Virus record (IMG/VR): IMGVR_UViG_3300031772_000003
Coordinates: 1 to 64,000 of that record
Direction: 5' to 3' (one strand)
DNA length: 64,000 bases
Origin: a virus
Shown: positions 1-64,000 of the stretch, piece by piece
How the letters are laid out: each line of letters opens with the position of its first letter
How positions within the stretch are numbered: position 1 is the first letter of the stretch
The notes under the pieces: model-generated
The model's input: only the letters and a program-made list of their open reading frames with translations
Told to the model about the DNA's origin: nothing
Database searches by the model: none
Translations under genes and position numbers: made by a program

Positions 1-924
1 GAAGCCCTTATGTACAGCCGTGAGGCTGCTGAGGTCGAGGAAGCCCCCTGCTTTGGGGGCGAAGCCCTCGGGTGCAGCCACGAGGCTGCCGAGGTAGAGG
101 AAGCCCCCTGCTTTGGGGGCGAAGCCCTCGGGTGCAGCCACGAGGCTGCCGAGGTAGAGGAAGCCCCCTGCTTGGGGGGCGAAGCCTTCGGGTGCAGCCA
201 CGAGGCTGCTGAGGTCGAGGTTGCCCCCTGCTTGGGGGGCGAAGCCCTCGGGTACAGTGGTGAGACTGCTGAGGTTGAGGTCGCCCCCTGCCTGGGGGGC
301 GAAGCCCTTATGTACAGCCGTGAGGCTGCCGAGGTAGAGGTAGTCCCCTGCTTTGGGGGCAAAGCCCTCGGGTGCAGCCACGAGGCTGCCGAGGTAGAGG
401 AAGCCCCCTGCCTGGGGGGCGAAGCCCTCGGGTGCAGCCACGAGGCTGCGGAGGTCGAGGCTGCCCCCTGCCTGGGGGGCGAAGCCCTCGGGTGCAGCCA
501 CGAGGCTGCTGAGGTTGAGGTTGCCCCCTGCCTGGGGGGCGAAGCCCTCGGGTGCAGCCACGAGGCTGCTGAGGTTGAGGTCGCCTTTCCATGCGAGGGT
601 CTTGCGGGGCTTCCCCGCACGGGTCAAGAGGACGCTCTTGACCTCAGCGAGGCATTGCCTCGTCGCGCTCGCGGTGTGGGAGTCCGTCCACCAATCGGGC
701 CTGCCGGCATCGAATCGGAACTCGTATTTGTCCCATTCGTAGAGTCCCCCGGTGGGGACGAACTCGACGGGGGTGTAGAAGCGGCTCAAGCCGCCTGTAC
801 CCCCATCCTCCCCAATCCTGTGGGCAGCACGAATGGCGGTGTGGAAGTCCTCCTGTTCGGAGAACAGGACCTTGACCTCCGAGTCATCCACCCTCACGGC
901 TTCGCCGGAACGGAATCGGCACAT
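1..924 (-). CDS. Leucine-rich-repeat solenoid protein, copy A (C-terminus cut by window edge)
   Basis: An open frame runs from an ATG at 924 off the left edge. A strong AGGAGG lies 8 bases upstream of the ATG. An N-terminal domain of about 115 residues is followed by at least nine 20-residue repeats of the form GGxLxLxSLxxxPEGFAPxA, each encoded by a 60-bp unit. Such regular leucines suggest a solenoid used for binding; no enzyme motif is visible. The protein is a close paralogue of copy B (8380-9201): the N-terminal domains are nearly identical and the repeats differ in number and in a few positions. Function unknown; it could be virion-attached or a host-directed effector. The gene is the last of the leftward transcript visible here. 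Confidence 0.85.
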   Translation of the reverse strand, partial: MCRFRSGEAVRVDDSEVKVLFSEQEDFHTAIRAAHRIGEDGGTGGLSRFYTPVEFVPTGGLYEWDKYEFRFDAGRPDWWTDSHTASATRQCLAEVKSVLLTRAGKPRKTLAWKGDLNLSSLVAAPEGFAPQAGGNLNLSSLVAAPEGFAPQAGGSLDLRSLVAAPEGFAPQAGGFLYLGSLVAAPEGFAPKAGDYLYLGSLTAVHKGFAPQAGGDLNLSSLTTVPEGFAPQAGGNLDLSSLVAAPEGFAPQAGGFLYLGSLVAAPEGFAPKAGGFLYLGSLVAAPEGFAPKAGGFLDLSSLTAVHKGF

Positions 925-945
925 TGACAAAACCTCCTGTAATAC

Positions 946-1260
946 TCACAACACATAGGCTTGGCTGTAAACGATCCTGCCCAACACCTCACCAACATGG
1001 AACTCATCGGGCGGGAGGCAGCGGTCGTACACAACGGTACAGAAACTACGGCTTCGCTCAGGCAGAGATAGCAGACGGGCCAAGACAGCGGCACCTACGC
1101 GAACCTCAAACCGCATGCAGCCACCCCTACTATCCGCAATTCCGGCCAGCGTAGCGGCGGCCCACAGAGCGTTCAGTAAGGAGTAGTCATGAAGGAACTG
1201 CGGAATGCCCAATGGAGGCGTCGCATCCCACGTCACCCTGCCCTTGTCACCGACAGCCAT
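946..1260 (-). CDS. Hypothetical protein, 104 aa
   Basis: ATG at 1260 is preceded by GGGAGGAG at suitable spacing, which favours this start over a longer in-frame one at 1293. The protein is moderately basic in the middle, with a run of Ala/Leu in its first half, and has no motif I recognise. It starts two bases after the stop of a possible mini-gene and ends 22 bases before LRR copy A, consistent with one operon. Confidence 0.65.
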   Translation of the reverse strand: MAVGDKGRVTWDATPPLGIPQFLHDYSLLNALWAAATLAGIADSRGGCMRFEVRVGAAVLARLLSLPERSRSFCTVVYDRCLPPDEFHVGEVLGRIVYSQAYVL

Positions 1261-1261
1261 G

Positions 1262-1348
1262 TTACTGCTCCTCCCTGTCGCGCTGGGCGACAACCCATGC
1301 CAGATTGATGCCGACCTGTGGAAAGACCATCAGCGTTGCTCCGCTCAT
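1262..1348 (-). CDS. Possible 28-aa mini-protein
   Basis: A 28-codon frame begins with an ATG whose A is the last base of the upstream TGA (TGATG). It ends with TAA two bases before the next ATG, so it exactly fills the space between two genes. The product is hydrophobic in its first half (leucine, methionine, valine, tryptophan) and charged at the end. No good ribosome binding site is seen, so expression would depend on coupling. It may be a chance frame. Confidence 0.35.
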   Translation of the reverse strand: MSGATLMVFPQVGINLAWVVAQRDREEQ

Positions 1349-1890
1349 CAGAGGGCGAGGGGCTGTTTACGGCCTCCTCGCTCTTGGCCTCGGTGGCCTG
1401 CTGCCTCTCCGCTGCCCCGTCGCGTCGGAAAATAGAACGAGCGCGCTCCTGGACGCCTGGCTGAGGAAGGCAGGGGAGCCTTTTGGCTCGGAGCACGCTC
1501 GTTAGTCTTGCGGTTCATCACGTCCCTCACCCCGTCGAGCGCCGGGGCAGGAGGCAACAAGTCAGCAAATCCATGCTCGACAAGAATAGCAATGAGCTTG
1601 TCCCGATGTGGTCGCAAAGACCGAATATGCCTCCCCGCATTTTGCAGGCGCAGTTGCTGCCGCTCAACCTGACCTGATAGGGGAATGACGCGAGATGTGA
1701 GGTGCTTGATAGTGGCTTGTAGTGAGGTGAAATGTCGTTGAATAGCAGACACGGCTGCCTTGGCCTCATCCCTAGCAAGTAGGGCCTCAGCCAGTGCATG
1801 CCAGACCCGGCAGTTCTCCATCGTCTCCTTGAGTTTGATCCGAACCTCCACAGGATCGGATGGGATGTGACTGCGGGTTTTCTTGGACAC
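1348..1890 (-). CDS. Coiled-coil protein, 180 aa
   Basis: GTG start at 1890 with GGAG eight bases upstream. Residues about 15-110 are helical and Glu/Lys/Leu/Gln-rich, with a heptad-like pattern, followed by a Pro/Ser/Arg-rich tail. No catalytic motif is visible. It lies between the primase (13 bases upstream) and the small genes that precede LRR copy A. Role unknown; a structural or adaptor protein is plausible. Confidence 0.7.
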   Translation of the reverse strand: MSKKTRSHIPSDPVEVRIKLKETMENCRVWHALAEALLARDEAKAAVSAIQRHFTSLQATIKHLTSRVIPLSGQVERQQLRLQNAGRHIRSLRPHRDKLIAILVEHGFADLLPPAPALDGVRDVMNRKTNERAPSQKAPLPSSARRPGARSFYFPTRRGSGEAAGHRGQERGGRKQPLAL

Positions 1891-1902
1891 CTGCTTACTC
1901 CT

Positions 1903-2769
1903 CTATCCCAACAGTCGTTTCACGACACTAGCAAAACTCGCAGGCTCGGCGTCCGCGGCCCTCCTGGCGTACTCTCCGGGGGGGAGATTGGCAGGGTCCT
2001 CGGCCCCGACCATTGGCACCACGCGCACGTCCTCACAGATGCCGGTCATGGCATGGGTGACAATGGCAACACTCACCGGCACGTCGCCCTCGATGGCAAC
2101 GTAGATGCGTTGTGGCCTCAAGCGGGCCAGCGCCCTGACTTGGTGGGCCGTGGGGACGTTGCCATAGATCGCCGTGGCGTCGATGCCCACCGCAATGGCC
2201 GAGAACGGACCCTCACAGATATGCACCTCTGGTACAGGAACCATCGAGGCAAGGTAATCCCAGTTGAGGAGGGCACGATCCTTGGCTCCGGTCCCCCAGT
2301 ACTTCGGTACGTGTGTGGGGTCGAGGGATCGGGCCTGCCAGTAAATGACCTCCCCCCCGTAGTAGCAGGGTAGCCAGATACGCTTGCGTTCCCTGCGGTC
2401 ATACATGGCCCTGAGATCGTACCAGCGCCATGCCGATTCGGGAACGCCACGGCCCCGAAGGTATGCTTGGCACTCCATGTCCAGAGGGTAGGTCTCAACA
2501 GGCTCCGGGACCTGGGCCTCAGCAACAACACTATGGGACGCATCGGGTTTGCGGAGACAGCCCCTGAAGCCGCACTTCTGGCACAGGAACTTGCCTGTGT
2601 CCCTGTTAATGTAGAGGTGGCCATCCCTATCACCACCCGGACAGGCGGGGCAGTCCAAGTGCATCTCGCGCCCACCACTGGCGGGCCGGTAATGTCCTGC
2701 CTCAAGAGATTGGTGGAGGGCCCGCCATGCGCGGCGTCGTCCCGATGTTACCCGTGGGGGATGGTACAT
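1903..2769 (-). CDS. DNA primase, zinc-ribbon plus Toprim type
   Basis: Primes lagging-strand synthesis, presumably with the adjacent DnaB-like helicase. ATG at 2769 has AAGGAGG seven bases upstream. Residues about 35-75 hold a CPAC...CQKC zinc ribbon typical of DnaG-type primases and T7 gp4-like phage primases. The second half holds a Toprim-like core: HICEGPFSA gives the conserved Glu-Gly, and AIEGDVP lies where the metal-binding acidic segment is expected. The gene begins inside the end of the helicase gene with a 68-base overlap. The protein is shorter than bacterial DnaG and lacks its C-terminal helicase-interaction domain, as is common in phages. Confidence 0.85.
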   Translation of the reverse strand: MYHPPRVTSGRRRAWRALHQSLEAGHYRPASGGREMHLDCPACPGGDRDGHLYINRDTGKFLCQKCGFRGCLRKPDASHSVVAEAQVPEPVETYPLDMECQAYLRGRGVPESAWRWYDLRAMYDRRERKRIWLPCYYGGEVIYWQARSLDPTHVPKYWGTGAKDRALLNWDYLASMVPVPEVHICEGPFSAIAVGIDATAIYGNVPTAHQVRALARLRPQRIYVAIEGDVPVSVAIVTHAMTGICEDVRVVPMVGAEDPANLPPGEYARRAADAEPASFASVVKRLLG

Positions 2770-4063
2770 AGATGTCCTCCTTGACCCTGGCGCGGGCATA
2801 GTCAACACGGCACTTGATCCTGATCCCACTTTCCCCCCGCCGCACCTTGGCGAGCAGGATGTCCAGCATGCCCGCAGCTTTGTCCTCGGGGGTCTGGTTC
2901 AGGACGTACACGTTGTCGGCATTGAACATCTTCTGCCACGACTCCGCGATGCTGCTGGCATTGGCACTCCCGGTCGCATACTCCTGGCGGCGCAACTGGG
3001 ACGCCGTGAGCAGCGCGAACTGCCGCTCTTGGGAAAGTGTGATCAACTGATCGTAGAGGGTGCCGAGGGCGGAGTAGCGGTCATCACCACCGGTCCGCAT
3101 CCGGTCCGCGTAGTCCAGTATGACCACGGAGGGCCTGACACCTACCACGGCCTCTAACTGGACCAAATAGGCTTCGAGGCCACCCACATCGAGGGTGCCG
3201 GGGGCGAAACGCTTGATCGTCAGCCGGCCCGGCGCGATGGGGGTATTGCGTAGTAGCTCCATGATGTCCCGCCCCTGCGCCGCCATCTGCACGATCTCAG
3301 GGATCGTCCAAGTCGTGATCCTGGCCAGATACTTGAGCAACAGATCAATCTCGCCGAGTTCCAGCGAGACATGGGCAACCGTAGCGGCAGTGAGGACGCA
3401 GGATGTGCCGATGTTGCACAATACCGTGGACTTGCCCACACTGGGATCGCCACAGACCACGGTTATCTCTCCAACTCCCAGACCCCCCCAGGACACACGG
3501 TCAATCGTGGGAAACCCGGTGCTGTGCCTACGGGCCGCATTGTAACTCGACTCGGCCAAGCAGCGCTGCAACGACCTCGCGCCCTCTACGGCATCGAGCC
3601 CCACTGACTGATCGGCCCTCGCCGCTATCGCGCCTGATAGGACACGGTACATCTCCTCCACGGGCCTGTCGGATTCAACGCCGCCACTCACGTCAAGAAT
3701 AGCGCGTTTCAGGCCCTGGCGGGCTCCAAAATCAATGACTCGCTCCCTGAGCGTCGGATCGAGGGGCTGCGGGAAATAAATCACGTCCACGACGACGCCT
3801 AACTCGGCCAGGGCCTCTGGGCCCATGCGGCCCCTGCGGCACCTGTCCTGAAGCTCGGCCATGAGTTCAATCTTGTCGGGAACCCGGAATCCGTTGGCCC
3901 GAGCGAGGCACAGGATCGCATCCGCGATCTCACGATGCCAAGGGTTGGAAAAGTAAGCGGGATCGAGGACGAGATGCCGAGAGGGGACGAAACTACGGTC
4001 CTGGACAAGTAGCGAGATAATTCTCAACTGGTAGGCCGCATCATAGGTATAGTTGCCCACCAC
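2702..4063 (-). CDS. Replicative DNA helicase, DnaB-like
   Basis: Hexameric helicase of the RecA/DnaB family, unwinding DNA at the phage fork. An N-terminal helical DnaB-N-like region (residues 1-140) precedes a RecA-like core. That core has Walker A GDPSVGKS, Walker B VVILDYADRM, a LLTASQLRR sensor segment and a C-terminal KVRRGESG strand-loop. The GTG at 4063 follows the upstream stop by about 20 bases with only a weak AGGGG, and the next codon is also GTG, so the start is uncertain by one codon. It overlaps the primase by 68 bases, forming a helicase-primase pair. Confidence 0.92.
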   Translation of the reverse strand: MVGNYTYDAAYQLRIISLLVQDRSFVPSRHLVLDPAYFSNPWHREIADAILCLARANGFRVPDKIELMAELQDRCRRGRMGPEALAELGVVVDVIYFPQPLDPTLRERVIDFGARQGLKRAILDVSGGVESDRPVEEMYRVLSGAIAARADQSVGLDAVEGARSLQRCLAESSYNAARRHSTGFPTIDRVSWGGLGVGEITVVCGDPSVGKSTVLCNIGTSCVLTAATVAHVSLELGEIDLLLKYLARITTWTIPEIVQMAAQGRDIMELLRNTPIAPGRLTIKRFAPGTLDVGGLEAYLVQLEAVVGVRPSVVILDYADRMRTGGDDRYSALGTLYDQLITLSQERQFALLTASQLRRQEYATGSANASSIAESWQKMFNADNVYVLNQTPEDKAAGMLDILLAKVRRGESGIRIKCRVDYARARVKEDIYVPSPTGNIGTTPRMAGPPPIS

Positions 4064-4082
4064 ACCATGCCCCTAGCGGGTG

Positions 4083-4367
4083 CTACTCTGGACGTGGGAT
4101 AGGGTCGGGATGGGCCGCCGCGATAAACTGCTTGGCGAACTCAAGCAGACCAACCTGCCGCCTCCAGTCAATGGTCGCGGCCTGCGCGAGCGTCTCCATC
4201 ACCCACAACTCGCGGGCGAGGAACGATGCCTGCTTATAGACTTTACGCGGGTCATCATCGGGGCCTACTGCGGCCTCCACACTGACACCCGGAGAGACGG
4301 TCTCGTAGGAGCCCATGTTGATGGTTTGGCGGCACGACACCACGATCTTCGTGACCTGTATCGGCAC
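4083..4367 (-). CDS. Conserved-type phage protein of unknown function, 94 aa
   Basis: GTG start at 4367 with AAGGAGAGG upstream. The N-terminal part has the pattern of a beta-rich phage family in which a TINxGxYETV strand-turn is followed by VSVEA; the C-terminal half is helical. Proteins of this look occur near replication genes in many phages, but I know no assigned function. It lies between a membrane protein gene and the replicative helicase. Confidence 0.7.
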   Translation of the reverse strand: MPIQVTKIVVSCRQTINMGSYETVSPGVSVEAAVGPDDDPRKVYKQASFLARELWVMETLAQAATIDWRRQVGLLEFAKQFIAAAHPDPIPRPE

Positions 4368-4382
4368 CTTCGTCCTCTCCTT

Positions 4383-4769
4383 CTACCACAGGAGCCACCG
4401 GCCCAAAGCCCAGAGCCCGACCACACCCCAACAAACCAGATAGGCTATGGCCAGCCCATCCCCTCCCCCAACCGCTGCCACGAATGGGAGGACAAACCCG
4501 AACACAACAAGGGAAGCAGCGAACGCCGCTACGGTGAAACCGACGAGCGCCGGTAGCAGTATGAGCCGCATGAAGGCCGACCATGGGGTCAACCACCGTA
4601 GGCATCGGTCACCGGGGATCGGCTCCGGCACCACACTCGCACCGCTGGTTGGGATGCTGCCCATGTCCGCGGGAGGAACCAGCGAACCGGTGACCCCCCC
4701 TGTACCCTCTGAATCCGTGGCACCCGTAACGCCTTTGGGGCCACCACCATCAAAACCCTTTGCCTGCAT
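4383..4769 (-). CDS. Membrane protein with two transmembrane segments, 128 aa
   Basis: ATG at 4769 with AGGAG upstream that includes the stop codon of the SF2 helicase gene. Residues 1-55 are Gly/Pro/Ser-rich and probably disordered. Residues about 65-95 and 100-127 are strongly hydrophobic (valine, alanine, phenylalanine, leucine, tryptophan). A holin is possible on topology alone, but no endolysin is adjacent, so it is left as a membrane protein. Confidence 0.7.
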   Translation of the reverse strand: MQAKGFDGGGPKGVTGATDSEGTGGVTGSLVPPADMGSIPTSGASVVPEPIPGDRCLRWLTPWSAFMRLILLPALVGFTVAAFAASLVVFGFVLPFVAAVGGGDGLAIAYLVCWGVVGLWALGRWLLW

Positions 4770-4770
4770 G

Positions 4771-6231
4771 CTAATCTCCTAGTCCAAACCCGCCGGACCC
4801 AACCCAGCGCTGCACCGCAGCAACAGTCGCCAATGCAGACGGGCCCAGAGGCGCGGAGGAAACGGGCACCCCGTACCGCTCGTAAAGATCGCGCCGCTCC
4901 TGAGCTTGGTTGGCCAGCACGGGATGAGCGGCGTCCCAGATGTCCCAGATACGCAACTGCAACTTCTCCCCCCTCATCCCCCGGCCGATCCTCTGGGGCA
5001 CCGAGAGAGGGGCCCTGCCGGCTCCGGCGATCACTATGTCAGTCGCGCCGGGAACATCGATCGCTTCGTGAATCGCCGTGGTGCCAATGAGGCATTTGCA
5101 ATCCCCGTCCGCCAAGGCTTGGGCGGCCCGGCGGCAGCCCCCCGCGATCTCAACGACGCCACGGGGGGTCAGGGCCAGCAAGGTCTCGCTGCCCATGATC
5201 ATCCACGCCGAGACCCTGCCCATGAGGCGGCGCAGCATCTCCTTGCCGTGCCGGACCTGCTGGACCAGCACCAGGGGCCGGCCGCCCCAGGCACAGATGG
5301 CCTCGATCAACAGGGCCAAAAAGGCGTTGCGGTCATCGGCATCCACGACGCACTCACGATAGAGCCGGGTCCAATCCCACCCAGGCACATCCCTCTGAAG
5401 CAAGTGGGGCCGCAGCATATAGGCTTGGCAGTCGGGGCAGAACTCAGCGAGTTCCTCGCGGGTCCTGGAGTAGATGACCTCGCCTGTGTAGCCCTGCGTC
5501 ACCACGTCCCAGGGGTTGCTCCACGCATCCCGATTGCGGAGGGGGGTAGCGCTGAAACCGTAGCGCCGCGCGATCCACCCCATCCCATCCGCAATGGCGT
5601 ACCAAGTCTCGGCGGTGCCGAGATGGTGGACCTCGTCAAAGACGAGGCAGCCAATATCCTGCAACTCCGCTGCTGAACCCCCCACAAGGCCATTGACGAG
5701 GCTGGCGGCAATGGCAACGACAACAGGGGCCGTGGCCAAGCCCCGGCGCTTGCCCCCGCCCCACATCCCCACAGACTCGAAGCCGCGGTCCCGCGCCCTC
5801 TGGGCCATCTGCTTCATCTGGCCGATGGTAGCTACGACGACGAGGCAGCGGCAGCCTAGCCTGCGAAATAACTCCAGCATGATCTCAGTCTTGCCCGTGC
5901 CAGTAGGGAGGTAGATGATGCCCCGGCCCCACTGTAGGCACGCCTCCACGGCCTCTTGCTGGTACCAACGGAGCGTTACGCCGGTCAACTGCCCCTGTGG
6001 GGCCTCCACGGGCGGGGCAGGGGTAGCGGGGAGTGGAGGTGGGATAAGGGGATTGCGGCGGAACAGCGGCTCCCAGAGGCCGCGCAGGAACGCCGGCACC
6101 GAGCCCCGCGAGACCAGCAGGCACACGTCCTCGTCACGGGTCGAGAAGGTCAGGGCCCTACGGAGAGCCTCCCGTTCCTCCGAGGTCGTTTCAACAGCCT
6201 CGACCCAGAGTCCGTTCTCGCGCAGGATCAT
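4771..6231 (-). CDS. Superfamily II DNA helicase (UvsW/type III restriction ResIII-like)
   Basis: An ATP-dependent DNA or RNA remodelling enzyme. Ordered SF2 motifs are visible: Walker A LPTGTGKTEI (about residue 108), DEVHH as motif II (about 200), SATPLR as motif III and QRIGRGMRG as motif VI near the C-terminus. In T4-like phages, UvsW-type helicases act in recombination-dependent replication and fork rescue; that role is inferred here. The ATG overlaps the upstream stop as ATGA. Its neighbours are replication genes downstream and a small zinc-binding gene upstream. Confidence 0.88.
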   Translation of the reverse strand: MILRENGLWVEAVETTSEEREALRRALTFSTRDEDVCLLVSRGSVPAFLRGLWEPLFRRNPLIPPPLPATPAPPVEAPQGQLTGVTLRWYQQEAVEACLQWGRGIIYLPTGTGKTEIMLELFRRLGCRCLVVVATIGQMKQMAQRARDRGFESVGMWGGGKRRGLATAPVVVAIAASLVNGLVGGSAAELQDIGCLVFDEVHHLGTAETWYAIADGMGWIARRYGFSATPLRNRDAWSNPWDVVTQGYTGEVIYSRTREELAEFCPDCQAYMLRPHLLQRDVPGWDWTRLYRECVVDADDRNAFLALLIEAICAWGGRPLVLVQQVRHGKEMLRRLMGRVSAWMIMGSETLLALTPRGVVEIAGGCRRAAQALADGDCKCLIGTTAIHEAIDVPGATDIVIAGAGRAPLSVPQRIGRGMRGEKLQLRIWDIWDAAHPVLANQAQERRDLYERYGVPVSSAPLGPSALATVAAVQRWVGSGGFGLGD

Positions 6232-6639
6232 TCACACCCCCGCATCGGTACGGGACCGGCGGGTAGTAACCGCCCCTCCCTGGGGGCCGTAGTAGATGTC
6301 GGCAAGCCTCATCGCCACATCGAGATCATAGAGGCTCAGTAGCCACGGTGTCTGCTTCGCCTCCATGAGCCTGATCAAGTCATGCTCCAACCACACCCGC
6401 CGTTCCTCCCACGCCAAGCCCTCGCCGCACTCAACACATAATGGGGTCACAGCGCAGTGTTCGCTTACCGGCGTGGCAAGCACGATAGGTGCGGCTCGCT
6501 TCCAAGCATAGCTATCCCCACACCGGAGGCACCGGGGTCCAGGCCACCAGGAGTTACGGAGCCGGAGCGGGACCCAGCGGGCGAGCCAACGCCGGACCCG
6601 CTGGGAATCGGGAAGCGCGATGTAGCGAAGGGGAGTCAC
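6232..6639 (-). CDS. Small zinc-binding protein, 135 aa
   Basis: GTG start at 6639 with AGGAG six bases upstream. Two CxxC pairs (CLRC near residue 37, CVEC near residue 68) separated by about 30 residues look like one zinc-binding site. The N-terminus is Arg/Trp-rich and could bind nucleic acid. The stop overlaps the SF2 helicase start, so the two are translationally coupled. Function unknown. Confidence 0.7.
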   Translation of the reverse strand: MTPLRYIALPDSQRVRRWLARWVPLRLRNSWWPGPRCLRCGDSYAWKRAAPIVLATPVSEHCAVTPLCVECGEGLAWEERRVWLEHDLIRLMEAKQTPWLLSLYDLDVAMRLADIYYGPQGGAVTTRRSRTDAGV

Positions 6640-6663
6640 CTCCCACTCCTATAGACAACAGCA

Positions 6664-6888
6664 CTACTCAACCTCGGTCCCACAGGATGTTTCCGGTGCA
6701 ACCCTAAGCAACAGGTAGAGCGTCTGCCCCTCAGCCACCTGCTTTAGATCAAACAAACCGGCTTGCTCAGGCACGGCATGAATGACTCCAATGCCTCCTC
6801 TTGGGAAGTAGCCCCCACCCGAGCGAGCAACCTGCCTGGCTGTGTTTTGACCAAGTAGATCACAGGGCCCCCCGGATTCAAGCCTCAA
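6664..6888 (-). CDS. Hypothetical protein, 74 aa
   Basis: The frame starts with TTG at 6888, overlapping the TGA of the pilin-like gene, with no strong ribosome binding site, so expression would be by coupling. The second half (GLFDLKQVAEGQTLYLLLRV) looks like genuine protein sequence with alternating hydrophobic residues. No family recognised. Confidence 0.5.
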   Translation of the reverse strand: MRLESGGPCDLLGQNTARQVARSGGGYFPRGGIGVIHAVPEQAGLFDLKQVAEGQTLYLLLRVAPETSCGTEVE

Positions 6889-7103
6889 TGCCCCGCGACG
6901 CGATGCGTGTCCGCATCCAATACATAGCTCTCATTACCCACTGGACAGATTGGGACGCCGTCTGGGAAGTAGCGGGGATCGGCCCCGATCCGCATGAGAT
7001 CAACGGGCCAAACCCCGGTCTCGAAGTACCAGCTCCCGACCTGCGAATTGATGTCAGCCACATACTGGGCGCAGAGATCGCAATTCTTCTGATGCTGTGT
7101 CAT
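6885..7103 (-). CDS. Type II secretion/type IV pseudopilin-like globular domain, 72 aa
   Basis: ATG overlaps the upstream stop (ATGA). The order of motifs resembles the C-terminal globular part of GspG/ComGC-type pseudopilins: CxxC, then INxxVGSWYFETGVWP, then VPICPVG, then YVLDADTHRV and a terminal Gly-His. The hydrophobic N-terminal helix and prepilin peptidase site that define true pilins are absent, so it cannot assemble like a pilin. It may mimic or bind a pilus, or the similarity may be convergent. Confidence 0.65.
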   Translation of the reverse strand: MTQHQKNCDLCAQYVADINSQVGSWYFETGVWPVDLMRIGADPRYFPDGVPICPVGNESYVLDADTHRVAGH

Positions 7104-7492
7104 TCGACAACCCCCTTGACTTTGAGGAGCGCCACGCAGACGGCGACACGTCTGTCCTCGGCAAACCCGTCGGCGCGGCCAAGGATGTTCGATTCCACCG
7201 TCACGCCAAGTGGTCCCTCATGGAAGCCCCAACGCTCGTTGTCCTCTCTCGGCAGTGAGTCGAACACCTCGAAGAAGGCATTCCCATCCCCACCCACGAA
7301 CCGGGGGATGGCTGGCATGCGTTCACAAGTTTGCCTCGTGTCGGCCAGTCTGCGTCCATCGGGATACTGGTAGTGTCCCATGCACCTGGGCAATCCGCAG
7401 CCTATTGCCCCGATCCCAAGGGCCTGAATGATGGGTGCGTCCTGCTTCCGAGCCGGCAGAGCCAGGAACTCTTTCTCGGTCAACTTTGCCAC
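7100..7492 (-). CDS. Hypothetical protein, 130 aa
   Basis: GTG at 7492 with GGAGGAG seven bases upstream. The protein opens with a helical, acidic/basic segment (TEKEFLALPARKQ), has two cysteines near residues 33-37 (CGLPRC), and ends with a valine-rich strand. No domain recognised. It overlaps the pilin-like gene by four bases. Confidence 0.65.
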   Translation of the reverse strand: MAKLTEKEFLALPARKQDAPIIQALGIGAIGCGLPRCMGHYQYPDGRRLADTRQTCERMPAIPRFVGGDGNAFFEVFDSLPREDNERWGFHEGPLGVTVESNILGRADGFAEDRRVAVCVALLKVKGVVE

Positions 7493-7524
7493 TGTAATTC
7501 TCCTCCACCACTATTAGTCGAGGC

Positions 7525-8144
7525 TCAGATGCTCTCCCAGATCATGACACGGTTCTGGGGCGACCAGATGCCTGGGTCCACGAAGTCTTGGTCCGGCGGG
7601 GTCTCGATGTCCACGGGGACGCAGCAGGGTATCCACACCACGGCTCGGTCGGCCGCGGTGATGCGGCGAAGCGTCGTCGCTAGGGATGCGTGGCTATGAA
7701 CCCCCACCACAACGGCCCTGTCGAAGCGAAGCGCCACGTCCTCGACCCTCCGGGGGTAGCAAGTAAGCCGCTCCACCTTCCACTGCTTGTCCCTGAGATT
7801 AGGGTCAATGGAGACGGCCTGCCACACGCTGCGAAATGCGAACAAAGCCGCGGTGCGGGGGGTATGCCCATCCCCCACGACCGCGACGGTCACGCCGCGG
7901 TCACTCAGGGTAAAACGCTCGCGCAGGCATCGGCGCACCGCCATGTACGCGGCGTTGCTCTCCGTCAACTCCTTGACATTGGGAAAAGGCCCCTGATGTG
8001 CAGGTCCGCAAGGTACTTGCAGCCCCATAGGTCAGTGATGTGCCGGACGAATGGTGACAGAGGCACTGTGTAGGACATCCGGTCATTGTGACGCTGCAAA
8101 TCAAGCGTCATGGACTTCGGTACGCGGCTCATCCTAACCCCCAT
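7525..8144 (-). CDS. Rossmann-like (possibly methyltransferase-like) protein split by a -1 frameshift
   Basis: Two overlapping frames together give one sensible protein of about 206 aa. The first runs from ATG 8144 to a stop at 7965; the second, in the -1 frame, continues to 7525. They switch at TTTCCCA (7980-7986), which fits the X XXY YYZ slippery pattern (TTC-CCA re-read as TTT-CCC). The downstream part has VAVVGDGHTPRTA followed by VSIDPNL, a glycine-rich loop and acidic strand end like a nucleotide or SAM-binding Rossmann fold. The event may be programmed frameshifting, a real mutation or an assembly error. Start is uncertain between 8147, 8144 and 8132. Confidence 0.6.
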
Positions 8145-8156
8145 CATAAGCTCCAA

Positions 8157-8184
8157 CTTGTAACCCCCTTAAGGGGGTTACAAG
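8157..8184. repeat. 28-bp perfect palindrome
   Basis: The two 14-bp arms beginning CTTGTAACCCCC meet at TTAA and are exact reverse complements. It lies just upstream of the start of the frameshifted gene and downstream of a tiny membrane-protein gene. It could be an operator for a dimeric repressor, or a hairpin terminator without a U-tract. Confidence 0.85.
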
Positions 8185-8202
8185 AGGACGGAGGCTCCGA
8201 AC

Positions 8203-8286
8203 TTACTCCATAAGTGCCCAACAGAGCAGGAACACCAAGATGAGACCCCCAAGCAGGGTCAGGAACGGCACCACGACATCCAACAA
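8203..8286 (-). CDS. Tiny membrane protein, 27 aa
   Basis: TTG start at 8286 (a second TTG follows directly) with a G-run of six just upstream that includes the previous gene's stop. Residues 4-24 form one uninterrupted hydrophobic segment (Val, Leu, Phe, Ile) and the peptide ends Met-Glu. It directly follows another one-helix mini-protein. Too short for homology; the case rests on hydrophobicity, coupling and tight packing. Confidence 0.5.
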   Translation of the reverse strand: MLDVVVPFLTLLGGLILVFLLCWALME

Positions 8287-8287
8287 T

Positions 8288-8383
8288 TCACCCCCCACAC
8301 AATTTGACGAGGATGTAGAGGGCGATGATGCCGGGGAAGCCTGCACAGAGCCACAACGCGAGCTTGCGTCCACCACCTCTCAC
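8288..8383 (-). CDS. Tiny membrane protein, 31 aa
   Basis: GTG start at 8383 overlaps the LRR copy B stop as GTGA and has AGGAG nine bases upstream inside that gene. The product has a basic N-terminus (Arg, Lys) followed by a single hydrophobic helix with two Cys, a typical positive-inside one-pass peptide. It pairs with the 27-aa membrane peptide immediately downstream. A small holin or spanin-like role is only a guess. Confidence 0.6.
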   Translation of the reverse strand: MRGGGRKLALWLCAGFPGIIALYILVKLCGG

Positions 8384-9201
8384 AAGCTGGTCTCCTCAAT
8401 TACTCTCCCCTTCCTCCACACCCCATCCGCCAAGCGGTACTCACGGCAGATAGGGGCAAAGCCCTCGGGTGCAGCCACGAGGCTGCGGAGGTCGAGGCTG
8501 CCCCCTGCTTTGGGGGCGAAGCCTTCGGGGGCAGCCACGAGGCTGCTGAGGTTGAGGCTGCCCCCTGCTTGGGGGGCGAAGCCCTCGGGTACAGTGGTGA
8601 GGCTGCTGAGGTTGAGGCCGCCCCCTGCTTGGGGGGCGAAGCCCTTATGTACAGCCGTGAGGCTGCCGAGGTTGAGGTAGCCCCCTGCTTTGGGGGCGAA
8701 GCCTTCGGGTACAGTGGTGAGGCTGCCGAGGTAGAGGTCGCCCCCTGCCTGGGGGGCGAAGCCCTCGGGTGCAGCCACGAGGCTGCGGAGGTTGAGGTTG
8801 CCCCCTGCCTGGGGGGCGAAGCCCTCGGGTACAGTGGTGAGGCTGCCGAGGTAGAGGTCGCCTTTCCATGCGAGGGTCTTGCGGGGCTTCCCCGCACGGG
8901 TCAAGAGGACGCTCTTGACCTCAGCGAGGCATTGCCTCGCCGCGCTCGCGGTGTGGGAGTCCGTCCACCAATCGGGCCTGCCGGCATCGAATCGGAACTC
9001 GTATTTGTCCCATTCGTAGAGTCCCCCGGTGGGGACGAACTCGACGGGGGTGTAGAAGCGGCTCAAGCCGCCTGTACCCCCATCCTCCCCAATCCTGTGG
9101 GCGGTGCGATTGGCCGTATGGGAGTCCTCCCGTTCGGAGAACAGGACCTTGACCTCCGAGTCATCCACCCTCATGGCTTCGCCGGAACGGAATTGGCACA
9201 T
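8380..9201 (-). CDS. Leucine-rich-repeat solenoid protein, copy B, 273 aa
   Basis: ATG at 9201 is chosen over upstream in-frame starts because AAGGAG lies eight bases before it and because the paralogue starts at the same residue. Residues 1-115 form the shared N-terminal domain; seven 20-residue repeats (GGxLxLxSLxxxPEGFAPxA, 60 bp each) follow, then a short unique tail ending in a charged segment. This copy is complete, whereas copy A runs off the window. Repeat-to-repeat differences concentrate at a few positions (Leu/Tyr, Thr-Thr/Val-Ala/Thr-Ala). Function unknown; binding is likely. Confidence 0.85.
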   Translation of the reverse strand: MCQFRSGEAMRVDDSEVKVLFSEREDSHTANRTAHRIGEDGGTGGLSRFYTPVEFVPTGGLYEWDKYEFRFDAGRPDWWTDSHTASAARQCLAEVKSVLLTRAGKPRKTLAWKGDLYLGSLTTVPEGFAPQAGGNLNLRSLVAAPEGFAPQAGGDLYLGSLTTVPEGFAPKAGGYLNLGSLTAVHKGFAPQAGGGLNLSSLTTVPEGFAPQAGGSLNLSSLVAAPEGFAPKAGGSLDLRSLVAAPEGFAPICREYRLADGVWRKGRVIEETSL

Positions 9202-9214
9202 GCGAAGAACTCCT

Positions 9215-9388
9215 TCACTCAAACCACTTCTCGATCCGCTCGTACTCCCTAACAGCCCCAGGAAAACCTGCCGTGCGCCCGATCTCGCACAACAAGTCGT
9301 CGCCATCTTCGTGTGAATTACGTCCCTTCGCCGCTTCACGCATCCGCTTGGCGGCCACCCTGGGAGTCAACACTTTCCGTTTCGACAC
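9215..9388 (-). CDS. Small basic protein, 57 aa
   Basis: GTG start at 9388 with AGGAG eight bases upstream; it ends 13 bases before LRR copy B. Lys/Arg-rich first half (KRKV, AAKRMREAAKGR) and an acidic, helical second half. No family recognised; small DNA-binding or regulatory function is possible. Confidence 0.65.
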   Translation of the reverse strand: MSKRKVLTPRVAAKRMREAAKGRNSHEDGDDLLCEIGRTAGFPGAVREYERIEKWFE

Positions 9389-9441
9389 AAGCCTTCTCCT
9401 TTCCTGTAGCGCCTCCCTTCAATGAACACAACTGCTCTCAT
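9367..9441 (-). CDS. Possible 24-aa peptide
   Basis: ATG with AGGAG three to four bases upstream (spacing shorter than usual). It overlaps the start of the 57-aa gene, whose ribosome binding site lies within it. The peptide is basic and contains two Cys at the C-terminus. It may only serve to carry the next ribosome binding site. Confidence 0.25.
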   Translation of the reverse strand: MRAVVFIEGRRYRKGEGLCRNGKC

Positions 9442-9490
9442 GTTCTCCTCACGGAGATCAGCCAGGAGCCGGGCGGCGCTAGCCTCGGCA

Positions 9491-9940
9491 TCACCGCGCG
9501 TGGGGCTCCTGCGAGCCGTATTTGGCAACGAGACGGGCCAATTCGGCTCTCTCCCCGGCCTCGACAGCCTGAGCGTCCTCATGAACGTAGCGCTCGTAGA
9601 CTCGCTCCGCGCGGAGAGCATCCTGGATCGCCCGCTCCACGTCGCTGTAGGCCCACGAGGGGTCGCCCACGGGCTGGTAGTCAAGGGTCTGGCTCAAGAA
9701 CCGGGCCCGGTCCGCGGGGGTCTCGAAGAACTCGGCGTAGAAGCCGCCCTTGTTGTAGTGGGCAACGTGGCCGAAGCAGACGCTGAGCCTTTGGTAAAAC
9801 CACTCATAGAACAGGCTCTTGGGGCAGCCCTTCCGCACGAAGCGCATGAAGTGCGTGGCGAACTTGGCTTTGCCCGCCGCGGTAATCCACTTCGTCGGTG
9901 TGAGCTGCTCGGGACTAAACAGTTCCTGCTTCTCTGCCAT
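9491..9940 (-). CDS. Conserved-type protein of unknown function, 149 aa
   Basis: ATG at 9940 with AAGGAG six bases upstream (a GTG one codon earlier is less well spaced). The core pattern (helical N-terminus, then FGHVAHYNKGGFYAEFF, then DPSWAYSDVERAIQD) resembles a widespread uncharacterised family in bacteria and phages. Aromatic-rich, with no catalytic motif I can name. It is preceded by the repeated 19-bp leader motif. Confidence 0.75.
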   Translation of the reverse strand: MAEKQELFSPEQLTPTKWITAAGKAKFATHFMRFVRKGCPKSLFYEWFYQRLSVCFGHVAHYNKGGFYAEFFETPADRARFLSQTLDYQPVGDPSWAYSDVERAIQDALRAERVYERYVHEDAQAVEAGERAELARLVAKYGSQEPHAR

Positions 9941-9960
9941 CACAATCTCCTTCCCGCTAT

Positions 9961-9979
9961 CCTCCCACCCCTAGAATCA
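9961..9979 (-). promoter_or_regulatory. Repeated leader motif, copy 1
   Basis: On the coding strand this reads TGATTCTAGGGGTGGGAGG, 20 bases before the ATG of the 149-aa gene. The same motif occurs upstream of six other genes in the window. It is separate from the gene's own ribosome binding site. Promoter, mRNA processing site or translational enhancer are all possible. Confidence 0.7.
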
Positions 9980-10048
9980 ACCCCGTCACCTCTCTACAAG
10001 CCCCAAGGAGGCCCGTAGCAGCCCCATGGCTGCGTCCGGGCCCACCCA

Positions 10049-10249
10049 CTAGGCTTCCGACACCTCCGGTCCCCCCGGAACCGCCTCAGCGGCCTTCATG
10101 CCTTTGAGGATCTGGCTCAGGGCCTTGGGCTCGGACGCATGCGCGACGAAGTGGCCGTGGAGCGCGGCATCGAGCCGCAGATGGAAATGCTTCTCCATGG
10201 CCGACACCGCCCGCTCCGCCACTGCCTTCGCAACGTCCTCGATCTTCAT
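10049..10249 (-). CDS. Hypothetical protein, 66 aa
   Basis: ATG at 10249 with AGGAG eight bases upstream is preferred over a longer frame from 10294 without one. Mostly helical, with EDVAKAVAERAVSAMEKHF at the N-terminus and several His. No family recognised. It lies just downstream of a hairpin array and upstream of a GC-rich hairpin (GCAGCC-ATGG-GGCTGC on the coding strand). Confidence 0.65.
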   Translation of the reverse strand: MKIEDVAKAVAERAVSAMEKHFHLRLDAALHGHFVAHASEPKALSQILKGMKAAEAVPGGPEVSEA

Positions 10250-10309
10250 CCCATTCTCCTCTCTGTGGTAAAATCCCACATGGTGCGGGCCCACGCCTTC
10301 ACCATTCTC

Positions 10310-10452
10310 GTCGCTACTCCAGAGTAGCGTCGCTACTCCAGAGTAGCGTCGCTACGGTCCTCTTGAGGACCGGTCCAGAGTAGCGTCGCTACGGTCCTCT
10401 TGAGGACCGGTCCAGAGTAGCGTCGCTACTCAGGAGTAGCGTCGCTACTCCA
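10310..10452. repeat. Array of short hairpin repeats (GCTACTCC/AGTAGC family)
   Basis: Several copies of GCTACTCCAGAGTAGC, linked by the self-complementary GTAGCGTCGCTAC, and two copies of a longer unit containing GGTCC-TCTTGA-GGACC. Each unit can form its own stem. The array separates two small genes and overlaps the last few codons of the 78-aa gene. A related array lies at 55621-55680, where the central bases are AA instead of AG. Possible attenuators, RNA processing sites or protein-binding sites. Confidence 0.85.
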
Positions 10453-10681
10453 CCACTGCCCTGAAGTAAGGGTCAAAAACCATCCTCTCCCCTACCTCCC
10501 AGCCGTCGGCCAGTTCGACCACGATCCAGCGCGCGATGTCGGACTGGGACAGCTTCACGTCCGCTGGATCTGGGAAGAACTCCATAGAGGCTCTCCGAGC
10601 CGCCGCCCCCGGAGTGGGAAAGTCCCCCTCCACATCCATTTCCACCCGGACCACGAACTCAGCCTTCACTCTATACCTCAT
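10445..10681 (-). CDS. Hypothetical protein, 78 aa
   Basis: ATG at 10681 with GAGGA upstream. Strand-rich start (RYRVKAEFVVRVEMDVEG), acidic middle, C-terminal strand. No family recognised. The last codons lie within the hairpin array and the leader motif (10699-10717) lies 17 bases before the start. Confidence 0.7.
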   Translation of the reverse strand: MRYRVKAEFVVRVEMDVEGDFPTPGAAARRASMEFFPDPADVKLSQSDIARWIVVELADGWEVGERMVFDPYFRAVVE

Positions 10682-10698
10682 CTCATTCCTCGCTCTCT

Positions 10699-10717
10699 CC
10701 TCCCACCCCTAGAATCA
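10699..10717 (-). promoter_or_regulatory. Repeated leader motif, copy 2
   Basis: Exact TGATTCTAGGGGTGGGAGG on the coding strand, 17 bases before the ATG of the 78-aa gene. It sits at the downstream end of the structured non-coding region, so it could separate an RNA gene from the next mRNA. Confidence 0.7.
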
Positions 10718-10749
10718 AGTCAGGGGGAACCGTATTTAGCACCGTGTAC

Positions 10750-11439
10750 GTACCCACCCCCTTTTCTACCGACAGGAGGGGAGGAGGGTACTTATTGTGT
10801 ACTATGTAAGTGTAGCATGAGAGAGAACTCTCATTGCTTCACTCTTATAGGACCCAGGTTCTGGGTAGTACCACTTCCCGTGGAGGTAGACGGGTTCTGT
10901 TCCAATCCACTCGCGTCCATCTCTTACACCTAATAACAAGGCTGGGAGAGGATAGCCGTAGGTTGGTTCAGACGCGATAGTTGCGTGCAGGCTTGGACCG
11001 CTCTGAACCCAACCGCTTGGGGTACGGTTGCTACCGACGCGACTCCGTGAGGAGCCCTGGCAGTGCGGTCCAATGAGATGAAGGGAGTTGCGGATGTCGG
11101 TTGCCCGGTCCGTCTGGGGTGCGGCGGTAAGCCCCGGGCACGGTTTTGAGTCCCGTCTCGCCGGTGACTCACGCTCCACGGTGTGAGGCTTCGAGCGTAG
11201 GAAGCCTGCCTGCACACTATGTCCATGCGTCATTGTCGGACGCATGGGGTTCAATCCAGCCCAGAGCCTGAAACGAGGGTGGGCCAGAACATGGTGAGGG
11301 AAGTGCCACCCCACCCGGAATGGTGAAGGTTCCTCGATTCCCTGGACGGCCTTGGGTGGGGTGGCAGGAGGACCAAAAAAGAAGCTACCCGCATCGAGAG
11401 TGAGCCCGGAGGTCTTTTCTCTGGGGGCGATGCGGGTAG
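10750..11439 (-). ncRNA. Candidate large structured non-coding RNA
   Basis: This is the only gene-free stretch of this length (about 790 bases between coding starts and stops) and it is packed with inverted repeats. Perfect stems pair 11385-11396 with 11428-11439 (12 bp), 11304-11316 with 11354-11366 (13 bp), 11223-11231 with 11239-11247 (9 bp, 7-nt loop), 11186-11192 with 11201-11207 (7 bp), 11102-11108 with 11134-11140 (7 bp), 10993-11001 with 11065-11073 (9 bp) and 10817-10823 with 10828-10834 (7 bp). A loop at 11193-11198 is complementary to 11171-11176, a possible pseudoknot. The stem 10961-10972/11002-11014 (12 bp, one bulge) competes with hairpin 11010-11015/11025-11030. G-U completions at 11041-11056 and inside the 13-bp stem favour the minus strand, one stem favours plus. 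Size and phage context recall GOLLD and ROOL, but I cannot match a consensus. Ends are approximate. Confidence 0.6.
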
Positions 11440-11472
11440 GATTGGTTCCGTTCAACTCTTCACCTCCGGGCC

Positions 11473-11688
11473 TTACTCTGTACCGATTCTACGCATGAGG
11501 CGCGGGGCTCGTACCTGTAGTCGTTTCAACCCGCCTCCCCGGCCAACTCGGCCCGGAGATCCATGTATCTTCTCTACCTTCCTGATCGTGGTCCTGGCCA
11601 GCTTCACCCTCGCCTCGATTGCCTTCTTTTGTGATAGTAGGGCAGCCAGTTTCTCGTTGTTCCACTTCTCGTCAGCTATCCATGACAT
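11473..11688 (-). CDS. Small coiled-coil basic protein, 71 aa
   Basis: ATG at 11688, one base after the HNH gene's end, with AGGGG nearby. Residues 1-45 are helical and heptad-like (NEKLAALLSQKKAIEARVKL); the C-terminus is Gly/Arg-rich and basic, suggesting nucleic-acid binding. It lies between the HNH gene and the structured RNA region. Confidence 0.6.
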   Translation of the reverse strand: MSWIADEKWNNEKLAALLSQKKAIEARVKLARTTIRKVEKIHGSPGRVGRGGGLKRLQVRAPRLMRRIGTE

Positions 11689-11690
11689 GG

Positions 11691-12146
11691 TTAGCCCCTC
11701 AGTTCCGGCATGTCGGGCCCACGCTCTAGGTTGCAGCGGCGGCATGCCAGGGTGAAGTTATTGCCATTATTCAGGCCCCCACGGACCAGGGGTACGATGT
11801 GGTCGAGGGTCGAGGTAGCTAGAGTTAGAGGCGCTCCGCACCAGTGGCACCGGGGGTCGAGGCTCAGCAAGTTCTCCCGGACCCGTCTGTAGCTGGCGCT
11901 CCTGATGTCCTGCCGGCCCCTGCAATGGGGGACCCTGTGGGTCGCCGCGACGGCCTTCTTCACGCTGGCCAGGAAGCCTGCCGTGGTGCCGGCCACATAA
12001 GCTGTGGGCCCCCGCTTCGCATCGGGGTAGTATTTGACCAGCAGAGCCCCGCCCCCGATCTGCCAGTGGCCGCCGCCGCTCCGCTGGGGCAGCAGGCCCG
12101 CGCGGGTCACGGCTCTGACGAACTCGGGCCATGCGGGGCGTCTCAT
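11691..12146 (-). CDS. HNH endonuclease with HicA-like N-terminal domain, 151 aa
   Basis: ATG at 12146 with GGAGGAG nine bases upstream; it overlaps the upstream stop as ATGA. Residues 1-60 (WPEFVRAVTRAGLLPQRSGG followed by a GHWQI strand and VKYYPDAKRG) look like the dsRBD-like fold of HicA toxins, which bind RNA. Residues about 95-145 form an HNH domain: CHWC, then LDHIVPLVRGG, NN, and CRRCN. Such HNH proteins may be homing enzymes or packaging or repair nucleases; the fusion to an RNA-binding-like domain is unusual. The catalytic His in HicA is not clearly conserved here. Confidence 0.75.
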   Translation of the reverse strand: MRRPAWPEFVRAVTRAGLLPQRSGGGHWQIGGGALLVKYYPDAKRGPTAYVAGTTAGFLASVKKAVAATHRVPHCRGRQDIRSASYRRVRENLLSLDPRCHWCGAPLTLATSTLDHIVPLVRGGLNNGNNFTLACRRCNLERGPDMPELRG

Positions 12147-13057
12147 TCGTACCGCTCCTCCGGACCTGCGAGGCATACAACCCATTGGCTTGGCCCGTCC
12201 CCGGACTTGGCCCTCTTGATCCTGTAGGTGCGCCCGCAGTCGCAGGCGAAGCAGAGGCGGGGGTAACAACCACCCGTATCGGGTGGCTCCTGCTTCGCGG
12301 CTTGGGGTCGCGGGTCAGCGAAGCGGCGGCGGAGCCTCATGCGTTCCTCCGCGGCCCCAGTGAGGAAGTAAGTGCGCTTGATGTCGTTGGGGTCCGTGAC
12401 CCGAAAGTTCCGCATCCACTCTGGATAGTCCTTGGCGTCTACGACGCCCCCCAGCAGCCCCTCCAACTCCTTCACGCGCTCTTGCAGTTTCGTTATATCG
12501 GCATATGACAGGTTCAAGGAAATGCGGTAGACCGATTCCAGATTCGCTTGCTGGGTGTGGAATGCGTCGCTTCGCTCGCGGCACATATCGTTGTTCGCTG
12601 CTTGCAGGCTGCTGACCCGTTCCGCCAGCTTCTTGATCTCGTCCCGCGCCTCGTCGCGCTCGCCCTCCGCCTTCTTCGCCGCGGCGAAATTGTGTTCCGC
12701 GACTGACTTGTAGCTGCCCCTTTCCTTCCGCGCCTCGTTGCGTTCGCGCTCTACCTTGTCCGCGCGTTGCTGCCATTCGGTAATGGCCTCCCGCCGCGTC
12801 ATGTTGGCCTTCCGCCATTCGGCGTCGTCGCGCTCGGCATTCTCCGCGCGCCGCAGGGCCTTGTCCAACTCTTCCCGGACGCCAGCAAACCGCAACTCTT
12901 CCGATAGGAGAGTTCCGCTGGCCTTAGCCTCCGCCTCGATGCGGTCGGCGAGTCGGCGCAGATGTTTCCCCGCGCCATGTAAGCCCATGAATTCGGGTGA
13001 ACCATCCCAGTTCCGAGCCATGTGCCTCAACCTCGCCATGATCTCAGTGGATGTCAT
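12143..13057 (-). CDS. Long coiled-coil protein with C-terminal Cys motif, 304 aa
   Basis: ATG at 13057 with AGGAG eight bases upstream is preferred; the long extension upstream lies inside the PurA-like gene. Residues about 40-210 are an almost continuous charged coiled coil (Glu/Lys/Arg/Ala). The C-terminal 60 residues contain CFACDCGRTYRIKRA, a possible zinc-binding knuckle. Resembles phage or SMC-like coiled-coil proteins without ATPase motifs. Function unknown. Confidence 0.75.
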   Translation of the reverse strand: MTSTEIMARLRHMARNWDGSPEFMGLHGAGKHLRRLADRIEAEAKASGTLLSEELRFAGVREELDKALRRAENAERDDAEWRKANMTRREAITEWQQRADKVERERNEARKERGSYKSVAEHNFAAAKKAEGERDEARDEIKKLAERVSSLQAANNDMCRERSDAFHTQQANLESVYRISLNLSYADITKLQERVKELEGLLGGVVDAKDYPEWMRNFRVTDPNDIKRTYFLTGAAEERMRLRRRFADPRPQAAKQEPPDTGGCYPRLCFACDCGRTYRIKRAKSGDGPSQWVVCLAGPEERYE

Positions 13058-14336
13058 GCGCCGTCTCCTCTCTCTTATCCAAGTGGGTAGGCCCATGGGA
13101 TGTGATACTGATACGGGTGCCGAGCAGCCTGCCAAGGACTTCCGGCAGGGACCCAAGCTCAATGGGTGTGTAAACGGGCCGGACCCCCTGCAACTTCGCG
13201 CCCAGGGCTGCCTGCTCCCCCCTGGATACAGGCAGCGGGAGAGGCTGGTCGTGGGGGGGCTCGTAGCTCTCGCAGAGCTTGGCGTCACGGCCGGCCAGGC
13301 AGTCGAGGCAGGTGAGGGCGACGGCATCCAGGCCCCCATTTGCCTCAATAGCGTACCGGAGTAGTGGGATGTCGAGCCAGCCAAACCGCATCGGTCCCTG
13401 CCAGCGCCCGGTCGTGTTGTGGGTCTCTTTGGGGTGGAATGCGGGGTCCTCGGTCGGGAAGGGCCCTGGGCCGTGCCGCACCATGTAGCCTCGGATGACG
13501 CCCCACTTCACCATCTCGATGGGGTGGGGGATTTCGGCGAGCAGGGTAAGGGCATTCGCCGCCGTGGTTCTGCTCCAAGTGGTGTGGGGGTGGAACCCGT
13601 AGTCCTGATCGATCAGGATGCCCTGCGAGCCCTCGAAGATCACGCAGGAGCCGTTGGGGATGTCCAGTGCGCCGTTACTACAGCATCGTACAATTTCCCT
13701 GCATGCTCCCAGGAAGCTCTTTGTAATGCTTGGGTCCACTAAGAGGCTCAGTGCGTCCTCAACATCGGGATCGGGGGACATAGGGATGAGTGGCTGCATA
13801 CGAAGCCAAGCCATCTTTTGTTCCCGCACTTCGGTGGCCCTATCCTGGAAGCCCGGCGTAGACATGTCCCCTACCCGCAGGCATTCCGTCGGGCGCTCGA
13901 TGGAGTCCCGGACGGCCTCTCCCGCACCCGTGCCGCAGGAGCCGTGCCTGTTGGGCCCCCTGGCTAACTCCCGCAGCCGGTTCTGAGCTTTATGGTAGGG
14001 TGTGACGAGAGGGGCCTGGGGGTGAATGGCCAAGCGGCTGCAAGGATCGCTCACACCTAACTTAATGAGGTGATCGGCCTCACGAAGGATCGCCGGCGGA
14101 TCGACCTGGCAGAAGCGGGACAGGTAGGTCTCCACACCCTCCACGAATGTCCCGCTCCCGAACTGGGAGAACGTATGCTGCCTGCCGTCTGGCAGCACGA
14201 TGTTATGGCCAGCTTGCCCCCCGCCGTTGTGCCTGATGATAAGGCGGGCCCCATCCCGTCGGGTGAGGTACTCGGACAGAGTACCCTTGCCGGCATCGCC
14301 GTATCCCAAGTCCGCAATGACGTGAGCCCTTACCAT
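13044..14336 (-). CDS. Adenylosuccinate synthetase (PurA) superfamily protein, 430 aa
   Basis: PurA couples GTP and aspartate to IMP. All family landmarks are present in order: the P-loop-like GYGDAGKGT at residue 11, GGGQAGHN, the GSCGTGAGEAV/VGDM segment, the FEGSQGILIDQDYG motif and NTTGRWQGP...GWLD. The Asp of the GDxGKG motif, which is replaced in characterised PurZ enzymes of 2-aminoadenine phages, is retained. Several signatures (HTFSQFGSGTF, RHGSCGTG) differ from classical PurA and look like a divergent clade. No other Z-genome genes (DatZ, MazZ, DpoZ) are visible. It may support purine supply or nucleotide modification. Confidence 0.85.
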   Translation of the reverse strand: MVRAHVIADLGYGDAGKGTLSEYLTRRDGARLIIRHNGGGQAGHNIVLPDGRQHTFSQFGSGTFVEGVETYLSRFCQVDPPAILREADHLIKLGVSDPCSRLAIHPQAPLVTPYHKAQNRLRELARGPNRHGSCGTGAGEAVRDSIERPTECLRVGDMSTPGFQDRATEVREQKMAWLRMQPLIPMSPDPDVEDALSLLVDPSITKSFLGACREIVRCCSNGALDIPNGSCVIFEGSQGILIDQDYGFHPHTTWSRTTAANALTLLAEIPHPIEMVKWGVIRGYMVRHGPGPFPTEDPAFHPKETHNTTGRWQGPMRFGWLDIPLLRYAIEANGGLDAVALTCLDCLAGRDAKLCESYEPPHDQPLPLPVSRGEQAALGAKLQGVRPVYTPIELGSLPEVLGRLLGTRISITSHGPTHLDKREETAHDIH

Positions 14337-14345
14337 GTGGCCCTC

Positions 14346-15284
14346 TCAGTCAGCTTCCAGGTTCAGAGCCCTGATGACAGCCCTGCTGACCGTCGCTGCT
14401 GAGGCGGCGTTGAGGCCGCTGCCCACGAGATCCAGGGCGCTTGTCCCTGGCTTGGCGGTCCCCTCGGACAGGCCCACGATCAGGGCGATGGCCTCGCAAA
14501 TGAGGTCGGGGTCATCGAGTGGGATGATGTTCTGGCCGACGTACCGCGCCCAGTCCGTCTGGATGCTGAGGTCTCCGCTGTGCTGGGCTCCCGATCTCGG
14601 CATCAGGAAGAACACGTTCCACCGCTCCCGAAGCTGCTCGAACACCTTGGTGGTCGGGATGTCGGCCTGGAGGTCGTCCCCGATGACGGAGCGCACCAGC
14701 CGCGCGTACACCGATTCGTAGGGCCGCTCGTCCCCGATGAAGAAGATGTAGCCCTTCTTCTGCCGCTTCTCCCACGCATCCGTAGCGAACCGGGTCTGGG
14801 CGAAGTAGGCCGCGAGTTCGTAGGATTCCGTGTTCTGCCCTCCCCCCATCCGTTCGATGAAGATGCGGCTGATGTCCTCGTCCATTTCGACGCCGCTCTC
14901 GAACTGCCCGACTTGGAGGGGCACGTAGTCGCACGTCGCGTCCCCCACCGCCCCGAAGAAGACCTGGGGGTGCTCGACGTACTTCGAGCCCAGGATCACC
15001 TTCATCAGCTTGCCGAGCTTCGCTTGGAGCGTGATCGGAATGTCGCCCATGCTCCCCGTCACGTCGAAGAACACGGCAATCGGCAGCGACGTTGGGTGGG
15101 CCGCGCTGTCGCGGCTTTCGCGGATTTTGACGCCCTTCGGGTTCATCTTCTCATGAACTTGGGGGAGCGCCCCGCTCTCCTTCACCCGCTTCGTGTAGTC
15201 CGTGGTGAAGCCTTTGACGCCGCTGACGGCCCTGAAGGCGTCCCTGCCCTTGTAACTGTCGTCGCTCCACATCGAGCTACCCAT
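14346..15284 (-). CDS. VWA-domain protein with MIDAS motif, 312 aa
   Basis: ATG at 15284 with AAGGAG seven bases upstream. A von Willebrand A-like fold is indicated by the metal-site motif FDVTGSMGD (about residue 70), a later acidic-Thr/Gly segment (GGGQNTESYE) and a FFIGDE strand. Together with the DUF3150-like protein and AAA+ ATPase upstream it forms a module seen in phages and resembling MoxR/VWA or CobS/CobT chaperone pairs, in which the ATPase remodels a target presented by the VWA partner. Confidence 0.85.
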   Translation of the reverse strand: MGSSMWSDDSYKGRDAFRAVSGVKGFTTDYTKRVKESGALPQVHEKMNPKGVKIRESRDSAAHPTSLPIAVFFDVTGSMGDIPITLQAKLGKLMKVILGSKYVEHPQVFFGAVGDATCDYVPLQVGQFESGVEMDEDISRIFIERMGGGQNTESYELAAYFAQTRFATDAWEKRQKKGYIFFIGDERPYESVYARLVRSVIGDDLQADIPTTKVFEQLRERWNVFFLMPRSGAQHSGDLSIQTDWARYVGQNIIPLDDPDLICEAIALIVGLSEGTAKPGTSALDLVGSGLNAASAATVSRAVIRALNLEAD

Positions 15285-15365
15285 ACCGATCTCCTTTTGG
15301 CCACTATTGAAGTGGCGGTTCCCAAGATCCCCTATGTTGCAATGCATCCTCTACACCATAGTCGA

Positions 15366-15441
15366 GCCCCCACCAGTTAGCGGTCCTGGTGGGGGCAGGA
15401 GATCATGCCTTGTTGCCCCCGTTGTCTTCCTCCCTGGGGGC
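15366..15441. terminator. Two tandem GC-rich hairpins
   Basis: An 11-bp perfect stem (15366-15376 with 15386-15396) is followed by a 6-bp G/C stem (15415-15420 with 15436-15441) between the DUF3150-like and VWA genes. No U-tract follows on the coding strand, so these may be attenuators or RNA processing structures, not simple terminators. Confidence 0.55.
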
Positions 15442-16341
15442 TTACTCCTCATCCAGGTTCAGCGACCGCACGGGGGCCGCCACGATCATCGCGTCCAGGG
15501 TTGCCTTGACCTCACCGAGGCCAGACCTCACCTTGGTCCGCACGGAGTCATCGCTCCGCAGGATGCCATTGTCCACCCCTGCGAGCAGCCCGCGCGCCTT
15601 CTCGACCAGGGCCTTGAGCTCGGTGTCGTCGGTGATGTTGCGGGCATCGAAGGTGCCCAGGAACTCTTGCCACTTCGGGATCATCGAGTCCCTGAATACC
15701 TTTTTCTTGCCCGTCTCCGAGGAGCCGAGCTTCTCCACGGCGTGGTCCACGAGTTCTGAGAGGTAGGTGCGGAGGACCTGGCGGGCGACCTCGGTGGCCT
15801 CGTCCCACAGGTTCTTGTGCTTCTGCTGCTCGGCCTCGAAGAGGCCCTTGTCCAGCTTTTCCATCGAGCCCGGCACTCTGAAGTCGAGGTAGTACCACTC
15901 GATGGCGAACTTCGACTTCGCCGCCTCGGGGGTGGGGTAGTTGCCGGCCTCGAAGAGCCCGGAGGGGGCGAGACGGCGTTCCGCCTCCTGGATCAATGAG
16001 GGGTACTCGGCGATGAACGCCTCGACCTTGGTTCCGCGCTCCGCCGCGAGCTCGCAGAGCCTGCCTTCTACTTCGCTCTGGAGCGCGATGGGCAGCATGT
16101 AGACGCCCTTGCGGAGGGGCGAGGGCAGGGTCCGCAGCCGCAGGTAGTTGCCGACCGCGGCGTCGAGCTTCATGATGGCCCCGAAGCTCTCGGCTTCGAG
16201 GATCGACTTGTTGGCGCGAACCATCTCCCTGTCGGCCTCGGGTTTGAGCACTTTGCTGTCGGCCTTGCGGTTGATCCCGAGCCTGTGGATCTCGACGCTG
16301 AGGCAGACAACCTTGTCCCGGATCTGCTGCTCGGTGGACAC
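15442..16341 (-). CDS. DUF3150-like protein, 299 aa
   Basis: GTG at 16341 with AAGGAG six bases upstream; longer in-frame extensions lie in the previous gene. All-helical, charged protein with the look of DUF3150 proteins that sit between AAA+ ATPase and VWA genes (N-terminal IRDKVVCLSVEIHRLG segment, WYY/DFRVP motif in the middle). Likely the adaptor of the AAA+/VWA complex. Family assignment is from memory of the pattern and context. Confidence 0.7.
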   Translation of the reverse strand: MSTEQQIRDKVVCLSVEIHRLGINRKADSKVLKPEADREMVRANKSILEAESFGAIMKLDAAVGNYLRLRTLPSPLRKGVYMLPIALQSEVEGRLCELAAERGTKVEAFIAEYPSLIQEAERRLAPSGLFEAGNYPTPEAAKSKFAIEWYYLDFRVPGSMEKLDKGLFEAEQQKHKNLWDEATEVARQVLRTYLSELVDHAVEKLGSSETGKKKVFRDSMIPKWQEFLGTFDARNITDDTELKALVEKARGLLAGVDNGILRSDDSVRTKVRSGLGEVKATLDAMIVAAPVRSLNLDEE

Positions 16342-16343
16342 GG

Positions 16344-16547
16344 CTAACTCCTTACTTGTTGGCTGTGGCTGTGGCTGTGGGCCGCGCGGCCATGTCGGTG
16401 CTCGATCTTCTCCTCGCCTCCGAGCAGGCGGCCCACTTCGGCCAGCAGGCGGTCGGCGGAGGAGTGGTTGGGCGCGGAGATTTTGGATGTGGTCCACTTC
16501 ACTTGTCCATCCTCCAAAATCTCGACTTCCACCACATCAATCCTCAC
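16344..16547 (-). CDS. Small protein, DUF2997-like, 67 aa
   Basis: GTG at 16547 with AAGGAG six bases upstream, downstream of a leader-motif copy. N-terminal strand-turn-strand (VEVEILEDGQVKWTTSKIS) resembles DUF2997 proteins that accompany AAA+ genes; the C-terminus is His/Ser-rich (HRHGRAAHSHSHSQ), a possible metal-binding tail. Ends two bases before the DUF3150-like start. Confidence 0.6.
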   Translation of the reverse strand: MRIDVVEVEILEDGQVKWTTSKISAPNHSSADRLLAEVGRLLGGEEKIEHRHGRAAHSHSHSQQVRS

Positions 16548-16572
16548 GTTCTTCTCCTTCCTTGTGTTCTCC

Positions 16573-16591
16573 CCTCCCACCCCTAGAATCA
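16573..16591 (-). promoter_or_regulatory. Repeated leader motif, copy 3
   Basis: Exact TGATTCTAGGGGTGGGAGG on the coding strand, 25 bases before the GTG of the DUF2997-like gene and a few bases after the previous stop. Confidence 0.7.
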
Positions 16592-16597
16592 AGTGAA

Positions 16598-16894
16598 CTA
16601 GGGGGTGGTTACTACGCTTTCATCCTCGATGATCTTGCACGCTGCCGTGATGAATGATTCGACGTCGATGGCAACGATCTTGCCATCACACTCGGCGAGC
16701 AGGGAGCCAACGGGCTGGCTCACGGCCAGGGACAGCGATACTTTCTTGTCGCCCAGTGTCCCCTCTCCGAGACGTTGTCTGAGGATCAGAGCGTTCCCCA
16801 AGTAGACAACCTTGATGGGCACCTCATGCTCCACGGGCTTAGCCTGCTTGACGTTGCTGCTCAAGCGAACTCCACCCTGTACCTGTACACGCAT
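16598..16894 (-). CDS. Hypothetical protein, 98 aa
   Basis: ATG at 16894 (a GTG lies one codon earlier) with AAGGGA upstream. Strand-rich protein (VQVQGGVRLSS, then VPIKVVYLGN) with a C-terminal helix. No family recognised. Part of the run of small genes between the AAA+ and DUF3150-like genes. Confidence 0.7.
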   Translation of the reverse strand: MRVQVQGGVRLSSNVKQAKPVEHEVPIKVVYLGNALILRQRLGEGTLGDKKVSLSLAVSQPVGSLLAECDGKIVAIDVESFITAACKIIEDESVVTTP

Positions 16895-16918
16895 CACACA
16901 CCATCCCTTCTGCCTCGG

Positions 16919-17239
16919 CTACTTCTTGGCCTTGGCGAGGGCGGCGTGGAGCCGGTCGAAGTCCTCTTCCGGGACGGCGACCCACCGCCCCTTGAAGCCA
17001 CGGTCGTCATCGATGAGTGTGTTCCGCTTGAGCCGCGCGGCCTCCACCAACTCGTCGTGCGCGTTGACGGCGCGGACGGCGAGGGCCGCGTTGTCTCGGA
17101 TTTCTGCGTCCGATCTCTCCGTTGTGGAGAAGTCATCGGGCGCGAAGTTAGCGATGTACTCGTGTACACCGTCAACCATCTTGGCGATAAGCCTGGGATT
17201 TGTCTCGTCTACCGCCCACGGTCTCGGTGTCGCTGCCAT
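16919..17239 (-). CDS. Phage-type hypothetical protein, 106 aa
   Basis: ATG at 17239 with a leader-motif copy 20 bases upstream. Helical, with the DNAALAVRAVNAHDELVEA pattern that recurs in many unrelated phage proteins of unknown function. N-terminal third is rich in Pro/Asn. No catalytic residues are evident. Confidence 0.7.
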   Translation of the reverse strand: MAATPRPWAVDETNPRLIAKMVDGVHEYIANFAPDDFSTTERSDAEIRDNAALAVRAVNAHDELVEAARLKRNTLIDDDRGFKGRWVAVPEEDFDRLHAALAKAKK

Positions 17240-17259
17240 GTTTGTTCCTTCTCACCATC

Positions 17260-17278
17260 CCTCCCACCCCTAGAATTA
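17260..17278 (-). promoter_or_regulatory. Repeated leader motif, copy 4 (one mismatch)
   Basis: TAATTCTAGGGGTGGGAGG on the coding strand, 20 bases before the ATG of the 106-aa gene. One base differs from the consensus, which shows the TGA triplet is not strictly conserved. Confidence 0.65.
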
Positions 17279-17286
17279 GGCGAAGC

Positions 17287-17583
17287 TCACCACGCTTTTG
17301 TGAGTACTCGCTTGCTCCCCCTCGCTTCCTGACGCCACCCATACCGCTGAGTGACGGTCCGGATCGTCTGCTCCGCATAGAGCCTGCGGACCGCATTGGG
17401 CTCGATGTTCTCGGTTGTGAGCTTACCCGCGCCAAACTCGGCCTTGGCACCGCTTTTTCGGGCCGTCATGACTCCATTGCCGAGGGTGATGGTCCACCCA
17501 TCAGCCCCCAGGGCCGCGACGAGGGTGACCGCGTCTGCCTTCTGCCAGTCAACCTGTTGGGTTCGCACTTGATCACACGGCAT
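17287..17583 (-). CDS. AAA-module accessory protein (DUF1257-like), 98 aa
   Basis: ATG at 17583. The arrangement (an N-terminal segment predicting a domain with LVAALGADGWTI, a middle KSGAKAEF strand and a C-terminal NAVRRLYAEQTIRTVTQRYGW helix) matches a small family commonly found beside DUF2997 and AAA+ genes in bacteria, cyanobacterial plastids and phages. Function unknown; probably a subunit or regulator of the AAA+ complex. Confidence 0.65.
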   Translation of the reverse strand: MPCDQVRTQQVDWQKADAVTLVAALGADGWTITLGNGVMTARKSGAKAEFGAGKLTTENIEPNAVRRLYAEQTIRTVTQRYGWRQEARGSKRVLTKAW

Positions 17584-17604
17584 CGTTGGTTCTCCAATCC
17601 CCTT

Positions 17605-17622
17605 CCCCCACCCCTAGAATCA
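17605..17622 (-). promoter_or_regulatory. Repeated leader motif, copy 5 (variant)
   Basis: TGATTCTAGGGGTGGGGG on the coding strand, 21 bases before the ATG of the 98-aa gene. Here the motif core lies in the loop of an inverted repeat (CCCCCACC with GGTGGGGG). Confidence 0.65.
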
Positions 17623-17671
17623 GGTGGGGGGTGGAGGGATTTCTACGGCATGCTTGGCCCACCGCAGCGGG

Positions 17672-19633
17672 CTAGGCATCGGCCAGGATCGCTCGCTTGC
17701 CCACGGCAGCAGTCTGGGAGCCCTGGTCCGCCCTGTAGGGCCCACTGTAACTGGCGCTGATAAAGGTGCCATCGGCCATCTTGCGGAGCCGCTCGATCTG
17801 CTCGCGGGCCACCCGCGCCACGGGCACGATGTAATTGGCGGCGTCCTTGAGCGTGATCCCGAGGGCGTCGGCGAGGACGCAGCATTGCTTGATCTCGGCA
17901 CCTGTCCAGCCCTCGTCGTTCGGCACCGCGCTCTTGACCCCGTACTTCGGCTTGTAGATGTCCCAGATCACCTTTCGCTCCTCTGCATCCGGGAGGTCGA
18001 AGAAGAAGGTGCCGAAGCAGAACCGCCTCCGAAGTTCGGGCGGCAGAATCGTAAGATTGTTGCAGTTGTGAACGACGAGCCCAGCGGCGACGAACGTGTG
18101 GTTCTCATGGGCGATACTGATGTCGTAGACTTGGCTCGGCGGGAGCGGCGTCACCCGCTTCACACGCAGCCAGTCGAATCCGAGCCAGGTTCTCGCCCTC
18201 GGGTCGTCCACGGCTTCAGGCAATGGCCGTTCGACCCGGCTGCCCCCCCGTGGGGCAGCGAGCCAGTCGCCAACCCCCACTGCCCCAGCGGGGGTGGTTT
18301 CAATGCCTTCTGGGCACCACCGATACAGCAGATGATCGGTCGTACACCGAATTGGGAGTCCCAATGTCTCGATCTCGATCACATTGACGGAGTGGGAGGC
18401 TCGTCGGGCTGAGATTCTAGCCGAGTCCTTCTCACCACTAGGAGCAATGGTGATGACCTCTTCACCCACGGTCAAGTTGGCGATTGGAACAAGCGCCCCG
18501 TCGTTACGCTCCACAAGCGTATCCCCCGTAAGACAGGTTGCTATCGCCAGCACGCGGTCACCGCCGACGGCATCCACGACCTTGAGGGCTTGCCGGATGC
18601 GCCCCTCGCTCTGGCCCACGAACTGGGCCTTCATTCCTCCGAGGTCAAGGGTCACAGTGGGGCAACCGGCCTCGTTGCCTGCGCACTTGGCGACGAGGGA
18701 TTTCGCAGACCCTGGCGGACCAACGAAGATCATCCCTGACACCCCCTTGTCCTGCAACCAAGTGAGGAGGACGCCGAGGTAGTCCTGGGATACCCCCGAG
18801 GTATCGCCCTGAGCCCCTGCGAGGGCCTTCTCGATCTCGTCAATGAACAGGATGCAGCGGGGCGGGTACTTGCCCGCCACGAGCTTCCGCAGGAACTCCT
18901 TGATGTTCGATACGCCGCCCACGTCCCCGAACGTTTCCTTGTCGGCTCTTACGGAGAGGCCAGGGGTCTGGGAGATTAGGCCCCGCTTCCGCTCCCAAAG
19001 GGCGGCGAGGTCGAGCGCGGACTTATTGAGGCTGAGCGCCACGGCCTGCTCCGCCGCAAAGAGGCTCAGGCCCGTGACGGCATCGAGAGCGGCTTCGCGT
19101 AATTTCGCATCGAGCTTGAGGCGGGCCGCATCGAGCAGGGCATCGAGCATCACAGCCAAGCCCTCCCGGTCCGGCAGCGCCTCTTCAATTAGCAGCGTAT
19201 CGTTAGCCAGGGCAGGGAGTTGCGGCACTTGGCTCTCAAGCAGGATCATGATCCTGTTGTTCTGCTTGTAGGCGTCGCGTAGTGCCAGCAGGGCCGCCGT
19301 AACTGCTGCGCCGCTCGATCCCGACTCCGAGAGGCATGATCCGAGACCCTCGGCCACCACGATGGTCTTGGCCGGGGTCTTTGCCGCCAGCAGCAACGCC
19401 TCGACGGGATTGGTCACGACCTCGGGCTGGTTGGTCAGGTCACGCAGGGCCTTGGTCCCAGATGTGTTGAGACCAGCGAATCCGCTGGCAAGGCTCCAGT
19501 GCAGCATCGGAGCCTCACCGTTGAGCCGCTCCCGGAGCCCCTGAAGCGTTGCAGGGATGTCCGGGGACGCCAGGATAATGATTGGGACCCCGCGATTCCT
19601 CGCGCGTCCCAACTTATTCCATGCCTCTTTCAT
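17672..19633 (-). CDS. AAA+ ATPase with permuted Walker motifs, interrupted by an intein, 653 aa (496 after splicing)
   Basis: ATG at 19633 with a leader motif 25 bases upstream. The C-terminal AAA+ core is Ycf46/MoxR-like, but Walker B (ILFIDEIEKALAG, residues 261-273) precedes Walker A (GPPGSAKS, 305-312). After splicing, sensor 1 (VLAIATCNN) and the PELRRRF arginine-finger segment follow. Residues 1-220 form a degenerate RecA-like domain. An intein occupies residues 367-523 precisely at sensor 1. With the downstream VWA and DUF3150-like proteins it should form an ATP-driven remodelling machine; the substrate is unknown. Permuted order like this may be typical of phage members, but I cannot verify that here. 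Confidence 0.88.
   Translation of the reverse strand: MKEAWNKLGRARNRGVPIIILASPDIPATLQGLRERLNGEAPMLHWSLASGFAGLNTSGTKALRDLTNQPEVVTNPVEALLLAAKTPAKTIVVAEGLGSCLSESGSSGAAVTAALLALRDAYKQNNRIMILLESQVPQLPALANDTLLIEEALPDREGLAVMLDALLDAARLKLDAKLREAALDAVTGLSLFAAEQAVALSLNKSALDLAALWERKRGLISQTPGLSVRADKETFGDVGGVSNIKEFLRKLVAGKYPPRCILFIDEIEKALAGAQGDTSGVSQDYLGVLLTWLQDKGVSGMIFVGPPGSAKSLVAKCAGNEAGCPTVTLDLGGMKAQFVGQSEGRIRQALKVVDAVGGDRVLAIATCLTGDTLVERNDGALVPIANLTVGEEVITIAPSGEKDSARISARRASHSVNVIEIETLGLPIRCTTDHLLYRWCPEGIETTPAGAVGVGDWLAAPRGGSRVERPLPEAVDDPRARTWLGFDWLRVKRVTPLPPSQVYDISIAHENHTFVAAGLVVHNCNNLTILPPELRRRFCFGTFFFDLPDAEERKVIWDIYKPKYGVKSAVPNDEGWTGAEIKQCCVLADALGITLKDAANYIVPVARVAREQIERLRKMADGTFISASYSGPYRADQGSQTAAVGKRAILADA
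18065..18535 (-). mobile_element. Mini-intein, 157 aa, in the AAA+ protein
   Basis: Starts with Cys (CLTGDTLV, block A), has a block B-like RCTTDHLLY with the conserved Thr-x-x-His, and a block F/G ending VVHN followed by Cys+1. No homing-endonuclease domain is present, so it splices but probably cannot move on its own. Removal restores the uninterrupted IATCNN sensor 1 sequence. Confidence 0.9.
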
Positions 19634-19658
19634 TTACTGCTCCTTTCATCGCTCCTCT

Positions 19659-19677
19659 CCCCCCACCCCTAGAATCA
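19659..19677 (-). promoter_or_regulatory. Repeated leader motif, copy 6 (variant)
   Basis: TGATTCTAGGGGTGGGGGG on the coding strand, 25 bases before the ATG of the AAA+ gene, within a CCCCACC/GGTGGGG inverted repeat that could form a 7-bp hairpin. Confidence 0.65.
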
Positions 19678-19692
19678 GGTGGGGAAGACGTG

Positions 19693-20175
19693 CTAGAGTA
19701 AAACGCGAGACATTTCACTTCGGAGTTCTGCGTAAATGCCTTTGACGGCCTTGGAGGGGATACCGAGATGCTCCCCCATCTCGTCGTAGTTAAGTTTGCG
19801 GCTGGAGCGGAGCGTTTCGGTCATGGCCAACTGGGCTAGGGGGCTCAGTCGCTTCCACAGGACCGTATCATCGAAGACGTCGCTGGGGTCTTGGATTGGG
19901 CCTGGGGGGAGTTGGTGGGGATCGGGATGGGGCCGTTGGGTCTTGGCAAGATAGGTCAGCATCGCGTTGTGGGCGTACTTCACGGCCCATGAGATCACAT
20001 TGCAGCCCGCTCCGGGCCGGAAATCATTGAGGCTTCGCAGCACCGCCACGACGCCCTCATGAATGAGATCGTCCCTGTCGGTCTCCGGACCGAAGTGCAT
20101 GCGGCGGGCGAGCCAGCGCGCGATCTTGTAGACCTCTACCGTGGTCACGCTAGCTGCGGTACGCGGGGCGGGCAT
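19693..20175 (-). CDS. Sigma-70-family factor (phage-encoded), 160 aa
   Basis: Region 2-like sequence DDLIHEGVVAVLRSLNDF followed by an Asn/Trp/Tyr helix (SWAVKYAHNAMLTYL) that resembles the core-binding and -10 recognition helices. A C-terminal helix-turn-helix (YDEMGEHLGIPSKAVKGIY) stands for region 4. It is small and lacks region 1, as in phage late sigma factors. ATG at 20175 with only a weak ribosome binding site. It likely redirects host RNA polymerase to a set of phage promoters; whether the repeated leader motif is its target is speculation. Confidence 0.8.
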   Translation of the reverse strand: MPAPRTAASVTTVEVYKIARWLARRMHFGPETDRDDLIHEGVVAVLRSLNDFRPGAGCNVISWAVKYAHNAMLTYLAKTQRPHPDPHQLPPGPIQDPSDVFDDTVLWKRLSPLAQLAMTETLRSSRKLNYDEMGEHLGIPSKAVKGIYAELRSEMSRVLL

Positions 20176-20181
20176 AGTTAC

Positions 20182-20463
20182 TCAGTTCGCCCGTATGGCG
20201 TTGCCTGGAGTGATATAGTAGGGAATTGCCTCACCATAACTGGGAAGGATGGGGACGCAGAAGGACGCGGCGGCGTCTTTGGCCAACATCTTGTCGCCCG
20301 CGTCAACATCCGGACCGCGCGACCACCCCCAAGTGTTATCCCCCAAGGGATGAAGATTTTCATAGACAGGCTTTGCTGGCCCATCCCATCGCACGATATT
20401 CTCCGGCTCGAAACCATCCTCCTTGTCTCGCGTTAGCCAGAACGCGAGCCTGTGCTTGGGCAT
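20182..20463 (-). CDS. Hypothetical protein, 93 aa
   Basis: ATG at 20463 with AAGGAG six bases upstream; a frame extended to 20487 lacks one. Trp/Pro-rich middle (WGWSRGPDVDAGD) and strand-rich N-terminus. No family recognised. Confidence 0.65.
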   Translation of the reverse strand: MPKHRLAFWLTRDKEDGFEPENIVRWDGPAKPVYENLHPLGDNTWGWSRGPDVDAGDKMLAKDAAASFCVPILPSYGEAIPYYITPGNAIRAN

Positions 20464-20476
20464 GGGATGCTCCTTA

Positions 20477-21322
20477 TTAGGTTTCAATGCCCCACCTGAA
20501 AGTCCAGTTATGGTCGGCGTCCTTCACCACCGCCGCTTGGGTCTTGCGGGCCACAAGGGTCCCGTCACCCGTAGCGAGCCCAATTTCGGCGATGGGGAAC
20601 TGGTTCGCTTCGGTGTTGAGCAGATACGCTGTGACTTGGACGAGGTAAGCCGAGGGCCATACGATGCCGGCCCCAATGAGCTTGGTCGGCGTGATCGGCA
20701 TCTGGAGATTGGTCTGGGCCTGGTCTTCGGGGAACGAGCCGGTCCCGAAGATCATGGTGGTGATGAAGCGATTCGTGGAGTCACCGGCAATCAGATGGCA
20801 CACCTGGGTCAGCATCGTATTCAATGTGCTGGGGGAGGTCGAGACGGGGTAGTCAATGGTCCACTCCCATGTCCAGGCAAAGCGGGCGCTCTTGGTCATC
20901 ACGGGGAAGGTGACGCGGGCCACCAATGCCGGTGCGGCGTTGTAAAGGATCAAGCCCGCCTCCCGTACCGCTATGCCATTCGCCTCTGCCGCGAGCAGGG
21001 GCACGGTGAACTTGACGGACCGGGCCGTGGGATACGACACCGATGCGATGAGCTTGGTGTAGGCCGGTGCTCCGAGGGCGATGTCGGCAGCGGTCTCCAC
21101 GGTCCCGTCGGTTCCACAGGACACCCTATCGATCCAACGGTCGGCCACGCCGTCGCCCACAATCAGGTGGGCCTCCTGCTCCCGGAGATTGTCCACGACG
21201 ATGTTGGGGATGTCCAGGAGGACCGTGGCTTCTCCCGTTTCGACGCTGGTGGCCGTGAGCTTGACCCTACCGGTGGGACGCCCGACGCAGAGGTTGGGGA
21301 GGCGATTCATCACGGGTCTCAC
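20477..21322 (-). CDS. Phage tail-type protein with two repeated domains, 281 aa
   Basis: GTG at 21322 with AAGGAG six bases upstream (an ATG at 21310 also possible). Two tandem beta-rich domains end with similar segments (VREAGLILYN...LVARVTFP...WTI and IAEIGLATGDGTLVARKT...FRWGI). This pattern is typical of phage tail or baseplate decoration proteins in which such a domain is repeated. Location among glycosyltransferase genes fits a surface virion protein. The exact role is uncertain. Confidence 0.65.
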   Translation of the reverse strand: MRPVMNRLPNLCVGRPTGRVKLTATSVETGEATVLLDIPNIVVDNLREQEAHLIVGDGVADRWIDRVSCGTDGTVETAADIALGAPAYTKLIASVSYPTARSVKFTVPLLAAEANGIAVREAGLILYNAAPALVARVTFPVMTKSARFAWTWEWTIDYPVSTSPSTLNTMLTQVCHLIAGDSTNRFITTMIFGTGSFPEDQAQTNLQMPITPTKLIGAGIVWPSAYLVQVTAYLLNTEANQFPIAEIGLATGDGTLVARKTQAAVVKDADHNWTFRWGIET

Positions 21323-22143
21323 GAGTTGCTCCTTTCGAGATACGCCAGGGGGGCCTTGAGGCCCCCACAGACCCTGACACAACCACAGTAGTACGCGAGA
21401 TCGAAGCCTTCGACTTGTAGAGGCAAGTCGTGGTGGATGCCAGTTTCTGGGGGGCCGTGCCGTTGGTACGGCCTATGAGTCCATTGCTGCGTCCCACCCT
21501 CGGGATACGCAACGGAGGCACCCTGCCCGAACCCGAGGTGCTGGACCTGTGGGTCGGGCTTGCAGATTTCGTAGTGGCCCAACCCAGCGGCCCAGACAGC
21601 CTCGAAGAAGAGGTCCCCAAAGCCGCGGGGCTCCGGTCCAAAATGGTTGCCGACTCGCTCTACCGCGGCCCTGGGGATCAGTACGTTGGCCTCTCCCCCA
21701 ATCTTAAGTGAGCCGAAGCACCACGGCCCCACAACCACGTAGGACCGGGGCTCCAAGACGCCGTGGAAACTCAGCGTCACGGGGTGCCGGAGGTTCTCGG
21801 TCAGGATATTGAGAGCCGCGAGTCCGTCTTGGATCATGCGGGGCCCGACGAGAATGTCGTCATCGAGCAAGAGGAGGCAATCGGCACCACTAGCTATCAG
21901 GGCCTCGACAGCGTCGTGCCTGCGGATACCGATCCGCTCCTGGGGCGTGCCCGTAGCTGCGGGGGCAAACTCAGCTATGATGTCGGTTCGCCTATGCAGG
22001 AAGTCCGCGATTTTGGGGTCGGTGCTGCCGTCATCCAGCACCGTCACGGAGCAGCCCGTGAGGTTGCTGCGGAGGAGCCTGGGGAGGCACAACTTGAGGT
22101 GGCCGATACGGTTGTGGCTGAGGACATAGATCAGACAAGTCAC
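21319..22143 (-). CDS. Glycosyltransferase family 2-like, 274 aa
   Basis: GTG at 22143 with GAGGAG upstream. A GT-A fold is indicated by TVLDDGSTD (nucleotide-sugar binding) and LLLLDDDILV (DxD metal site) plus a later GGEANVLIPRAAVERVGNHF acceptor-site region. Such enzymes transfer sugars to proteins, lipids or glycans. It lies four bases into the upstream gene and next to other glycosyltransferase genes downstream of the tail operon. Confidence 0.85.
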   Translation of the reverse strand: MTCLIYVLSHNRIGHLKLCLPRLLRSNLTGCSVTVLDDGSTDPKIADFLHRRTDIIAEFAPAATGTPQERIGIRRHDAVEALIASGADCLLLLDDDILVGPRMIQDGLAALNILTENLRHPVTLSFHGVLEPRSYVVVGPWCFGSLKIGGEANVLIPRAAVERVGNHFGPEPRGFGDLFFEAVWAAGLGHYEICKPDPQVQHLGFGQGASVAYPEGGTQQWTHRPYQRHGPPETGIHHDLPLQVEGFDLAYYCGCVRVCGGLKAPLAYLERSNS

Positions 22144-22490
22144 CCCCTGCCCTCCTCATCCGACCCTCTACGGCTTACTTCCGCTATTACGTCTCTGAGT
22201 ACTGCCCGGATCGCTGCCGCCTCATCCTCGGTCCAACCATCCCCTAGCCACCGCGGGTCGTTGATTGCATCAACAGGGTCACGATTTGCTTTTGCTTTGT
22301 TGTCCAGAAGTATACAGGCCCCGTACACCAAGGTATCCGCGTCGCTAAGTGTGGCATACACTATAGGGGTGTAGCATTTGCCACCCATGTAGCGTTTGTT
22401 GCAAATGACCGCTTCCGCCAGCCGCGCAACTACGTCCGTGCTCACGGGTTGGCCAAGTTGGACTAGATCAACAGAGAGGTGCGCGCTCAT
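22140..22490 (-). CDS. Hypothetical protein, 116 aa
   Basis: ATG at 22490. Helical protein with an acidic C-terminus (EVSRRGSDEEGRG) and a central Gly/Cys/Tyr segment (KRYMGGKCYTPIVYA). No family recognised. The GT2 gene overlaps its end by four bases. Confidence 0.6.
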   Translation of the reverse strand: MSAHLSVDLVQLGQPVSTDVVARLAEAVICNKRYMGGKCYTPIVYATLSDADTLVYGACILLDNKAKANRDPVDAINDPRWLGDGWTEDEAAAIRAVLRDVIAEVSRRGSDEEGRG

Positions 22491-22502
22491 TTTGTTTTGT
22501 TC

Positions 22503-22727
22503 CTAGCTAATGGGCTCACGGCAGTCCAAGCGCCCTGTTTCTACCCGCCGGGCCGCCTCGCGCAGTATTCTGGCGGCACAGTGCCCGCACAAGCCGCCTA
22601 GCGCATTGTTCTTAAGGGTGTTCCTGGCGCGCGCCACTATAAAATCGACGTAACCAGAGAGGGTACTGGCCTGCCAGTCTCCCTCGTTCCAGCAGGCGTT
22701 ACCACACATGAGACAAGTATGAGCCAT
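22503..22727 (-). CDS. Small zinc-finger protein, 74 aa
   Basis: ATG at 22727 with AGGAG upstream. CxxCxxxC near the start (CLMCGNAC) and CGHC near residue 47 suggest one structural zinc site. Mostly helical between. Function unknown; possibly nucleic-acid or protein binding. Confidence 0.65.
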   Translation of the reverse strand: MAHTCLMCGNACWNEGDWQASTLSGYVDFIVARARNTLKNNALGGLCGHCAARILREAARRVETGRLDCREPIS

Positions 22728-22745
22728 TGACAGCGCTCCTGTGTG

Positions 22746-23741
22746 TTACGATTTCGGTGGCTCGCCCCACAAACGGTCCACCTCGGCTAGGATAGTGCAG
22801 GGGTTCAGATTCATGAGTCGAGCGCATCCACGCTCCGTGCATTTCACGGTATAGCCCCACGCGGGACGGCGCGAACACGGGCCCTCGCATACCACGTCCA
22901 TTCCCTCCAGGGCGGTACAGAGGGGGTAGGTGTGGATCGTCGCCACCGACGTGGGCCCGAACAATCCGATGCAGCGGGTCCGCGTCGCCGCTGCGAGATG
23001 GAGGATGGCGCTGTCGACGCATATCGCGCCCCAGCAGTTCGCTAGGACCCATGCCAGAGCGGGCAGGGCGAGCCCGATGACAGGCACGGCTCCATCAGGC
23101 ACGATAAAGTGGGGCTCCACGAGGTCGAGAACTAGGGGCCGGAGGCCACGCGCGAGGAGACCCTGGACCAAGTACTCCGCGTAGGGCCGTGGGTACGTCC
23201 GTTCCAAGGCTGAGGCTCTCAGCGCCACGGCGACCCACGGCTCACGCCCTCTTGAGCAGCCCAAGTGGGTTGAGACGGGCCCACTGTCCTCCCCGAACCT
23301 GAATCCCCATGAGGGGCAGGCGTGGCTCAAGCCCTTGGTCTTAGCGGCGGCGCAGAACAAACCGGCTCTGCCCCGATCGACCGCGGGCAGGGTACAAGCC
23401 AACTCGTAGGCTTCGCCTGGGCACCATAGGTCCACTATGGTCTTGGGCTCGCAACCCCGCAACGGCGCGAGGTAGGGGTAGCGCGTGGAATCAATGGGCC
23501 CGCCGCGCTCTCGCCGGCCCTGTGCCTTGATTTCTTTTACTGTACCGAGCCCGATGAAGTTCTCGACGCCGTAGAGGTGGCGATAGACTTCGGCGTAGTC
23601 CAATGGGGCGAAGACCGTCACGACGCACGCGGGGTCCTCGTGGCGGAGTTGCCGGGCCGCGGCCCCAACGCACAACGAATCGCCTATTGCCCCTCCGTCT
23701 CTGAGGAGACGGTGGAAGCGTCCACGATCAGCGGCGCACAA
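22746..23741 (-). CDS. Glycosyltransferase family 9 (heptosyltransferase-like)
   Basis: The GAIGDSL loop near the N-terminus is the hallmark of GT9, followed by VFAPLDYAEVY, a PWVAVALRAS nucleotide-sugar strand and a C-terminal WGAICVDSAILHLAAA/GLFGPTSV segment, as in WaaC/WaaF. Cysteines near the C-terminus (CEGPCSRRP, CTERGC) form a further Cys cluster. The start is uncertain: no ATG or GTG lies upstream of GAIGD near the end of the radical SAM gene, and TTG 23741 is the nearest candidate, overlapping that gene. Confidence 0.75.
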   Translation of the reverse strand: MCAADRGRFHRLLRDGGAIGDSLCVGAAARQLRHEDPACVVTVFAPLDYAEVYRHLYGVENFIGLGTVKEIKAQGRRERGGPIDSTRYPYLAPLRGCEPKTIVDLWCPGEAYELACTLPAVDRGRAGLFCAAAKTKGLSHACPSWGFRFGEDSGPVSTHLGCSRGREPWVAVALRASALERTYPRPYAEYLVQGLLARGLRPLVLDLVEPHFIVPDGAVPVIGLALPALAWVLANCWGAICVDSAILHLAAATRTRCIGLFGPTSVATIHTYPLCTALEGMDVVCEGPCSRRPAWGYTVKCTERGCARLMNLNPCTILAEVDRLWGEPPKS

Positions 23742-26080
23742 TGGCTTGGGTCCCCCGTCTGCCAACCATACGGTTGTTTCTGGGCCGTGGGATCGGGGTA
23801 GATTCGAGCCAGTAACTCCGGGCCCACCTCGGACATGATCCATAGGGCCATGCGGACGTACCGCCACATCAGGGCGCAACCGGCGTCATAGGGCTGGGTC
23901 ATCGAGCCGTACTCCGCGAGAGAGGCATGACGGCACCCGCCGCCACAGGCCCACCTGGCCGCGCACTTCATGCATATCTCAGATCGATAGGATCGATTCT
24001 CGCACCACGGCAGACGAGCTACCTCATCGATCCCACCGCGGTCGAGATGGCCGATCTCTGAGGGGGTCTCACGATGGCAGTTATGTACGAAGACACCTGC
24101 TGCCAGAGCGAAATTATGGTACTTCTCTACTTCAAGACAGTACACATCCGCCCTACCGGCGGGGGCGACTGAAACAACCCGGTGGTTGGTCGGGGCAGTA
24201 ACATAGTGGTCCGTCTGGCGCTGGTGGTTCCCGCAGCAGCCCGCATTGGTAAACGCCCTACTACAAACGGGACAGGCAGTACTTTTGACCGCGTACCACC
24301 TAAGTCGGGCTAGATGCTCGCCACTGTGGAGATGGATGTACCGACCATTGGTGGGATCATGCGATGCCCTGCTTGTTGCTACTGCTAACCTACCCCTCCA
24401 TCGGGTCTTGTTCTTCTGAATCCCGGCGAGGGCGTAATTGATGTTCTCACGGTTGATGGGTTCCATCTTCTTACGGAAATCTTGGCTTTGCCATTGGTCT
24501 GCTATGCTGTACCCACCCTCATCTAGGTGTCGTTTTCTGTGTTCCGAGTGAGTTAGTGCATCCAAGTTGTCGGGGTCGTTGTTTCTACTATTCCCATCTT
24601 TGTGGTGGACAACCTTCCTTTTAGGGAGTGGGCCGTGGATGGCCTCCCAGACCATCTGGTGGGTTGATAACCGCGCCCCACCTGGGTGGTACAGGCTCTC
24701 ATAGAATGCTACATGACCGCCGTGGCTTTTATGCCTAGCTGTGAGACCTTTGTAGAGGGGCATCAGGGACGCACCCGAAGCTAGTTGGTCAGCCCTGCAA
24801 TACGTCCCATCTCGGAGCATGAAAGGATGGTCAGGGGTACAACGGACCACCTCTCGGTTGTCCAGTGTCACAGCAAGAAGTTCTTGGTCTTTGGCTACCA
24901 GGTGGGCCGTGGCTCTTCCTGGAACCACTTTGTCCCCATCATAAGAGTACACCCAAAGGGGCTTTGGGTGCGCCACTAGGTCAGCAATTGGCTGATCCAT
25001 TCCGTTGAGCAGGGACACCTTAGTGTCCCCCGCGAAGCAGGCAAAAATCTCGCCGTCAGGGGCCACACTAACTACCCCACTGCCTGCGCCGCACTCAGTT
25101 GGACTGTGCTGTGTCCACAATAGACGGGTCAGGAATACCTCCATGCCGTGCAGTCGGGGCCTCTTGCCCGCTCGCAGACGCTCCACGGCCCAGTCCGCCA
25201 CGGACATGTACTCCTCGTCCAAGCCCTCGATGTCTGCAGCAGTGAGGTTGAGAGCAGCCCGCTTGCGGTCGACGCACCGGGTCTCAGAGAGGCAGATCGG
25301 CTCCACGGAGACCCCCTGGGCATAGCCCTGGTCGCAGAGATCGTTGAGATGAGCCACCCGCTCCAGGACATGAGTGGAGCCGTTATAGAAGGTGGAGCGG
25401 AGCGTTATGGCACCGGCCCGTGCGGCCTTGAGCCCGTCCAATGCGGCCCTCACGAGCCCGTAGCTGCCGCTCCCGTTGATCATGGGGCGAGCCGCATCGT
25501 GGAGAGGCTGGGGGCCGTCCAGCGAGACAATGAGGCTGAAACCATGCTCAACAAGCCACCTTGCCTTTGCTTCACTAAGGAGGACCGCATTGGTGGTGAC
25601 GTGCAGAGAGGGCTTGAGCGGAGCGGCATAGCCCTCCACGAATATCGCCGCTTCCTTGAGCGTCTCCCATGCCATCAGAGGCTCGCCGCCGAAGAAGCTG
25701 ACATGGACACCCATGCCCTGGGGCATATGCCCACAGGGCCTGGCAAGGAGGCGTGTGATCGCGGCCTTGGCCGTGGTGATGGACATGACCTTGACCGGAG
25801 AGTCAGGATAGTCATGGGTGAAGCAGTAAAGGCAAGAAAGGCAGCAAGCGTGCGTTAGTTCCAGCACGACCATACCGGGCTGTCGGGCCGTGTAGGGATC
25901 GAACTGGGGCCGTTTGTCCAGTAGGGGCACCGCCTCCTCGGGTGTATCGGTTTGGAACACCGCCAGCGAGTTGGTGTCGAGGGCGAAGTGCCGGTCCCGG
26001 ACTTGGATGCGGGCCGCCTCGGGCTTGGCGTCGTACCACTTAGTCCTGTTAAGCTTGATCTCGGCGTTGAGCTTACGCAA
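23684..26080 (-). CDS. Radical SAM/SPASM maturase interrupted by an HNH intein, 798 aa (478 after splicing)
   Basis: Radical SAM enzyme that cleaves SAM with a [4Fe-4S] cluster held by CCLSCLYC (CxxxCxxC), followed by the GGEPL motif. After intein removal the C-terminus contains a SPASM domain (DGEIFACHRE, then CMKCAARWACGGGCRH and a final Cys) for auxiliary clusters. This group includes enzymes that form thioether or other crosslinks in peptides or mature quinoproteins. TTG at 26080 is favoured by AGGAG nine bases upstream; an ATG at 26125 without a Shine-Dalgarno is the alternative. Its substrate in the phage is unknown; cysteine-rich tail proteins lie about 10 kb upstream. Confidence 0.85.
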   Translation of the reverse strand: MRKLNAEIKLNRTKWYDAKPEAARIQVRDRHFALDTNSLAVFQTDTPEEAVPLLDKRPQFDPYTARQPGMVVLELTHACCLSCLYCFTHDYPDSPVKVMSITTAKAAITRLLARPCGHMPQGMGVHVSFFGGEPLMAWETLKEAAIFVEGYAAPLKPSLHVTTNAVLLSEAKARWLVEHGFSLIVSLDGPQPLHDAARPMINGSGSYGLVRAALDGLKAARAGAITLRSTFYNGSTHVLERVAHLNDLCDQGYAQGVSVEPICLSETRCVDRKRAALNLTAADIEGLDEEYMSVADWAVERLRAGKRPRLHGMEVFLTRLLWTQHSPTECGAGSGVVSVAPDGEIFACFAGDTKVSLLNGMDQPIADLVAHPKPLWVYSYDGDKVVPGRATAHLVAKDQELLAVTLDNREVVRCTPDHPFMLRDGTYCRADQLASGASLMPLYKGLTARHKSHGGHVAFYESLYHPGGARLSTHQMVWEAIHGPLPKRKVVHHKDGNSRNNDPDNLDALTHSEHRKRHLDEGGYSIADQWQSQDFRKKMEPINRENINYALAGIQKNKTRWRGRLAVATSRASHDPTNGRYIHLHSGEHLARLRWYAVKSTACPVCSRAFTNAGCCGNHQRQTDHYVTAPTNHRVVSVAPAGRADVYCLEVEKYHNFALAAGVFVHNCHRETPSEIGHLDRGGIDEVARLPWCENRSYRSEICMKCAARWACGGGCRHASLAEYGSMTQPYDAGCALMWRYVRMALWIMSEVGPELLARIYPDPTAQKQPYGWQTGDPSHCAPLIVDASTVSSETEGQ
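24080..25039 (-). mobile_element. Intein with HNH endonuclease, 320 aa, in the SPASM protein
   Basis: Begins CFAGDTKVSL, has a CTPDHPF block B, an HNH domain (KVVHHKDGNSRNNDPDNL...HRKRH) and a small CxxC zinc motif (CPVC), and ends FVHN with Cys+1. It is inserted inside the SPASM segment, after FA and before CHRE. The HNH suggests it can still home. Confidence 0.9.
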
Positions 26081-26333
26081 CAGGGGTCTCCTGACTTTCC
26101 CGTCCAATTCCAAGGGCCAGCCCATCGAGGCTGCGGGCAATCTTTGAGATGAGGTTTCCGGCGATTTGGGCGCAACGGCTCGCCTCTTCAGGGGTCGTGC
26201 ATTCGCCGTGAATGATGATCTGCCCGGAAACTGTGGCGGCCATGCTCGGATTGCCGCTCGCGGACGCCTCAAAGGTGTGCTTGGATGTGCTGCCTTGGCT
26301 GATGTAAAGGACTTCGTAGTCGGTCCCGTTCAT
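26073..26333 (-). CDS. Hypothetical protein, 86 aa
   Basis: ATG overlaps the previous stop (ATGA), with GAGGGGG upstream. Ser/Thr-rich strand-forming N-terminus and a C-terminal helix. It ends within the start region of the SPASM gene. No family recognised; it might be a partner or substrate of the maturase by position only. Confidence 0.6.
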   Translation of the reverse strand: MNGTDYEVLYISQGSTSKHTFEASASGNPSMAATVSGQIIIHGECTTPEEASRCAQIAGNLISKIARSLDGLALGIGRESQETPVA

Positions 26334-26524
26334 TTGTCGTCCCCCTCGTTCTGCTTCTGCATCCCATTCTGGATGAGTCGGCCCAGAGGCCCCACGACCA
26401 ACTCGGTCCCGTCTACCAGTCTGGCGTAGTAGCCTGTATCCACCAGTGCGGTGGTGTTGTAGCCCAAGAGAACAAGTTCCTGTGGGGCGACGCCCCTACG
26501 GGGTTTTCTGTTCCTGTTTCTCAT
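26330..26524 (-). CDS. Hypothetical protein, 64 aa
   Basis: ATG at 26524 with GAGGGGG seven bases upstream. Basic N-terminus (RNRNRKPRRG) followed by a beta-rich segment (ELVLLGYNTTALVDTGYYARL). No family recognised. Confidence 0.6.
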   Translation of the reverse strand: MRNRNRKPRRGVAPQELVLLGYNTTALVDTGYYARLVDGTELVVGPLGRLIQNGMQKQNEGDDK

Positions 26525-27320
26525 CCAATCCCCCTCGCATCGCTCGATAAACAACCTCTGGGGTAGTCATCTGAATCGGGTTTACCCGAGTGCAGTACTG
26601 AAAGTCCGCAGCATGAACTGGCGGAATCTCCGCCGCTTCGCGCCCGATGGCCTCCCCCAGTGATCTATAGTCGTAGCAGGGTAGGGGACACGCAGCATTG
26701 CACCTGTAAATCGTGAGCCCAGCGGCCCGGAGGTGGGGGGCCAACTCGGCCATTCGTACCCCGGTATCCGTGTAGAGCCTCTGGTTCCGCTCGACATCCT
26801 CGGCTTTCATTGGATTGCCGTGGGCATACTGCCGCTCCGCGCTGATCTCAAGATCGACTCCGACGAGGTAGAGCCTGCGGAAGCCGAGGCGGTACGCCAG
26901 TTGCAGCGCGACGAAGAATGTATTCTTCCAGTGGACGTACTCGGACCGGGGGGCCAGCAGGCCCGGTATGTCGAACGCGGGTGAGGTGTCGTAAAAGAGG
27001 GTGCTGGGGTGCTCGCACGAGCACTTGCCCATGATCACGTCCCGGTAGCACTTGATCGGGAGGCACTTCACGACACGGGGGTTGGCCAGGATGCCAGGGG
27101 GGAACCCTGCGGGGCTATCCAAGGTGACCCACCACTGCGGCCAGTCGTAGGTGGCAATGGCGGAGTTCACGGCTATGACGGGGAGGCGGGATACCCGGAG
27201 AGCGTCGAGGGGCTCGCGCTTGAGACTTGGACCGGGACAGACGAGGAACCCGGCCCCTGACTGGGTATCGTAGAGGTCCACGGGCTTGTATCTGCCGTCA
27301 GGCCAACACCGCCAGAGCAT
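26496..27320 (-). CDS. DUF115-like/glycan-related protein, 274 aa
   Basis: ATG at 27320. The N-terminal GFLVCPGPSLKREPLDAL motif with a following VIAVNSAI strand is typical of DUF115/MptE-like and some sialyltransferase-related Rossmann proteins that act in surface glycan assembly. Later TYP-like segments (RLYLVGVDLEIS) support the fold. It lies between the SPASM gene cluster and the hairpin/tRNA-like region. The acceptor is unknown. Confidence 0.65.
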   Translation of the reverse strand: MLWRCWPDGRYKPVDLYDTQSGAGFLVCPGPSLKREPLDALRVSRLPVIAVNSAIATYDWPQWWVTLDSPAGFPPGILANPRVVKCLPIKCYRDVIMGKCSCEHPSTLFYDTSPAFDIPGLLAPRSEYVHWKNTFFVALQLAYRLGFRRLYLVGVDLEISAERQYAHGNPMKAEDVERNQRLYTDTGVRMAELAPHLRAAGLTIYRCNAACPLPCYDYRSLGEAIGREAAEIPPVHAADFQYCTRVNPIQMTTPEVVYRAMRGGLDEKQEQKTP

Positions 27321-27360
27321 CGGGTTCCCTACCCGTGGGGATGGGTTACGGAAAGATAGT

Positions 27361-27418
27361 GTGGCCGGGCCGATACCCTCGACCCGGCCACGAGGTGCAT
27401 AAGGGGAGCGATGCTCCC
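27361..27418. terminator. Two adjacent strong hairpins
   Basis: A 9-bp perfect stem (27361-27369 with 27383-27391) and a 6-bp stem with a 3-nt loop (27404-27409 with 27413-27418). They lie between the tRNA-like region and the DUF115-like gene. The coding strand reads ACTATCTTTCC after the first stem, a weak U-tract, so termination or RNA 3'-end protection is possible. Confidence 0.6.
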
Positions 27419-27460
27419 ACAGTACGCAGGGGGACGCGCTGATTCTCGCTGGGCTTGTAA

Positions 27461-27623
27461 GGTTGAGCTTGTGGCACCCACAGTCTTGCCGTTGGACGAC
27501 GCCCGCTGGGGCTTAGTTCTGGAGCGGGCAGCAGGAGTCGAACCTGCATTGTGAGCATTCGCAAGTGCCAGCATCTGCGTCCTCTGAGCCTTCTAGGCAG
27601 GCCCCTGACATCCAGCTTCAACC
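27461..27623 (-). ncRNA. tRNA-Gly-like halves in permuted order (candidate permuted tRNA)
   Basis: Read on the minus strand, a 3' half comes first: T-arm GCAGG-TTCGACT-CCTGC (27547-27531), acceptor strand TGCCCGC, discriminator T and CCA (to 27520). Thirteen bases later a 5' half follows: GCGGGCG (27506-27500), a D-arm-like GTCGTCCAACGGCAAGAC and TGTGG, then GTGCCAC with a possible GCC anticodon. The acceptor strands pair over 7 bp (last G-U), and TGTGG can pair with TCACA next to the T-arm. The outer ends (AGCTTCAACC, 27614-27623, and GGTTGAGCT, 27461-27469) also pair. No matching normal-order partner is found nearby. The variable region would be only about two bases, so function is uncertain; a decayed tRNA or attachment-site remnant is possible. 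Confidence 0.5.
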
Positions 27624-27650
27624 TACACCTGAGTCTGAAGCTAGCCTAGT

Positions 27651-28400
27651 TCAGTTCCCCAGCGGAAGATCACCGAGCACATACTTGAAGATGCCTGCGG
27701 CGATCTTCTCGGTGGCATGGGTGGCCGCATTGGCGGCGGCAAGCGCGGTCTTGACGGCCTCGCGGAGTTTGTCCAGGCGACCGAGCATGCCTGACTTCTC
27801 GGCGTTGGAGATGGCACCCGACCAGATGCGCGTGGTGAACGTCCCGACCTGCACGTCCTCTGCCCAAGTGTTCACTTGGGCGGGGTGGTGATCGGTCGCG
27901 GGCACCACGACTTGGCTCTTGGGCACCTTCGCCGTGCGGTATTGCTCCACGGGCAGGGAGACCCGCACACCTGGGCCGATGTCGCTGGCGGTCCATGCTA
28001 CCTTGCTCTCGATAACGGGCGCGGCGGCGATGATCTCACGCAGTTCAGCGAGCCTCTTGTCGAGTTGCAGGAGTGCCGTTCCGGGTATATTCTCGATGCT
28101 GAGACCGTCGCAGTGGATGCCGGCTTTCGCCGTCGTGTTCGTCACATCGACTTGATAGCCCGCATCGATCAGTGGGCCTGCGGCTGCGATGAACTCAGCG
28201 ATGTCGCTGCCCACCGTTGCGGCCATTTCCTCACGCTGGTCGGGGAGCTTCTCCCCATCCTCTCGCATGGGCCTGTACGTTTTCTCGACGCCTCTGTAAC
28301 GGTGATCTTCTCCGAAGCGCCGCTTGACTACCTCGGCCGCGGTTTGTGCCGCACGCTTCCTCTCGGGAATCACTGCCAACACCTCGTGCAACTGACCCAT
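27651..28400 (-). CDS. Phage protein of unknown function (resembles an actinophage family, DUF7873-like), 249 aa
   Basis: ATG at 28400 with AGGAG seven bases upstream. Helical N-terminus (GQLHEVLAVIPERKRAAQ), a middle TYRPMREDGEKLP segment, and a C-terminal VVPATDHHPAQV...EDVQVG...LRDKLREAV pattern. Proteins of similar layout occur in actinobacteriophages; the family label is from memory. Function unknown. Confidence 0.65.
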   Translation of the reverse strand: MGQLHEVLAVIPERKRAAQTAAEVVKRRFGEDHRYRGVEKTYRPMREDGEKLPDQREEMAATVGSDIAEFIAAAGPLIDAGYQVDVTNTTAKAGIHCDGLSIENIPGTALLQLDKRLAELREIIAAAPVIESKVAWTASDIGPGVRVSLPVEQYRTAKVPKSQVVVPATDHHPAQVNTWAEDVQVGTFTTRIWSGAISNAEKSGMLGRLDKLREAVKTALAAANAATHATEKIAAGIFKYVLGDLPLGN

Positions 28401-28413
28401 CACTTCGCTCCTG

Positions 28414-28497
28414 CTAACCGGTTTGCCTGACACTGGTGGGGGGCGTCACGAGCACCCACGCCATTACCATAGTCGTTTGGAGCAAGCACCAGAGCAC
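28414..28497 (-). CDS. Tiny hydrophobic peptide, 27 aa
   Basis: GTG at 28497 with AGGAG six bases upstream, overlapping the previous gene's stop region, and a stop just before the next gene's ribosome binding site. The first 17 residues are hydrophobic (Leu, Trp, Val, Met). It fits the pattern of tiny membrane peptides elsewhere in the window. Confidence 0.45.
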   Translation of the reverse strand: MLWCLLQTTMVMAWVLVTPPTSVRQTG

Positions 28498-28500
28498 AAA

Positions 28501-28773
28501 CTACTCCTCATCAGCCTCTTCGTCTTGGTCGTTGTCTTCCTGAAGAAAGTCGAGATGATTCTCAATCTCCTGCCACCACGCCGAGAAGACCCGCTCGAAA
28601 TCATCCCGAAGGTCGACGTCGACCTTGCCATCATTGTCGATCTCATCCCCGATGTCGATGGCACTGGGGACTGTGATCCGAACCCCGCTGACCACCACCT
28701 CCTTATCATCGAGGAGTTGGAGGAACTGGCAGGGGCTCAACTCGATGTCCTTGATCTTGTCCTTTGGGGTCAT
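28501..28773 (-). CDS. Acidic protein, 90 aa
   Basis: ATG at 28773 with AAGGAG upstream. Extremely acidic C-terminal third (DNDQDEEADEE) and a beta-rich middle (KEVVVSGVRITVP). Possibly a DNA mimic, chaperone cofactor or structural protein; no homologue recognised. The beginning (KDKIKD) is shared with the 37-aa frame at 29694-29807. Confidence 0.65.
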   Translation of the reverse strand: MTPKDKIKDIELSPCQFLQLLDDKEVVVSGVRITVPSAIDIGDEIDNDGKVDVDLRDDFERVFSAWWQEIENHLDFLQEDNDQDEEADEE

Positions 28774-28776
28774 CTA

Positions 28777-29706
28777 TCATTCTCCTTTGCCTGCTGCGGT
28801 TCGGAGCGCACTGAGCCGTGACAGCAAATCCTCGGATCGCGGGGCGCGCCAGCCAATGGCCCCTGCACCCCCTGTCCGCACATTGTTCAGAGACCAGTCG
28901 TCACCATCCGCGCCATTATTGAGTACGAACCAGATGTAGTCGGGGCCAACAACCCACCAGGAACCTCCACCATAGATGGTCTGCGTGTCAAACCACCTCT
29001 CCCCTTCTGGGGAGTTACTACCCTCTGGCCTCTCGCCACGCTCCCTAACTTCTTGCTCCAGGGCTCGAAGCGTCGTGGATCGTACCGTGGCGGCATCCCT
29101 ACGCTGCCGCTGAGCGTCCTCCTGTGCTCTTAGGGGAGTCATCTCGTCCTCAGTTGCAGCCCTCGCGGTGGCCCAGTAGGCGTAGCCACTTTGGTCCCCA
29201 ACCCCAAAACTCATCCCGTCCTCCCTGTAGTAACGCTGGCCGGTAGTGACGACGGTGACATACTCCGGCCCAGTATCATCGTAGGCACTACGTAGTAAGA
29301 AACACTTCTTGCAGTACGGCTTAGGTTGGATGCCGGGCCGTTTGCCCATTTCGCTTGGTTCAGTCATCCCCCACTCATGTTCGCCCTTCTTGCATGGGCG
29401 TCGATCGGGGTTGCGCACGGTTTGGCCGACATCCCAACCTGCGTCCCCATAGCCGCTGCCCCCACTCAACCTATACGGGCCCTCTACTGTGGCAGATTGG
29501 GGCTGAGCTCGGGGGGCCACTGAGGAGGGCGCGGGTTCGACTTGGGGTTCGGGGCAGCGGATATGGCTGGCCCGCTTGCCCGGCTCCCAGTTGATCTTGT
29601 CGCCGATGTTGATGTCGCCACCACAGCGGGGGCATCGCCCAGGGTATCGTGCGGACATCTCCCGCTCCAGCAGCCTGTCCACTGCCTTTTTGGTCAAATC
29701 GTCCAT
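28777..29706 (-). CDS. Zinc-ribbon protein with LLE-tagged N-terminus, 309 aa
   Basis: ATG at 29706 with AGGAG upstream. Opens MDDLTKKAVDRLLE, shared with the neighbouring paralogue, then a CPRCGG zinc ribbon, a second Cys pair (CKKC) near residue 133 and a Trp-rich C-terminus. The first twelve codons and leader lie in a 101-bp repeat shared with 30518-30618. The N-terminus resembles the IEE-tagged virion proteins and may be a capsid-targeting peptide. Confidence 0.7.
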   Translation of the reverse strand: MDDLTKKAVDRLLEREMSARYPGRCPRCGGDINIGDKINWEPGKRASHIRCPEPQVEPAPSSVAPRAQPQSATVEGPYRLSGGSGYGDAGWDVGQTVRNPDRRPCKKGEHEWGMTEPSEMGKRPGIQPKPYCKKCFLLRSAYDDTGPEYVTVVTTGQRYYREDGMSFGVGDQSGYAYWATARAATEDEMTPLRAQEDAQRQRRDAATVRSTTLRALEQEVRERGERPEGSNSPEGERWFDTQTIYGGGSWWVVGPDYIWFVLNNGADGDDWSLNNVRTGGAGAIGWRAPRSEDLLSRLSALRTAAGKGE

Positions 29707-29780
29707 CGCCTGCTCCTAGAAAGCCCCCACAGCGAGCAACGGTGGCCCGCAGGGGCGTCCGTGGGCCTCAAGTGGACCTC
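29680..29780. repeat. 101-bp direct repeat, copy 1
   Basis: Identical to 30518-30618. It covers the first codons of the 309-aa gene, its ribosome binding site and about 65 bases upstream. Recent duplication or gene conversion of the leader is indicated, because the rest of the two genes has diverged strongly. Confidence 0.9.
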
Positions 29781-29807
29781 GTCCTTGATCTTGTCCTTCT
29801 TCGTCAC
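29694..29807 (-). CDS. Possible 37-aa peptide in the duplicated leader
   Basis: GTG at 29807 with AAGGAG seven bases upstream and a stop inside the start of the 309-aa gene. The first residues TKKDKIKDEV recall the start of the acidic 90-aa protein. The downstream part lies in the 101-bp repeat, so its codons may be a by-product of leader DNA. Confidence 0.3.
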   Translation of the reverse strand: MTKKDKIKDEVHLRPTDAPAGHRCSLWGLSRSRRWTI

Positions 29808-29839
29808 GGGTACTCTCCTTTTTTTTGCCACGGGGGGTA

Positions 29840-30544
29840 TTAGAATGCGATCAGCCGCGAGATTGCCCTGTTCCCGCACAGGATACGCGAGCCTGATTCA
29901 TCGTAGGCCCCCCACCCCTGCCTGATCGTCAGGGGAAGCGTTCCTGGTTTCGCACCGGCGACATGGGCGCAGAGTGGCTCCGCTTCATCGTCCACAAACC
30001 AACCCGGGTTCCCACCCATCCAGCCTCGCGCCTCCCAGCGCTTCCGGCAGCGGACACAGCGGACCGTGAATCGATCACTCGGCAAAGGGCGCGCGATCCG
30101 GGCGATGTCCTCGATGGCGGCCCCCAGGTAGACCCAGGAGTCACACTGGGCCCAATCCTCGTCCTGGTGGTGGCCACCTACAATGGCCTCACCCGAGCGC
30201 AGGATGGTCAACTCCTCCCACCCCCCGCTTGCGAGCATGGTCGCCAGGACATCCTGTGGGTTATCCAGGTCAACCTGCTTCCGCACCGTGGGTTGCGGGA
30301 AAACGGGCCGCGAGGCGGTTGAGGTCCGAGGCTCCTCAGCCTCGCCGGGCTCAGCCGAGTCGTCCACGTCCGGCTCGTCCGGTGGGTCGCAGCATGCAGC
30401 GTGCCTGGCCTTCTGTCCAGGTTCCCAGACAATAGCGTCTCCAACCTCGATGTAGTCGCCACACTCGGGGCAGCGACTGGCGTACTTTGCCTGCATGCGG
30501 CGTTCGAGGAGCCTGCCCACTGCCTTTTTGGTCAAATCGTCCAT
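29840..30544 (-). CDS. Zinc-ribbon protein with LLE-tagged N-terminus, paralogue, 234 aa
   Basis: Starts MDDLTKKAVGRLLE, followed by CPEC (residue 24), CC around residue 51 and CVRC near residue 163: two zinc sites. The N-terminal 50 residues are clearly paralogous to 28777-29706 (WEPG, RHAACC versus SHIRCP). The middle is Pro/Glu-rich and the C-terminus has Trp/Gly. Virion-associated function is guessed from the N-terminus. Confidence 0.7.
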   Translation of the reverse strand: MDDLTKKAVGRLLERRMQAKYASRCPECGDYIEVGDAIVWEPGQKARHAACCDPPDEPDVDDSAEPGEAEEPRTSTASRPVFPQPTVRKQVDLDNPQDVLATMLASGGWEELTILRSGEAIVGGHHQDEDWAQCDSWVYLGAAIEDIARIARPLPSDRFTVRCVRCRKRWEARGWMGGNPGWFVDDEAEPLCAHVAGAKPGTLPLTIRQGWGAYDESGSRILCGNRAISRLIAF

Positions 30545-30618
30545 CGCCTGCTCCTAGAAAGCCCCCACAGCGAGCAACGGTGGCCCGCAGGGGCGTCCGT
30601 GGGCCTCAAGTGGACCTC
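30518..30618. repeat. 101-bp direct repeat, copy 2
   Basis: Identical to 29680-29780; covers the start of the 234-aa gene and its upstream leader. Homologous recombination between the two copies would delete one gene. Confidence 0.9.
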
Positions 30619-30687
30619 TGCTACCTCACGGGGGCCGCGAGGCCCGTGTACGGCCTTAGTATAGCACACCAGCCTGTGGGGGTCAAG

Positions 30688-31332
30688 CTACTTGTCCTGT
30701 TTCTCAGACTCCTTGACCCCATCCCTCCCGGCAGCCGTGAGGGGAGGCAGGTACTTGATGAGCAGCTTGAAGGTCACAGGCTCGTCAGCCTTGACTCGTG
30801 ACGGTTTGGTAATACAGAGGCAGTACTTGCCGGGGCCTCTGTCAATCTTGGTCACGGTGACTTGGCCTCTCACCTCGTAGCTCACCACGCCCGCCATGGC
30901 GGGAGGCTGGGGGAGGGTCTTTGAGCGAAAGTCGCCATCATCCTTCCATGCGGGCTCGTCTGGTATGCCGTTGAGCGTGATGTCCACGATGGGATGTCCC
31001 GACCTACGCCATTCCATCCCTGAACGGGACAAGTGCAATTCGACGTGATCTCCGCGCAGGGTCGCCACGATCAACAAGCTCTTGGCTTCCCTCTTGGGGG
31101 CTATGGTGCGGTACTGCTTCGTCACGGCGAGGCGGGACTCGATGTCCGCGATGAGAGCCTTGTCGTCCTGGACCTTCGCCTTGGTCAGGAGCGACTCCAG
31201 CCCGTTGGCATAGTCCCGGTCCAACTCCCGGAGTTGGCCCGGGAGAGGGAGTTCCGCGGGTACTCCTGCTGGCTGGGCCCGCAGGGCAGAAATGAGTCCC
31301 AGTAGGATAGTGAGGCACAGCAGTTTACGCAT
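30688..31332 (-). CDS. Secreted protein, 214 aa
   Basis: A signal peptide (MRKLLCLTILLGLISALRA then Gln) is predicted from ATG 31332; an ATG at 31350 with GGAGGAG is an alternative. The mature part begins with a short helical repeat (LRELDRDYANGLESLLTKA, ADIESRLAVTKQ) resembling secreted proteins of Planctomycetes/Verrucomicrobia, then a beta-rich domain with DITLNGIPDEP and a C-terminal strand-rich KLLIKYLPP. Rare in phages; it could be a lysogeny or host-interaction factor. A leader-motif copy lies 28 bases upstream. Confidence 0.7.
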   Translation of the reverse strand: MRKLLCLTILLGLISALRAQPAGVPAELPLPGQLRELDRDYANGLESLLTKAKVQDDKALIADIESRLAVTKQYRTIAPKREAKSLLIVATLRGDHVELHLSRSGMEWRRSGHPIVDITLNGIPDEPAWKDDGDFRSKTLPQPPAMAGVVSYEVRGQVTVTKIDRGPGKYCLCITKPSRVKADEPVTFKLLIKYLPPLTAAGRDGVKESEKQDK

Positions 31333-31360
31333 CTCATTCCCCTTCGCCATAGTATTCTCT

Positions 31361-31379
31361 CCTCCCACCCCTAGAATCA
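31361..31379 (-). promoter_or_regulatory. Repeated leader motif, copy 7
   Basis: Exact TGATTCTAGGGGTGGGAGG on the coding strand. Its first three bases are the stop codon of the upstream radical SAM gene, and it lies 28 bases before the start of the secreted-protein gene. Confidence 0.7.
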
Positions 31380-32162
31380 AGTCGGGCCGTATCTGGTTAG
31401 GGCCGGTGGGCCGGTGGCCTCAAACTTAGCCAAGGCTCGCTCCCATGAGGGAGAGACTTGTGGATGTGCCAGGCTCTGTATCGCAGGCTCAATCCCATTG
31501 TATACCCCGCAGAGTGGGCAAGCCTCCTGTAGGATAGCTTCCAGATGCTCTGGGGTCACTTGCCGCAGCACTTTGACCCCCCAGTCTCCGCCGAATACCC
31601 TATCAATTGCGGCGGCTGGGGCACAGGGATAGAAGCCTGCGTAGTTGAGCCCGAAACCGCACTTCCCGGAGGCATAGCAGCCGCGACAATGATGTTTAGT
31701 TGGCCATGATGGTCTGTCACACGGGGCCAATGTAACCGCAAAGTGCTGTTCGGTGGGGCCGTTGATCTTTTGCGTATTCCGAACACCTACACTGGGGCAC
31801 TGTTCCCTTAGCCACTCAATCTCCTGTTCCACCTTCTGGCCCACCCCGCGCGTCACGACCAGTATGTCAACATGATCGGGTGACCGGGCTTGGTAGGCTA
31901 CTGTTTCTGCAACGATGGCATGGAGTTGTGGGTGGAGCGTCGGTTCCCCTCCCATGAGAGCTATTCGCTGCCACAAGTGTCCGGACTGCTCGGACTCGTG
32001 CAGAGCATACTTTAGCTGCTCCACATCCATATCGGCCTCATGGCCAGCCCGCGCAAGTCCTGTGATGCGGTTGCAGTCGACGCAGTTATGTCCACACACA
32101 TAGGTAATATCGATCTCAAGGCGGTGGGGGTTAAGCCAAGCCTGCGTAGAGTATGGAATCAT
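31377..32162 (-). CDS. Radical SAM protein, 261 aa
   Basis: ATG at 32162 with GGGAG eight bases upstream. CxxxCxxC (CGHNCVDCN) near residue 24 and MGGEPTLHP near residue 72 identify the radical SAM core. Further Cys pairs (CRGC, CGFG, CPLCG) lie in the C-terminal half. It lacks a full SPASM domain. Substrate unknown; position next to glycosyltransferases and downstream of the tail genes suggests virion or surface modification. Confidence 0.8.
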   Translation of the reverse strand: MIPYSTQAWLNPHRLEIDITYVCGHNCVDCNRITGLARAGHEADMDVEQLKYALHESEQSGHLWQRIALMGGEPTLHPQLHAIVAETVAYQARSPDHVDILVVTRGVGQKVEQEIEWLREQCPSVGVRNTQKINGPTEQHFAVTLAPCDRPSWPTKHHCRGCYASGKCGFGLNYAGFYPCAPAAAIDRVFGGDWGVKVLRQVTPEHLEAILQEACPLCGVYNGIEPAIQSLAHPQVSPSWERALAKFEATGPPALTRYGPT

Positions 32163-33220
32163 TGTAAGACTCCCAACCACGCGGTCCGAAACACATCCAA
32201 TCCCATCTCCCGCATCGCTTTAGCTCTGGCAGCCTGCCCCATGGCTACACGCTCCTTTGGGTTATCCCGCAGCCACTTGAGCCTATCTATGAATTGCTGT
32301 CGGTCACCATATGGTACGAGGAAGCCCGTTATCCCGTCCTCGACTTGCTCCACGTTGCCTCCGCGGGCCTCAGAGACCACGGGGATGGCCGCGGCCATCA
32401 TCTCAGCTATCGCCAGGGAATAACCCTCCACGAAATGCTCTGCATTCCTGTAAATCGCGCAGTCCATCTGCTGTAAATAGCCAAACCTGGCCGTGATCGA
32501 TGGGGGTACGAAGGAGACCTTGCCTAGAAGCCCCCTGGCCCTGAACTGTTCTTTGGGGGTATCTCCCACAATGATCCCCCGAGTGGCCGTTGATATGACA
32601 GACTCGAATATCTCTGCGAGGTCACTGGGGTACTTCTCGGGCAGATCACTGCCGTAACGTCCAATGACGCATGACCCGAGCCGTGCAGGATCATCCTGGG
32701 CAAGCTTAGTGGCTGTGATTGAGCCCACATCGACACAGCCATGTATGAGCGTTGCTTTGTCCCGAAGGGGGGGCGGGAGGGTCTGCAGTCCCGCAGCACA
32801 GACACAAACATGGTTGTGCATGCCAGCTACCCAACCCGGCCTGGGGTTGTGGTAAACCGCTGTGTACTTGGGCCCAGGAGTAGAAAGCCTTGATGGGATA
32901 CGGCTCAAGTCGTTCCACGCATGGTTGACTACGGCATCGGGCCGAAGACTCGCCACATGAGCACAGACACAGTGGTCCCTGGCTTGGTACACCTTAGCTC
33001 CTGCTTGAAGCAGGGCTTGGCGCATGGTCTCATCGGTCCAGTTGCTGTCGATGATGATATGGTGGTCCCACTCATAGAGTGCCCTTACCATGTGGGCGAC
33101 GTAACTCTCGGCTCCACCGATGACTAGGAATTGAAGGTAATGGAGGCAGATACCACCGGTTCCCCGTTGAGTGGAGCGCTCCCGCCACGATTCATCCCAT
33201 TGGGGCCAGGGGGCATTCAC
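32159..33220 (-). CDS. Glycosyltransferase family 4-like, 353 aa
   Basis: GTG at 33220 with AGGAG seven bases upstream. The GT-B fold is recognised from the N-terminal LQFLVIGGAESYVAHM loop, the C-terminal EGYSLAIAEMMAAAIPVV (nucleotide-sugar EX7E motif) and GITGFLVPYGD. It transfers a sugar from a nucleotide donor; the acceptor is unknown. It lies directly downstream of the methyltransferase-GT25-GT4 fusion and overlaps the radical SAM gene by four bases. Confidence 0.85.
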   Translation of the reverse strand: MNAPWPQWDESWRERSTQRGTGGICLHYLQFLVIGGAESYVAHMVRALYEWDHHIIIDSNWTDETMRQALLQAGAKVYQARDHCVCAHVASLRPDAVVNHAWNDLSRIPSRLSTPGPKYTAVYHNPRPGWVAGMHNHVCVCAAGLQTLPPPLRDKATLIHGCVDVGSITATKLAQDDPARLGSCVIGRYGSDLPEKYPSDLAEIFESVISTATRGIIVGDTPKEQFRARGLLGKVSFVPPSITARFGYLQQMDCAIYRNAEHFVEGYSLAIAEMMAAAIPVVSEARGGNVEQVEDGITGFLVPYGDRQQFIDRLKWLRDNPKERVAMGQAARAKAMREMGLDVFRTAWLGVLQ

Positions 33221-35395
33221 CTACCATCTCCTCGCAGTCTCGGCATACCAACTCCCCATTTCCACATCCAAGACAAAATCGAAATACTTGAGGTACTGTG
33301 GGATCACGGCGTCGATGGAGTAGAGCCTGATGGCCCGCTCTCGTATGTAGATGGGGTCAAGCTCGGGGACATGGAGGAGGGCGTAACTGAACTCCGACAT
33401 GGTACGGCACCGGAAACCGGTCTTGCCGGGCTCGACTACCTCACTGAAGCTCCCCCAGTCTGTGGATATTACCGGCACCCCTGCCATTTGGCTCTCCGCA
33501 GCCACGAGACAGAACGGTTCCTGGTAGATTGATGGGGTGAAAACAGCGATGGCATTTGCGATCACCTTAGCTTTTTCTGCCCCTACGAGCCCATCATGGT
33601 ATGCCCTAAGCTTAACTTTGTGCTTGTCACAGACCTGTTGGGCAATGTACTCGCCTTTATCGACGTTGTTGCGCCCAATGAACAGGGCGTAATCCCCGGT
33701 TTTGTGTTCCGCTGGTGGGTAGTCACTGGGATCGAGGAAGTGGGGAATCACGGTGTCGAACCACTTGTAGCGCTCCGTTCGTCCGGGGTCTGTGGCATAA
33801 AGGATGGTCTGCTGGGCATAGCTTGGAAAGACCTTGTACGTGGCCCAGACCGAGGGGTAACCGGCCAGCACCTCGATGATAGGTGGCATGGCATAGGAGT
33901 GGACCCCTGCATGGGCCCAACCGTAAGTGGACGCCGCGATCTGCCGCCAGTTTTGGGCGTGGCTTACACCCATTGCGAACGCCGCGGAAAGCCGCTTGGT
34001 GTACTCCTCATGCCATTCATTGTTCCATGCCCATGTGCTTGCTGTTGGCAATCCGAGGCTCACGAATTGCCCCCCCTCCGGCACTTTAGATCCCTCAATG
34101 CCGTAGTAGGAGTAGGGAACGTGGGCGCGGGAGAGGAGGCGGCAGAACAGGGCGGCGCAAGCAAGTTGGGCGTCACTGGGGGCCGCCAGGATGTCCAGTG
34201 GAAGCGTAGGGTGCCCAAAAACATGGACGGATAGTGGAGGGGTTGCGGTTAGATGTGTAGTTACGGATATGCTACCCGAGATTTCACTTCTGCCTCCTTG
34301 CTGGTACGCAATGGGGGGTTGGGTTGCATATTTCTCTACTCCCACAAGCCTGCACAAACAAGCATCGTTGATGGCTCTGGGCTGGGCCTCCTCCCATTCC
34401 CGCAGCACGGCCTCGTATGCTCCCTGGAACACGATGTAGGCAATACCACCCATAAAGCCCTGCCCCTTGATGAGATGGGTGGAATACTGCTGCTGATTGC
34501 CGCGATTGAAACCACCGAGGTAAAGCAGACCAGCCGTTGCTGGGGCCTCTGCGAGGGCCTGGGGGATTACGGCCACGGCCTCTGGGGTGAAAGCCGCGTC
34601 GTCCTCCAACACCAGGACCGCGGGGTATCCTCGGCGCTGAGCTTCACGGACGACCCCGATGTGGGAGAGCAAACAACCGTACATCCCAGCCCTGGTTGCT
34701 CCACCCTGCCGGGGTGGATCGAAGCCAGAGGGTACATCGGCATCCTCGATGATGATGCCTGGGAAGCGCTCCAAGGTGAGGAGCGGCCCTACGGTATCTC
34801 GAACCCTGGCTAGGAAGGAATCTTTACGGTCGGGGCTGCGAGCAAGATTGATGTAGAACGCTGGTAGGGGACATCGGACCCCACACTTCGGCAGCTTCCC
34901 ATGAGGATAAAGCCAGATGAGCGAATTGCGGCGCTCAAACTGCAGGCCAGTCTCGGTGACGGTCTTTATAACCCCCACGAACCCTAAGATGTAATCATGG
35001 AATACAGCAACGCCACCGGGGGCCACAAGCGCCGTCCACCTCTCGTAGTCGGCTTTGCAGGCAGCATAGTGGTGGTCGGCATCGATGAGAAGGAGGGCAA
35101 TCGGCCCTGTGGGAAGCGGAACTTCCTGAGTCTTGCCGCAAAGTGCTTGGATATTGTGGTAGGGGGCCGTGGTGTCTTGGAACTCCATGAGTTGGTTGGG
35201 TCTCTCTATATTATCAAATGTGTCCACTGCGATGATGATGCGCTCAGGGGCGGTCTGGGCCAGCATGACCGTGGTTCGCCCAAGGAAGCAACCCAACTCC
35301 ACGATGCACCCTGGGATGTCCTTTACCCCCTCCACGAGTTGGAGAAGTTGCTCGATCTCATCGGGGGCCAAGCTCCACATCACGTCATCTGCCAC
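33221..35395 (-). CDS. Fusion: methyltransferase - GT25-like glycosyltransferase - GT4-like glycosyltransferase, 724 aa
   Basis: GTG at 35395 with AGGAG seven bases upstream. Residues about 1-165: class I SAM methyltransferase (IVELGCFLGRTTVML, then IAVDTFD, then LLLIDADHHYA). Residues about 180-385: GT25-like domain (FYINLARSPDRKDSF, GCLLSHIGVVREA, VLVLEDDAAF), the family of bacterial LPS glycosyltransferases and of collagen galactosyltransferases. Residues about 390-724: GT4-like domain (ALFIGRNNVDKGEYIA, SIYQEPFCLVAAESQMAGVPVI). The gene immediately follows the collagen-like tail protein gene. A two-sugar plus methyl transfer on one acceptor is the inferred role. Confidence 0.88.
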   Translation of the reverse strand: MADDVMWSLAPDEIEQLLQLVEGVKDIPGCIVELGCFLGRTTVMLAQTAPERIIIAVDTFDNIERPNQLMEFQDTTAPYHNIQALCGKTQEVPLPTGPIALLLIDADHHYAACKADYERWTALVAPGGVAVFHDYILGFVGVIKTVTETGLQFERRNSLIWLYPHGKLPKCGVRCPLPAFYINLARSPDRKDSFLARVRDTVGPLLTLERFPGIIIEDADVPSGFDPPRQGGATRAGMYGCLLSHIGVVREAQRRGYPAVLVLEDDAAFTPEAVAVIPQALAEAPATAGLLYLGGFNRGNQQQYSTHLIKGQGFMGGIAYIVFQGAYEAVLREWEEAQPRAINDACLCRLVGVEKYATQPPIAYQQGGRSEISGSISVTTHLTATPPLSVHVFGHPTLPLDILAAPSDAQLACAALFCRLLSRAHVPYSYYGIEGSKVPEGGQFVSLGLPTASTWAWNNEWHEEYTKRLSAAFAMGVSHAQNWRQIAASTYGWAHAGVHSYAMPPIIEVLAGYPSVWATYKVFPSYAQQTILYATDPGRTERYKWFDTVIPHFLDPSDYPPAEHKTGDYALFIGRNNVDKGEYIAQQVCDKHKVKLRAYHDGLVGAEKAKVIANAIAVFTPSIYQEPFCLVAAESQMAGVPVISTDWGSFSEVVEPGKTGFRCRTMSEFSYALLHVPELDPIYIRERAIRLYSIDAVIPQYLKYFDFVLDVEMGSWYAETARRW

Positions 35396-35433
35396 GACAT
35401 GTCTCCTCTACATTCCCTCTAACAGTCGTTGCC

Positions 35434-37053
35434 TCACTTGGCACCATGTTCTCGGAACGAAGCCCAAAAGTCCAAGTAACGCTGGGCCTCTTTGGGTGTG
35501 TATTCTACAAACCTGCCCTCTGCTCCCAAACGGACGCCGCAGAGAAGAACAAGTAGGGCTGGCCGGCTTGCGGCTGCGCCCCACGCGAGAGTGATCTCGC
35601 CTCCACGGACTTCACACCCTGGGATTCCGTCACACCACTCCGTAGGCTGGACACTCACGACTCGGATCGTCCCAGGCACACATGCTTCTACGAAGAGAGG
35701 GTCAATGGCTGCCCGCACCGAACCGCTCGGGACCGTCATGACCTCCATGAACCGCGACTCCGGCATCTCCATAGGGGTCAAAGCGCGCAACCGCCCACCG
35801 AGCCGCATTACATAAGGACCCTTATCACCCTTTGGACCACTAGGCCCGGATGGGCCGGATGGACCGGAGGGTCCGCTAGGACCCGAGGGTCCTGACAAAC
35901 CGGAGGGTCCGCTGGGACCCGATGGGCCGGATGGACCGGAGGGTCCGCTAGGACCCGAGGGTCCTGACAAACCGGAGGGTCCGCTAGGACCCGAGGGTCC
36001 TGACAAACCGGAGGGTCCGCTAGGACCCGAAGGCCCGGATGGACCCTCGGGTCCTGACAAACCGGAGGGTCCGCTAGGACCCTCCGGCCCGGCTGGGCCG
36101 GATGGGCCGGGTGGCCCAACCTGCTTCCCTACCGCCTCGCAGCTTATTTGGCATGTCTGCGCTTGGCAGGCCCATACTTGGCATGCGTTCTCACAGGCAA
36201 AAGTGCATGATGCGGCTTGGCATGCGGCTTCGCACACGGCTTGGCATCGGATGATGCACTGGGTCTGGCACGTCTGCTCCACTATGGTCTGACAGACCAA
36301 CTGGCAGAATGCACCCTCGCAACCCAACTGACAGTATCCCTGGCAGTTGGCTTGGCATGCAGTAATACAATCGATGGTCACGGCTAGGGTAGTGAGGATT
36401 GGCCCATGTGTGTCGGTGAAGCTGCCCGAGACAGAACTGCCCAACAGCGTCTCGGTCGGGACCGGGATCGTCGTCGGCAACTCGCTAAGCCACTGCCAGC
36501 ACCGCAGAATGACGTGGATGGGCCGGACCGATTCGATGGCCGTGACTTTTTCCCTGGCATCGGCGACGGGCAGGTACGCGGGGAGGCCCGCGACCATCCT
36601 GTAAAGATCGAAACGGGCGGCGCGCAGTGTATGGGCGTAGTCCAGAGTGCGGGAGTAGTCCCCATCCTCGTGGAGCGTAGTCTTGTAGAGTTCCCATGCC
36701 TTGATGCGGTCGTTGAGGCTCCACAAGAACGTCTTGTCCCAGGAGGGGTGCGTCCCCTTGATCTTGTAGAAGTAGGTCACGTTCTTGAGGAACCAGCGGC
36801 GGAAATCCTCCGCCTTCTCACTACCTGTGAGGGCTCCGATGAGGTAGGAGAGGTAGAGGATGTACTTGGCATCGCAGTAGTCGGGGTCGAAACACTTGAG
36901 CAGGAGTTGGCCGATCTCTGTGTTTGTAGTCTCAAACTCGGTCTGGATCGCGTCGAGGACGCGCTCCAGGTTGCCGGTTTCCCCAAAGCCGCCAGCCGCA
37001 AATTTGTCTCTGGCACGGATCACTTCAGGCAAAAGGCGATATAGACTAACCAC
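35434..37053 (-). CDS. Tail protein I-like with Cys-rich tract and collagen-like Gly-X-Y repeats, 539 aa
   Basis: GTG at 37053. Residues 1-200 resemble P2 gpI-type tail/baseplate proteins ([12 protein letters not shown], then PSWDKTFLW) and are paralogous to the next gene. Residues 229-305 carry 18 cysteines spaced mostly three to four residues apart. Residues about 313-414 are some 34 Gly-X-Y triplets, mainly GPSG and GLSG, a collagen-like rod. A C-terminal beta-rich domain of about 125 residues may trimerise or bind. The Ser-rich collagen triplets are plausible glycosylation sites. The fibre connects the baseplate to a distal domain. Confidence 0.85.
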
Positions 37054-37071
37054 GACTCTGTACCCCTACAG

Positions 37072-38022
37072 TTACGGAAATACGGGCGTGGTTTGGGTCA
37101 TTTTTTGACATGTGAGTTGACACGATTGGTTACACGTAGAAGTGCAGGACGCTTCGCACCCAGTCATACACCCCCCGGGGGCTCCGGTGCATGCGATTTG
37201 GCACGATACGGTGCAAGCACCCGTGGTGCAGGAGATCATGCAATAATTCGTGCAATTCCCCTGACATGAACACTGACAGAACCCCACGCAGGTCGTCGTG
37301 ATCTCCAAGCCACGGGCCCCACAAGCATCGGGGAACACGGGATCGAACCAGATACCGGCGTCGTTGGGGCTGGTGGCCGTGTCCACGAACGAGCCGCTCA
37401 CGCTCTGTATATCCAGGGGATCGCCGGCGTAATCCGTGTCCGAGGGGACGGGCACCGTAGTCGTAGGGACCTCCGTGGTTCCACCAGGCTTCCGGATGAG
37501 GACGTGGATGGGCCTGAAGGGCTCGGCCACGCCTCCAACGTCCACGCCCTGGTCCCCAGTGGTCATGCTGGGGGTACGGACATCGACCCTGGCCGCCTTT
37601 ATGGTGTGGGCGTAATCGGTGTAGAGCGAGTAGTCGCTCTCCTCATGCAGCTTGGTCTTCCAGAGTTCCCAGGGGAAGTGGTTGATGAAGCCGTGGCACC
37701 TGAGCATCGCCTCCCAGGACGGGCGAGTGGCCTTGATGTGCCACAACAACCCGATAGTCTTGAGGAAGACTCGGCGCTTCGCCGTGGACCAAGTCTTGCT
37801 CGTGCCGAGCCCGAGCAGCTGGCCCATCAAGGCAATGTAGGTGGGGTCAACGGTATCAGGGTCGCGTAAGGTCTTAAGATCCGTGATCTCGGTGGTTGTG
37901 GCTTCTAGTTCCTGCTCCAGCGACTCCACGATCTTCTGGAGTGTACCGATGCTCTCCCCACCCCGCGCCGCGGCGTCGTAGGTCCTCACGACCTCGGGCA
38001 GGAGCCGGTAGAGACCTAACAC
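37072..38022 (-). CDS. Tail protein I-like with Cys-rich C-terminus, 316 aa
   Basis: GTG at 38022 with AGGAG six bases upstream. Same fold as its downstream paralogue in residues 1-190 ([20 protein letters not shown]). Residues about 250-312 carry 16 cysteines in CxxxC-like spacing (CQCSCQGNC, CTNYC) and there is no collagen-like section. Follows the baseplate J-like gene directly, as gpI follows gpJ in P2-like tails. Confidence 0.85.
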   Translation of the reverse strand: MLGLYRLLPEVVRTYDAAARGGESIGTLQKIVESLEQELEATTTEITDLKTLRDPDTVDPTYIALMGQLLGLGTSKTWSTAKRRVFLKTIGLLWHIKATRPSWEAMLRCHGFINHFPWELWKTKLHEESDYSLYTDYAHTIKAARVDVRTPSMTTGDQGVDVGGVAEPFRPIHVLIRKPGGTTEVPTTTVPVPSDTDYAGDPLDIQSVSGSFVDTATSPNDAGIWFDPVFPDACGARGLEITTTCVGFCQCSCQGNCTNYCMISCTTGACTVSCQIACTGAPGGCMTGCEASCTSTCNQSCQLTCQKMTQTTPVFP

Positions 38023-38031
38023 GAGCGGCTC

Positions 38032-40686
38032 CTACGTTGCAGCGGCGATGGTGGTAACGGCGATGGTGCCGGGGACCAGAAGCTGATCGGGGCCCAGTGG
38101 CACGTCCTCCGATGGGGTGCGGAGCAACTGCCTGTAGGTGCTGTAGATTTTCGTTCCCGCGGCGGGCACGACGGCGAAGGTGAACTTATAGGCCCCTGTA
38201 TCGTAGTTGATGTAATTCGTACCCGGGGCTACGTCCCCGATCAAGACGCCGTAGCCGTCGTCCACGACGGTTTGCGAGCCCGTCGTGAAGGCGATGCCAC
38301 CAATGGCCAGGATGTCATCGTGGGGGACGATGGGTGGGAACTTGACGGAGCCCTCGACCTCACCCGTGGTCCCATCCATGACTGCCTCCTGCCCGCCCCG
38401 CTGGTAATCGATGAGGTGGCGGAACTCCGCGTTGACCGTTTCGCCCAGCGCTGGGGCACCCGAGAACGTCACATCCACGGCACCCGTCTCGTAATCGATG
38501 GTGTTGGCCCCAGCGGGATCGACGCTCCCGACCAGGAGGCCGTCGCCGTCATCAATGACTACCAAGGTCCCAGCGTCGATCCTCACGGTTCCGGGGATGA
38601 TCGTGAGGTAACGGGTGATGGGGGGGGTGAATGGGAAATTAGTGGCCACGCCGTCACCCGTGGCCACGGTGGACTCAGTTTTGACCGAGGCGGTCATGAC
38701 GTTGATCAATCCATGAGCGACGCCGGCGCTGTCCTGAATCGCGTTGTAGGCCCTGGACAGGTGGAAGTCATCGCCGGGCTCGTAGTCATCGAGCAGGTTC
38801 CTGACTGCCACAGCGACGTTAGTGGAAACCTCGGTGGCGGCGAAGTCGCTCATCAACTGGACCTCGATGCTGAGATCGAGGTAGACGATGATGCCGTCGA
38901 CCACCTCTACGTCGGTACAAATGACCCGGATCGCGCCCTGTCCGTTGTTCATGAAGTAGTTGTACAGCGCGGCCTTGAGGCCCGCGGACGGAGCCACGAT
39001 GGCTCCGGCGTAATCACGGGCCCAAATCGCGGCGCAAACCATATTGTACTCCGGGACCTCCTGCTTCAACCAGCACGACACGAATGCAGGGGCCCCGTAC
39101 ACGGGGTCGCGGAACGCATTGGCCAGGGCATTGAAGTCCGCCCGGGTCACGGCCCTGCCGTTGGCACTGACCCACGGCGGAATCCAGCGGCGGGCATGCT
39201 CTAGGGTCTCCCGGTCGAGCCCGCCGCTGCCCGGCTCCTCGTTCAGGAGATCCATTGGGATCGCCTGGGGCGGCGCGACGCCGTCGAGCCAGCCCGTGAC
39301 CGCGGTGTCGATGGCCCCGATGGGGACGTTGCCGACGAGACCGCCGCCTACACGGTAGGACACGGTGATCGCGGCCCCGTTGGGAGGCAGAGCACCACAA
39401 TCGCCGTCCCCGAATTGGATGTAGCCGTAGTCGTCGTCGTCATAGTCAATGGCGTAGACCTTAGCGGTCCCGTCGCTATAGATCAGCGACTCCACTTCGG
39501 TCCAGTCCACCCCCGCAACCCTTACGACCAGCGAGCCGTCTACGACCTCGGGCACGGTGAGCTTGAACTTCTGCCACGCCGCTCCATCGGAGGTGAAAGC
39601 ATCGGCCTGATCGAGACCCTCCACAAAGGTCAGTAAGGCCGTGAGGTCACCTGCGGGTATCCGCTGGTCCACGACGGTACGGAACGTCACGTCCCCCGTG
39701 GCTGATACCGTGGTGCCGCTGGGCAAAATCGTGTCGTTGGTCTGGACCGACCCGATCGTGGCCTTCACGCGCACTGCCGCCGCTGAGGCGGGCCGGAGCT
39801 TATACCCGACGAGCTTGCCGAGATTGACGATGCTCTCGCGGTGCTGCAATGTGGGGAGGAAGCCTTCGTTGGCGGTGTAGTCGAGGAAATAGCTTAACTG
39901 ATCTGTGCAGTTGTGCAGGAAACACCCCACCGAGAGGCCAAAGTTATGGGGCCCCTCAAGGATGCTGATGTCATATACATCCTCACGCTCTTGGAGTGCC
40001 CGCACAGAAACGATTTTGTGGTTAGCTTGGGCGAGTCGGGCCTTCACAGTGTCCTTCGAGCAAGACAACTGCCGGCTGATCTCTGGAACCGACAGTCCCT
40101 CCTGGCGAAGCCTGATCACGTCTGCTGGCAGGTGGTGGACAATTTCAGACCTCTCCCCAGGAGCGCAGAGGTTATGGGTTCCGACCCACCGCCCTGTTGC
40201 AGGGTTCTTGGTCTGTTCATAACCACGACCAGACTGCCGCCGGTACAGGGGCATCAGGCTGTCCCCCTGCTGAAGTTCGCAGGCTGGTTTATAGGTGCTG
40301 TCACGCATGAGCCACAGGTGGTTAGGTGTGCAGCGGACAGACTTCCCATTGTCAAGAGTGACCTCGACAAGTTCTGCGTCCTGCCGCGTTAGTTTGGCCT
40401 CCGCCAAAGCAGGGACGATATTCTGGCTTTGCTCATCTGCGGCATAGACCCAGAATGGCTCTCGACCTACTAGGTCCTTGATCTCTGCCTCTGCCCCATC
40501 AAGCAGAGGAATCTTTGTCTCCCCTACTACGCAATAGGCAGTGAGCTCTAGCAACGCCATGCCGATGCTGGAGGCGTACAGATCCTGCCAATCACTCGGG
40601 AACCGCGCCTTGATGTGGGAGATGAGCAGGGCCCGAATCGTTGAATAGTCCCTACCCGTGTAGTTGATCGCTGGCAATTGTGCCAT
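38032..40686 (-). CDS. Baseplate J-like protein interrupted by an intein, 884 aa (676 after splicing)
   Basis: ATG at 40686 with AAGGAGG upstream. The extein begins YTGRDYSTIRALLI and continues after splicing with LTAYCTDQLSYFLDYTANEG, then the P2 gpJ/Mu gp47 features (GAIDTAVTGWLDGV, EEPGSGGLDRETLEHAR). Baseplate J proteins form the wedge rim. The C-terminus carries two beta-modules that contain VVDDG/GSVDPxGxNTIDY-type motifs, also present in the capsid protein. The intein is at residues 52-259. Confidence 0.9.
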   Translation of the reverse strand: MAQLPAINYTGRDYSTIRALLISHIKARFPSDWQDLYASSIGMALLELTAYCVVGETKIPLLDGAEAEIKDLVGREPFWVYAADEQSQNIVPALAEAKLTRQDAELVEVTLDNGKSVRCTPNHLWLMRDSTYKPACELQQGDSLMPLYRRQSGRGYEQTKNPATGRWVGTHNLCAPGERSEIVHHLPADVIRLRQEGLSVPEISRQLSCSKDTVKARLAQANHKIVSVRALQEREDVYDISILEGPHNFGLSVGCFLHNCTDQLSYFLDYTANEGFLPTLQHRESIVNLGKLVGYKLRPASAAAVRVKATIGSVQTNDTILPSGTTVSATGDVTFRTVVDQRIPAGDLTALLTFVEGLDQADAFTSDGAAWQKFKLTVPEVVDGSLVVRVAGVDWTEVESLIYSDGTAKVYAIDYDDDDYGYIQFGDGDCGALPPNGAAITVSYRVGGGLVGNVPIGAIDTAVTGWLDGVAPPQAIPMDLLNEEPGSGGLDRETLEHARRWIPPWVSANGRAVTRADFNALANAFRDPVYGAPAFVSCWLKQEVPEYNMVCAAIWARDYAGAIVAPSAGLKAALYNYFMNNGQGAIRVICTDVEVVDGIIVYLDLSIEVQLMSDFAATEVSTNVAVAVRNLLDDYEPGDDFHLSRAYNAIQDSAGVAHGLINVMTASVKTESTVATGDGVATNFPFTPPITRYLTIIPGTVRIDAGTLVVIDDGDGLLVGSVDPAGANTIDYETGAVDVTFSGAPALGETVNAEFRHLIDYQRGGQEAVMDGTTGEVEGSVKFPPIVPHDDILAIGGIAFTTGSQTVVDDGYGVLIGDVAPGTNYINYDTGAYKFTFAVVPAAGTKIYSTYRQLLRTPSEDVPLGPDQLLVPGTIAVTTIAAAT
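39910..40533 (-). mobile_element. Intein with HTH in place of a homing nuclease, 208 aa, in the baseplate J protein
   Basis: Block A CVVGETKIPL, block B CTPNHLW and a C-terminal FLHN before Cys+1. The middle has EIVHHL, where HNH inteins of this type have VVHHKDG, then abruptly a helix-turn-helix (VIRLRQEGLSVPEISRQLS, then KDTVKARL). The N-terminal splicing half is similar to that of the SPASM intein (ASLMPLYKG versus DSLMPLYRR). The nuclease seems to be lost or replaced. Confidence 0.88.
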
Positions 40687-41114
40687 CAGGGTGTTCCTCC
40701 TTGCGCGTAGTAGCTGGGGCTCAACGCGATGTCCACGACATCCACCGCGTCTGCCATTGGGTCCTTCACGTTCTTCGTGATGACTTGGATGTTGAGTTGG
40801 TCCCCATCCCTGACGGCCTTCAGGTCGACAAAGGCGATCCGGGGATCGGGCACGTCGTACTCGTTGGTCTCGTAGGTCATTATGGCCTGCTGGACCTCCG
40901 TGCGCGCCGCCGCAACGAGCCGGGCGTCGTTGGGCTCATGGACCATGTCCGGAAGCGACGTGCCGAAGTCCGGCCTCATGCGGCGCTCGCGCTTCCGGGT
41001 CAGCAAGATCCAGAAGACGCTGCTGCGCAGTACCTCTTTGTCGTCTTTGGATGAGACGAGGGTCTGGACCGCGGGGCCCCACGGCAACGACATGCCGCAC
41101 CATATTCGAGGCAT
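40686..41114 (-). CDS. Baseplate gp25-like protein, 142 aa
   Basis: ATG at 41114 with AGGAG seven bases upstream. The motif RERRMRPDFGTSLPDMVHEPND is cut here to its key parts: RMRPDFGT and a following helix, which are conserved in P2 gpW/T4 gp25-type baseplate wedge proteins. Its stop overlaps the gpJ-like start. Role: wedge component that helps start sheath assembly. Confidence 0.85.
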   Translation of the reverse strand: MPRIWCGMSLPWGPAVQTLVSSKDDKEVLRSSVFWILLTRKRERRMRPDFGTSLPDMVHEPNDARLVAAARTEVQQAIMTYETNEYDVPDPRIAFVDLKAVRDGDQLNIQVITKNVKDPMADAVDVVDIALSPSYYAQGGTP

Positions 41115-41116
41115 AA

Positions 41117-41857
41117 CTAAGCTCCTGTAGGATGCGTGTCGAACCCGTGGGCCTCGGGGGCGTAGCCCTCGATCTTGGTGTCACTCTCCAACTTGGCGAG
41201 TGTGGCCCCCTTGCCCGTCAGTGTCGCTGCCGCGTCCAGAACGATGTCCGTGCCCGTGAGGGTCAGCGACTCCTGGGCCTCGATCACGATGTCCTTGCCT
41301 TTCAGGGTCAGGGTCTTGTCTTCGCTCCCGACGATGACTTCCCAGTCTTTGCCCCACAGCTTCACATGCTTCTGGTCTTTGTTGAACTCCAAGTAGTATT
41401 TGTCCTTCTCCCATACCAGTTCCAGCTTCTTCTCGTGGAGGCGCAGCCACACCCCCTCGACGCCGGGCACGGGGAAGCGGAGGCACCAAATCTTGGGGTA
41501 GGGCTCGCCCATGTCGCTGATGCACTCCTGGCCTAGTTCCGGTGTCCCGTCCTTCTCGCCGAAACACTGCCCGATCCAGATGGGGCTGTTGGGATCGCCC
41601 TGCTCGAACTCGACCCAGACTTCTGTGCCCACGGCAGGGACGGCGAAGAAACCGTAGGCAGTACCATCAGATCTGCCGCCCCCAACGGCAAAGCAAGGCC
41701 AAGCCCAGGGAAGCTCATCATCCTTCACGTCCTTGCCGTAGACCTGATCGACACGGGCCCTGATGCGGCCCATGTGGGGGTGCTTCGTTTCGCTGTCGTT
41801 GTTCTTGACGACGATGCCACGATAAGGGCCGTAGTAGCGCCCGGGGCTCTCGGTCAT
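41117..41857 (-). CDS. Baseplate spike protein, gpV/VgrG-like, 246 aa
   Basis: ATG overlaps the hub gene stop. N-terminal OB-fold region (YYGPYRGIVVKNND, then IRARVDQVYG, PWAWPCFAVGG) of Phage_base_V proteins, followed by a beta-helix-like C-terminus with short repeats (LTLKGKDIVIEA, LTLTGTDIVLDA). The spike punctures the outer membrane at injection. It follows the hub protein, as in P2 and T4. Confidence 0.88.
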   Translation of the reverse strand: MTESPGRYYGPYRGIVVKNNDSETKHPHMGRIRARVDQVYGKDVKDDELPWAWPCFAVGGGRSDGTAYGFFAVPAVGTEVWVEFEQGDPNSPIWIGQCFGEKDGTPELGQECISDMGEPYPKIWCLRFPVPGVEGVWLRLHEKKLELVWEKDKYYLEFNKDQKHVKLWGKDWEVIVGSEDKTLTLKGKDIVIEAQESLTLTGTDIVLDAAATLTGKGATLAKLESDTKIEGYAPEAHGFDTHPTGA

Positions 41858-42963
41858 GACATGGTCCTCCGCTCCAGGTACAGTACGGTCTTGTAGCTCG
41901 TGGGCCTAATGAGGTGGCGGATTGCGTAGACGAAATAGCGGCCCCCCAAGAAGTGATCACGGCCCTGCGAATCCTTGACCTCCAGCGACACTATGGATGC
42001 GACTTCCGCCTCGGGAAGGGGCAGGACCCGCAGGGCCACTCTGAAGAGGCCGTGGAGTTCGCGGCTCCACGTCGATTTCGCTCGGTTCCCCACGTCTTGG
42101 TTGCGGAACGCATCGGGGTGTGGCTCGACCACGGAGAGAACCGTTGACGGTTTGTCCGGGGCGGGCAGGGTCCTGCTGGCCAAGTGGGTGTAGGTCACGG
42201 AGTTGTCATCGGCCTTCCAGAATACTGGCACCTTCTTGAGGGGATCGAATCCTCGGGCGGCGGTGGACAGCGACCCGTCCAAGGGGAGATAGAGCCGGCG
42301 GTAATCGATGCGAAGCGCGGCGACATCCGTGGGATTCTGCTGGCCCGTTGTAGGGGCGAGCCGGAACGTATAAGCAGCCTCACCTAGTTCCGGGGGCTTG
42401 AATACGAGGGTATCCCCATTGGAGACGTAGAGGTAGAAATCGGCGCGGCCTGTGGCCGACACGGCTCGCGGAAGGAGTTCGTGCCGCAGGAATGCTCCAT
42501 CATCCAGGGTACAGGTGTAGAGCGTCCACTTCCCCTCCGTTTCCTCCACGTCGGGCTTGAGATTAGCATTCTTGGCAATCTTGCGGACCATCTCAGCGAT
42601 GGTCGTGTCCACGAAGGCGCGCTCGGAGCAGGTTTCTCGGAGCCTGATTCCGGTGTCCGTGGCTTGGACACTGGCCCGTAATGAGCCGTAGCGGTAGTGG
42701 AACCTGCCACCATTCACGAGTACGGTCCGCCACTGCCCCCAATGGTCTTGGTTGCCGGCGGTGTAGCCCCACCGCAGTTTGCATGGGGTCTTCGCCCCAT
42801 CTTGGATCACGCCGTCCCAGCCTTCCCACCGGTCCGTCGTGGTCGAGAGGGCCCAAGCGGCGCAGCCGTAGACGCTCTCGAAGTAGGTGAAACTGTGGAA
42901 GCCCTTTTCCACTTCGAGGTCTTCGCCGCCGGCCATGAGTGTGACGCGGGGACTAATGATCAT
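41854..42963 (-). CDS. Baseplate hub protein, gpD/gp27-like, 369 aa
   Basis: ATG at 42963 (overlapping the upstream stop) is preferred to a long extension that lies in the LysM-like gene. Typical order: N-terminal beta barrel (SPRVTLMAGGED), then a middle with TIAEMVRKIAKNANL and a C-terminal second barrel ending YAIRHLIRPTSYKT. Such hubs connect tail tube and spike. Length fits the family. Confidence 0.82.
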   Translation of the reverse strand: MIISPRVTLMAGGEDLEVEKGFHSFTYFESVYGCAAWALSTTTDRWEGWDGVIQDGAKTPCKLRWGYTAGNQDHWGQWRTVLVNGGRFHYRYGSLRASVQATDTGIRLRETCSERAFVDTTIAEMVRKIAKNANLKPDVEETEGKWTLYTCTLDDGAFLRHELLPRAVSATGRADFYLYVSNGDTLVFKPPELGEAAYTFRLAPTTGQQNPTDVAALRIDYRRLYLPLDGSLSTAARGFDPLKKVPVFWKADDNSVTYTHLASRTLPAPDKPSTVLSVVEPHPDAFRNQDVGNRAKSTWSRELHGLFRVALRVLPLPEAEVASIVSLEVKDSQGRDHFLGGRYFVYAIRHLIRPTSYKTVLYLERRTMS

Positions 42964-43316
42964 CGCTCGGGCAGGCCGCGGACGAAGGCCGCAGCCACCT
43001 CCTTGGGATCGGGGATTAAGAGCGTTTGCCCCACCGCGAGGTCGGTGAGGGGGTTCTTGATCCCGTTGATTCTCGCAATGACCCACCACATCGTGCAGTC
43101 CCGGTAGTGGTCCCACGCGATGAGGTCGATGCAGCCGATGTCGCTTTGGCGCACGACATGGCGCTTCGCCCCCGTGAGCCTGATCTGGGGGATCTTCCAG
43201 AGCCCGAGGCATTGCCGCCCCGGGGCGATGCGGGTATCGGTGTGGAGCTTGGTCAAGGCGTAGCGGCCCGCATTGGCCCTAACCGACTCCAGTGTGGGAT
43301 CGTTGAGTTCTGCCAT
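42960..43316 (-). CDS. LysM-like tail protein, 118 aa
   Basis: ATG at 43316 with AGGAG six bases upstream. The second half (DHYRDCTMWWVIARINGIKNP then VGQTLLIPDP) is a short LysM-like or gp53-like fold found between the tape measure and the hub of contractile tails, where it helps dock the baseplate. No catalytic residues. Confidence 0.75.
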   Translation of the reverse strand: MAELNDPTLESVRANAGRYALTKLHTDTRIAPGRQCLGLWKIPQIRLTGAKRHVVRQSDIGCIDLIAWDHYRDCTMWWVIARINGIKNPLTDLAVGQTLLIPDPKEVAAAFVRGLPER

Positions 43317-43326
43317 ACCATTCTCC

Positions 43327-43917
43327 TCACCCGCCAGCAGCACGCGCGGTGCTGGATGGGCTACTTGTGAATCCGGGGTGCTCTCCGAACTTCCAGGGCC
43401 TGCACGGCAGCCTGGAAGCATCCGCGGCAGCATCCGCGTCCCGTCCGTAATGCGGGGTTAGCACGAGGGTAACCGTGGCCCGCAGCGGCATGCCGGTAAT
43501 GATGTCCCATGGGTACTCGAACTTGACTTTGATGGTCTTGACGATGTTGTCTCTGGAGAACCAACATACACCACCGCTACCCTCCACGCGCATGTTTACG
43601 ATCCCCACCTGCTTCATCCCCCTCACAGGGAGAGCCAAATCGTACAGGCACTCGATGATCTGGATCAGGTGTTGGGGTTCGGAGATCGACTCCGACGCCC
43701 CAACGGCGAGTTTAAGCTCCAGGGTGATGTCATCGACATGACCACCTTGGTACAGAACCTGCACATAGTGGGTCGAGCGGATACCTTCCACCGACTCGAG
43801 CTTATTCTCATATCCATCCTCGAACCCATCCTGGAGGGCGAAGACCAGGTACGGTTCCCCAATTGGGCCTCCAATCGCGGAGAGGCGGATCGTGGCGGGG
43901 GCGGATGGCTTCTCCAT
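43327..43917 (-). CDS. Tail protein upstream of the LysM gene, 196 aa
   Basis: ATG overlaps the tape measure stop (TAATG). Beta-rich protein with a middle strand-helix pattern (VLYQGGHVDDITLELKLAVG, then FEYPWDIITGMPLRATVTL) typical of the tail/baseplate adaptor between tape measure and LysM genes. The C-terminal 30 residues are disordered. Function is inferred from synteny. Confidence 0.7.
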   Translation of the reverse strand: MEKPSAPATIRLSAIGGPIGEPYLVFALQDGFEDGYENKLESVEGIRSTHYVQVLYQGGHVDDITLELKLAVGASESISEPQHLIQIIECLYDLALPVRGMKQVGIVNMRVEGSGGVCWFSRDNIVKTIKVKFEYPWDIITGMPLRATVTLVLTPHYGRDADAAADASRLPCRPWKFGEHPGFTSSPSSTARAAGG

Positions 43918-46046
43918 TAAGCGAAAGTCCCCAAATGGATGAGGTGGCTGGACACGTCCGCCTCCTCCTCATCCTGCTGAGTGATACGGGTAGCGTACTT
44001 GTCGATCTTGCTGCCGATCCCGCTGAGTACGCGCGTCACGGGATCGATGGCATCCCCCATAGCCTGGGCAACAAGCGTTGGTTTGGCCATGGTGGGCATA
44101 GCCGCTGCTCTAGGCACAGCGAGGATGCTGGGTTTCCCAGCAGGCCCCGCGGGCCCTGCCTCTCCATGCGCACCGCCTCCCTTTGGAAAGGAAATCACGG
44201 GCGGGGGGGCGGGAGAGACTGGGGTTAGGGAATGGCCTGCCTCCCGTCCTGGAGCAGAGGAGACAGGGGTGCTACCTCGCGCAGCACCTGCTTCTCTGGG
44301 GGGCCCGGGCAGAAGGACAGGACTAAAGAGGCCCCTTAACCCCGCCGCAACGGTCCTACCTGGTGCAGCAAGCCAGGACATTGCTTCCCCAGCCGCACGA
44401 ATTGCCCCAGCCAAGTTTTCCCATGCGGCGGCAAGTGCTTGAACCAATGGGACCAGTGGAGTGAGAAGGCGCTGCAGCTTTGGGTTGATGAGGCGCAGCA
44501 AGCCGCCGAATGCCGCTACGAGTCCCACTAGTGCCGTGATAAGCAGTCCGATCGCCCCAATGAAGGCGAAGATCGGGTTGGCCCACATCGCCACATTGAG
44601 CAGCCATTGAACCGCTGTCCATATAAGGATTCCTGCTGCGATTAGCGTTAGGATAGGCGGCATATACTTCAGGATTGCGACGAACGCTGCTAAGATTCCG
44701 AGACTGGCCCATATCGGGTTGGCCCACATCGCTGTGTTGAGCAGCCACTGTGCCGCCACCAATACGATGAATCCACCTACGACAAGTTTCAGGGCCAACG
44801 GCAACTTGCTCAGAAACATCAGGAAAGCCAGCCCGACCACGGCGGCGCGCCACCACGGGCTTGCTGCCGTCGCCGTATTAAGGGCCCACTGCGCCGTTGC
44901 TAGAAAGAGGAGTCCCGTAGCAACGGCAGGGATGACACCCTTGCCTCGGATGAGCCAATCAATCACCCCACTAAGCCACGTCACCATGGGCCTGAGAGCG
45001 TTCACCACGGGCAGGAGAGCATCGTGAAGCGCCGGGATCAAAGTATAGATCAATGGACGCAACGCATTGACGAGAGTCAGCAGCGCATCTTGAAGGGGTA
45101 TGAATAAAGGCATGATGGCATTCTTGAGAACGGTGAACACAGGCATCAGGGCCTCTGCGAGCAAGCGCATCGGAGCTATTGTTTGGAGCAGCGGCATGAG
45201 ACCTGTTTTGAGAGCAGTTAGCCAACCAAGTTCCTTTGGTGCGCCAGCACCGGGACCCGCCACTACTGGTGCGCCAGCACCGGGACCCGCCACTACTGGT
45301 GCGCCAGCACCGGGACCCGCCACTACTGGTGCGCCAGCACCGGGACCCGCCACTATGGGCTCGCGGGGCATCTCTGCCTCCAGTAGTCCCCTGATCTTTA
45401 CCTGTTTCTCTTTCTTGCTCAGTCCCGCCATCGAGGTATCGAATGCCTGCTGCACGGCAGGAAGCATTGCCCGGTTCATTATGCCGAGGAGGGCCATTGC
45501 GTAATCAGGTCCCGCCTGAACCGCGCTTTCGATAAGTACGGCCCGCATGCTGGCGCTGAGGTTTTCGGGGCCAACCTCATACACCATGTCACCCACCTTC
45601 GCCATGAAATCCCTGACCCCCATGTCGGCGAGGTGCCGGGTCAAGTCACGGGCCGTATGTCCCGTGGCAAGTATGGCCTCTTGAGCCAGCATGAGATCGC
45701 GGGCCAACTCCTTGGGGGATGACCCGGCGGCGAATGCTTCTATCTTGACCCGCCCCATTGTGTCTACGACCCGATCTAACTCCGAGGTCATGGCTCCCAC
45801 ATAGGCAGGCCCCCTGCGCGTAAGTCCCTGCCAGAAACCTTGCCCGAAGTTCTGGGCTGCCGCTGTGAGGGTCTTGAAGGTCGTTGTGATATGGCCCGTT
45901 GCAGGAGGGAGACTGAGGGCGGCCTGCTGCATCGCCCACATGCCGGCCTCGAAACCGCGGGACATGGTCCTGATGGGAGCGGAGACGTTGTCCCGGAGCG
46001 CCGCGATCCATTGGAAGACGCGGGTAGTTGTCCCTGGAGCGGCCAT
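43917..46046 (-). CDS. Tape measure protein, 709 aa
   Basis: ATG at 46046 with a modest GAGG. Long helical N-terminus (residues 1-220), four 10-residue repeats of VAGPGAGAP type (about 225-265), then several long hydrophobic helices (Trp/Leu/Ile/Val-rich, 270-560), and a Pro/Ala linker and acidic C-terminus. Sets tail length and is ejected in infection. The hydrophobic blocks, repeated WANPIxA segments, may insert in the host membrane. Position between the chaperone-like gene and the LysM gene supports the call. Confidence 0.85.
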   Translation of the reverse strand: MAAPGTTTRVFQWIAALRDNVSAPIRTMSRGFEAGMWAMQQAALSLPPATGHITTTFKTLTAAAQNFGQGFWQGLTRRGPAYVGAMTSELDRVVDTMGRVKIEAFAAGSSPKELARDLMLAQEAILATGHTARDLTRHLADMGVRDFMAKVGDMVYEVGPENLSASMRAVLIESAVQAGPDYAMALLGIMNRAMLPAVQQAFDTSMAGLSKKEKQVKIRGLLEAEMPREPIVAGPGAGAPVVAGPGAGAPVVAGPGAGAPVVAGPGAGAPKELGWLTALKTGLMPLLQTIAPMRLLAEALMPVFTVLKNAIMPLFIPLQDALLTLVNALRPLIYTLIPALHDALLPVVNALRPMVTWLSGVIDWLIRGKGVIPAVATGLLFLATAQWALNTATAASPWWRAAVVGLAFLMFLSKLPLALKLVVGGFIVLVAAQWLLNTAMWANPIWASLGILAAFVAILKYMPPILTLIAAGILIWTAVQWLLNVAMWANPIFAFIGAIGLLITALVGLVAAFGGLLRLINPKLQRLLTPLVPLVQALAAAWENLAGAIRAAGEAMSWLAAPGRTVAAGLRGLFSPVLLPGPPREAGAARGSTPVSSAPGREAGHSLTPVSPAPPPVISFPKGGGAHGEAGPAGPAGKPSILAVPRAAAMPTMAKPTLVAQAMGDAIDPVTRVLSGIGSKIDKYATRITQQDEEEADVSSHLIHLGTFA
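45241..45356. repeat. Four tandem 30-bp repeats in the tape measure gene
   Basis: Four nearly perfect 30-bp copies (the last diverges at its end) encode the VAGPGAGAPV repeats. Slippage or recombination could change their number and so the protein length. Confidence 0.9.
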
Positions 46047-46055
46047 TGGAGTGCC

Positions 46056-46292
46056 TCAACTGATACGGGCCCGGCCCAGCAGACCTTGGGGCAGCGCACC
46101 GCCCTCATCGCCTTGGCCCCGCTGTTCCATCTCCACGTTCTCATTGAGGCACCGCACGTGGCGCTGCCTCTCCGTGGGACTCATCCGGCCCGATGCGTCG
46201 AGCCCGACGCCGCCGTGCCTGGAAAGGATTAGCTGTTCTTTGGTCACGTTATCCAGGCGCTCGCGGGCGGCTTGCTGGTCCTCGGCGCTATC
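46056..46292 (-). CDS. Frameshift extension of the tail assembly chaperone-like protein
   Basis: The frame that follows the upstream gene's end reads DSAEDQQAARERLDNVTKEQ then a helical, charged segment of about 80 residues. A stop codon precedes it and the only start, GTG 46247, is late with no good ribosome binding site. It is reached from the 263-aa gene by a -2 (or +1) shift at GGGGGAT (46290-46296). It lies directly upstream of the tape measure gene, exactly where G/GT-type extensions occur. Confidence 0.6.
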   Translation of the reverse strand, partial: DSAEDQQAARERLDNVTKEQLILSRHGGVGLDASGRMSPTERQRHVRCLNENVEMEQRGQGDEGGALPQGLLGRARIS

Positions 46293-47079
46293 CCCCGGGG
46301 TGAGATCGTGGACAAAAGAACTCGTCCGTCAGGGGCACCTCCGCTCGCCACTCGAATCCGCATGTGGGACACACCGCTTGGAGAGCCAAGTCGACGCCGC
46401 AGTGGTTGGCATCAATGGTCTGCTGGAGCACCCGGGAATCCCTGCCATGTAGGGGTGGGCGCTCCAGGAATCTCTGGGCTTTGACCCCGTCGACTTTCTC
46501 ACCGTCGATACTGGCGATAGTGAGGGAGAGGGAGTAGAGGTACGACGGATCGCCATTGTCGGCCTCATTGGCATTGATGCTGCCGCGCTGCCTCATGAAG
46601 CGGCGGACCGCGATCTCATCGGTCCCGCGCAGGTGCCGAAGCTCCAACTCCCTGCCGCATACGGGGAGCTTGACCTTGAAGGTCTCGGCGTCCTCATCGG
46701 TGAGTTCCCTGACTTCGAGATCGCGTTTGAGATCGGCCCGATGCGTCGATGTCTTGCCGCATTGCCGGCACTGGAGCGGGAATTGGTACTCGGGCCATAA
46801 GGTGATGCAGCGCAGGGCCAGCAGCATGAACGCCTTGTCCCCGACCAGATACTGATCGAGGGGCAGGGTGTGGGTGAGCAGGCACGCATTGAGGACGCGG
46901 TCGACGACCTCCTCCCGGTTCCTACGGGTGGTGAGGAGCAGTTTCTCCTCGTCCGTGGACCACGGCCTGACCCAGACCTTGCCCTCGGGGATGGCCCCGG
47001 CGTAGAACCGCCCGCCGCTGGGGAGTGTGATTTCCTCGCTCCCAGCCGGGGGTGCCTCAACCCTGGTTTCGTCCGACAT
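46288..47079 (-). CDS. T4 baseplate hub/tail-assembly chaperone-like protein, 263 aa
   Basis: ATG at 47079 with GAGGAGG upstream. Pattern of the T4 baseplate gp26/Pfam T4_baseplate family: ITLPSGGRFYAG near residue 20, a CRQC...C zinc pair, and a second CPTCGFEW pair near residue 246. Its last codons (CCC GGG GGA TAG) contain a run of five G that could cause a frameshift into the following frame. Occupies the tail chaperone slot upstream of the tape measure. Confidence 0.75.
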   Translation of the reverse strand: MSDETRVEAPPAGSEEITLPSGGRFYAGAIPEGKVWVRPWSTDEEKLLLTTRRNREEVVDRVLNACLLTHTLPLDQYLVGDKAFMLLALRCITLWPEYQFPLQCRQCGKTSTHRADLKRDLEVRELTDEDAETFKVKLPVCGRELELRHLRGTDEIAVRRFMRQRGSINANEADNGDPSYLYSLSLTIASIDGEKVDGVKAQRFLERPPLHGRDSRVLQQTIDANHCGVDLALQAVCPTCGFEWRAEVPLTDEFFCPRSHPGG

Positions 47080-47126
47080 CTGCTACCTCCTCAGTTGCCT
47101 CCCTGTAGTTCCTACTACTCTATCCA

Positions 47127-47690
47127 TCAGGCTGGGTAGGCCGATACCCAATTACTCTCGGCCCTATAGAACCGGTCACACTGAATCGTCAACTCCATGG
47201 TCATCGCCGCCGCGGTGGTCATGTCACCCTTACCGGGAGAGAACTTCATGGGCCACACCCCCCGGAGGGTCCACGGACGCCAGTTGGCCCCCGCCGGCCC
47301 CATCTTGAGCAGGGTTGCCGAGTCAACCTTGTAGTCCTTGGCCAGTCCCATGTTGCCCGTGGTTGGATCGTAGACCTTCTTGACCCAATCCCAGATGATC
47401 TGCTCAGCACTTTCCTCGTCAAGGAAGTCATAGAGGGTGATCTCGATGGGCTCCGTCTTGTGCCGGCCTGCAACGAACACGACCTCATTGACGAACTCGA
47501 TGGGGATTGCCTCGACGTTGAGGGCGGGGAATGCCAGCACCCGAACGGCGCGGCAGAGGATTTCCTCTGATATTCGTTCCCCCACGCCCTTGGGGTTGAG
47601 GCGAAGCATGAATTGGTTGGTGCGCTGGGGCTCATATCTCCCATCAGCGGCTGCGATGAAGCTGGCAGAGGTGTTGCTTACGACAGGCAT
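47127..47690 (-). CDS. Tail tube protein, 187 aa
   Basis: ATG at 47690 with AAGGAG seven bases upstream. Beta-rich protein of T4 gp19/Phage_T4_gp19 type: NQFMLRLNPKG, then VRVLAFPALNVEAIPIEFVNEVVFVAG, TEPIEITLYDF and a CDRFYR C-terminus. Forms the inner tube under the sheath. Follows the sheath gene as in other contractile tails. Confidence 0.88.
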   Translation of the reverse strand: MPVVSNTSASFIAAADGRYEPQRTNQFMLRLNPKGVGERISEEILCRAVRVLAFPALNVEAIPIEFVNEVVFVAGRHKTEPIEITLYDFLDEESAEQIIWDWVKKVYDPTTGNMGLAKDYKVDSATLLKMGPAGANWRPWTLRGVWPMKFSPGKGDMTTAAAMTMELTIQCDRFYRAESNWVSAYPA

Positions 47691-47716
47691 TGCGGCTCTC
47701 CTTGAGAAGTAGGACT

Positions 47717-49252
47717 TTACTGGATACCCGCGAACTCCTCGAACTGGGCCGCGGCACTGAGCAGCACGTAGTTGACGATGATCTTCTCGGCCCCCTTCTG
47801 AGGCTTGATCAGGACGTTGCCGATCATCTCGGAGCGGTCCCTGGCATCGGGGGTGTTGGTGGTCTCGTCGCAGATGACCCGGTAGTCCTCGATGCCACGC
47901 CGGCGCAAGATCATCTCACAGACAGGCTCTACCATGCGGATGAACCGCAGCCAGGTGAACCTGTCATCTGGTTCATGAACGAGATACCTGACCGAGGTGG
48001 CGATGGACTTTTCGAGGTACAGGAGCATGCGGCGGACGTTCACGCGATCCAGGGCAGTCGAGGCCCTGGCGAGTGTCTGCTGGCCCCACACCGCGGGACC
48101 AATCCCTGTGAAGTTGACGATGGGATTGACGCAGTTGCCCCCGCCGAGCATGTAATCCCGGTCGCCTTGGTTCGGTGAGTACCGCACGTCCAGCACGTCG
48201 GTGAGCATGCCGCGATTGAGGCCCGCTGGATTGAACCAGGGATCAGCGATATAGTCGGTATAAGCATACACGCCCGCTACGTGCCCGCTCGGCGGAATCC
48301 ACACGTCGGCATCGGCGTAGCCGTCGTGGACTTGAACCCAGGGGTGATAGGTCGCGGCGTAGCTGCTGTTGAGGGCTACGGCTGGACCGCCAGCGTACAC
48401 GCCGTTGTGCCAGTCCACCACCTCCTGGACCGTGAGGTAGTCTGGCGGATCGATCAGGGACATGCAATCGGCACGGGTAGCCGCAATGTCAATGAGTTCC
48501 GTGACCACACTGGGATCGCTCTGGCCCGGTGCGGCGAGGAGATTGATGTCGATGGTCTCGGACTGCCGGAAGATTTGGAGGCCCGTGGGTGGAATGAGTG
48601 GGGGGCTGCCGCCGGCCCCGATGATCTCCGAGGCGCTGACACCGGCCCCATCATCTCCGCCCACGAGTGCGTAGGTGCCGGTCCGGAGCGTCGTTTTCGT
48701 GGTGTCGGGCGCGACCGAGACGTAAGAGCTACCCGGGTACTTGTACGTGGTGTCCCCGTTGATCCACTTGCCGACGTAGTTGCGGTCACTCACGTAAGCG
48801 GCACCAACCCTGATCTGATCGTAGACCTCGGCCACGGCCCCTTGGTCCGTGATCACGATGCGGTAGGCCCCCGATACCACGGATGCCGAGATGACGATCT
48901 GCACCGTGTTGGCCCACGACCCCGAAGTGTCCGCGGTAAAGGCCAAGGCGGTGCCGGTGAGGCCGGCATCCTGCACCACGACCGAAGCGGCGGCGTCGTA
49001 GTGGGCAACCCTGACGACCTTCAGTTGCGTGCCCTTTCGGAGGTAGCGGATCGCGGAGAGGCCGCCGAGATGGGCCAGCGAGGGCTTGCCGAAGGTCCGG
49101 ACGTAGCTGGGCTCATCGGTGATCAGCGTCATCGCGTTCACCGGACCCTTCGCAGCCGTAGTGACGATGCCAAAGCTGGACGTAGAGAGCATGCGGACGT
49201 AGTTGCTGTAGTCCAGCTCGCGCCAGTACGCACCAGGGGAGAGAACGATCAT
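47717..49252 (-). CDS. Tail sheath protein, 511 aa
   Basis: ATG at 49252 with AGGAG upstream. Sheath family features: N-terminal SPGAYWRELDYSNYVR, the AAKGP/TLITDEPSYVRTFG segment, a variable insert, and the C-terminal ARASTALDRVNVRRMLLYLEK and EPNDRFTWLRF-type domain. It contracts to drive the tube through the cell envelope. Followed by the tube gene. Confidence 0.92.
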   Translation of the reverse strand: MIVLSPGAYWRELDYSNYVRMLSTSSFGIVTTAAKGPVNAMTLITDEPSYVRTFGKPSLAHLGGLSAIRYLRKGTQLKVVRVAHYDAAASVVVQDAGLTGTALAFTADTSGSWANTVQIVISASVVSGAYRIVITDQGAVAEVYDQIRVGAAYVSDRNYVGKWINGDTTYKYPGSSYVSVAPDTTKTTLRTGTYALVGGDDGAGVSASEIIGAGGSPPLIPPTGLQIFRQSETIDINLLAAPGQSDPSVVTELIDIAATRADCMSLIDPPDYLTVQEVVDWHNGVYAGGPAVALNSSYAATYHPWVQVHDGYADADVWIPPSGHVAGVYAYTDYIADPWFNPAGLNRGMLTDVLDVRYSPNQGDRDYMLGGGNCVNPIVNFTGIGPAVWGQQTLARASTALDRVNVRRMLLYLEKSIATSVRYLVHEPDDRFTWLRFIRMVEPVCEMILRRRGIEDYRVICDETTNTPDARDRSEMIGNVLIKPQKGAEKIIVNYVLLSAAAQFEEFAGIQ

Positions 49253-49266
49253 GTGAAGCTCCTAAG

Positions 49267-50001
49267 CTACGGTCCTGGAGTAACGACGGTAGTGGTTTCA
49301 GTCACTTCAACGGTCTCGAACAGGCCGCCCTCCTCACCAGCGGCGGTAAGTTCGTGGACCGGTATCGTGATCTTCTCGACAATCGGCACCTCGACCTGCG
49401 GACGCGCGATCCACCCTTCCATCTGGAACGACAGCATCCATCGCAACTGCCGCTGGTCCGTGGGGTGTTCCAACACCGAAAGGTCACGATTCTCCATCAG
49501 TTGCGTGAAGACGCGCAGCGTCCCGTAGGGGAAGGGATGCTCTACCCGAATGAAGGTGCTCCAGCCCTCGGTCATGGCCAGCAGAAGCTGGTTTGCTAGG
49601 GCTTGTAGCTCCTCCAGGTTTCGGCCCCAGAGATCGACTTGGTACGTCAGGTTCACGGCTTGGGGCCACGGGGCTCCGATGTAACGGTTGGTGTCGACGT
49701 TGCGATAGAGCCGGGAGTGGCCGCAGATCGCGTATCGGGTATGGTCGAGGGCCAAGCCCGTTCTGGAAATCGAGCCCCAAGGCAAGGGATAGACGAGGCC
49801 CTGTATCGGATGGGCCTGATGATCGGGGAGGGGTTTCCGGGTCCTGCCCGCCAGCTTTTTCTCCAACGCTGCAAAGGCCCGCTCCGGCGTCGCAAAGACG
49901 TACTCGATGGGCTTGCCGTCGTGCAGGGTGTGGGCCCGGACCCAGTCCACGAAGGCTTTGCCATAGTTGCGGTAGAGTTGGACGCCGGTGTCAAGCGACA
50001 C
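49267..50001 (-). CDS. Tail completion/terminator-like protein, 244 aa
   Basis: GTG at 50001 with TTGGAG upstream; an ATG at 50031 gives ten extra residues lying in the previous gene. Residues about 70-220 (HPIQGLVYPLPWGSISR, then AVNLTYQVDLWGRNLEELQAL) are typical of neck or tail terminator proteins related to T4 gp15. The C-terminus is Thr/Val/Glu-rich. Position next to the sheath supports the call. Confidence 0.6.
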   Translation of the reverse strand: MSLDTGVQLYRNYGKAFVDWVRAHTLHDGKPIEYVFATPERAFAALEKKLAGRTRKPLPDHQAHPIQGLVYPLPWGSISRTGLALDHTRYAICGHSRLYRNVDTNRYIGAPWPQAVNLTYQVDLWGRNLEELQALANQLLLAMTEGWSTFIRVEHPFPYGTLRVFTQLMENRDLSVLEHPTDQRQLRWMLSFQMEGWIARPQVEVPIVEKITIPVHELTAAGEEGGLFETVEVTETTTVVTPGP

Positions 50002-50329
50002 TGTTACGCTCCAAGGAGGCCACGGCCTCATCTAGGTCCAGCAAGCCGCGCTCGCAGGCCCCCACGGCCTCCCCTCGGGTCCAAGGCTCGCGGAGGGTGA
50101 GGGCCTCAAATATGGCACGGAAGCGGCCTAGACGCTCGCAGGCACGCTTCCGGCTCTTCACGCGGCCTCCGGGCCTCATGAGGAGCCGGCTCAACGCCTT
50201 GGCGTGTGCGCGGGCCTCTAGGACCGTTGCGGGAGCCGCGAGACCCAGAGCTTCTCGGCAGGTCCCACCTGACAGATTCCGGACCCATCGGGCGTAAGCG
50301 GCAAGCACACTTGTGGCTGCGGCGCTCAT
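49991..50329 (-). CDS. Neck or tail-associated hypothetical protein, 112 aa
   Basis: ATG overlaps the upstream stop. Helical, Arg/Ala/Leu-rich protein (LARAHAKALSRLLMRPGG), mildly basic. No family recognised. It sits between the gp10-like and tail completion genes, where small neck proteins are usual. Confidence 0.55.
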   Translation of the reverse strand: MSAAATSVLAAYARWVRNLSGGTCREALGLAAPATVLEARAHAKALSRLLMRPGGRVKSRKRACERLGRFRAIFEALTLREPWTRGEAVGACERGLLDLDEAVASLERNSVA

Positions 50330-50787
50330 GCGTGTGCCCTCCGCTCGATCCGTTGCGCCACGGATTCCGCCACGGCCCTAGCCAAGCCATCAATGGCCGC
50401 TCCAACCCTGCTTAGGGGACCCCTAGCGGGGACCGTAGAGGTGCCGTACTCCAGGGCCTCGATGATCTCGGGCGGAACGCCGAGCCGACCCATCCTATCG
50501 GCATCCAGAATCACGGCATAACTGCCGTCCTCATCACCGGGCTCGACTCGTATGGAACTCGTGATCGCGGCCGCGGTCTGGGGCAGATGGGCCAAGGCGG
50601 GCCACGCCAGAATGGCGTCGGGGCTGGGCAGCCAGCCCATGAGGGCGAACCGAACCTCCTCGCGGAGGGCCTCGGCGATGGTGAGGCAGGTATCGCGGGG
50701 CAGGGCCCCGCGGGCCGCCTCCACCTCACCCATGAGGTCGTGGAGAATCGCACCGGCGTCAATGCTTGGCACCGAAATAGACAGCAC
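50326..50787 (-). CDS. HK97 gp10-like head-tail protein, 153 aa
   Basis: GTG at 50787 with GGAG seven bases upstream. Helical segments (LHDLMGEVEAARGALP, TIAEALREEVRFAL) and a strand-rich SYAVILDADRMGRLGVPP followed by a Ser/Arg C-terminal helix resemble HK97 gp10/neck adaptor proteins. The identity is weakly supported; context (neck genes) is the main evidence. Confidence 0.5.
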   Translation of the reverse strand: MLSISVPSIDAGAILHDLMGEVEAARGALPRDTCLTIAEALREEVRFALMGWLPSPDAILAWPALAHLPQTAAAITSSIRVEPGDEDGSYAVILDADRMGRLGVPPEIIEALEYGTSTVPARGPLSRVGAAIDGLARAVAESVAQRIERRAHA

Positions 50788-50902
50788 TGGCAGGCTCCAC
50801 GGGGCCCTGACCGGGGTAAACCGGCGGCTCGCGCCTTGGGTCCCGACACGGTACTATGCGGACGGTTCTATGGATATTCTACTGTGGGGGGAGAGGAGGC
50901 CA

Positions 50903-51415
50903 TTAGGGCTGTTGGTACGCTTCCAGTGGCTCGCGGTAGCGGGTGCCGCGAATGTCGTACCACAGCGGCACGTCGGTGTTGGCGAAGCGGGTGGCGCAAA
51001 TGACGCTCAACACGTCGTAGACACACTCGGAGAAACGGAAGCGGTCCCCCGCCGCCGCGATGATCGTGGCCGCTAAGGTGTTGGGGTTTTGGGTCGCTAG
51101 GCCCGCTTGGACGAGGCTGAGGACGCTGACCTTCAGCGTCACATCACGGGTCTCCTCCACCCCGTACTTGGTGAGGGGCCTGGCTTCGGCATCGGGTGCG
51201 GGGGCTGCCCGAACCTGATGGGGCGCGGGCCTGCCATCCACACCGTCGGTGAAGACCTTCTCGGCCTCGCGGGCCTCCGCGAACACGTCGTCCACGGCCT
51301 CCGCCGACGTGACCTGCCGCCAGTACGTGATGAGTGGGTAGTGGCGGTTGCAGTAGTCCCTCATGCGGCGTTGGATATTGGCGAGATCGCGGAGGGTTGG
51401 CCACTGGGTCTGCAT
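50903..51415 (-). CDS. Neck/tail protein of unknown family, 170 aa
   Basis: ATG at 51415 with GGAG upstream. Helical N-terminus (LRDLANIQRRMRDYCNRHYP), a Pro/Ala linker, then a beta-rich C-terminus. It ends about 115 bases before the gp10-like start. Synteny suggests head-tail connector. Confidence 0.6.
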   Translation of the reverse strand: MQTQWPTLRDLANIQRRMRDYCNRHYPLITYWRQVTSAEAVDDVFAEAREAEKVFTDGVDGRPAPHQVRAAPAPDAEARPLTKYGVEETRDVTLKVSVLSLVQAGLATQNPNTLAATIIAAAGDRFRFSECVYDVLSVICATRFANTDVPLWYDIRGTRYREPLEAYQQP

Positions 51416-51549
51416 CACTTGGCTCCAAGTGGCTTTACGGCTTCCTGGGGCTTGGCGGGGGTGGTATAACCTGATTTGGAAGCCAGGGCTCCTGCCGCTA
51501 CGGATGCCGCCGCGGCCCACAACACCAAGGGGAGACACAGATGACGCAT
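51415..51549 (-). CDS. Small secreted or membrane peptide, 44 aa
   Basis: ATG at 51549 with a strong GAGGAGG. N-terminal hydrophobic segment (LCLPLVLWAAAASVAAGALA) resembles a signal peptide or anchor, then a Lys/Pro-rich tail. Its stop overlaps the next start (TGATG). Belongs to a small-gene cluster with two lipoprotein-like genes. Confidence 0.65.
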   Translation of the reverse strand: MRHLCLPLVLWAAAASVAAGALASKSGYTTPAKPQEAVKPLGAK

Positions 51550-51560
51550 GGTAAACCTCC

Positions 51561-51815
51561 TCACCTCCCCATATGCTGGGCCTCCGGGGCACTGCTGGCC
51601 GACACCCCGGCGTCCCTCTTTTCCATCTGCCGCCGCCGCTCCCGGGCCAACTCGTTGAGACTGATGCCCTCGCGCGCCGCCCACGCCACGACCGCGGGTG
51701 GGAACTTCGCTATGATGAGCAACTCCGCGACCTTTGCCACGCGGTCTACAGTTGTCTCGGTCGGCCACGAGCAACCCGCAAGGATGCAGGTGACGAGGAT
51801 AGCGGCGACGCGCAT
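51561..51815 (-). CDS. Lipoprotein, 84 aa
   Basis: ATG at 51815 with GGGAG. Signal peptide with lipobox ILAGC at residues 11-15 for lipid attachment. The mature part has a helical Glu/Arg-rich end. The size and lipobox fit an outer-membrane spanin (Rz1-like) or a lysogenic conversion lipoprotein, but the proline content typical of Rz1 is low. An inner-membrane partner may be 51817-51993. Confidence 0.7.
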   Translation of the reverse strand: MRVAAILVTCILAGCSWPTETTVDRVAKVAELLIIAKFPPAVVAWAAREGISLNELARERRRQMEKRDAGVSASSAPEAQHMGR

Positions 51816-51816
51816 G

Positions 51817-51993
51817 CTAATCTCCCGTTTCGTCCCACATGTTCGATACCGAATCGCTGATCGTCAGGTTCGAGTTCCAGCGGGCGTAGCGGATGATTAC
51901 CCGCACGACGATCAGGCACAGCAAACCACGCACTATCCCATAGAGGAGCCAGAGGCCAGCGCCGGCGAGTAGTGCGTAGAGCAGCCAGTTCAT
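51817..51993 (-). CDS. Small membrane protein, 58 aa
   Basis: ATG at 51993 with AGGTGAGAAG upstream. Residues 2-34 are hydrophobic with one Gly/Ala-rich bend (LLYALLAGAGLWLLYGIV), followed by a charged tail. Could be a two-helix holin-like protein or an i-spanin partner of the lipoprotein. Its stop is just before that gene's ATG. Confidence 0.6.
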   Translation of the reverse strand: MNWLLYALLAGAGLWLLYGIVRGLLCLIVVRVIIRYARWNSNLTISDSVSNMWDETGD

Positions 51994-52029
51994 CTTCTCA
52001 CCTGCCCCACAAGAGCCGCAGCACCTCCC

Positions 52030-52203
52030 TCATGGGATTGGAAGCCCTGCCGCAGTGAGAGCGGCCTTGGCGTCGCTCGCCTTCCCATTCAGGTCTTGGC
52101 GGAACTTCGCCACGTAGAACTTGAGGAGCTTTTGTGAATACTCCACGTCCGAGATCGTGCCGGCGGCGTGCCCTTTGACCAAAGGGGCGAGGATGATAAA
52201 TGG
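52030..52203 (-). pseudogene. In-frame continuation of the lipoprotein gene after a TGA
   Basis: Directly after the TGA of 52204-52485, the same frame continues for 57 sense codons with coding-like, amphipathic sequence (PFIILAPLVKGHAAG, then YSQKLLKFYVAKFRQ) to another TGA. There is no start codon with a ribosome binding site. TGA followed by C is a leaky context, so readthrough is possible; a nonsense mutation or error is the alternative. Confidence 0.55.
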
Positions 52204-52485
52204 TCAGGTCGAGCCGTTATGAACGCCGTCCCAAGTGACCTCGGTGTAGTAGCGGTGGAGGATGTCGAGCGTCCGCCAATCGGGGCCGGCGAGGAACGGC
52301 TTGCAGAAGTCGATGTCGGCTTGGGTCTGGTTCGGCACTCCAACGCTGGAGCACCCGCCCACGTTAATCGGAACCTCGAAGCCGTCGATGACGGTCCTCG
52401 GCCTGCGAACCATGCCCGGCCCGCACGATACCAGGGCCACGGTCAACGCGACGACGGCCTTCTTCGCCCACGACACGTTGCGCAT
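52204..52485 (-). CDS. Lipoprotein, 93 aa (to an internal TGA)
   Basis: ATG at 52485 with AGGAGG seven bases upstream. Signal peptide with lipobox ALVSC at residues 17-21. The mature part includes GGCSSVG and QTQADIDFCKPFLAG. The frame goes on beyond its TGA for 57 codons (52030-52203), giving about 151 residues if read through. Confidence 0.65.
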   Translation of the reverse strand: MRNVSWAKKAVVALTVALVSCGPGMVRRPRTVIDGFEVPINVGGCSSVGVPNQTQADIDFCKPFLAGPDWRTLDILHRYYTEVTWDGVHNGST

Positions 52486-52512
52486 CGGCACGCCTCCTAT
52501 GCCAAAAAAAAG

Positions 52513-53223
52513 TTACATCACCAGCGGCCCTTGGATGCGGCTCAACCGCTTGATCGTCGCCTCGGCTTCCGCGATCAGTTTAGCCGAATCCGTTGCAAGT
52601 TGTGCCGCATTCGTGGCCAACTGGCCCCCGGGGGCAGGCACCATCGGGAACTTGCCCCTGATCTCGGACAGGATGCCCTTGGCATAGCCAAGGACGGCCT
52701 TCTTCAGGACATCGACGTACTGCACCTTGCCTTTCTCGAAGTCGCCGGCATCGAGGGGAACGGCGACGATGTAGGCGATGTCGAAAGGCCCGCCCCAGCA
52801 GTCCACGAAGACCTTCCTGCTCGTCCCGTCGTAGGTCCAGCCGGGCTCCCTGCCCCTCACGCGCTGGTACAGCTTATACTGGCTGCGGTAGAAGTACCAA
52901 TCGCCCACCGGCATCCTCGGCCAAACCATCCTGAACATGAGCTCGAAGATGTTCATTTCCGAGTATTCACGAAGCTCCTGGGGCATCAGGAACTTCATGG
53001 TGAGGATGCCCCTGTCGGTGGGGTTGAGTTGGATCACCACCGATCCAACTTGGCTGCGCAAGACCCGAAGTTCGCGGCCAGAGGTGTAGTGGTTGAAGAG
53101 GTCGAGGGCGTCCTGGACCGATGTGGTGAGGTGGGTCTCGGTAAGCTCGACCTCAACCTCTGGGGCACCTAACCTGGCCTTGATCCAGTCCTTGAGCGTC
53201 GTCGTGAAAGTTTCGGCGGACAT
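52513..53223 (-). CDS. Neck protein, 236 aa
   Basis: ATG at 53223 with AGGAG seven bases upstream. Helical N-terminus (LKDWIKARLGAPEVEVEL), a central strand-rich domain with WYFYRSQYKLYQRVRGREP and a C-terminal helix rich in Ala/Thr. Resembles the neck/connector proteins (T4 gp13/gp14 type) that precede the sheath gene in T4-like phages. Assignment rests mainly on context. Confidence 0.65.
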   Translation of the reverse strand: MSAETFTTTLKDWIKARLGAPEVEVELTETHLTTSVQDALDLFNHYTSGRELRVLRSQVGSVVIQLNPTDRGILTMKFLMPQELREYSEMNIFELMFRMVWPRMPVGDWYFYRSQYKLYQRVRGREPGWTYDGTSRKVFVDCWGGPFDIAYIVAVPLDAGDFEKGKVQYVDVLKKAVLGYAKGILSEIRGKFPMVPAPGGQLATNAAQLATDSAKLIAEAEATIKRLSRIQGPLVM

Positions 53224-53255
53224 CGCAGGCTCCTCACCTCTATTCTACACCCAGA

Positions 53256-54395
53256 CTAGGAGAGAGTAAGGGGGCCTGGGGGAGGAATAACGAACTTGGA
53301 GCCGTCCCAGTACTTCCTGTGGCGCATCAGTTGGGAGAGAGACGGGCCAGCCACGCCACCGCTTTGCTCGGTGCCCCAGGTCAACTCGTTGTCGGCCTGG
53401 GTGACGTTCGCATACTCGAAGGCGAGCCAGGCGGCGGAGCGGGCGATACCCACGCTCAGGTGCATCTCGTCCAACCGGCCGTCCAGCCAATTGTTCGCTC
53501 CACCCGCATAGTGATTACCGAACAGTCGGTAGGTATTAGATGAGTTCAGGGCGTCAACCGACGTTGTGCTGTATGCTACCTCAATTCCGTCTTTATAAAC
53601 GGATTTTCGGCCATCGGAGACGCTATATCGAGCTGCAACGTGGTGCCACGCGCCCGTGCCCATCGTGTAAGCAACATCGTTATTCCGCGTGCCATTATTA
53701 CCAGTCGATGTGTCGCGCGTGTAGAAGGCTGTTTGAGTAAGTGAAAATGCCCAGTAATCATTACTGCTATAACTCATAAGATGGGATGTGGAACTTGGGG
53801 TGCTGTCAGCATATGCCCATGCCGAGAATGTGATTTCTGACGCGCCATCGATCACGTTCGGCGCAGTGAAGGCGTCCGTGTTGCTGTCGATATCTACGGC
53901 GCTTCCGATCTTGCCAGTCAATCCATAGGCGGGGGTGTTCACCTCCGCCGCTGTGTTCCCGTTGGCGGTGGAATCCGCGAGTGGCGTTGAGGCATCAGAA
54001 CAATGCCAGACGCCCTTGAAGTTGGCATCCCACACGCCTGATGCCGGTGAATAGGCCGTGTCGCCGGCCTTCTCATAGTAGACGCGCACGACGGTCTTGG
54101 TTCCACTGGCCGCGATGCTTGGGATTTTCACCCAGATGGAGGCTGTGACGTTGGACCCTGCACCACCGCTCCACGCCTCGATCTCGCTCGGTATTTCCGT
54201 TTGCGTTGCCGTCTCGTAGAAGTGCACGTCCGCGCCTGTCGCCAGGCAGTTCTTGAACACGACATCGAGCGTCGTGGCGTCGCCGTTTGTGTGCGCACTA
54301 TCGATTGGAAACAGCGCGGGGAAGTCCGTCAATCCGGCTGCCGGGTAGTCAATGGTGACTTCCATGTAGTGCGCGTAGCCACTTGGGTAGGCCAT
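53256..54395 (-). CDS. LamG/DUF2341-type lectin-like virion protein, 379 aa
   Basis: ATG at 54395. Residues about 1-125 resemble DUF2341 (YMEVTIDYPAAG, then DVVFKN, SIWVKIPSIAASGTKTVVRVYY). Residues 130-345 form a LamG-like concanavalin fold (GVWHCSD...ADSTANGN, AWAYADSTPSS, WHHVAARY, RLDEMHLSVGIARSAAWLA). Carbohydrate binding is likely; such proteins decorate phage heads or tails. It is unusual to find it in the neck region. Confidence 0.82.
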   Translation of the reverse strand: MAYPSGYAHYMEVTIDYPAAGLTDFPALFPIDSAHTNGDATTLDVVFKNCLATGADVHFYETATQTEIPSEIEAWSGGAGSNVTASIWVKIPSIAASGTKTVVRVYYEKAGDTAYSPASGVWDANFKGVWHCSDASTPLADSTANGNTAAEVNTPAYGLTGKIGSAVDIDSNTDAFTAPNVIDGASEITFSAWAYADSTPSSTSHLMSYSSNDYWAFSLTQTAFYTRDTSTGNNGTRNNDVAYTMGTGAWHHVAARYSVSDGRKSVYKDGIEVAYSTTSVDALNSSNTYRLFGNHYAGGANNWLDGRLDEMHLSVGIARSAAWLAFEYANVTQADNELTWGTEQSGGVAGPSLSQLMRHRKYWDGSKFVIPPPGPLTLS

Positions 54396-54408
54396 GCCTC
54401 AATCCCAT

Positions 54409-54657
54409 TCAGGCAAGATAGGCGGCACAGGCGTTGTAGAGCGCCGTGACCTTCGCCTTGAGCGAGTCGAGCTTGTCCACGTCTGCCTGGTCATACTCGC
54501 CCGTTGCGACACCGGCGATCATGATCAAGCGCGCCTGATTCAGTTCGAGCGCCTTGTTGGCGATGACAACGGCGCTACTCGAAATCTGGCTGAGGCGCCC
54601 CATGATTTCCTCGGCCATTTTCCTTCTGGTTACTTCCACAAATGCGTCACGGGCCAT
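54409..54657 (-). CDS. Small helical protein, 82 aa
   Basis: ATG at 54657 with AAGGAG upstream. Almost entirely helical (RRKMAEEIMGRLSQISSS, LDSLKAKVTALYNACAAYL). Looks like a virion-associated or neck-related helical bundle. The stop is 13 bases before the lectin gene start. The 155 bases upstream hold GC-rich hairpins but no convincing gene. Confidence 0.6.
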   Translation of the reverse strand: MARDAFVEVTRRKMAEEIMGRLSQISSSAVVIANKALELNQARLIMIAGVATGEYDQADVDKLDSLKAKVTALYNACAAYLA

Positions 54658-54813
54658 TGCAGTCTCCTTTCAAGCCGCGTGCGGTGCGGCGTAATGGGCC
54701 GGGGCAGAGGATGGCCCGCGGAGCATCCCTTTGTGGGCCGGGCCTTTGGCAGTGTGCCAACCGCGCATTCCCCACCCCTATTCGTTTCACCACTGGGTGA
54801 AGTCCATGTTCCA

Positions 54814-55536
54814 CTACTTAGGTGGCTCCGGCAGCGCCTCATGCTGCTCCTCGGTCAAGCCATGCTTGGCGTAGAGGTGGCCGATGAGGCCGTTGGTGTT
54901 CTTGAACCGCTTCTCCACGCCCTGCTGGGCGCAGACTTTACATAGGGGGAGATTCGCGGGCATTGTGGCTGGGATGACCGCCCCCATGCTTGGTGTCGGC
55001 ACCTGCTCGAAGGCAGGGGCTTGCGGAGGAGCGCTGGGGGCAGGAGGTGTGGGTGGTGCAGCCGCCACAACGCGCGGCGGCACCGAGACGTGGTTGGGGT
55101 GGGCCCGGGCGACATGAGCGTCATGGAGGGCCAATTGGCCTGTTCGGTGGATCTGGCAGACCCGGCAAATGTAGATCCCGCGCCTTCGTTCGTAGGTGTC
55201 GGTTTCTTCCTCGATGGGAGCGAGGGGCTGGGAGGGTGGAGGGCGAGCTACTGGGGGGCTCGCTCTTGGTTGTACCGGGGCCGTGGGGCGGGGTGGTGAG
55301 GGTGCGGGGTGAGTGGTGCTGCGGGGCGCGAGGTAATGAGGCGGCAACATCGGCTGCGCGGGGACCGGTGGAGTTCCGGGTCGATCCGGCACCACGACTC
55401 GGCTCAAGAAATCGGGCCCGACGTGGCGGCTCCACCACGGATCGGGAGAATAGCCCCCGGGTGGGAACGCCACTTGTGCCCCCGCCCTGCTCAGGAATAA
55501 GGGGTGGGGATGAAGGTTCTGGTAAATGACGGCCAT
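54814..55536 (-). CDS. Virion-region protein with two C2H2-like zinc fingers, 240 aa
   Basis: ATG at 55536 with GAGGAGG. After a short beta-rich N-terminus and a long Pro-rich linker, two fingers follow: CRVC...HDAHVARAH (about residue 125) and CKVC...IGHLYAKHG (about 200), each with a CxxC and two His. The segments between are Pro/Ala-rich. C2H2-type fingers are rare in phages. It lies immediately downstream of the capsid gene; role unknown. Confidence 0.75.
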   Translation of the reverse strand: MAVIYQNLHPHPLFLSRAGAQVAFPPGGYSPDPWWSRHVGPDFLSRVVVPDRPGTPPVPAQPMLPPHYLAPRSTTHPAPSPPRPTAPVQPRASPPVARPPPSQPLAPIEEETDTYERRRGIYICRVCQIHRTGQLALHDAHVARAHPNHVSVPPRVVAAAPPTPPAPSAPPQAPAFEQVPTPSMGAVIPATMPANLPLCKVCAQQGVEKRFKNTNGLIGHLYAKHGLTEEQHEALPEPPK

Positions 55537-55620
55537 TGCGTCCTCCTCGTTGTCGAGATACCTCCGGCACTCATGTGCAAGCGGGACGCCCAGGACTCGG
55601 CCTGAGCGTCCCGCCTGGGT

Positions 55621-55680
55621 GCTACTCCAAAGTAGCGGTGCTACTCCAAAGTAGTGGTGCTACTCCAAAGTAGCGGTGCT
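55621..55680. repeat. Array of short hairpin repeats, second locus
   Basis: Three tandem copies of about 20 bp (GCTACTCCAAAGTAGC plus a GGT spacer); each forms a 6-bp stem with a TTGG loop on the coding strand. Same family as 10310-10452. It lies after the capsid gene stop and upstream of the zinc-finger gene. Confidence 0.85.
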
Positions 55681-55734
55681 ATGCCACGAACGCGGGTCTA
55701 TGTACCTGAGCGGCGATTCTCGTCAAGCCCCTGC

Positions 55735-57201
55735 TCATGGTATGAAGGCCCCACCGGTTTGGATCACGATGCCGCGGATGTACATGTTGGCGTTGACGGG
55801 CTTCCTCGCGGCCCTGTACGCCATGCCCTTGCGGGCCAGAAGGTCATCGAGGATCACGGTGTTCGTGATGTACAGGGGCAGATAGGGGGCCCAAATGTAG
55901 CCGGTATCATTGAAGCCGCTGCCCTTGTAGCCCATCAAGAACTCGTTGCGGCTCGTCTCGCCGCCGTCGTTGCCGAAGCTGGGATCGCGGTAGATCGTCA
56001 GGTCCTCGACGGTGCCGATCTTGCGGACACCGGCCTCGTTGGAGGCACCGGCACCGCTCGACTTGAACCTGTTGAGGGTCTGGAGGATCTCGCAGAACCC
56101 AGGCCCGCCGACGACCCAGTTGGGCGTGACGCGCTGCGTCCGCTCATTGACGGCGATCTGGCCCTGAACCAGTGCGTCGTAGAGGCTTTCCTTGTGCCAA
56201 ATCCACGGCACGCCAAGCGGGGGAGTGCGGTCCCACGAGATGAGGCCGCTGGCCGCGATGGTCCGGAGGTGGCGGATGATCTCGTAGTTGACTTCCTTGG
56301 CGATCTCATTTCTCATGAAACTGACCGCCTCCATCTCCAACTTGAGGCCGTGGTACGCCTCGAAATCCTGGGCCGCTTCGATGCTGTACCTGCAACGCAG
56401 AGCCCATTTCCTGGCGGTCAGGGCCGCCGTGGTCATCTGGAGATCGATCTCGGGGGTATTGGCTTGGCCCTCGGAATTGAACTCGTAGTTGGCCACGACC
56501 GCGGTGCCCGCGTCAGGGGCGGTGGCGAACAGGAGGTCGTAGGCACCGGTCGCATAGTCAACGGTGTTGACCCCGAGGGGATCGACGGAGCCGATGAGGT
56601 GGCCATTGCCGTCATCCACGACTCTCCGGGTGCCGTCCCCGATGACGACGGTGGTGCCCCTCACCGGAACCAGGGCGAGGTTGCCGGTGAAGTGCGTTGC
56701 GGCACCGGTCCCGACCCCCCGCGGCTCATCCTTCACGCGCTCGCCGGTGTAGGTATACTCGGTCGAGGGGCCGCGCCGCACGTCGGACATCTTCGTGCCG
56801 CGCTGAATGCGGCCCTTGGTCGTGCCGTAGATGGGCTCGAAGAAGAACACGAGGCCGGTCGGGGCGTCGAGGGCTTGGACCGTCACCAACTCGGCGGCGA
56901 CGAGGTTGGCCATGTAAGCCCTGATGATCGGGAAGACGAACTTCTCGAAGCTGCCGACGCTGACGCTCGAAGTCGCCTCCTTGAGCTTGCGGATGTGACG
57001 CAGCGTGTTCTCGTACAAGCGTGCGAGATTGCAGCGCTTGTCCTCGTCCGCGATGCCCGCCAAGCAGTCGAGGATCTCGTCTCGGGCCTTGATGTCCCTG
57101 CCGGGCCGTTTCTTCCACGACTCCACGAGTTGGAAATCGGCGGCCCGCCGAGCCTCCCAACCCGCTTGAATATCGAGAATCGGGTTGTCCAGAGCGTCCA
57201 T
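55735..57201 (-). CDS. Major capsid protein, T4 gp23-like, 488 aa
   Basis: ATG at 57201 with GGAGG seven bases upstream. A charged N-terminal delta domain ends in L-K-E (residues 73-75), then A, which matches the (L/I)-x-E cleavage signal of T4-type prohead protease; cleavage there would give a mature protein starting at residue 76. The core has the gp23-like pattern (FEKFVFPIIRAYMANLVAAELV, RWALRCRY...EAAQDFEAYHG, LMGYKGSG...APYLPLYI). A beta insert at about residues 178-245 (VVDDGNGHLIGSVDPLG) matches modules in the baseplate J protein. Confidence 0.92.
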   Translation of the reverse strand: MDALDNPILDIQAGWEARRAADFQLVESWKKRPGRDIKARDEILDCLAGIADEDKRCNLARLYENTLRHIRKLKEATSSVSVGSFEKFVFPIIRAYMANLVAAELVTVQALDAPTGLVFFFEPIYGTTKGRIQRGTKMSDVRRGPSTEYTYTGERVKDEPRGVGTGAATHFTGNLALVPVRGTTVVIGDGTRRVVDDGNGHLIGSVDPLGVNTVDYATGAYDLLFATAPDAGTAVVANYEFNSEGQANTPEIDLQMTTAALTARKWALRCRYSIEAAQDFEAYHGLKLEMEAVSFMRNEIAKEVNYEIIRHLRTIAASGLISWDRTPPLGVPWIWHKESLYDALVQGQIAVNERTQRVTPNWVVGGPGFCEILQTLNRFKSSGAGASNEAGVRKIGTVEDLTIYRDPSFGNDGGETSRNEFLMGYKGSGFNDTGYIWAPYLPLYITNTVILDDLLARKGMAYRAARKPVNANMYIRGIVIQTGGAFIP

Positions 57202-57334
57202 GAAAGAACCTCCAGTGGTGCTGCTCCGGGGCAGCTACGTTTGACAGATCGTATCCGATCCGCTACGTCCATCCGCCGAAGGTCCTCCCCCAATGGGGGG
57301 AAGCTCCACAGGACTGACGCCTACGGAATCTCAC

Positions 57335-58861
57335 TCACTTGCCTTCGAGGCTAGACATGGCCTCCATGAGGGTCGGCACCCTGGCGGGCTTCACCTCTTC
57401 CACGACGGTCTTCGGCCCCTCTTTGGGGGCCTCCTTGGGATCAACGGCCTCCTTGATCGGCTTGGGGGCCGGCTTCGGGTCCGCTACGGGGGCGGGCTCG
57501 GGTGTCTCGGTGGGGGCCGGTGCCTCGTCTTCCATGAGCCTGGCCCGCAGCGCCCGCAGGAGGCGCAGCGACTCCGCGTACTTCGCCTCGGCGAGCCGAG
57601 CCCTCCGCTGCCACTTCACAGCGTCGGTGCGGAAATCCTCCGCGACGCGCTTCAGAGTGTCATAACGCTTCCCGCCCGCTCTGGCCTTGAGCTCATCGTT
57701 CTCGGCCTTGAGGGCCGCGACGCGCTCCGCAAGATGCACGGCGACCTCCGCGCCTGTTGCCGTCCCTGCCATTGCCGATCTCCTTGTCTCAGATTTGTGA
57801 CCGTCACCTACACTATACGCGCGAGCCTTGGAGCTCGGTTCCGGGGCTTTCGCTTCTACAAGCTTGGGGGCGGGGGGCTGTTTCGACTCCTTCGTCGGCT
57901 CTGCTTCCGCAGCCTCCTTCTCTTTGTGGGTCTTAGCGGCCTTATCCTCCTCCGGTTCTTTCTTGCCGCCGCCCACGAGGTCCGAGACTTTGCCGGCGAC
58001 GACCTTGCCGAGGGCCAGCAAACCCCCCCGCAGCTTCGAGCCATTGGGGCTATTGTCCGCGCCCAATCTGTCGAGAATGGTCATGACGCGGCTCAGAAGA
58101 TCGGCGAGAGGCCCAGCGGCCTTGCCGGTGTTGATCACGTCCTCAAGCTCGCGCACCAGGGCCTCAGCGGCGGTCACGGTCTCGGGGTCGACACCGTTGC
58201 CGCCTGGAGGCAGGGATCGCTCTTCAGGGGTTGGGGGCTCACCCGCGATCTCGATACCGCCCGCGGCGGGGATCTCACCGGCCTGCTCGCGGAGCCTATG
58301 GAGCGCTGCCATGACCGACTGGTCCGTCACGTAATCCCAAGTGGTGAGTTGGAAGTCGTCCTTCACGTCCTCGCAACCGTCGCCGCCGGGCATCGTTTCG
58401 CCGTCACCCCGTGAAGAGCATCCTACAGCGCATCCGCACCTGAGAAACTCCTCCAGCGTCAAGCCCTCATGGGTACGGAATACCAGGATGTCGCCCACGA
58501 CATAGTCACCGGGCTCGACCCCGGATTTGTGGCCGGGACCAACTGCCTCGATATGCACGGCCTCGATGAGGTGGCTGCCCTTGGAGAGGTCAGAGGTCCC
58601 GCTCGCGGGATGCTCCAACTGGCCAATGACGCGGCGCTCCGCGAGCCGACGCATAAAGGGGCTATCGGCCTTGAAGTTGTTCTCCCATACGCTGCGGCCA
58701 TAGCGCCGCTTATTGGCGTTGGGCTTGCCCACGGCTTGGAGGATCTGGTTCTTGAGCCGGAGCCTGGGAACGCCGTCGCCGAAGGCGGAGCGATCCCACT
58801 CCATCTGGACCGGCTTAGCGAAGAATGGGGCAGTACGCTCGGTAATTATTCCGCGTGGCAT
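57335..58861 (-). CDS. Prohead protease fused to a coiled-coil scaffold, 508 aa
   Basis: ATG at 58861 with GGAGG upstream. Residues about 20-180 resemble T4 gp21-type serine prohead proteases: the His in GQLEHP and the Ser in CSSRGDG are the likely catalytic pair. Residues about 200-290 are helical and acidic, and residues 300-505 are a Pro/Lys/Glu-rich disordered section plus a coiled coil, as in gp22-like scaffolds. In T4 these are separate genes. Upstream of the capsid gene as expected. Confidence 0.8.
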   Translation of the reverse strand: MPRGIITERTAPFFAKPVQMEWDRSAFGDGVPRLRLKNQILQAVGKPNANKRRYGRSVWENNFKADSPFMRRLAERRVIGQLEHPASGTSDLSKGSHLIEAVHIEAVGPGHKSGVEPGDYVVGDILVFRTHEGLTLEEFLRCGCAVGCSSRGDGETMPGGDGCEDVKDDFQLTTWDYVTDQSVMAALHRLREQAGEIPAAGGIEIAGEPPTPEERSLPPGGNGVDPETVTAAEALVRELEDVINTGKAAGPLADLLSRVMTILDRLGADNSPNGSKLRGGLLALGKVVAGKVSDLVGGGKKEPEEDKAAKTHKEKEAAEAEPTKESKQPPAPKLVEAKAPEPSSKARAYSVGDGHKSETRRSAMAGTATGAEVAVHLAERVAALKAENDELKARAGGKRYDTLKRVAEDFRTDAVKWQRRARLAEAKYAESLRLLRALRARLMEDEAPAPTETPEPAPVADPKPAPKPIKEAVDPKEAPKEGPKTVVEEVKPARVPTLMEAMSSLEGK

Positions 58862-59111
58862 TCGGCAGGTCCTCCGGTGAGATCCACTCGTGCGTATGCT
58901 CCTGGGGATCATACGCCACGGTGTAGAAGTTCCAAACATAGTCTACTGTGAAACCGGGATCGACGTTTCCAAGACTCCACAGCCAAGCCACGAGATCGTC
59001 GGGCACAAGGTCGTAGCTCGACCCGTCGGGGAGCCAGACCGTGATGGCCCTGCCGCCGTGCCTACGGGTGAGGTACAGCGTCCCCGACAGCGCCACGTCT
59101 CGGGGCGGCAT
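58815..59111 (-). CDS. Hypothetical protein, 98 aa
   Basis: ATG at 59111 without a clear ribosome binding site; both ends overlap its neighbours by about 50 bases. Beta-rich and Trp-rich (RAITVWLPDGSSYDLVPDDL, then WLWSLGNVDPG). No family recognised. Probably translated by coupling. Confidence 0.55.
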   Translation of the reverse strand: MPPRDVALSGTLYLTRRHGGRAITVWLPDGSSYDLVPDDLVAWLWSLGNVDPGFTVDYVWNFYTVAYDPQEHTHEWISPEDLPNATRNNYRAYCPILR

Positions 59112-59823
59112 GATCGGGATCGGTGCCAAAGACCGCCTCCTCGTACAAGGCTGTGAGAGCCGCGGCTTCATCCACCCTTCCCATCTTCGGCTCCCTGCAC
59201 TTGGGGCACACCGGGGTCTGGCCGATTGGAGCGAGGACGGTGGTGCCGCAGTTGGGGCAGACCCACCGCTTCTGATTCGATACCGCATTGGCGTTGGGTA
59301 TGGGTGCGACCTCGGCCACAGCGGCCTCACAGAGAGCCTCCGGGGGCATGCCTGCGAGGAGCAGATCGAACGATTCGAGGCCAAGCCGCTTCTTGACGAC
59401 GCCCATGATGTAGGCCCACTTATCCCCAACCTTGGCCTTCTTCTGTGCAGGCAGGCCATCGTACCGTTTCGCCGTCTCATCCCAATACCGCTTCACCACG
59501 GGCAGGGACTTACCCGCATCCTTGGCGAGGCTGCGGACGTTGGCGGGGGGGCTGAGGCCCTTGCGCTTCTTCTTGGCTTCACTGGGCCCAGCAGGCTCTA
59601 GTTCCCTATCGAGGGCGGAGCAGCGCCAATCCACCCCATTGAGTACCACATCGACACAGTTGAAATTGCCCCCACGTCCTCTGACTGGGGGTACATCGAC
59701 CGCTCCTATGATACCTGCCATACCCGCAGGGAGAATCACGGATGGCCGCCCCGCGTACCCAGAGTAGTAGGGTACACGATCTATTCGCAGCCGAACGCGA
59801 TCTCCGACTCTGAACTTACTCAT
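59062..59823 (-). CDS. Zinc-ribbon virion-region protein, 253 aa
   Basis: ATG at 59823 with GAGGA upstream; earlier in-frame starts lie in the previous gene. N-terminal SH3-like strands (SKFRVGDRVRLRIDR, GMAGIIGAVD), a Lys-rich middle (EAKKKRKG), a helical AKRYDGLPAQKKAKVGDKW segment, and a CPNC...CPKC ribbon near the C-terminus. Role unknown; could be an internal head or packaging factor. Confidence 0.65.
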   Translation of the reverse strand: MSKFRVGDRVRLRIDRVPYYSGYAGRPSVILPAGMAGIIGAVDVPPVRGRGGNFNCVDVVLNGVDWRCSALDRELEPAGPSEAKKKRKGLSPPANVRSLAKDAGKSLPVVKRYWDETAKRYDGLPAQKKAKVGDKWAYIMGVVKKRLGLESFDLLLAGMPPEALCEAAVAEVAPIPNANAVSNQKRWVCPNCGTTVLAPIGQTPVCPKCREPKMGRVDEAAALTALYEEAVFGTDPDHAAPRRGAVGDAVPHP

Positions 59824-59830
59824 TCGTTCC

Positions 59831-60223
59831 TCACGACCCCACAATACCTTCGCGGGGGTGTTCGGGGTACTGGACACGGGTGATCCATACGTTCCCCGTT
59901 GCCTCCGCGGGGGTGCCGGGCATGGCGGTTCCCGTTGCCACCTCAATGCCTACGTACTTCCGGGCCGAGGTGGTGAGAATGGCTACGCGGGCATGCCCCA
60001 CAAGCGTCATTTGGAGCAGACCTGATGCGGCAGTTGTGGAGAATGGTAGGTCATCCCATGTCCCCGTTGCTCCCGTGTCACTATCGCCAAGGGCGAATGT
60101 GACAGGCGTAGCGTCTTTGTTCTGAATGAACAGGGCGACCCCACTGACATCGAATGGGTAGTCATAAGGCCAGATGTAGTCACCATGGACGTGGATGAGT
60201 TCACGAGAAGTTGGCAGATTCAT
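59831..60223 (-). CDS. Beta-rich virion-region protein, 130 aa
   Basis: ATG at 60223 with GAGG upstream. The first 46 residues (HVHGDYIWPYDYPFD, then VALFIQNKDATPVTFALG) are shared with the shorter 54-aa paralogue at 61036-61200. The rest is a beta-sandwich-like sequence. Possibly a decoration protein; function unknown. Confidence 0.65.
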   Translation of the reverse strand: MNLPTSRELIHVHGDYIWPYDYPFDVSGVALFIQNKDATPVTFALGDSDTGATGTWDDLPFSTTAASGLLQMTLVGHARVAILTTSARKYVGIEVATGTAMPGTPAEATGNVWITRVQYPEHPREGIVGS

Positions 60224-60231
60224 CGGTTACC

Positions 60232-61023
60232 TCACTGTTCGTAAGTATTAGACCAAAGCTCCTGTCCATCAGGACCGGAGACTCGAATGAGCGCACTGGA
60301 CCCATCCTCTGAGCCGATGACATCAATCTCAAGGCAGTCCGCCACACCACCCCTATCACGGGCTTTCACCCGAATAGTCATCTGTCCCGACCTGCTTCTA
60401 GGTCCTGTAGCAGCCTTACGCTGCCCATCTACGTCTACAGTGACCCAAGCTGGGCGGACAAACTGGATTTCTGTGAGAGGCTCTTGTTCATCAAGCCCCG
60501 TCTCTTGATCCTTATCTGTCACCCTGAGCATAGGGGGGCGTTTGATACAGAGGACATGATCAACGGCTTCTTCGATAGGGTCATGACGCATTGACATTCC
60601 CTCTTTGGGTTTTCTACCGAACGGGTGAATGAAGTCCCTACTGGCGGGGCAGGGGATGTCACTTGCATGGTACTTGGCGTGCGGGGGTGCCATGCCCCAC
60701 TTATTGAGGTGGATCGTCTGCCCGCACTCCGGGCACTTGATCCATTCCCCGTCAGCGCTCCGGCGCTCCATGGCTTCTTCGATGGGGTCTTTACGGCTTT
60801 GCATTGGACTAGACTCCCCGACACCACGGCGTCTCCCTGCCTTACTGGGGCGGGAGAACACGAGTAAGTCCGGCGACGACTGCTCTATTTTCCACCCCGC
60901 TGCTTGGAGCCGCTCCGCTTCATCGAAGCCCTGTGACGTTCGGAGGTCAACCCTGCGATACTCGTAATCGCCGGGCATCCTGGGATAGCTGGGGTCCATT
61001 TCTTCAATTGGGTCACGAGGCAT
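60232..61023 (-). CDS. IEE-tagged protein that looks like three fused genes, 263 aa
   Basis: ATG at 61023. Three segments each begin with a Met-rich start and a D-P-I-E-E motif: MPRDPIEEMD at residue 1, MQSRKDPIEEAM at about 74 and MSMRHDPIEEAV at about 143. The second segment holds a CPECG zinc ribbon. The third (residues about 143-263) is paralogous to 61197-61538. The motif I-E-E followed by A matches the (L/I)-x-E cleavage signal of T4-type prohead proteases and resembles capsid-targeting peptides. Possibly internal head proteins. Confidence 0.7.
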   Translation of the reverse strand: MPRDPIEEMDPSYPRMPGDYEYRRVDLRTSQGFDEAERLQAAGWKIEQSSPDLLVFSRPSKAGRRRGVGESSPMQSRKDPIEEAMERRSADGEWIKCPECGQTIHLNKWGMAPPHAKYHASDIPCPASRDFIHPFGRKPKEGMSMRHDPIEEAVDHVLCIKRPPMLRVTDKDQETGLDEQEPLTEIQFVRPAWVTVDVDGQRKAATGPRSRSGQMTIRVKARDRGGVADCLEIDVIGSEDGSSALIRVSGPDGQELWSNTYEQ

Positions 61024-61035
61024 CCGAAAGACTCC

Positions 61036-61200
61036 CTAATCAAAGTACTTACTAACCACATTGCCAAGAGCGAAGGTGACGGGAGTAGCATCCTTGTTCT
61101 GAATGAACAAGGCAACCCCACTGGCATCGAATGGATAATCATAAGGCCAGATGTGGCTGCCGTGGACGTGGACTTGATCACGAAGGGTTGGCTGGTTCAT
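61036..61200 (-). CDS. Truncated paralogue of the 130-aa protein, 54 aa
   Basis: ATG overlaps the previous stop. The sequence matches residues 5-46 of 59831-60223 closely and then ends after a short unique tail (NVVSKYFD). Either a functional short version or a decayed copy of a duplicated unit. Confidence 0.65.
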   Translation of the reverse strand: MNQPTLRDQVHVHGSHIWPYDYPFDASGVALFIQNKDATPVTFALGNVVSKYFD

Positions 61201-61538
61201 TGCTCGTAAGTCTCCGACCAAATGACATTGTTGTCGGGCCCGACGACTTGGACCTCGGTCGTCTCCCTGTCGGCGTTGACGAAGACGTTGAGGCACTGCT
61301 CGATCTGGCCGCGGTTGCGGACCTGAAGACTGATGCCCATTTCGCCCTCGCGCCCTCCGGGACCCGTGGCGCATCTTTGGACCCCATCGGCGACGACGGT
61401 AACCCATGCGGGCCTCACCGCCTCGTCAAGTGGCCCAAGTCCCGTCTCCTGATCCCCCTCACGGACACGGAGCATGTGGGGGCTTCGGATACCCAGCACA
61501 CGGTCAACGGCTTCCTCAATCCAGTCACGCTTTGACAT
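61197..61538 (-). CDS. IEE-tagged protein, 113 aa
   Basis: ATG at 61538. Begins MSKRDWIEEAVDRVLGI, then a beta-rich domain ending in SETYEQ, paralogous to the last third of the 263-aa protein (ending SNTYEQ). The I-E-E-A tag fits a protease-processed capsid-targeting peptide. Confidence 0.7.
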   Translation of the reverse strand: MSKRDWIEEAVDRVLGIRSPHMLRVREGDQETGLGPLDEAVRPAWVTVVADGVQRCATGPGGREGEMGISLQVRNRGQIEQCLNVFVNADRETTEVQVVGPDNNVIWSETYEQ

Positions 61539-61556
61539 TGCTCTCTCTCTCTTCGG

Positions 61557-63455
61557 TTACCGGAAGTACTTGGCGATGACGGTCCCGATCTTCGCCACGT
61601 CCGTGGGCTCAGGGGTCGGCATTGGAGGCATCGGCTCGGGGGCCGGTTCCCTATGGGGGGGTGGGGCCACCGGGCTGGGCGGCATCGGGGGCATAGGCGG
61701 CATCGCCTCGTCCTCAATCTCCTCCTCCCCCTTCGGGGGAGGAGAGCCCGCGGCTAGAGCAGCGGGGAGTGAATCGGAGAGGTCGGACTCGAATCCCTCG
61801 TCCGCGGCGGCCTGAAGCGCCTTGGACAAGGCGTCGAGCTTCAGCACGATCTCCTCGCCCTTCTTGGTCGTGATCTTCAATGCCCCTGCATCCTGGAGGC
61901 CGCCCACGAGTTTGCCAAGATCGCCCTTGAGCCCAAGCTCCTCATGGGCAGACTGGAGTTTGGTGTTGAAGTCAGCAAAGGAGCCGCACCATGTCTTGGT
62001 CTCGGCTTCTACTAGCCCCTCGCCCAGGTGACGGACGGTGACGATGCACCAACGGAGGGGGCCACGTATTAGACCAACAACCGTCTCTCCTCGGGATACG
62101 ACCGTAGTGCCCCATGCACCCCCCGCAGATTTGGTTTGAAACCCCTTATCCCGAAGGGCGTCAATCGCATCCTCCACGTCCAAGTGGACCTTGAAGTAGT
62201 CACTGCCGCCCTCGTGGATTTCAACTCCCATTCCCTGGAACAAGTACCGAGCGGACTTGAGCGAATCCACCTGCCCCGCTGAAACCGGGAGTGCCTCGTT
62301 GCAGGACTCAGTGATGGCGGGACCCCAGAGGTCATCGGCATTGCAGGCAGCCGCGGCGTTGCAGATGGAGCATTGGGATTCCGTAATCCCCTGCCGCTCG
62401 ACCCACCTGCCGAGCTTGTGGCCGTGCGCCGCAGCAACAGCCTCAGCAACGGAGAGGAGAGATTCGGTGAGGGGGTTATCAGCAGCATGGGACACCACCG
62501 CCTCACCCGTATGTTTCAGCGGGATTCCTTGTGCCTGTTTGTTACGGCATTGGTTGCAGAGCCCTTTGCCAGCGCATACGAGGCAACCCGGCACCCCACA
62601 AGTACTGCCACAACCGGGGCAGCCCCGCTTGCGCTCAGTCAGCCTTCCCTCCGGCACCGTGACGTTGCAGAAGTAGCAGTAGTTCGTGGGATCGAGGGGG
62701 CCGCTGCACGTGGGGCAGAGCCGTGCCGCTTTGGATTCGCGGCGCAGTGGCCGTGGGGGGCCCAACCGATCGGGACCAATCTGTGTGGTGATGAGGCGCA
62801 GGATCGCAATGGTCGCCGCCTTGGGGTCCATGCGGCCCTCGGCCACGGCATGGACGATGGGGCCGATCTTGTCCTCCATAGGGCCGTCTTCAGTGAGCCT
62901 GTTGTCCGGGACGTCTTCCTTGCAGAGGATGCAGCGGTTGGCGACCATCGGGGACTTGCAGTTGGGGCAGAGGTGGGCGGCCTGGGACTCTCCAAGGAGC
63001 CTGCCCACGGCCTGCTCCAAGTCCTCGCCCCGCTCCACGGCGGCGATGGCCTCGGCCACAATGCCCTCGGCGCTCTCATCGAGGGGTACGACATCGGTGC
63101 TGCTGCACCGCGCGCACTTCCCGGCTTCACCCAACCACTTGGCCCCACACTTCTGGCAGCCTGCAGCCAACGGGGGCTTCGCCCCGACCGGAGCCGGGGG
63201 CGAGGAGGGGAGACCCCCGGCTGCCGGTGGGGCCGGGGCCACGGGCCCCGTCGGTGGACGGCCTGGGACGCGGGGCCGAGGGGGCCTGCCTGCACCCTCG
63301 GGCTCCTCGGCACCCGCCTCTGGCGGTGCGAGTATGGCGGTGAGGTTGAACTTGGTCCCGCACTTGGGGCACACCAGAGTCGCCGCCTCCGTGAGGTCGA
63401 AGGCGTCGAATGGGGACGCGACGTTGCAGTGCGGGCAGGCCACGGCTGGACTCAT
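61557..63455 (-). CDS. Multi-zinc-ribbon protein, 632 aa
   Basis: ATG at 63455 with AGGAG seven bases upstream; upstream in-frame starts lie in the previous gene. At least six Cys-pair modules appear in the first 370 residues: CPHC/CPKCG, CQKCGAKW...CARC, CPNC...CILC, CPTC...CYFC, a Cys-dense CPGCGSTCGVPGCLVC, and CSIC. The C-terminal 250 residues are mixed alpha/beta and end in a Pro-rich acidic linker with a short KIGTVIAKYF helix. The ribbons may bind nucleic acid or act as a spacer; no enzyme motif is seen. Confidence 0.75.
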   Translation of the reverse strand: MSPAVACPHCNVASPFDAFDLTEAATLVCPKCGTKFNLTAILAPPEAGAEEPEGAGRPPRPRVPGRPPTGPVAPAPPAAGGLPSSPPAPVGAKPPLAAGCQKCGAKWLGEAGKCARCSSTDVVPLDESAEGIVAEAIAAVERGEDLEQAVGRLLGESQAAHLCPNCKSPMVANRCILCKEDVPDNRLTEDGPMEDKIGPIVHAVAEGRMDPKAATIAILRLITTQIGPDRLGPPRPLRRESKAARLCPTCSGPLDPTNYCYFCNVTVPEGRLTERKRGCPGCGSTCGVPGCLVCAGKGLCNQCRNKQAQGIPLKHTGEAVVSHAADNPLTESLLSVAEAVAAAHGHKLGRWVERQGITESQCSICNAAAACNADDLWGPAITESCNEALPVSAGQVDSLKSARYLFQGMGVEIHEGGSDYFKVHLDVEDAIDALRDKGFQTKSAGGAWGTTVVSRGETVVGLIRGPLRWCIVTVRHLGEGLVEAETKTWCGSFADFNTKLQSAHEELGLKGDLGKLVGGLQDAGALKITTKKGEEIVLKLDALSKALQAAADEGFESDLSDSLPAALAAGSPPPKGEEEIEDEAMPPMPPMPPSPVAPPPHREPAPEPMPPMPTPEPTDVAKIGTVIAKYFR

Positions 63456-63465
63456 CAGCAAACTC

Positions 63466-63699
63466 CTAGCTTTCCCACTGACTCGATGGGCCGTAGGGCA
63501 GGGCCTCACGGGCATGAATGAGGTTGGAGCGGAACTCTCGCATTGCCATTGACATCGTGCTGTCACCCGCCGCGGTCTCGTAGACGTAGGTGCGGTCGAT
63601 CAAGAATGAGAGGGTACGGCGGACGCATGCCAAGTCCTCATCGGGTACATCCGCTTCACTGAGCAGATGATCCACGGCTTCCTCGATGAGGTCTCGCAT
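63466..63699 (-). CDS. IEE-tagged small protein, 77 aa
   Basis: ATG at 63699 with AGGAG seven bases upstream, overlapping the previous stop. Begins MRDLIEEAVDHLLSEADV, then helical segments (LACVRRTLSFLIDR, MREFRSNLIHA). Shares the I-E-E-A motif with neighbours. Function unknown. Confidence 0.65.
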   Translation of the reverse strand: MRDLIEEAVDHLLSEADVPDEDLACVRRTLSFLIDRTYVYETAAGDSTMSMAMREFRSNLIHAREALPYGPSSQWES

Positions 63700-64000
63700 C
63701 AGATCACTCCTGGCTCGGCGTCGCCGGCCATCGGCACCTCGATGTCCACGAGCCCCATAGGCTCCACGGCCTGGGGAACATTGGATGTCTTGGTCAGGGT
63801 CAGGGCCCACCCCGTCTTTTCCTCCCCACCGGTCTGGGCCGCCTGGACATCGAAGCCTCTGGTCTTAGCATACTGGGAGAGGGTGTCAAGGACGCTTTGT
63901 GACACATCGGGGTAGAAGTAGAGGACGATGACGGAGTTATCGACGCTGAGGTCAGCCCCCGCATATTGGGGCAGGACGCGGAGGCCGTTGATATGCAGCA
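63699..64000 (-). CDS. Hypothetical protein, N-terminus beyond the window edge
   Basis: The open frame extends off the right edge; the visible part (about 99 codons) includes LHINGLRVLPQYAGAD and a strand-rich SVIVLYFYPD, then helices and a C-terminal VDIEVPMAGD. No family recognised. The stop overlaps the next gene's ATG (TGATG). Confidence 0.65.
   Translation of the reverse strand, partial: LHINGLRVLPQYAGADLSVDNSVIVLYFYPDVSQSVLDTLSQYAKTRGFDVQAAQTGGEEKTGWALTLTKTSNVPQAVEPMGLVDIEVPMAGDAEPGVI

Follow-up and report, generated by a model that had tools for sequence, protein, structure and literature searches.

A candidate large structured non-coding RNA with a pseudoknotted core in a poorly known contractile-tailed phage

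The window analysed here is a stretch of 64,000 nucleotides corresponding to bases 1-64000 of a 163,716-base IMG/VR virus record. The record belongs to a contractile-tailed phage: it encodes a tail sheath, a baseplate wedge protein, a tape measure protein, a major head protein, a DnaB-like helicase and a primase, and a PurA-like adenylosuccinate synthetase is among its genes. According to a rough codon-usage gene caller, which misses genes in places, 156 of the 168 genes lie on the minus strand. The nearest tail sheath among annotated phages, from Bacillus phage SP-15, is 39% identical, and the nearest in IMG/VR is 47% identical; no close relative was found in these collections, from which near-identical records may be missing. 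The phage is large and poorly known.

On the minus strand, a run of genes follows a promoter-like motif at 16593, encoding in order a vWA-like protein, PurA, an HNH endonuclease and a small ORF. The PurA-like synthetase and, before it, the vWA-like protein with a DVTGSM motif occupy 13044-15347. The vWA-like gene is also present in 78 of the fetched loci, and among bacteria it is matched best in Chloroflexota, Planctomycetota and Actinomycetota. HNH models are also matched elsewhere in the window, together with radical SAM, by an 862-aa frame at 23684-26272 (minus strand). Past the small ORF there are 791 nt of non-coding sequence (10682-11472), and then a short gene without homologue (Table 1). 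Iterated palindromes (GTCGCTACTCCAGAGTAGC, GGTCCTCTTGAGGACC, GGTGCTACTCCAAAGTAGC) occur at 10309-10429 and at 55618-55681, the former being intergenic and just downstream of that gene. A 60-bp tandem repeat is common to 1-585 and 8453-8862, 8 kb apart, where it runs over open frames on opposite strands.

An earlier note on this DNA, made from the letters alone, had called the stretch otherwise gene-free and had named protein homology for a 217-codon frame within it among the findings that would refute an RNA. By codon usage this minus-strand frame scores -0.04 per codon, compared with +0.23 +/- 0.10 in long genes, and it is without a match in Pfam, PHROG or phage proteins. A protein reading was rejected on the codon score and the absence of a protein homologue, and the stretch is indeed free of genes.

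Table 1. Features in and around the non-coding stretch, in window coordinates and listed from 5′ to 3′ on the minus strand.
Feature	Position	Strand	Remarks
HNH endonuclease gene, upstream	11691..12146	minus	PF01844, E 3e-9
Small ORF, 5′ neighbour of the stretch	11473..11745	minus	90 aa, without homologue, codon score neutral
Candidate large structured RNA	10760..11440	minus	best-supported part about 10815-11371
10-bp pairing of the 12-bp hairpin loop with sequence just past the upstream stop codon	11403..11471	minus	9 bp tested, tenth read from sequence
9-bp stem	11405-11413/11462-11470	minus	10 bp with the next base
12-bp hairpin with 31-nt loop, then tail CUUCUUUUUU	11384..11439	minus	terminator-like boundary
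12-bp stem	11385-11396/11428-11439	minus	perfect Watson-Crick
13-bp hairpin UGCCACCCCACCC/GGGUGGGGUGGCA	11304-11316/11354-11366	minus	perfect stem; pair probabilities 0.69-1.0
9-bp hairpin	11223-11231/11239-11247	minus	perfect stem; pair probabilities 0.97-1.0
P1, long-range closing helix, 8 bp	10985-10992/11208-11215	minus	pair probability 0.92
H-type pseudoknot	11171..11207	minus	geometry scan; inside the core closed by P1/P2
P2, 9-bp stem	10993-11001/11065-11073	minus	perfect Watson-Crick
Third abutting helix, 8 bp	11002-11009/10965-10972	minus	about 12 bp with one bulge, to 11015/10961
3′ domain of the candidate RNA	10815..10975	minus	folding z
Phage promoter-like motif CTTGATTCTAGGGGTGGGAGGA	10698..10719	minus	3′ of the RNA, 38 nt ahead of the start codon of 10445-10681
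Gene downstream of the stretch	10445..10681	minus	78 aa, without homologue, coding score +0.39 per codon

The non-coding stretch is dense in long perfect stems, as the earlier note had reported. Five reach at least 9 bp (13, 12, 9, 9 and 9-10 bp), and there are four more perfect stems with a length of 8 bp. The numbers of stems with at least 8, 9, 10 and 12 bp are 9, 5, 2 and 2, compared with means of 2.4, 0.5, 0.15 and 0 in 60 shuffled sequences (maxima 6, 2, 1 and 0). Across the genome, five stems of at least 9 bp are reached by only 6 of 435 windows, two of which are the stretch itself.

The folding energy is equally unusual. On the minus strand, 10720-11470 has a z of -7.0 (20 shuffles) or -6.1 (40 shuffles); for the plus strand of the stretch the value is -6.1 in one run and -4.6 in another. 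The shorter segment 10720-11290 gives -5.9 on the minus and -4.4 on the plus strand. The core (10975-11262) is strand-specific, with z -3.7 on the minus strand versus -1.5 on the plus strand, and the 3′ domain gives -2.1 and -2.4, respectively. The ends of the stretch are weaker: 11372-11472 is mildly unusual (z about -1.7) and 10720-10815 is at chance level (z -0.3). Unpaired G is rare in the minus-strand fold (30 of 283 unpaired bases), as would be the case in a real structured RNA, and not depleted in the plus-strand fold (58 of 229). Across the genome, deviations of this size are confined to a few windows, several of them being tandem repeats or the collagen-like fibre gene.

The plus strand also folds well, and the stretch could have a role at the level of DNA, with the hairpins acting as DNA in a replication origin, a packaging site or a recombination site. 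The DnaB-like helicase, primase and helicase genes 4-9 kb away and the iterated palindromes at 10309-10429 would suit such an element. However, the stretch contains no iterons or direct repeats of at least 9 nt, no strong AT-rich stretch and no GC-skew turn, and folding of the core depends on the strand. The lack of direct repeats and of a skew turn argues against an origin in particular, which was rejected for this reason, and a DNA-level element of any of these kinds is improbable.

From 5′ to 3′ on the minus strand, the candidate RNA consists of the 12-bp hairpin, the 13-bp hairpin, the 9-bp hairpin, the P1/P2 core, the third helix and the 3′ domain. The 3′ strands of P1 and P2 abut. The core that they close holds a pseudoknot of near-ideal classical H-type geometry, with a 7-bp first stem (S1, 11201-11207/11186-11192), a 6-bp second stem (S2, 11193-11198/11171-11176) and loops L1, L2 and L3 of 2, 0 and 9 nt. 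The pairing 11171-11176/11193-11198, previously suggested as a possible pseudoknot, is thus real as sequence, being the second stem of this element; its geometry class appears in 0 of 400 shuffles and at four loci on the whole 163.7-kb minus strand. A third perfect helix abuts P2 in turn on the same strand, so that 25 continuous bases (10985-11009) are pairable in three perfect helices, an arrangement reached by 11 of 3000 shuffles. The third helix cannot nest with P1 and P2 and must therefore form either a pseudoknot or an alternative state; a nested alternative that includes it is only about 4 kcal/mol worse than the favoured fold. Its pairing conflicts both with the favoured multi-branch fold and with a local hairpin (11010-11016/11024-11030), and the mutually exclusive pairings noticed earlier near 11002-11015 are accordingly real. 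The core pseudoknot and the abutting-helix arrangement exceed chance.

Stems, folding energy, pseudoknot and abutting helices are all in excess together, and this speaks against a chance or decayed sequence with accidental stems. Such a sequence would explain why no homologue was found and why folding at either end of the stretch is close to chance, and the GC-rich genome has other well-folding places, several of them repeat arrays; even so, accident has very little probability here. What is generally looked for in a structured non-coding RNA, namely folding beyond that of shuffles, absence of coding and strand specificity, is found in the stretch. The earlier proposal of a structured RNA, with the minus strand as the likeliest one, is supported by the z of -6 to -7 on that strand, the strand-specific core and the non-coding status, and the stretch is probably a real structured RNA.

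Both edges of the candidate RNA carry elements that bear on its transcription. The U-tailed hairpin at the 5′ edge is the strongest terminator-like site of the genome scan, and the pairing of its loop with the sequence past the upstream stop codon is a possible pseudoknot or switch. Its position counts against an RNA gene, because the hairpin would stop transcription from upstream ahead of the RNA, unless it is weak, bypassed or itself part of the RNA. The motif at the 3′ edge, CTTGATTCTAGGGGTGGGAGGA, occurs 18 times, always on the minus strand, and a sharp drop in score separates these copies from the next site: seven are in the window (9981, 10719, 16593, 17280, 17624, 19679 and 31381) and 11 more at 68206-133050 of the record. 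Most copies shortly precede a start codon and one lies 49 nt before a tRNA-like gene, which has no start codon; these positions make the motif look like a promoter, and it is probably a phage-specific one without a -35 element. The tRNA-like RNA that follows this copy, missed by ARAGORN, is 166 nt long (record G000, 101098-101263, minus strand; L092, 17098-17263; Rfam tRNA, 38.7 bits); its anticodon loop holds a structured insert of 99 nt, and its anticodon stem is extended to 9 bp. From the upstream stop codon to the motif the distance is within about 150-170 nt for most copies and 754 nt for the copy at 10719; a few other copies have longer apparent gaps, where the gene caller misses genes. 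The long gap at 10719 and the confinement of the motif to the minus strand favour an RNA gene on that strand. Neither a copy of CTTGATTCTAGGGGTGGGAGGA nor a sigma-70 site was found 5′ of the candidate RNA within the stretch. Used as a handle for relatives in IMG/VR, the motif returned no sharer and one apparent chance match.

These edges could also be read as parts of a cis-acting region, in which the upstream operon ends with a terminator at 11384-11439 and the structure after it serves as a long leader or an attenuator of gene 10445-10681. The U-tailed hairpin right past the upstream stop codon, with its 10-bp competing pairing, is consistent with this, as are the alternative pairings near 11002-11015 with their small difference in energy. 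However, a promoter-like motif belonging to the downstream gene itself comes only past the structured stretch, and the structure would consequently not sit in the leader of that gene; moreover, 750 nt is long for an attenuator and Rfam gives no riboswitch match. Regulation in cis is therefore unlikely, if less so than a DNA-level role.

The search with Rfam covariance models that had been proposed for GOLLD, ROOL and other large RNAs was run and gave no match at the gathering score, nor with E allowed up to 10; riboswitches, group I and group II introns and HEARO were likewise without a match to the stretch. No convincing homologue was returned by blastn against annotated phages and plasmids, or by a DNA search of more than 100 IMG/VR records, selected as relatives through their tail sheath, PurA and vWA-like proteins. 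The same was true of two covariance models (R1 and R2) run over the IMG/VR relatives; each was built from a single sequence, recovers the window itself and is of untried power for distant relatives. Exact RNA-word patterns in IMG/VR gave nothing convincing, and a scan for structure near the PurA or vWA-like gene in 23 relatives turned up other regions with hairpins; the three that were inspected do not resemble one another. The candidate RNA is thus known from a single sequence, with no homologue among the phages, plasmids and IMG/VR relatives searched.

One record (G103, 30860-30885) has a 26-nt match to the pseudoknot region (88%, E 0.001 in one record), which sits in a non-coding region of about 740 nt that follows a vWA-like gene and shares its strand. 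As homology it was rejected, because it is partly a tRNA acceptor end, its structural context differs and its E is near chance over all records; it is kept as a lead. The region around it (30500-31243, minus strand; L424) lies about 6 kb past the vWA-like gene and contains a tRNA as well as a U-tailed hairpin resembling a terminator. In a related 160-kb phage, a non-coding region of about 600 nt (L105, 1373-1976) contains a giant near-perfect hairpin of tens of base pairs with GGGGGCAC repeats.

On balance, the stretch is somewhat better explained as a large structured non-coding RNA gene on the minus strand, at about 10760-11440, than otherwise. Such an RNA would be transcribed with or after the upstream gene run; as no promoter was found 5′ of it, transcription would start further upstream, perhaps at the motif at 16593, or at a promoter that escaped recognition. 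The U-tailed 12-bp hairpin would bound the RNA at its 5′ end and the next promoter-like motif, at 10719, at its 3′ end, and the molecule would fold as one compact unit held by P1/P2 and the pseudoknot. Action in trans as a structural RNA, of the kind suspected for GOLLD and ROOL, is preferred over the switching of a single gene, since the RNA would be large, its pseudoknotted core compact and the downstream gene supplied with a promoter-like motif of its own; it may be put at even chances. The RNA, located between the PurA-HNH run and a promoter, might also stand for a new class, as the first large pseudoknotted phage RNA of a kind with no relation to GOLLD or ROOL, a proposal to be taken tentatively. 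Novelty of class is plausible, and what is described here is one well-supported candidate from a single sequence rather than a class.

Introns and OMEGA-type RNAs are often found together with HNH genes. Here one such gene lies about 220 nt 5′ of the stretch, and the RNA could belong to a mobile element, as an intron or guide RNA linked to that endonuclease, and like HEARO/OMEGA RNAs it is a structured RNA near an HNH gene. In contrast with these, it has no Rfam match, and the HNH protein, with just 151 aa, has no matches above the cut-offs except to HNH models and is not IscB-type. A group I or group II intron was rejected for want of an Rfam match to the conserved catalytic core, HEARO is equally unmatched at E up to 10, and both neighbouring genes look complete rather than split. 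Mobile-element RNA is thus a highly improbable reading, and a large phage RNA gene remains the preferred one.

The closest known systems in size and complexity are GOLLD and ROOL. GOLLD is a large phage and prophage RNA, often exceeding 800 nt, multi-branched with pseudoknots and of unknown function, and ROOL, of about 660 nt, occurs in phages and prophages and forms an octameric cage, with a complex pseudoknotted fold and no known protein partner (PMC12286853). The candidate shares with GOLLD its phage origin, very large size and, as predicted, a multi-branched pseudoknotted fold, but does not match its covariance model and is not near a tRNA island, as GOLLD often is: no tRNA was found by ARAGORN anywhere in the record, and the single tRNA-like element lies about 90 kb from the stretch. 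With ROOL it shares a similar length, a complex fold with pseudoknots and the lack of a known protein partner, but again there is no covariance-model match, tRNA genes are not nearby and conservation at the level of a family was not found. ROOL has covariation-supported stems P1-P19 and a pseudoknot, P10; in the candidate, a pseudoknot is present. Expression of GOLLD rises during lysis, and ROOL assembles into a homo-oligomeric cage. Without an Rfam match or a tRNA neighbourhood it is not filed under either family, and its likeness to them in size and complexity is a resemblance only. Few very large structured RNAs are known from phages, and their role is unknown; one more without relation to these, if real, would point to repeated origins of such RNAs and provide a new system for asking what large phage RNAs do.
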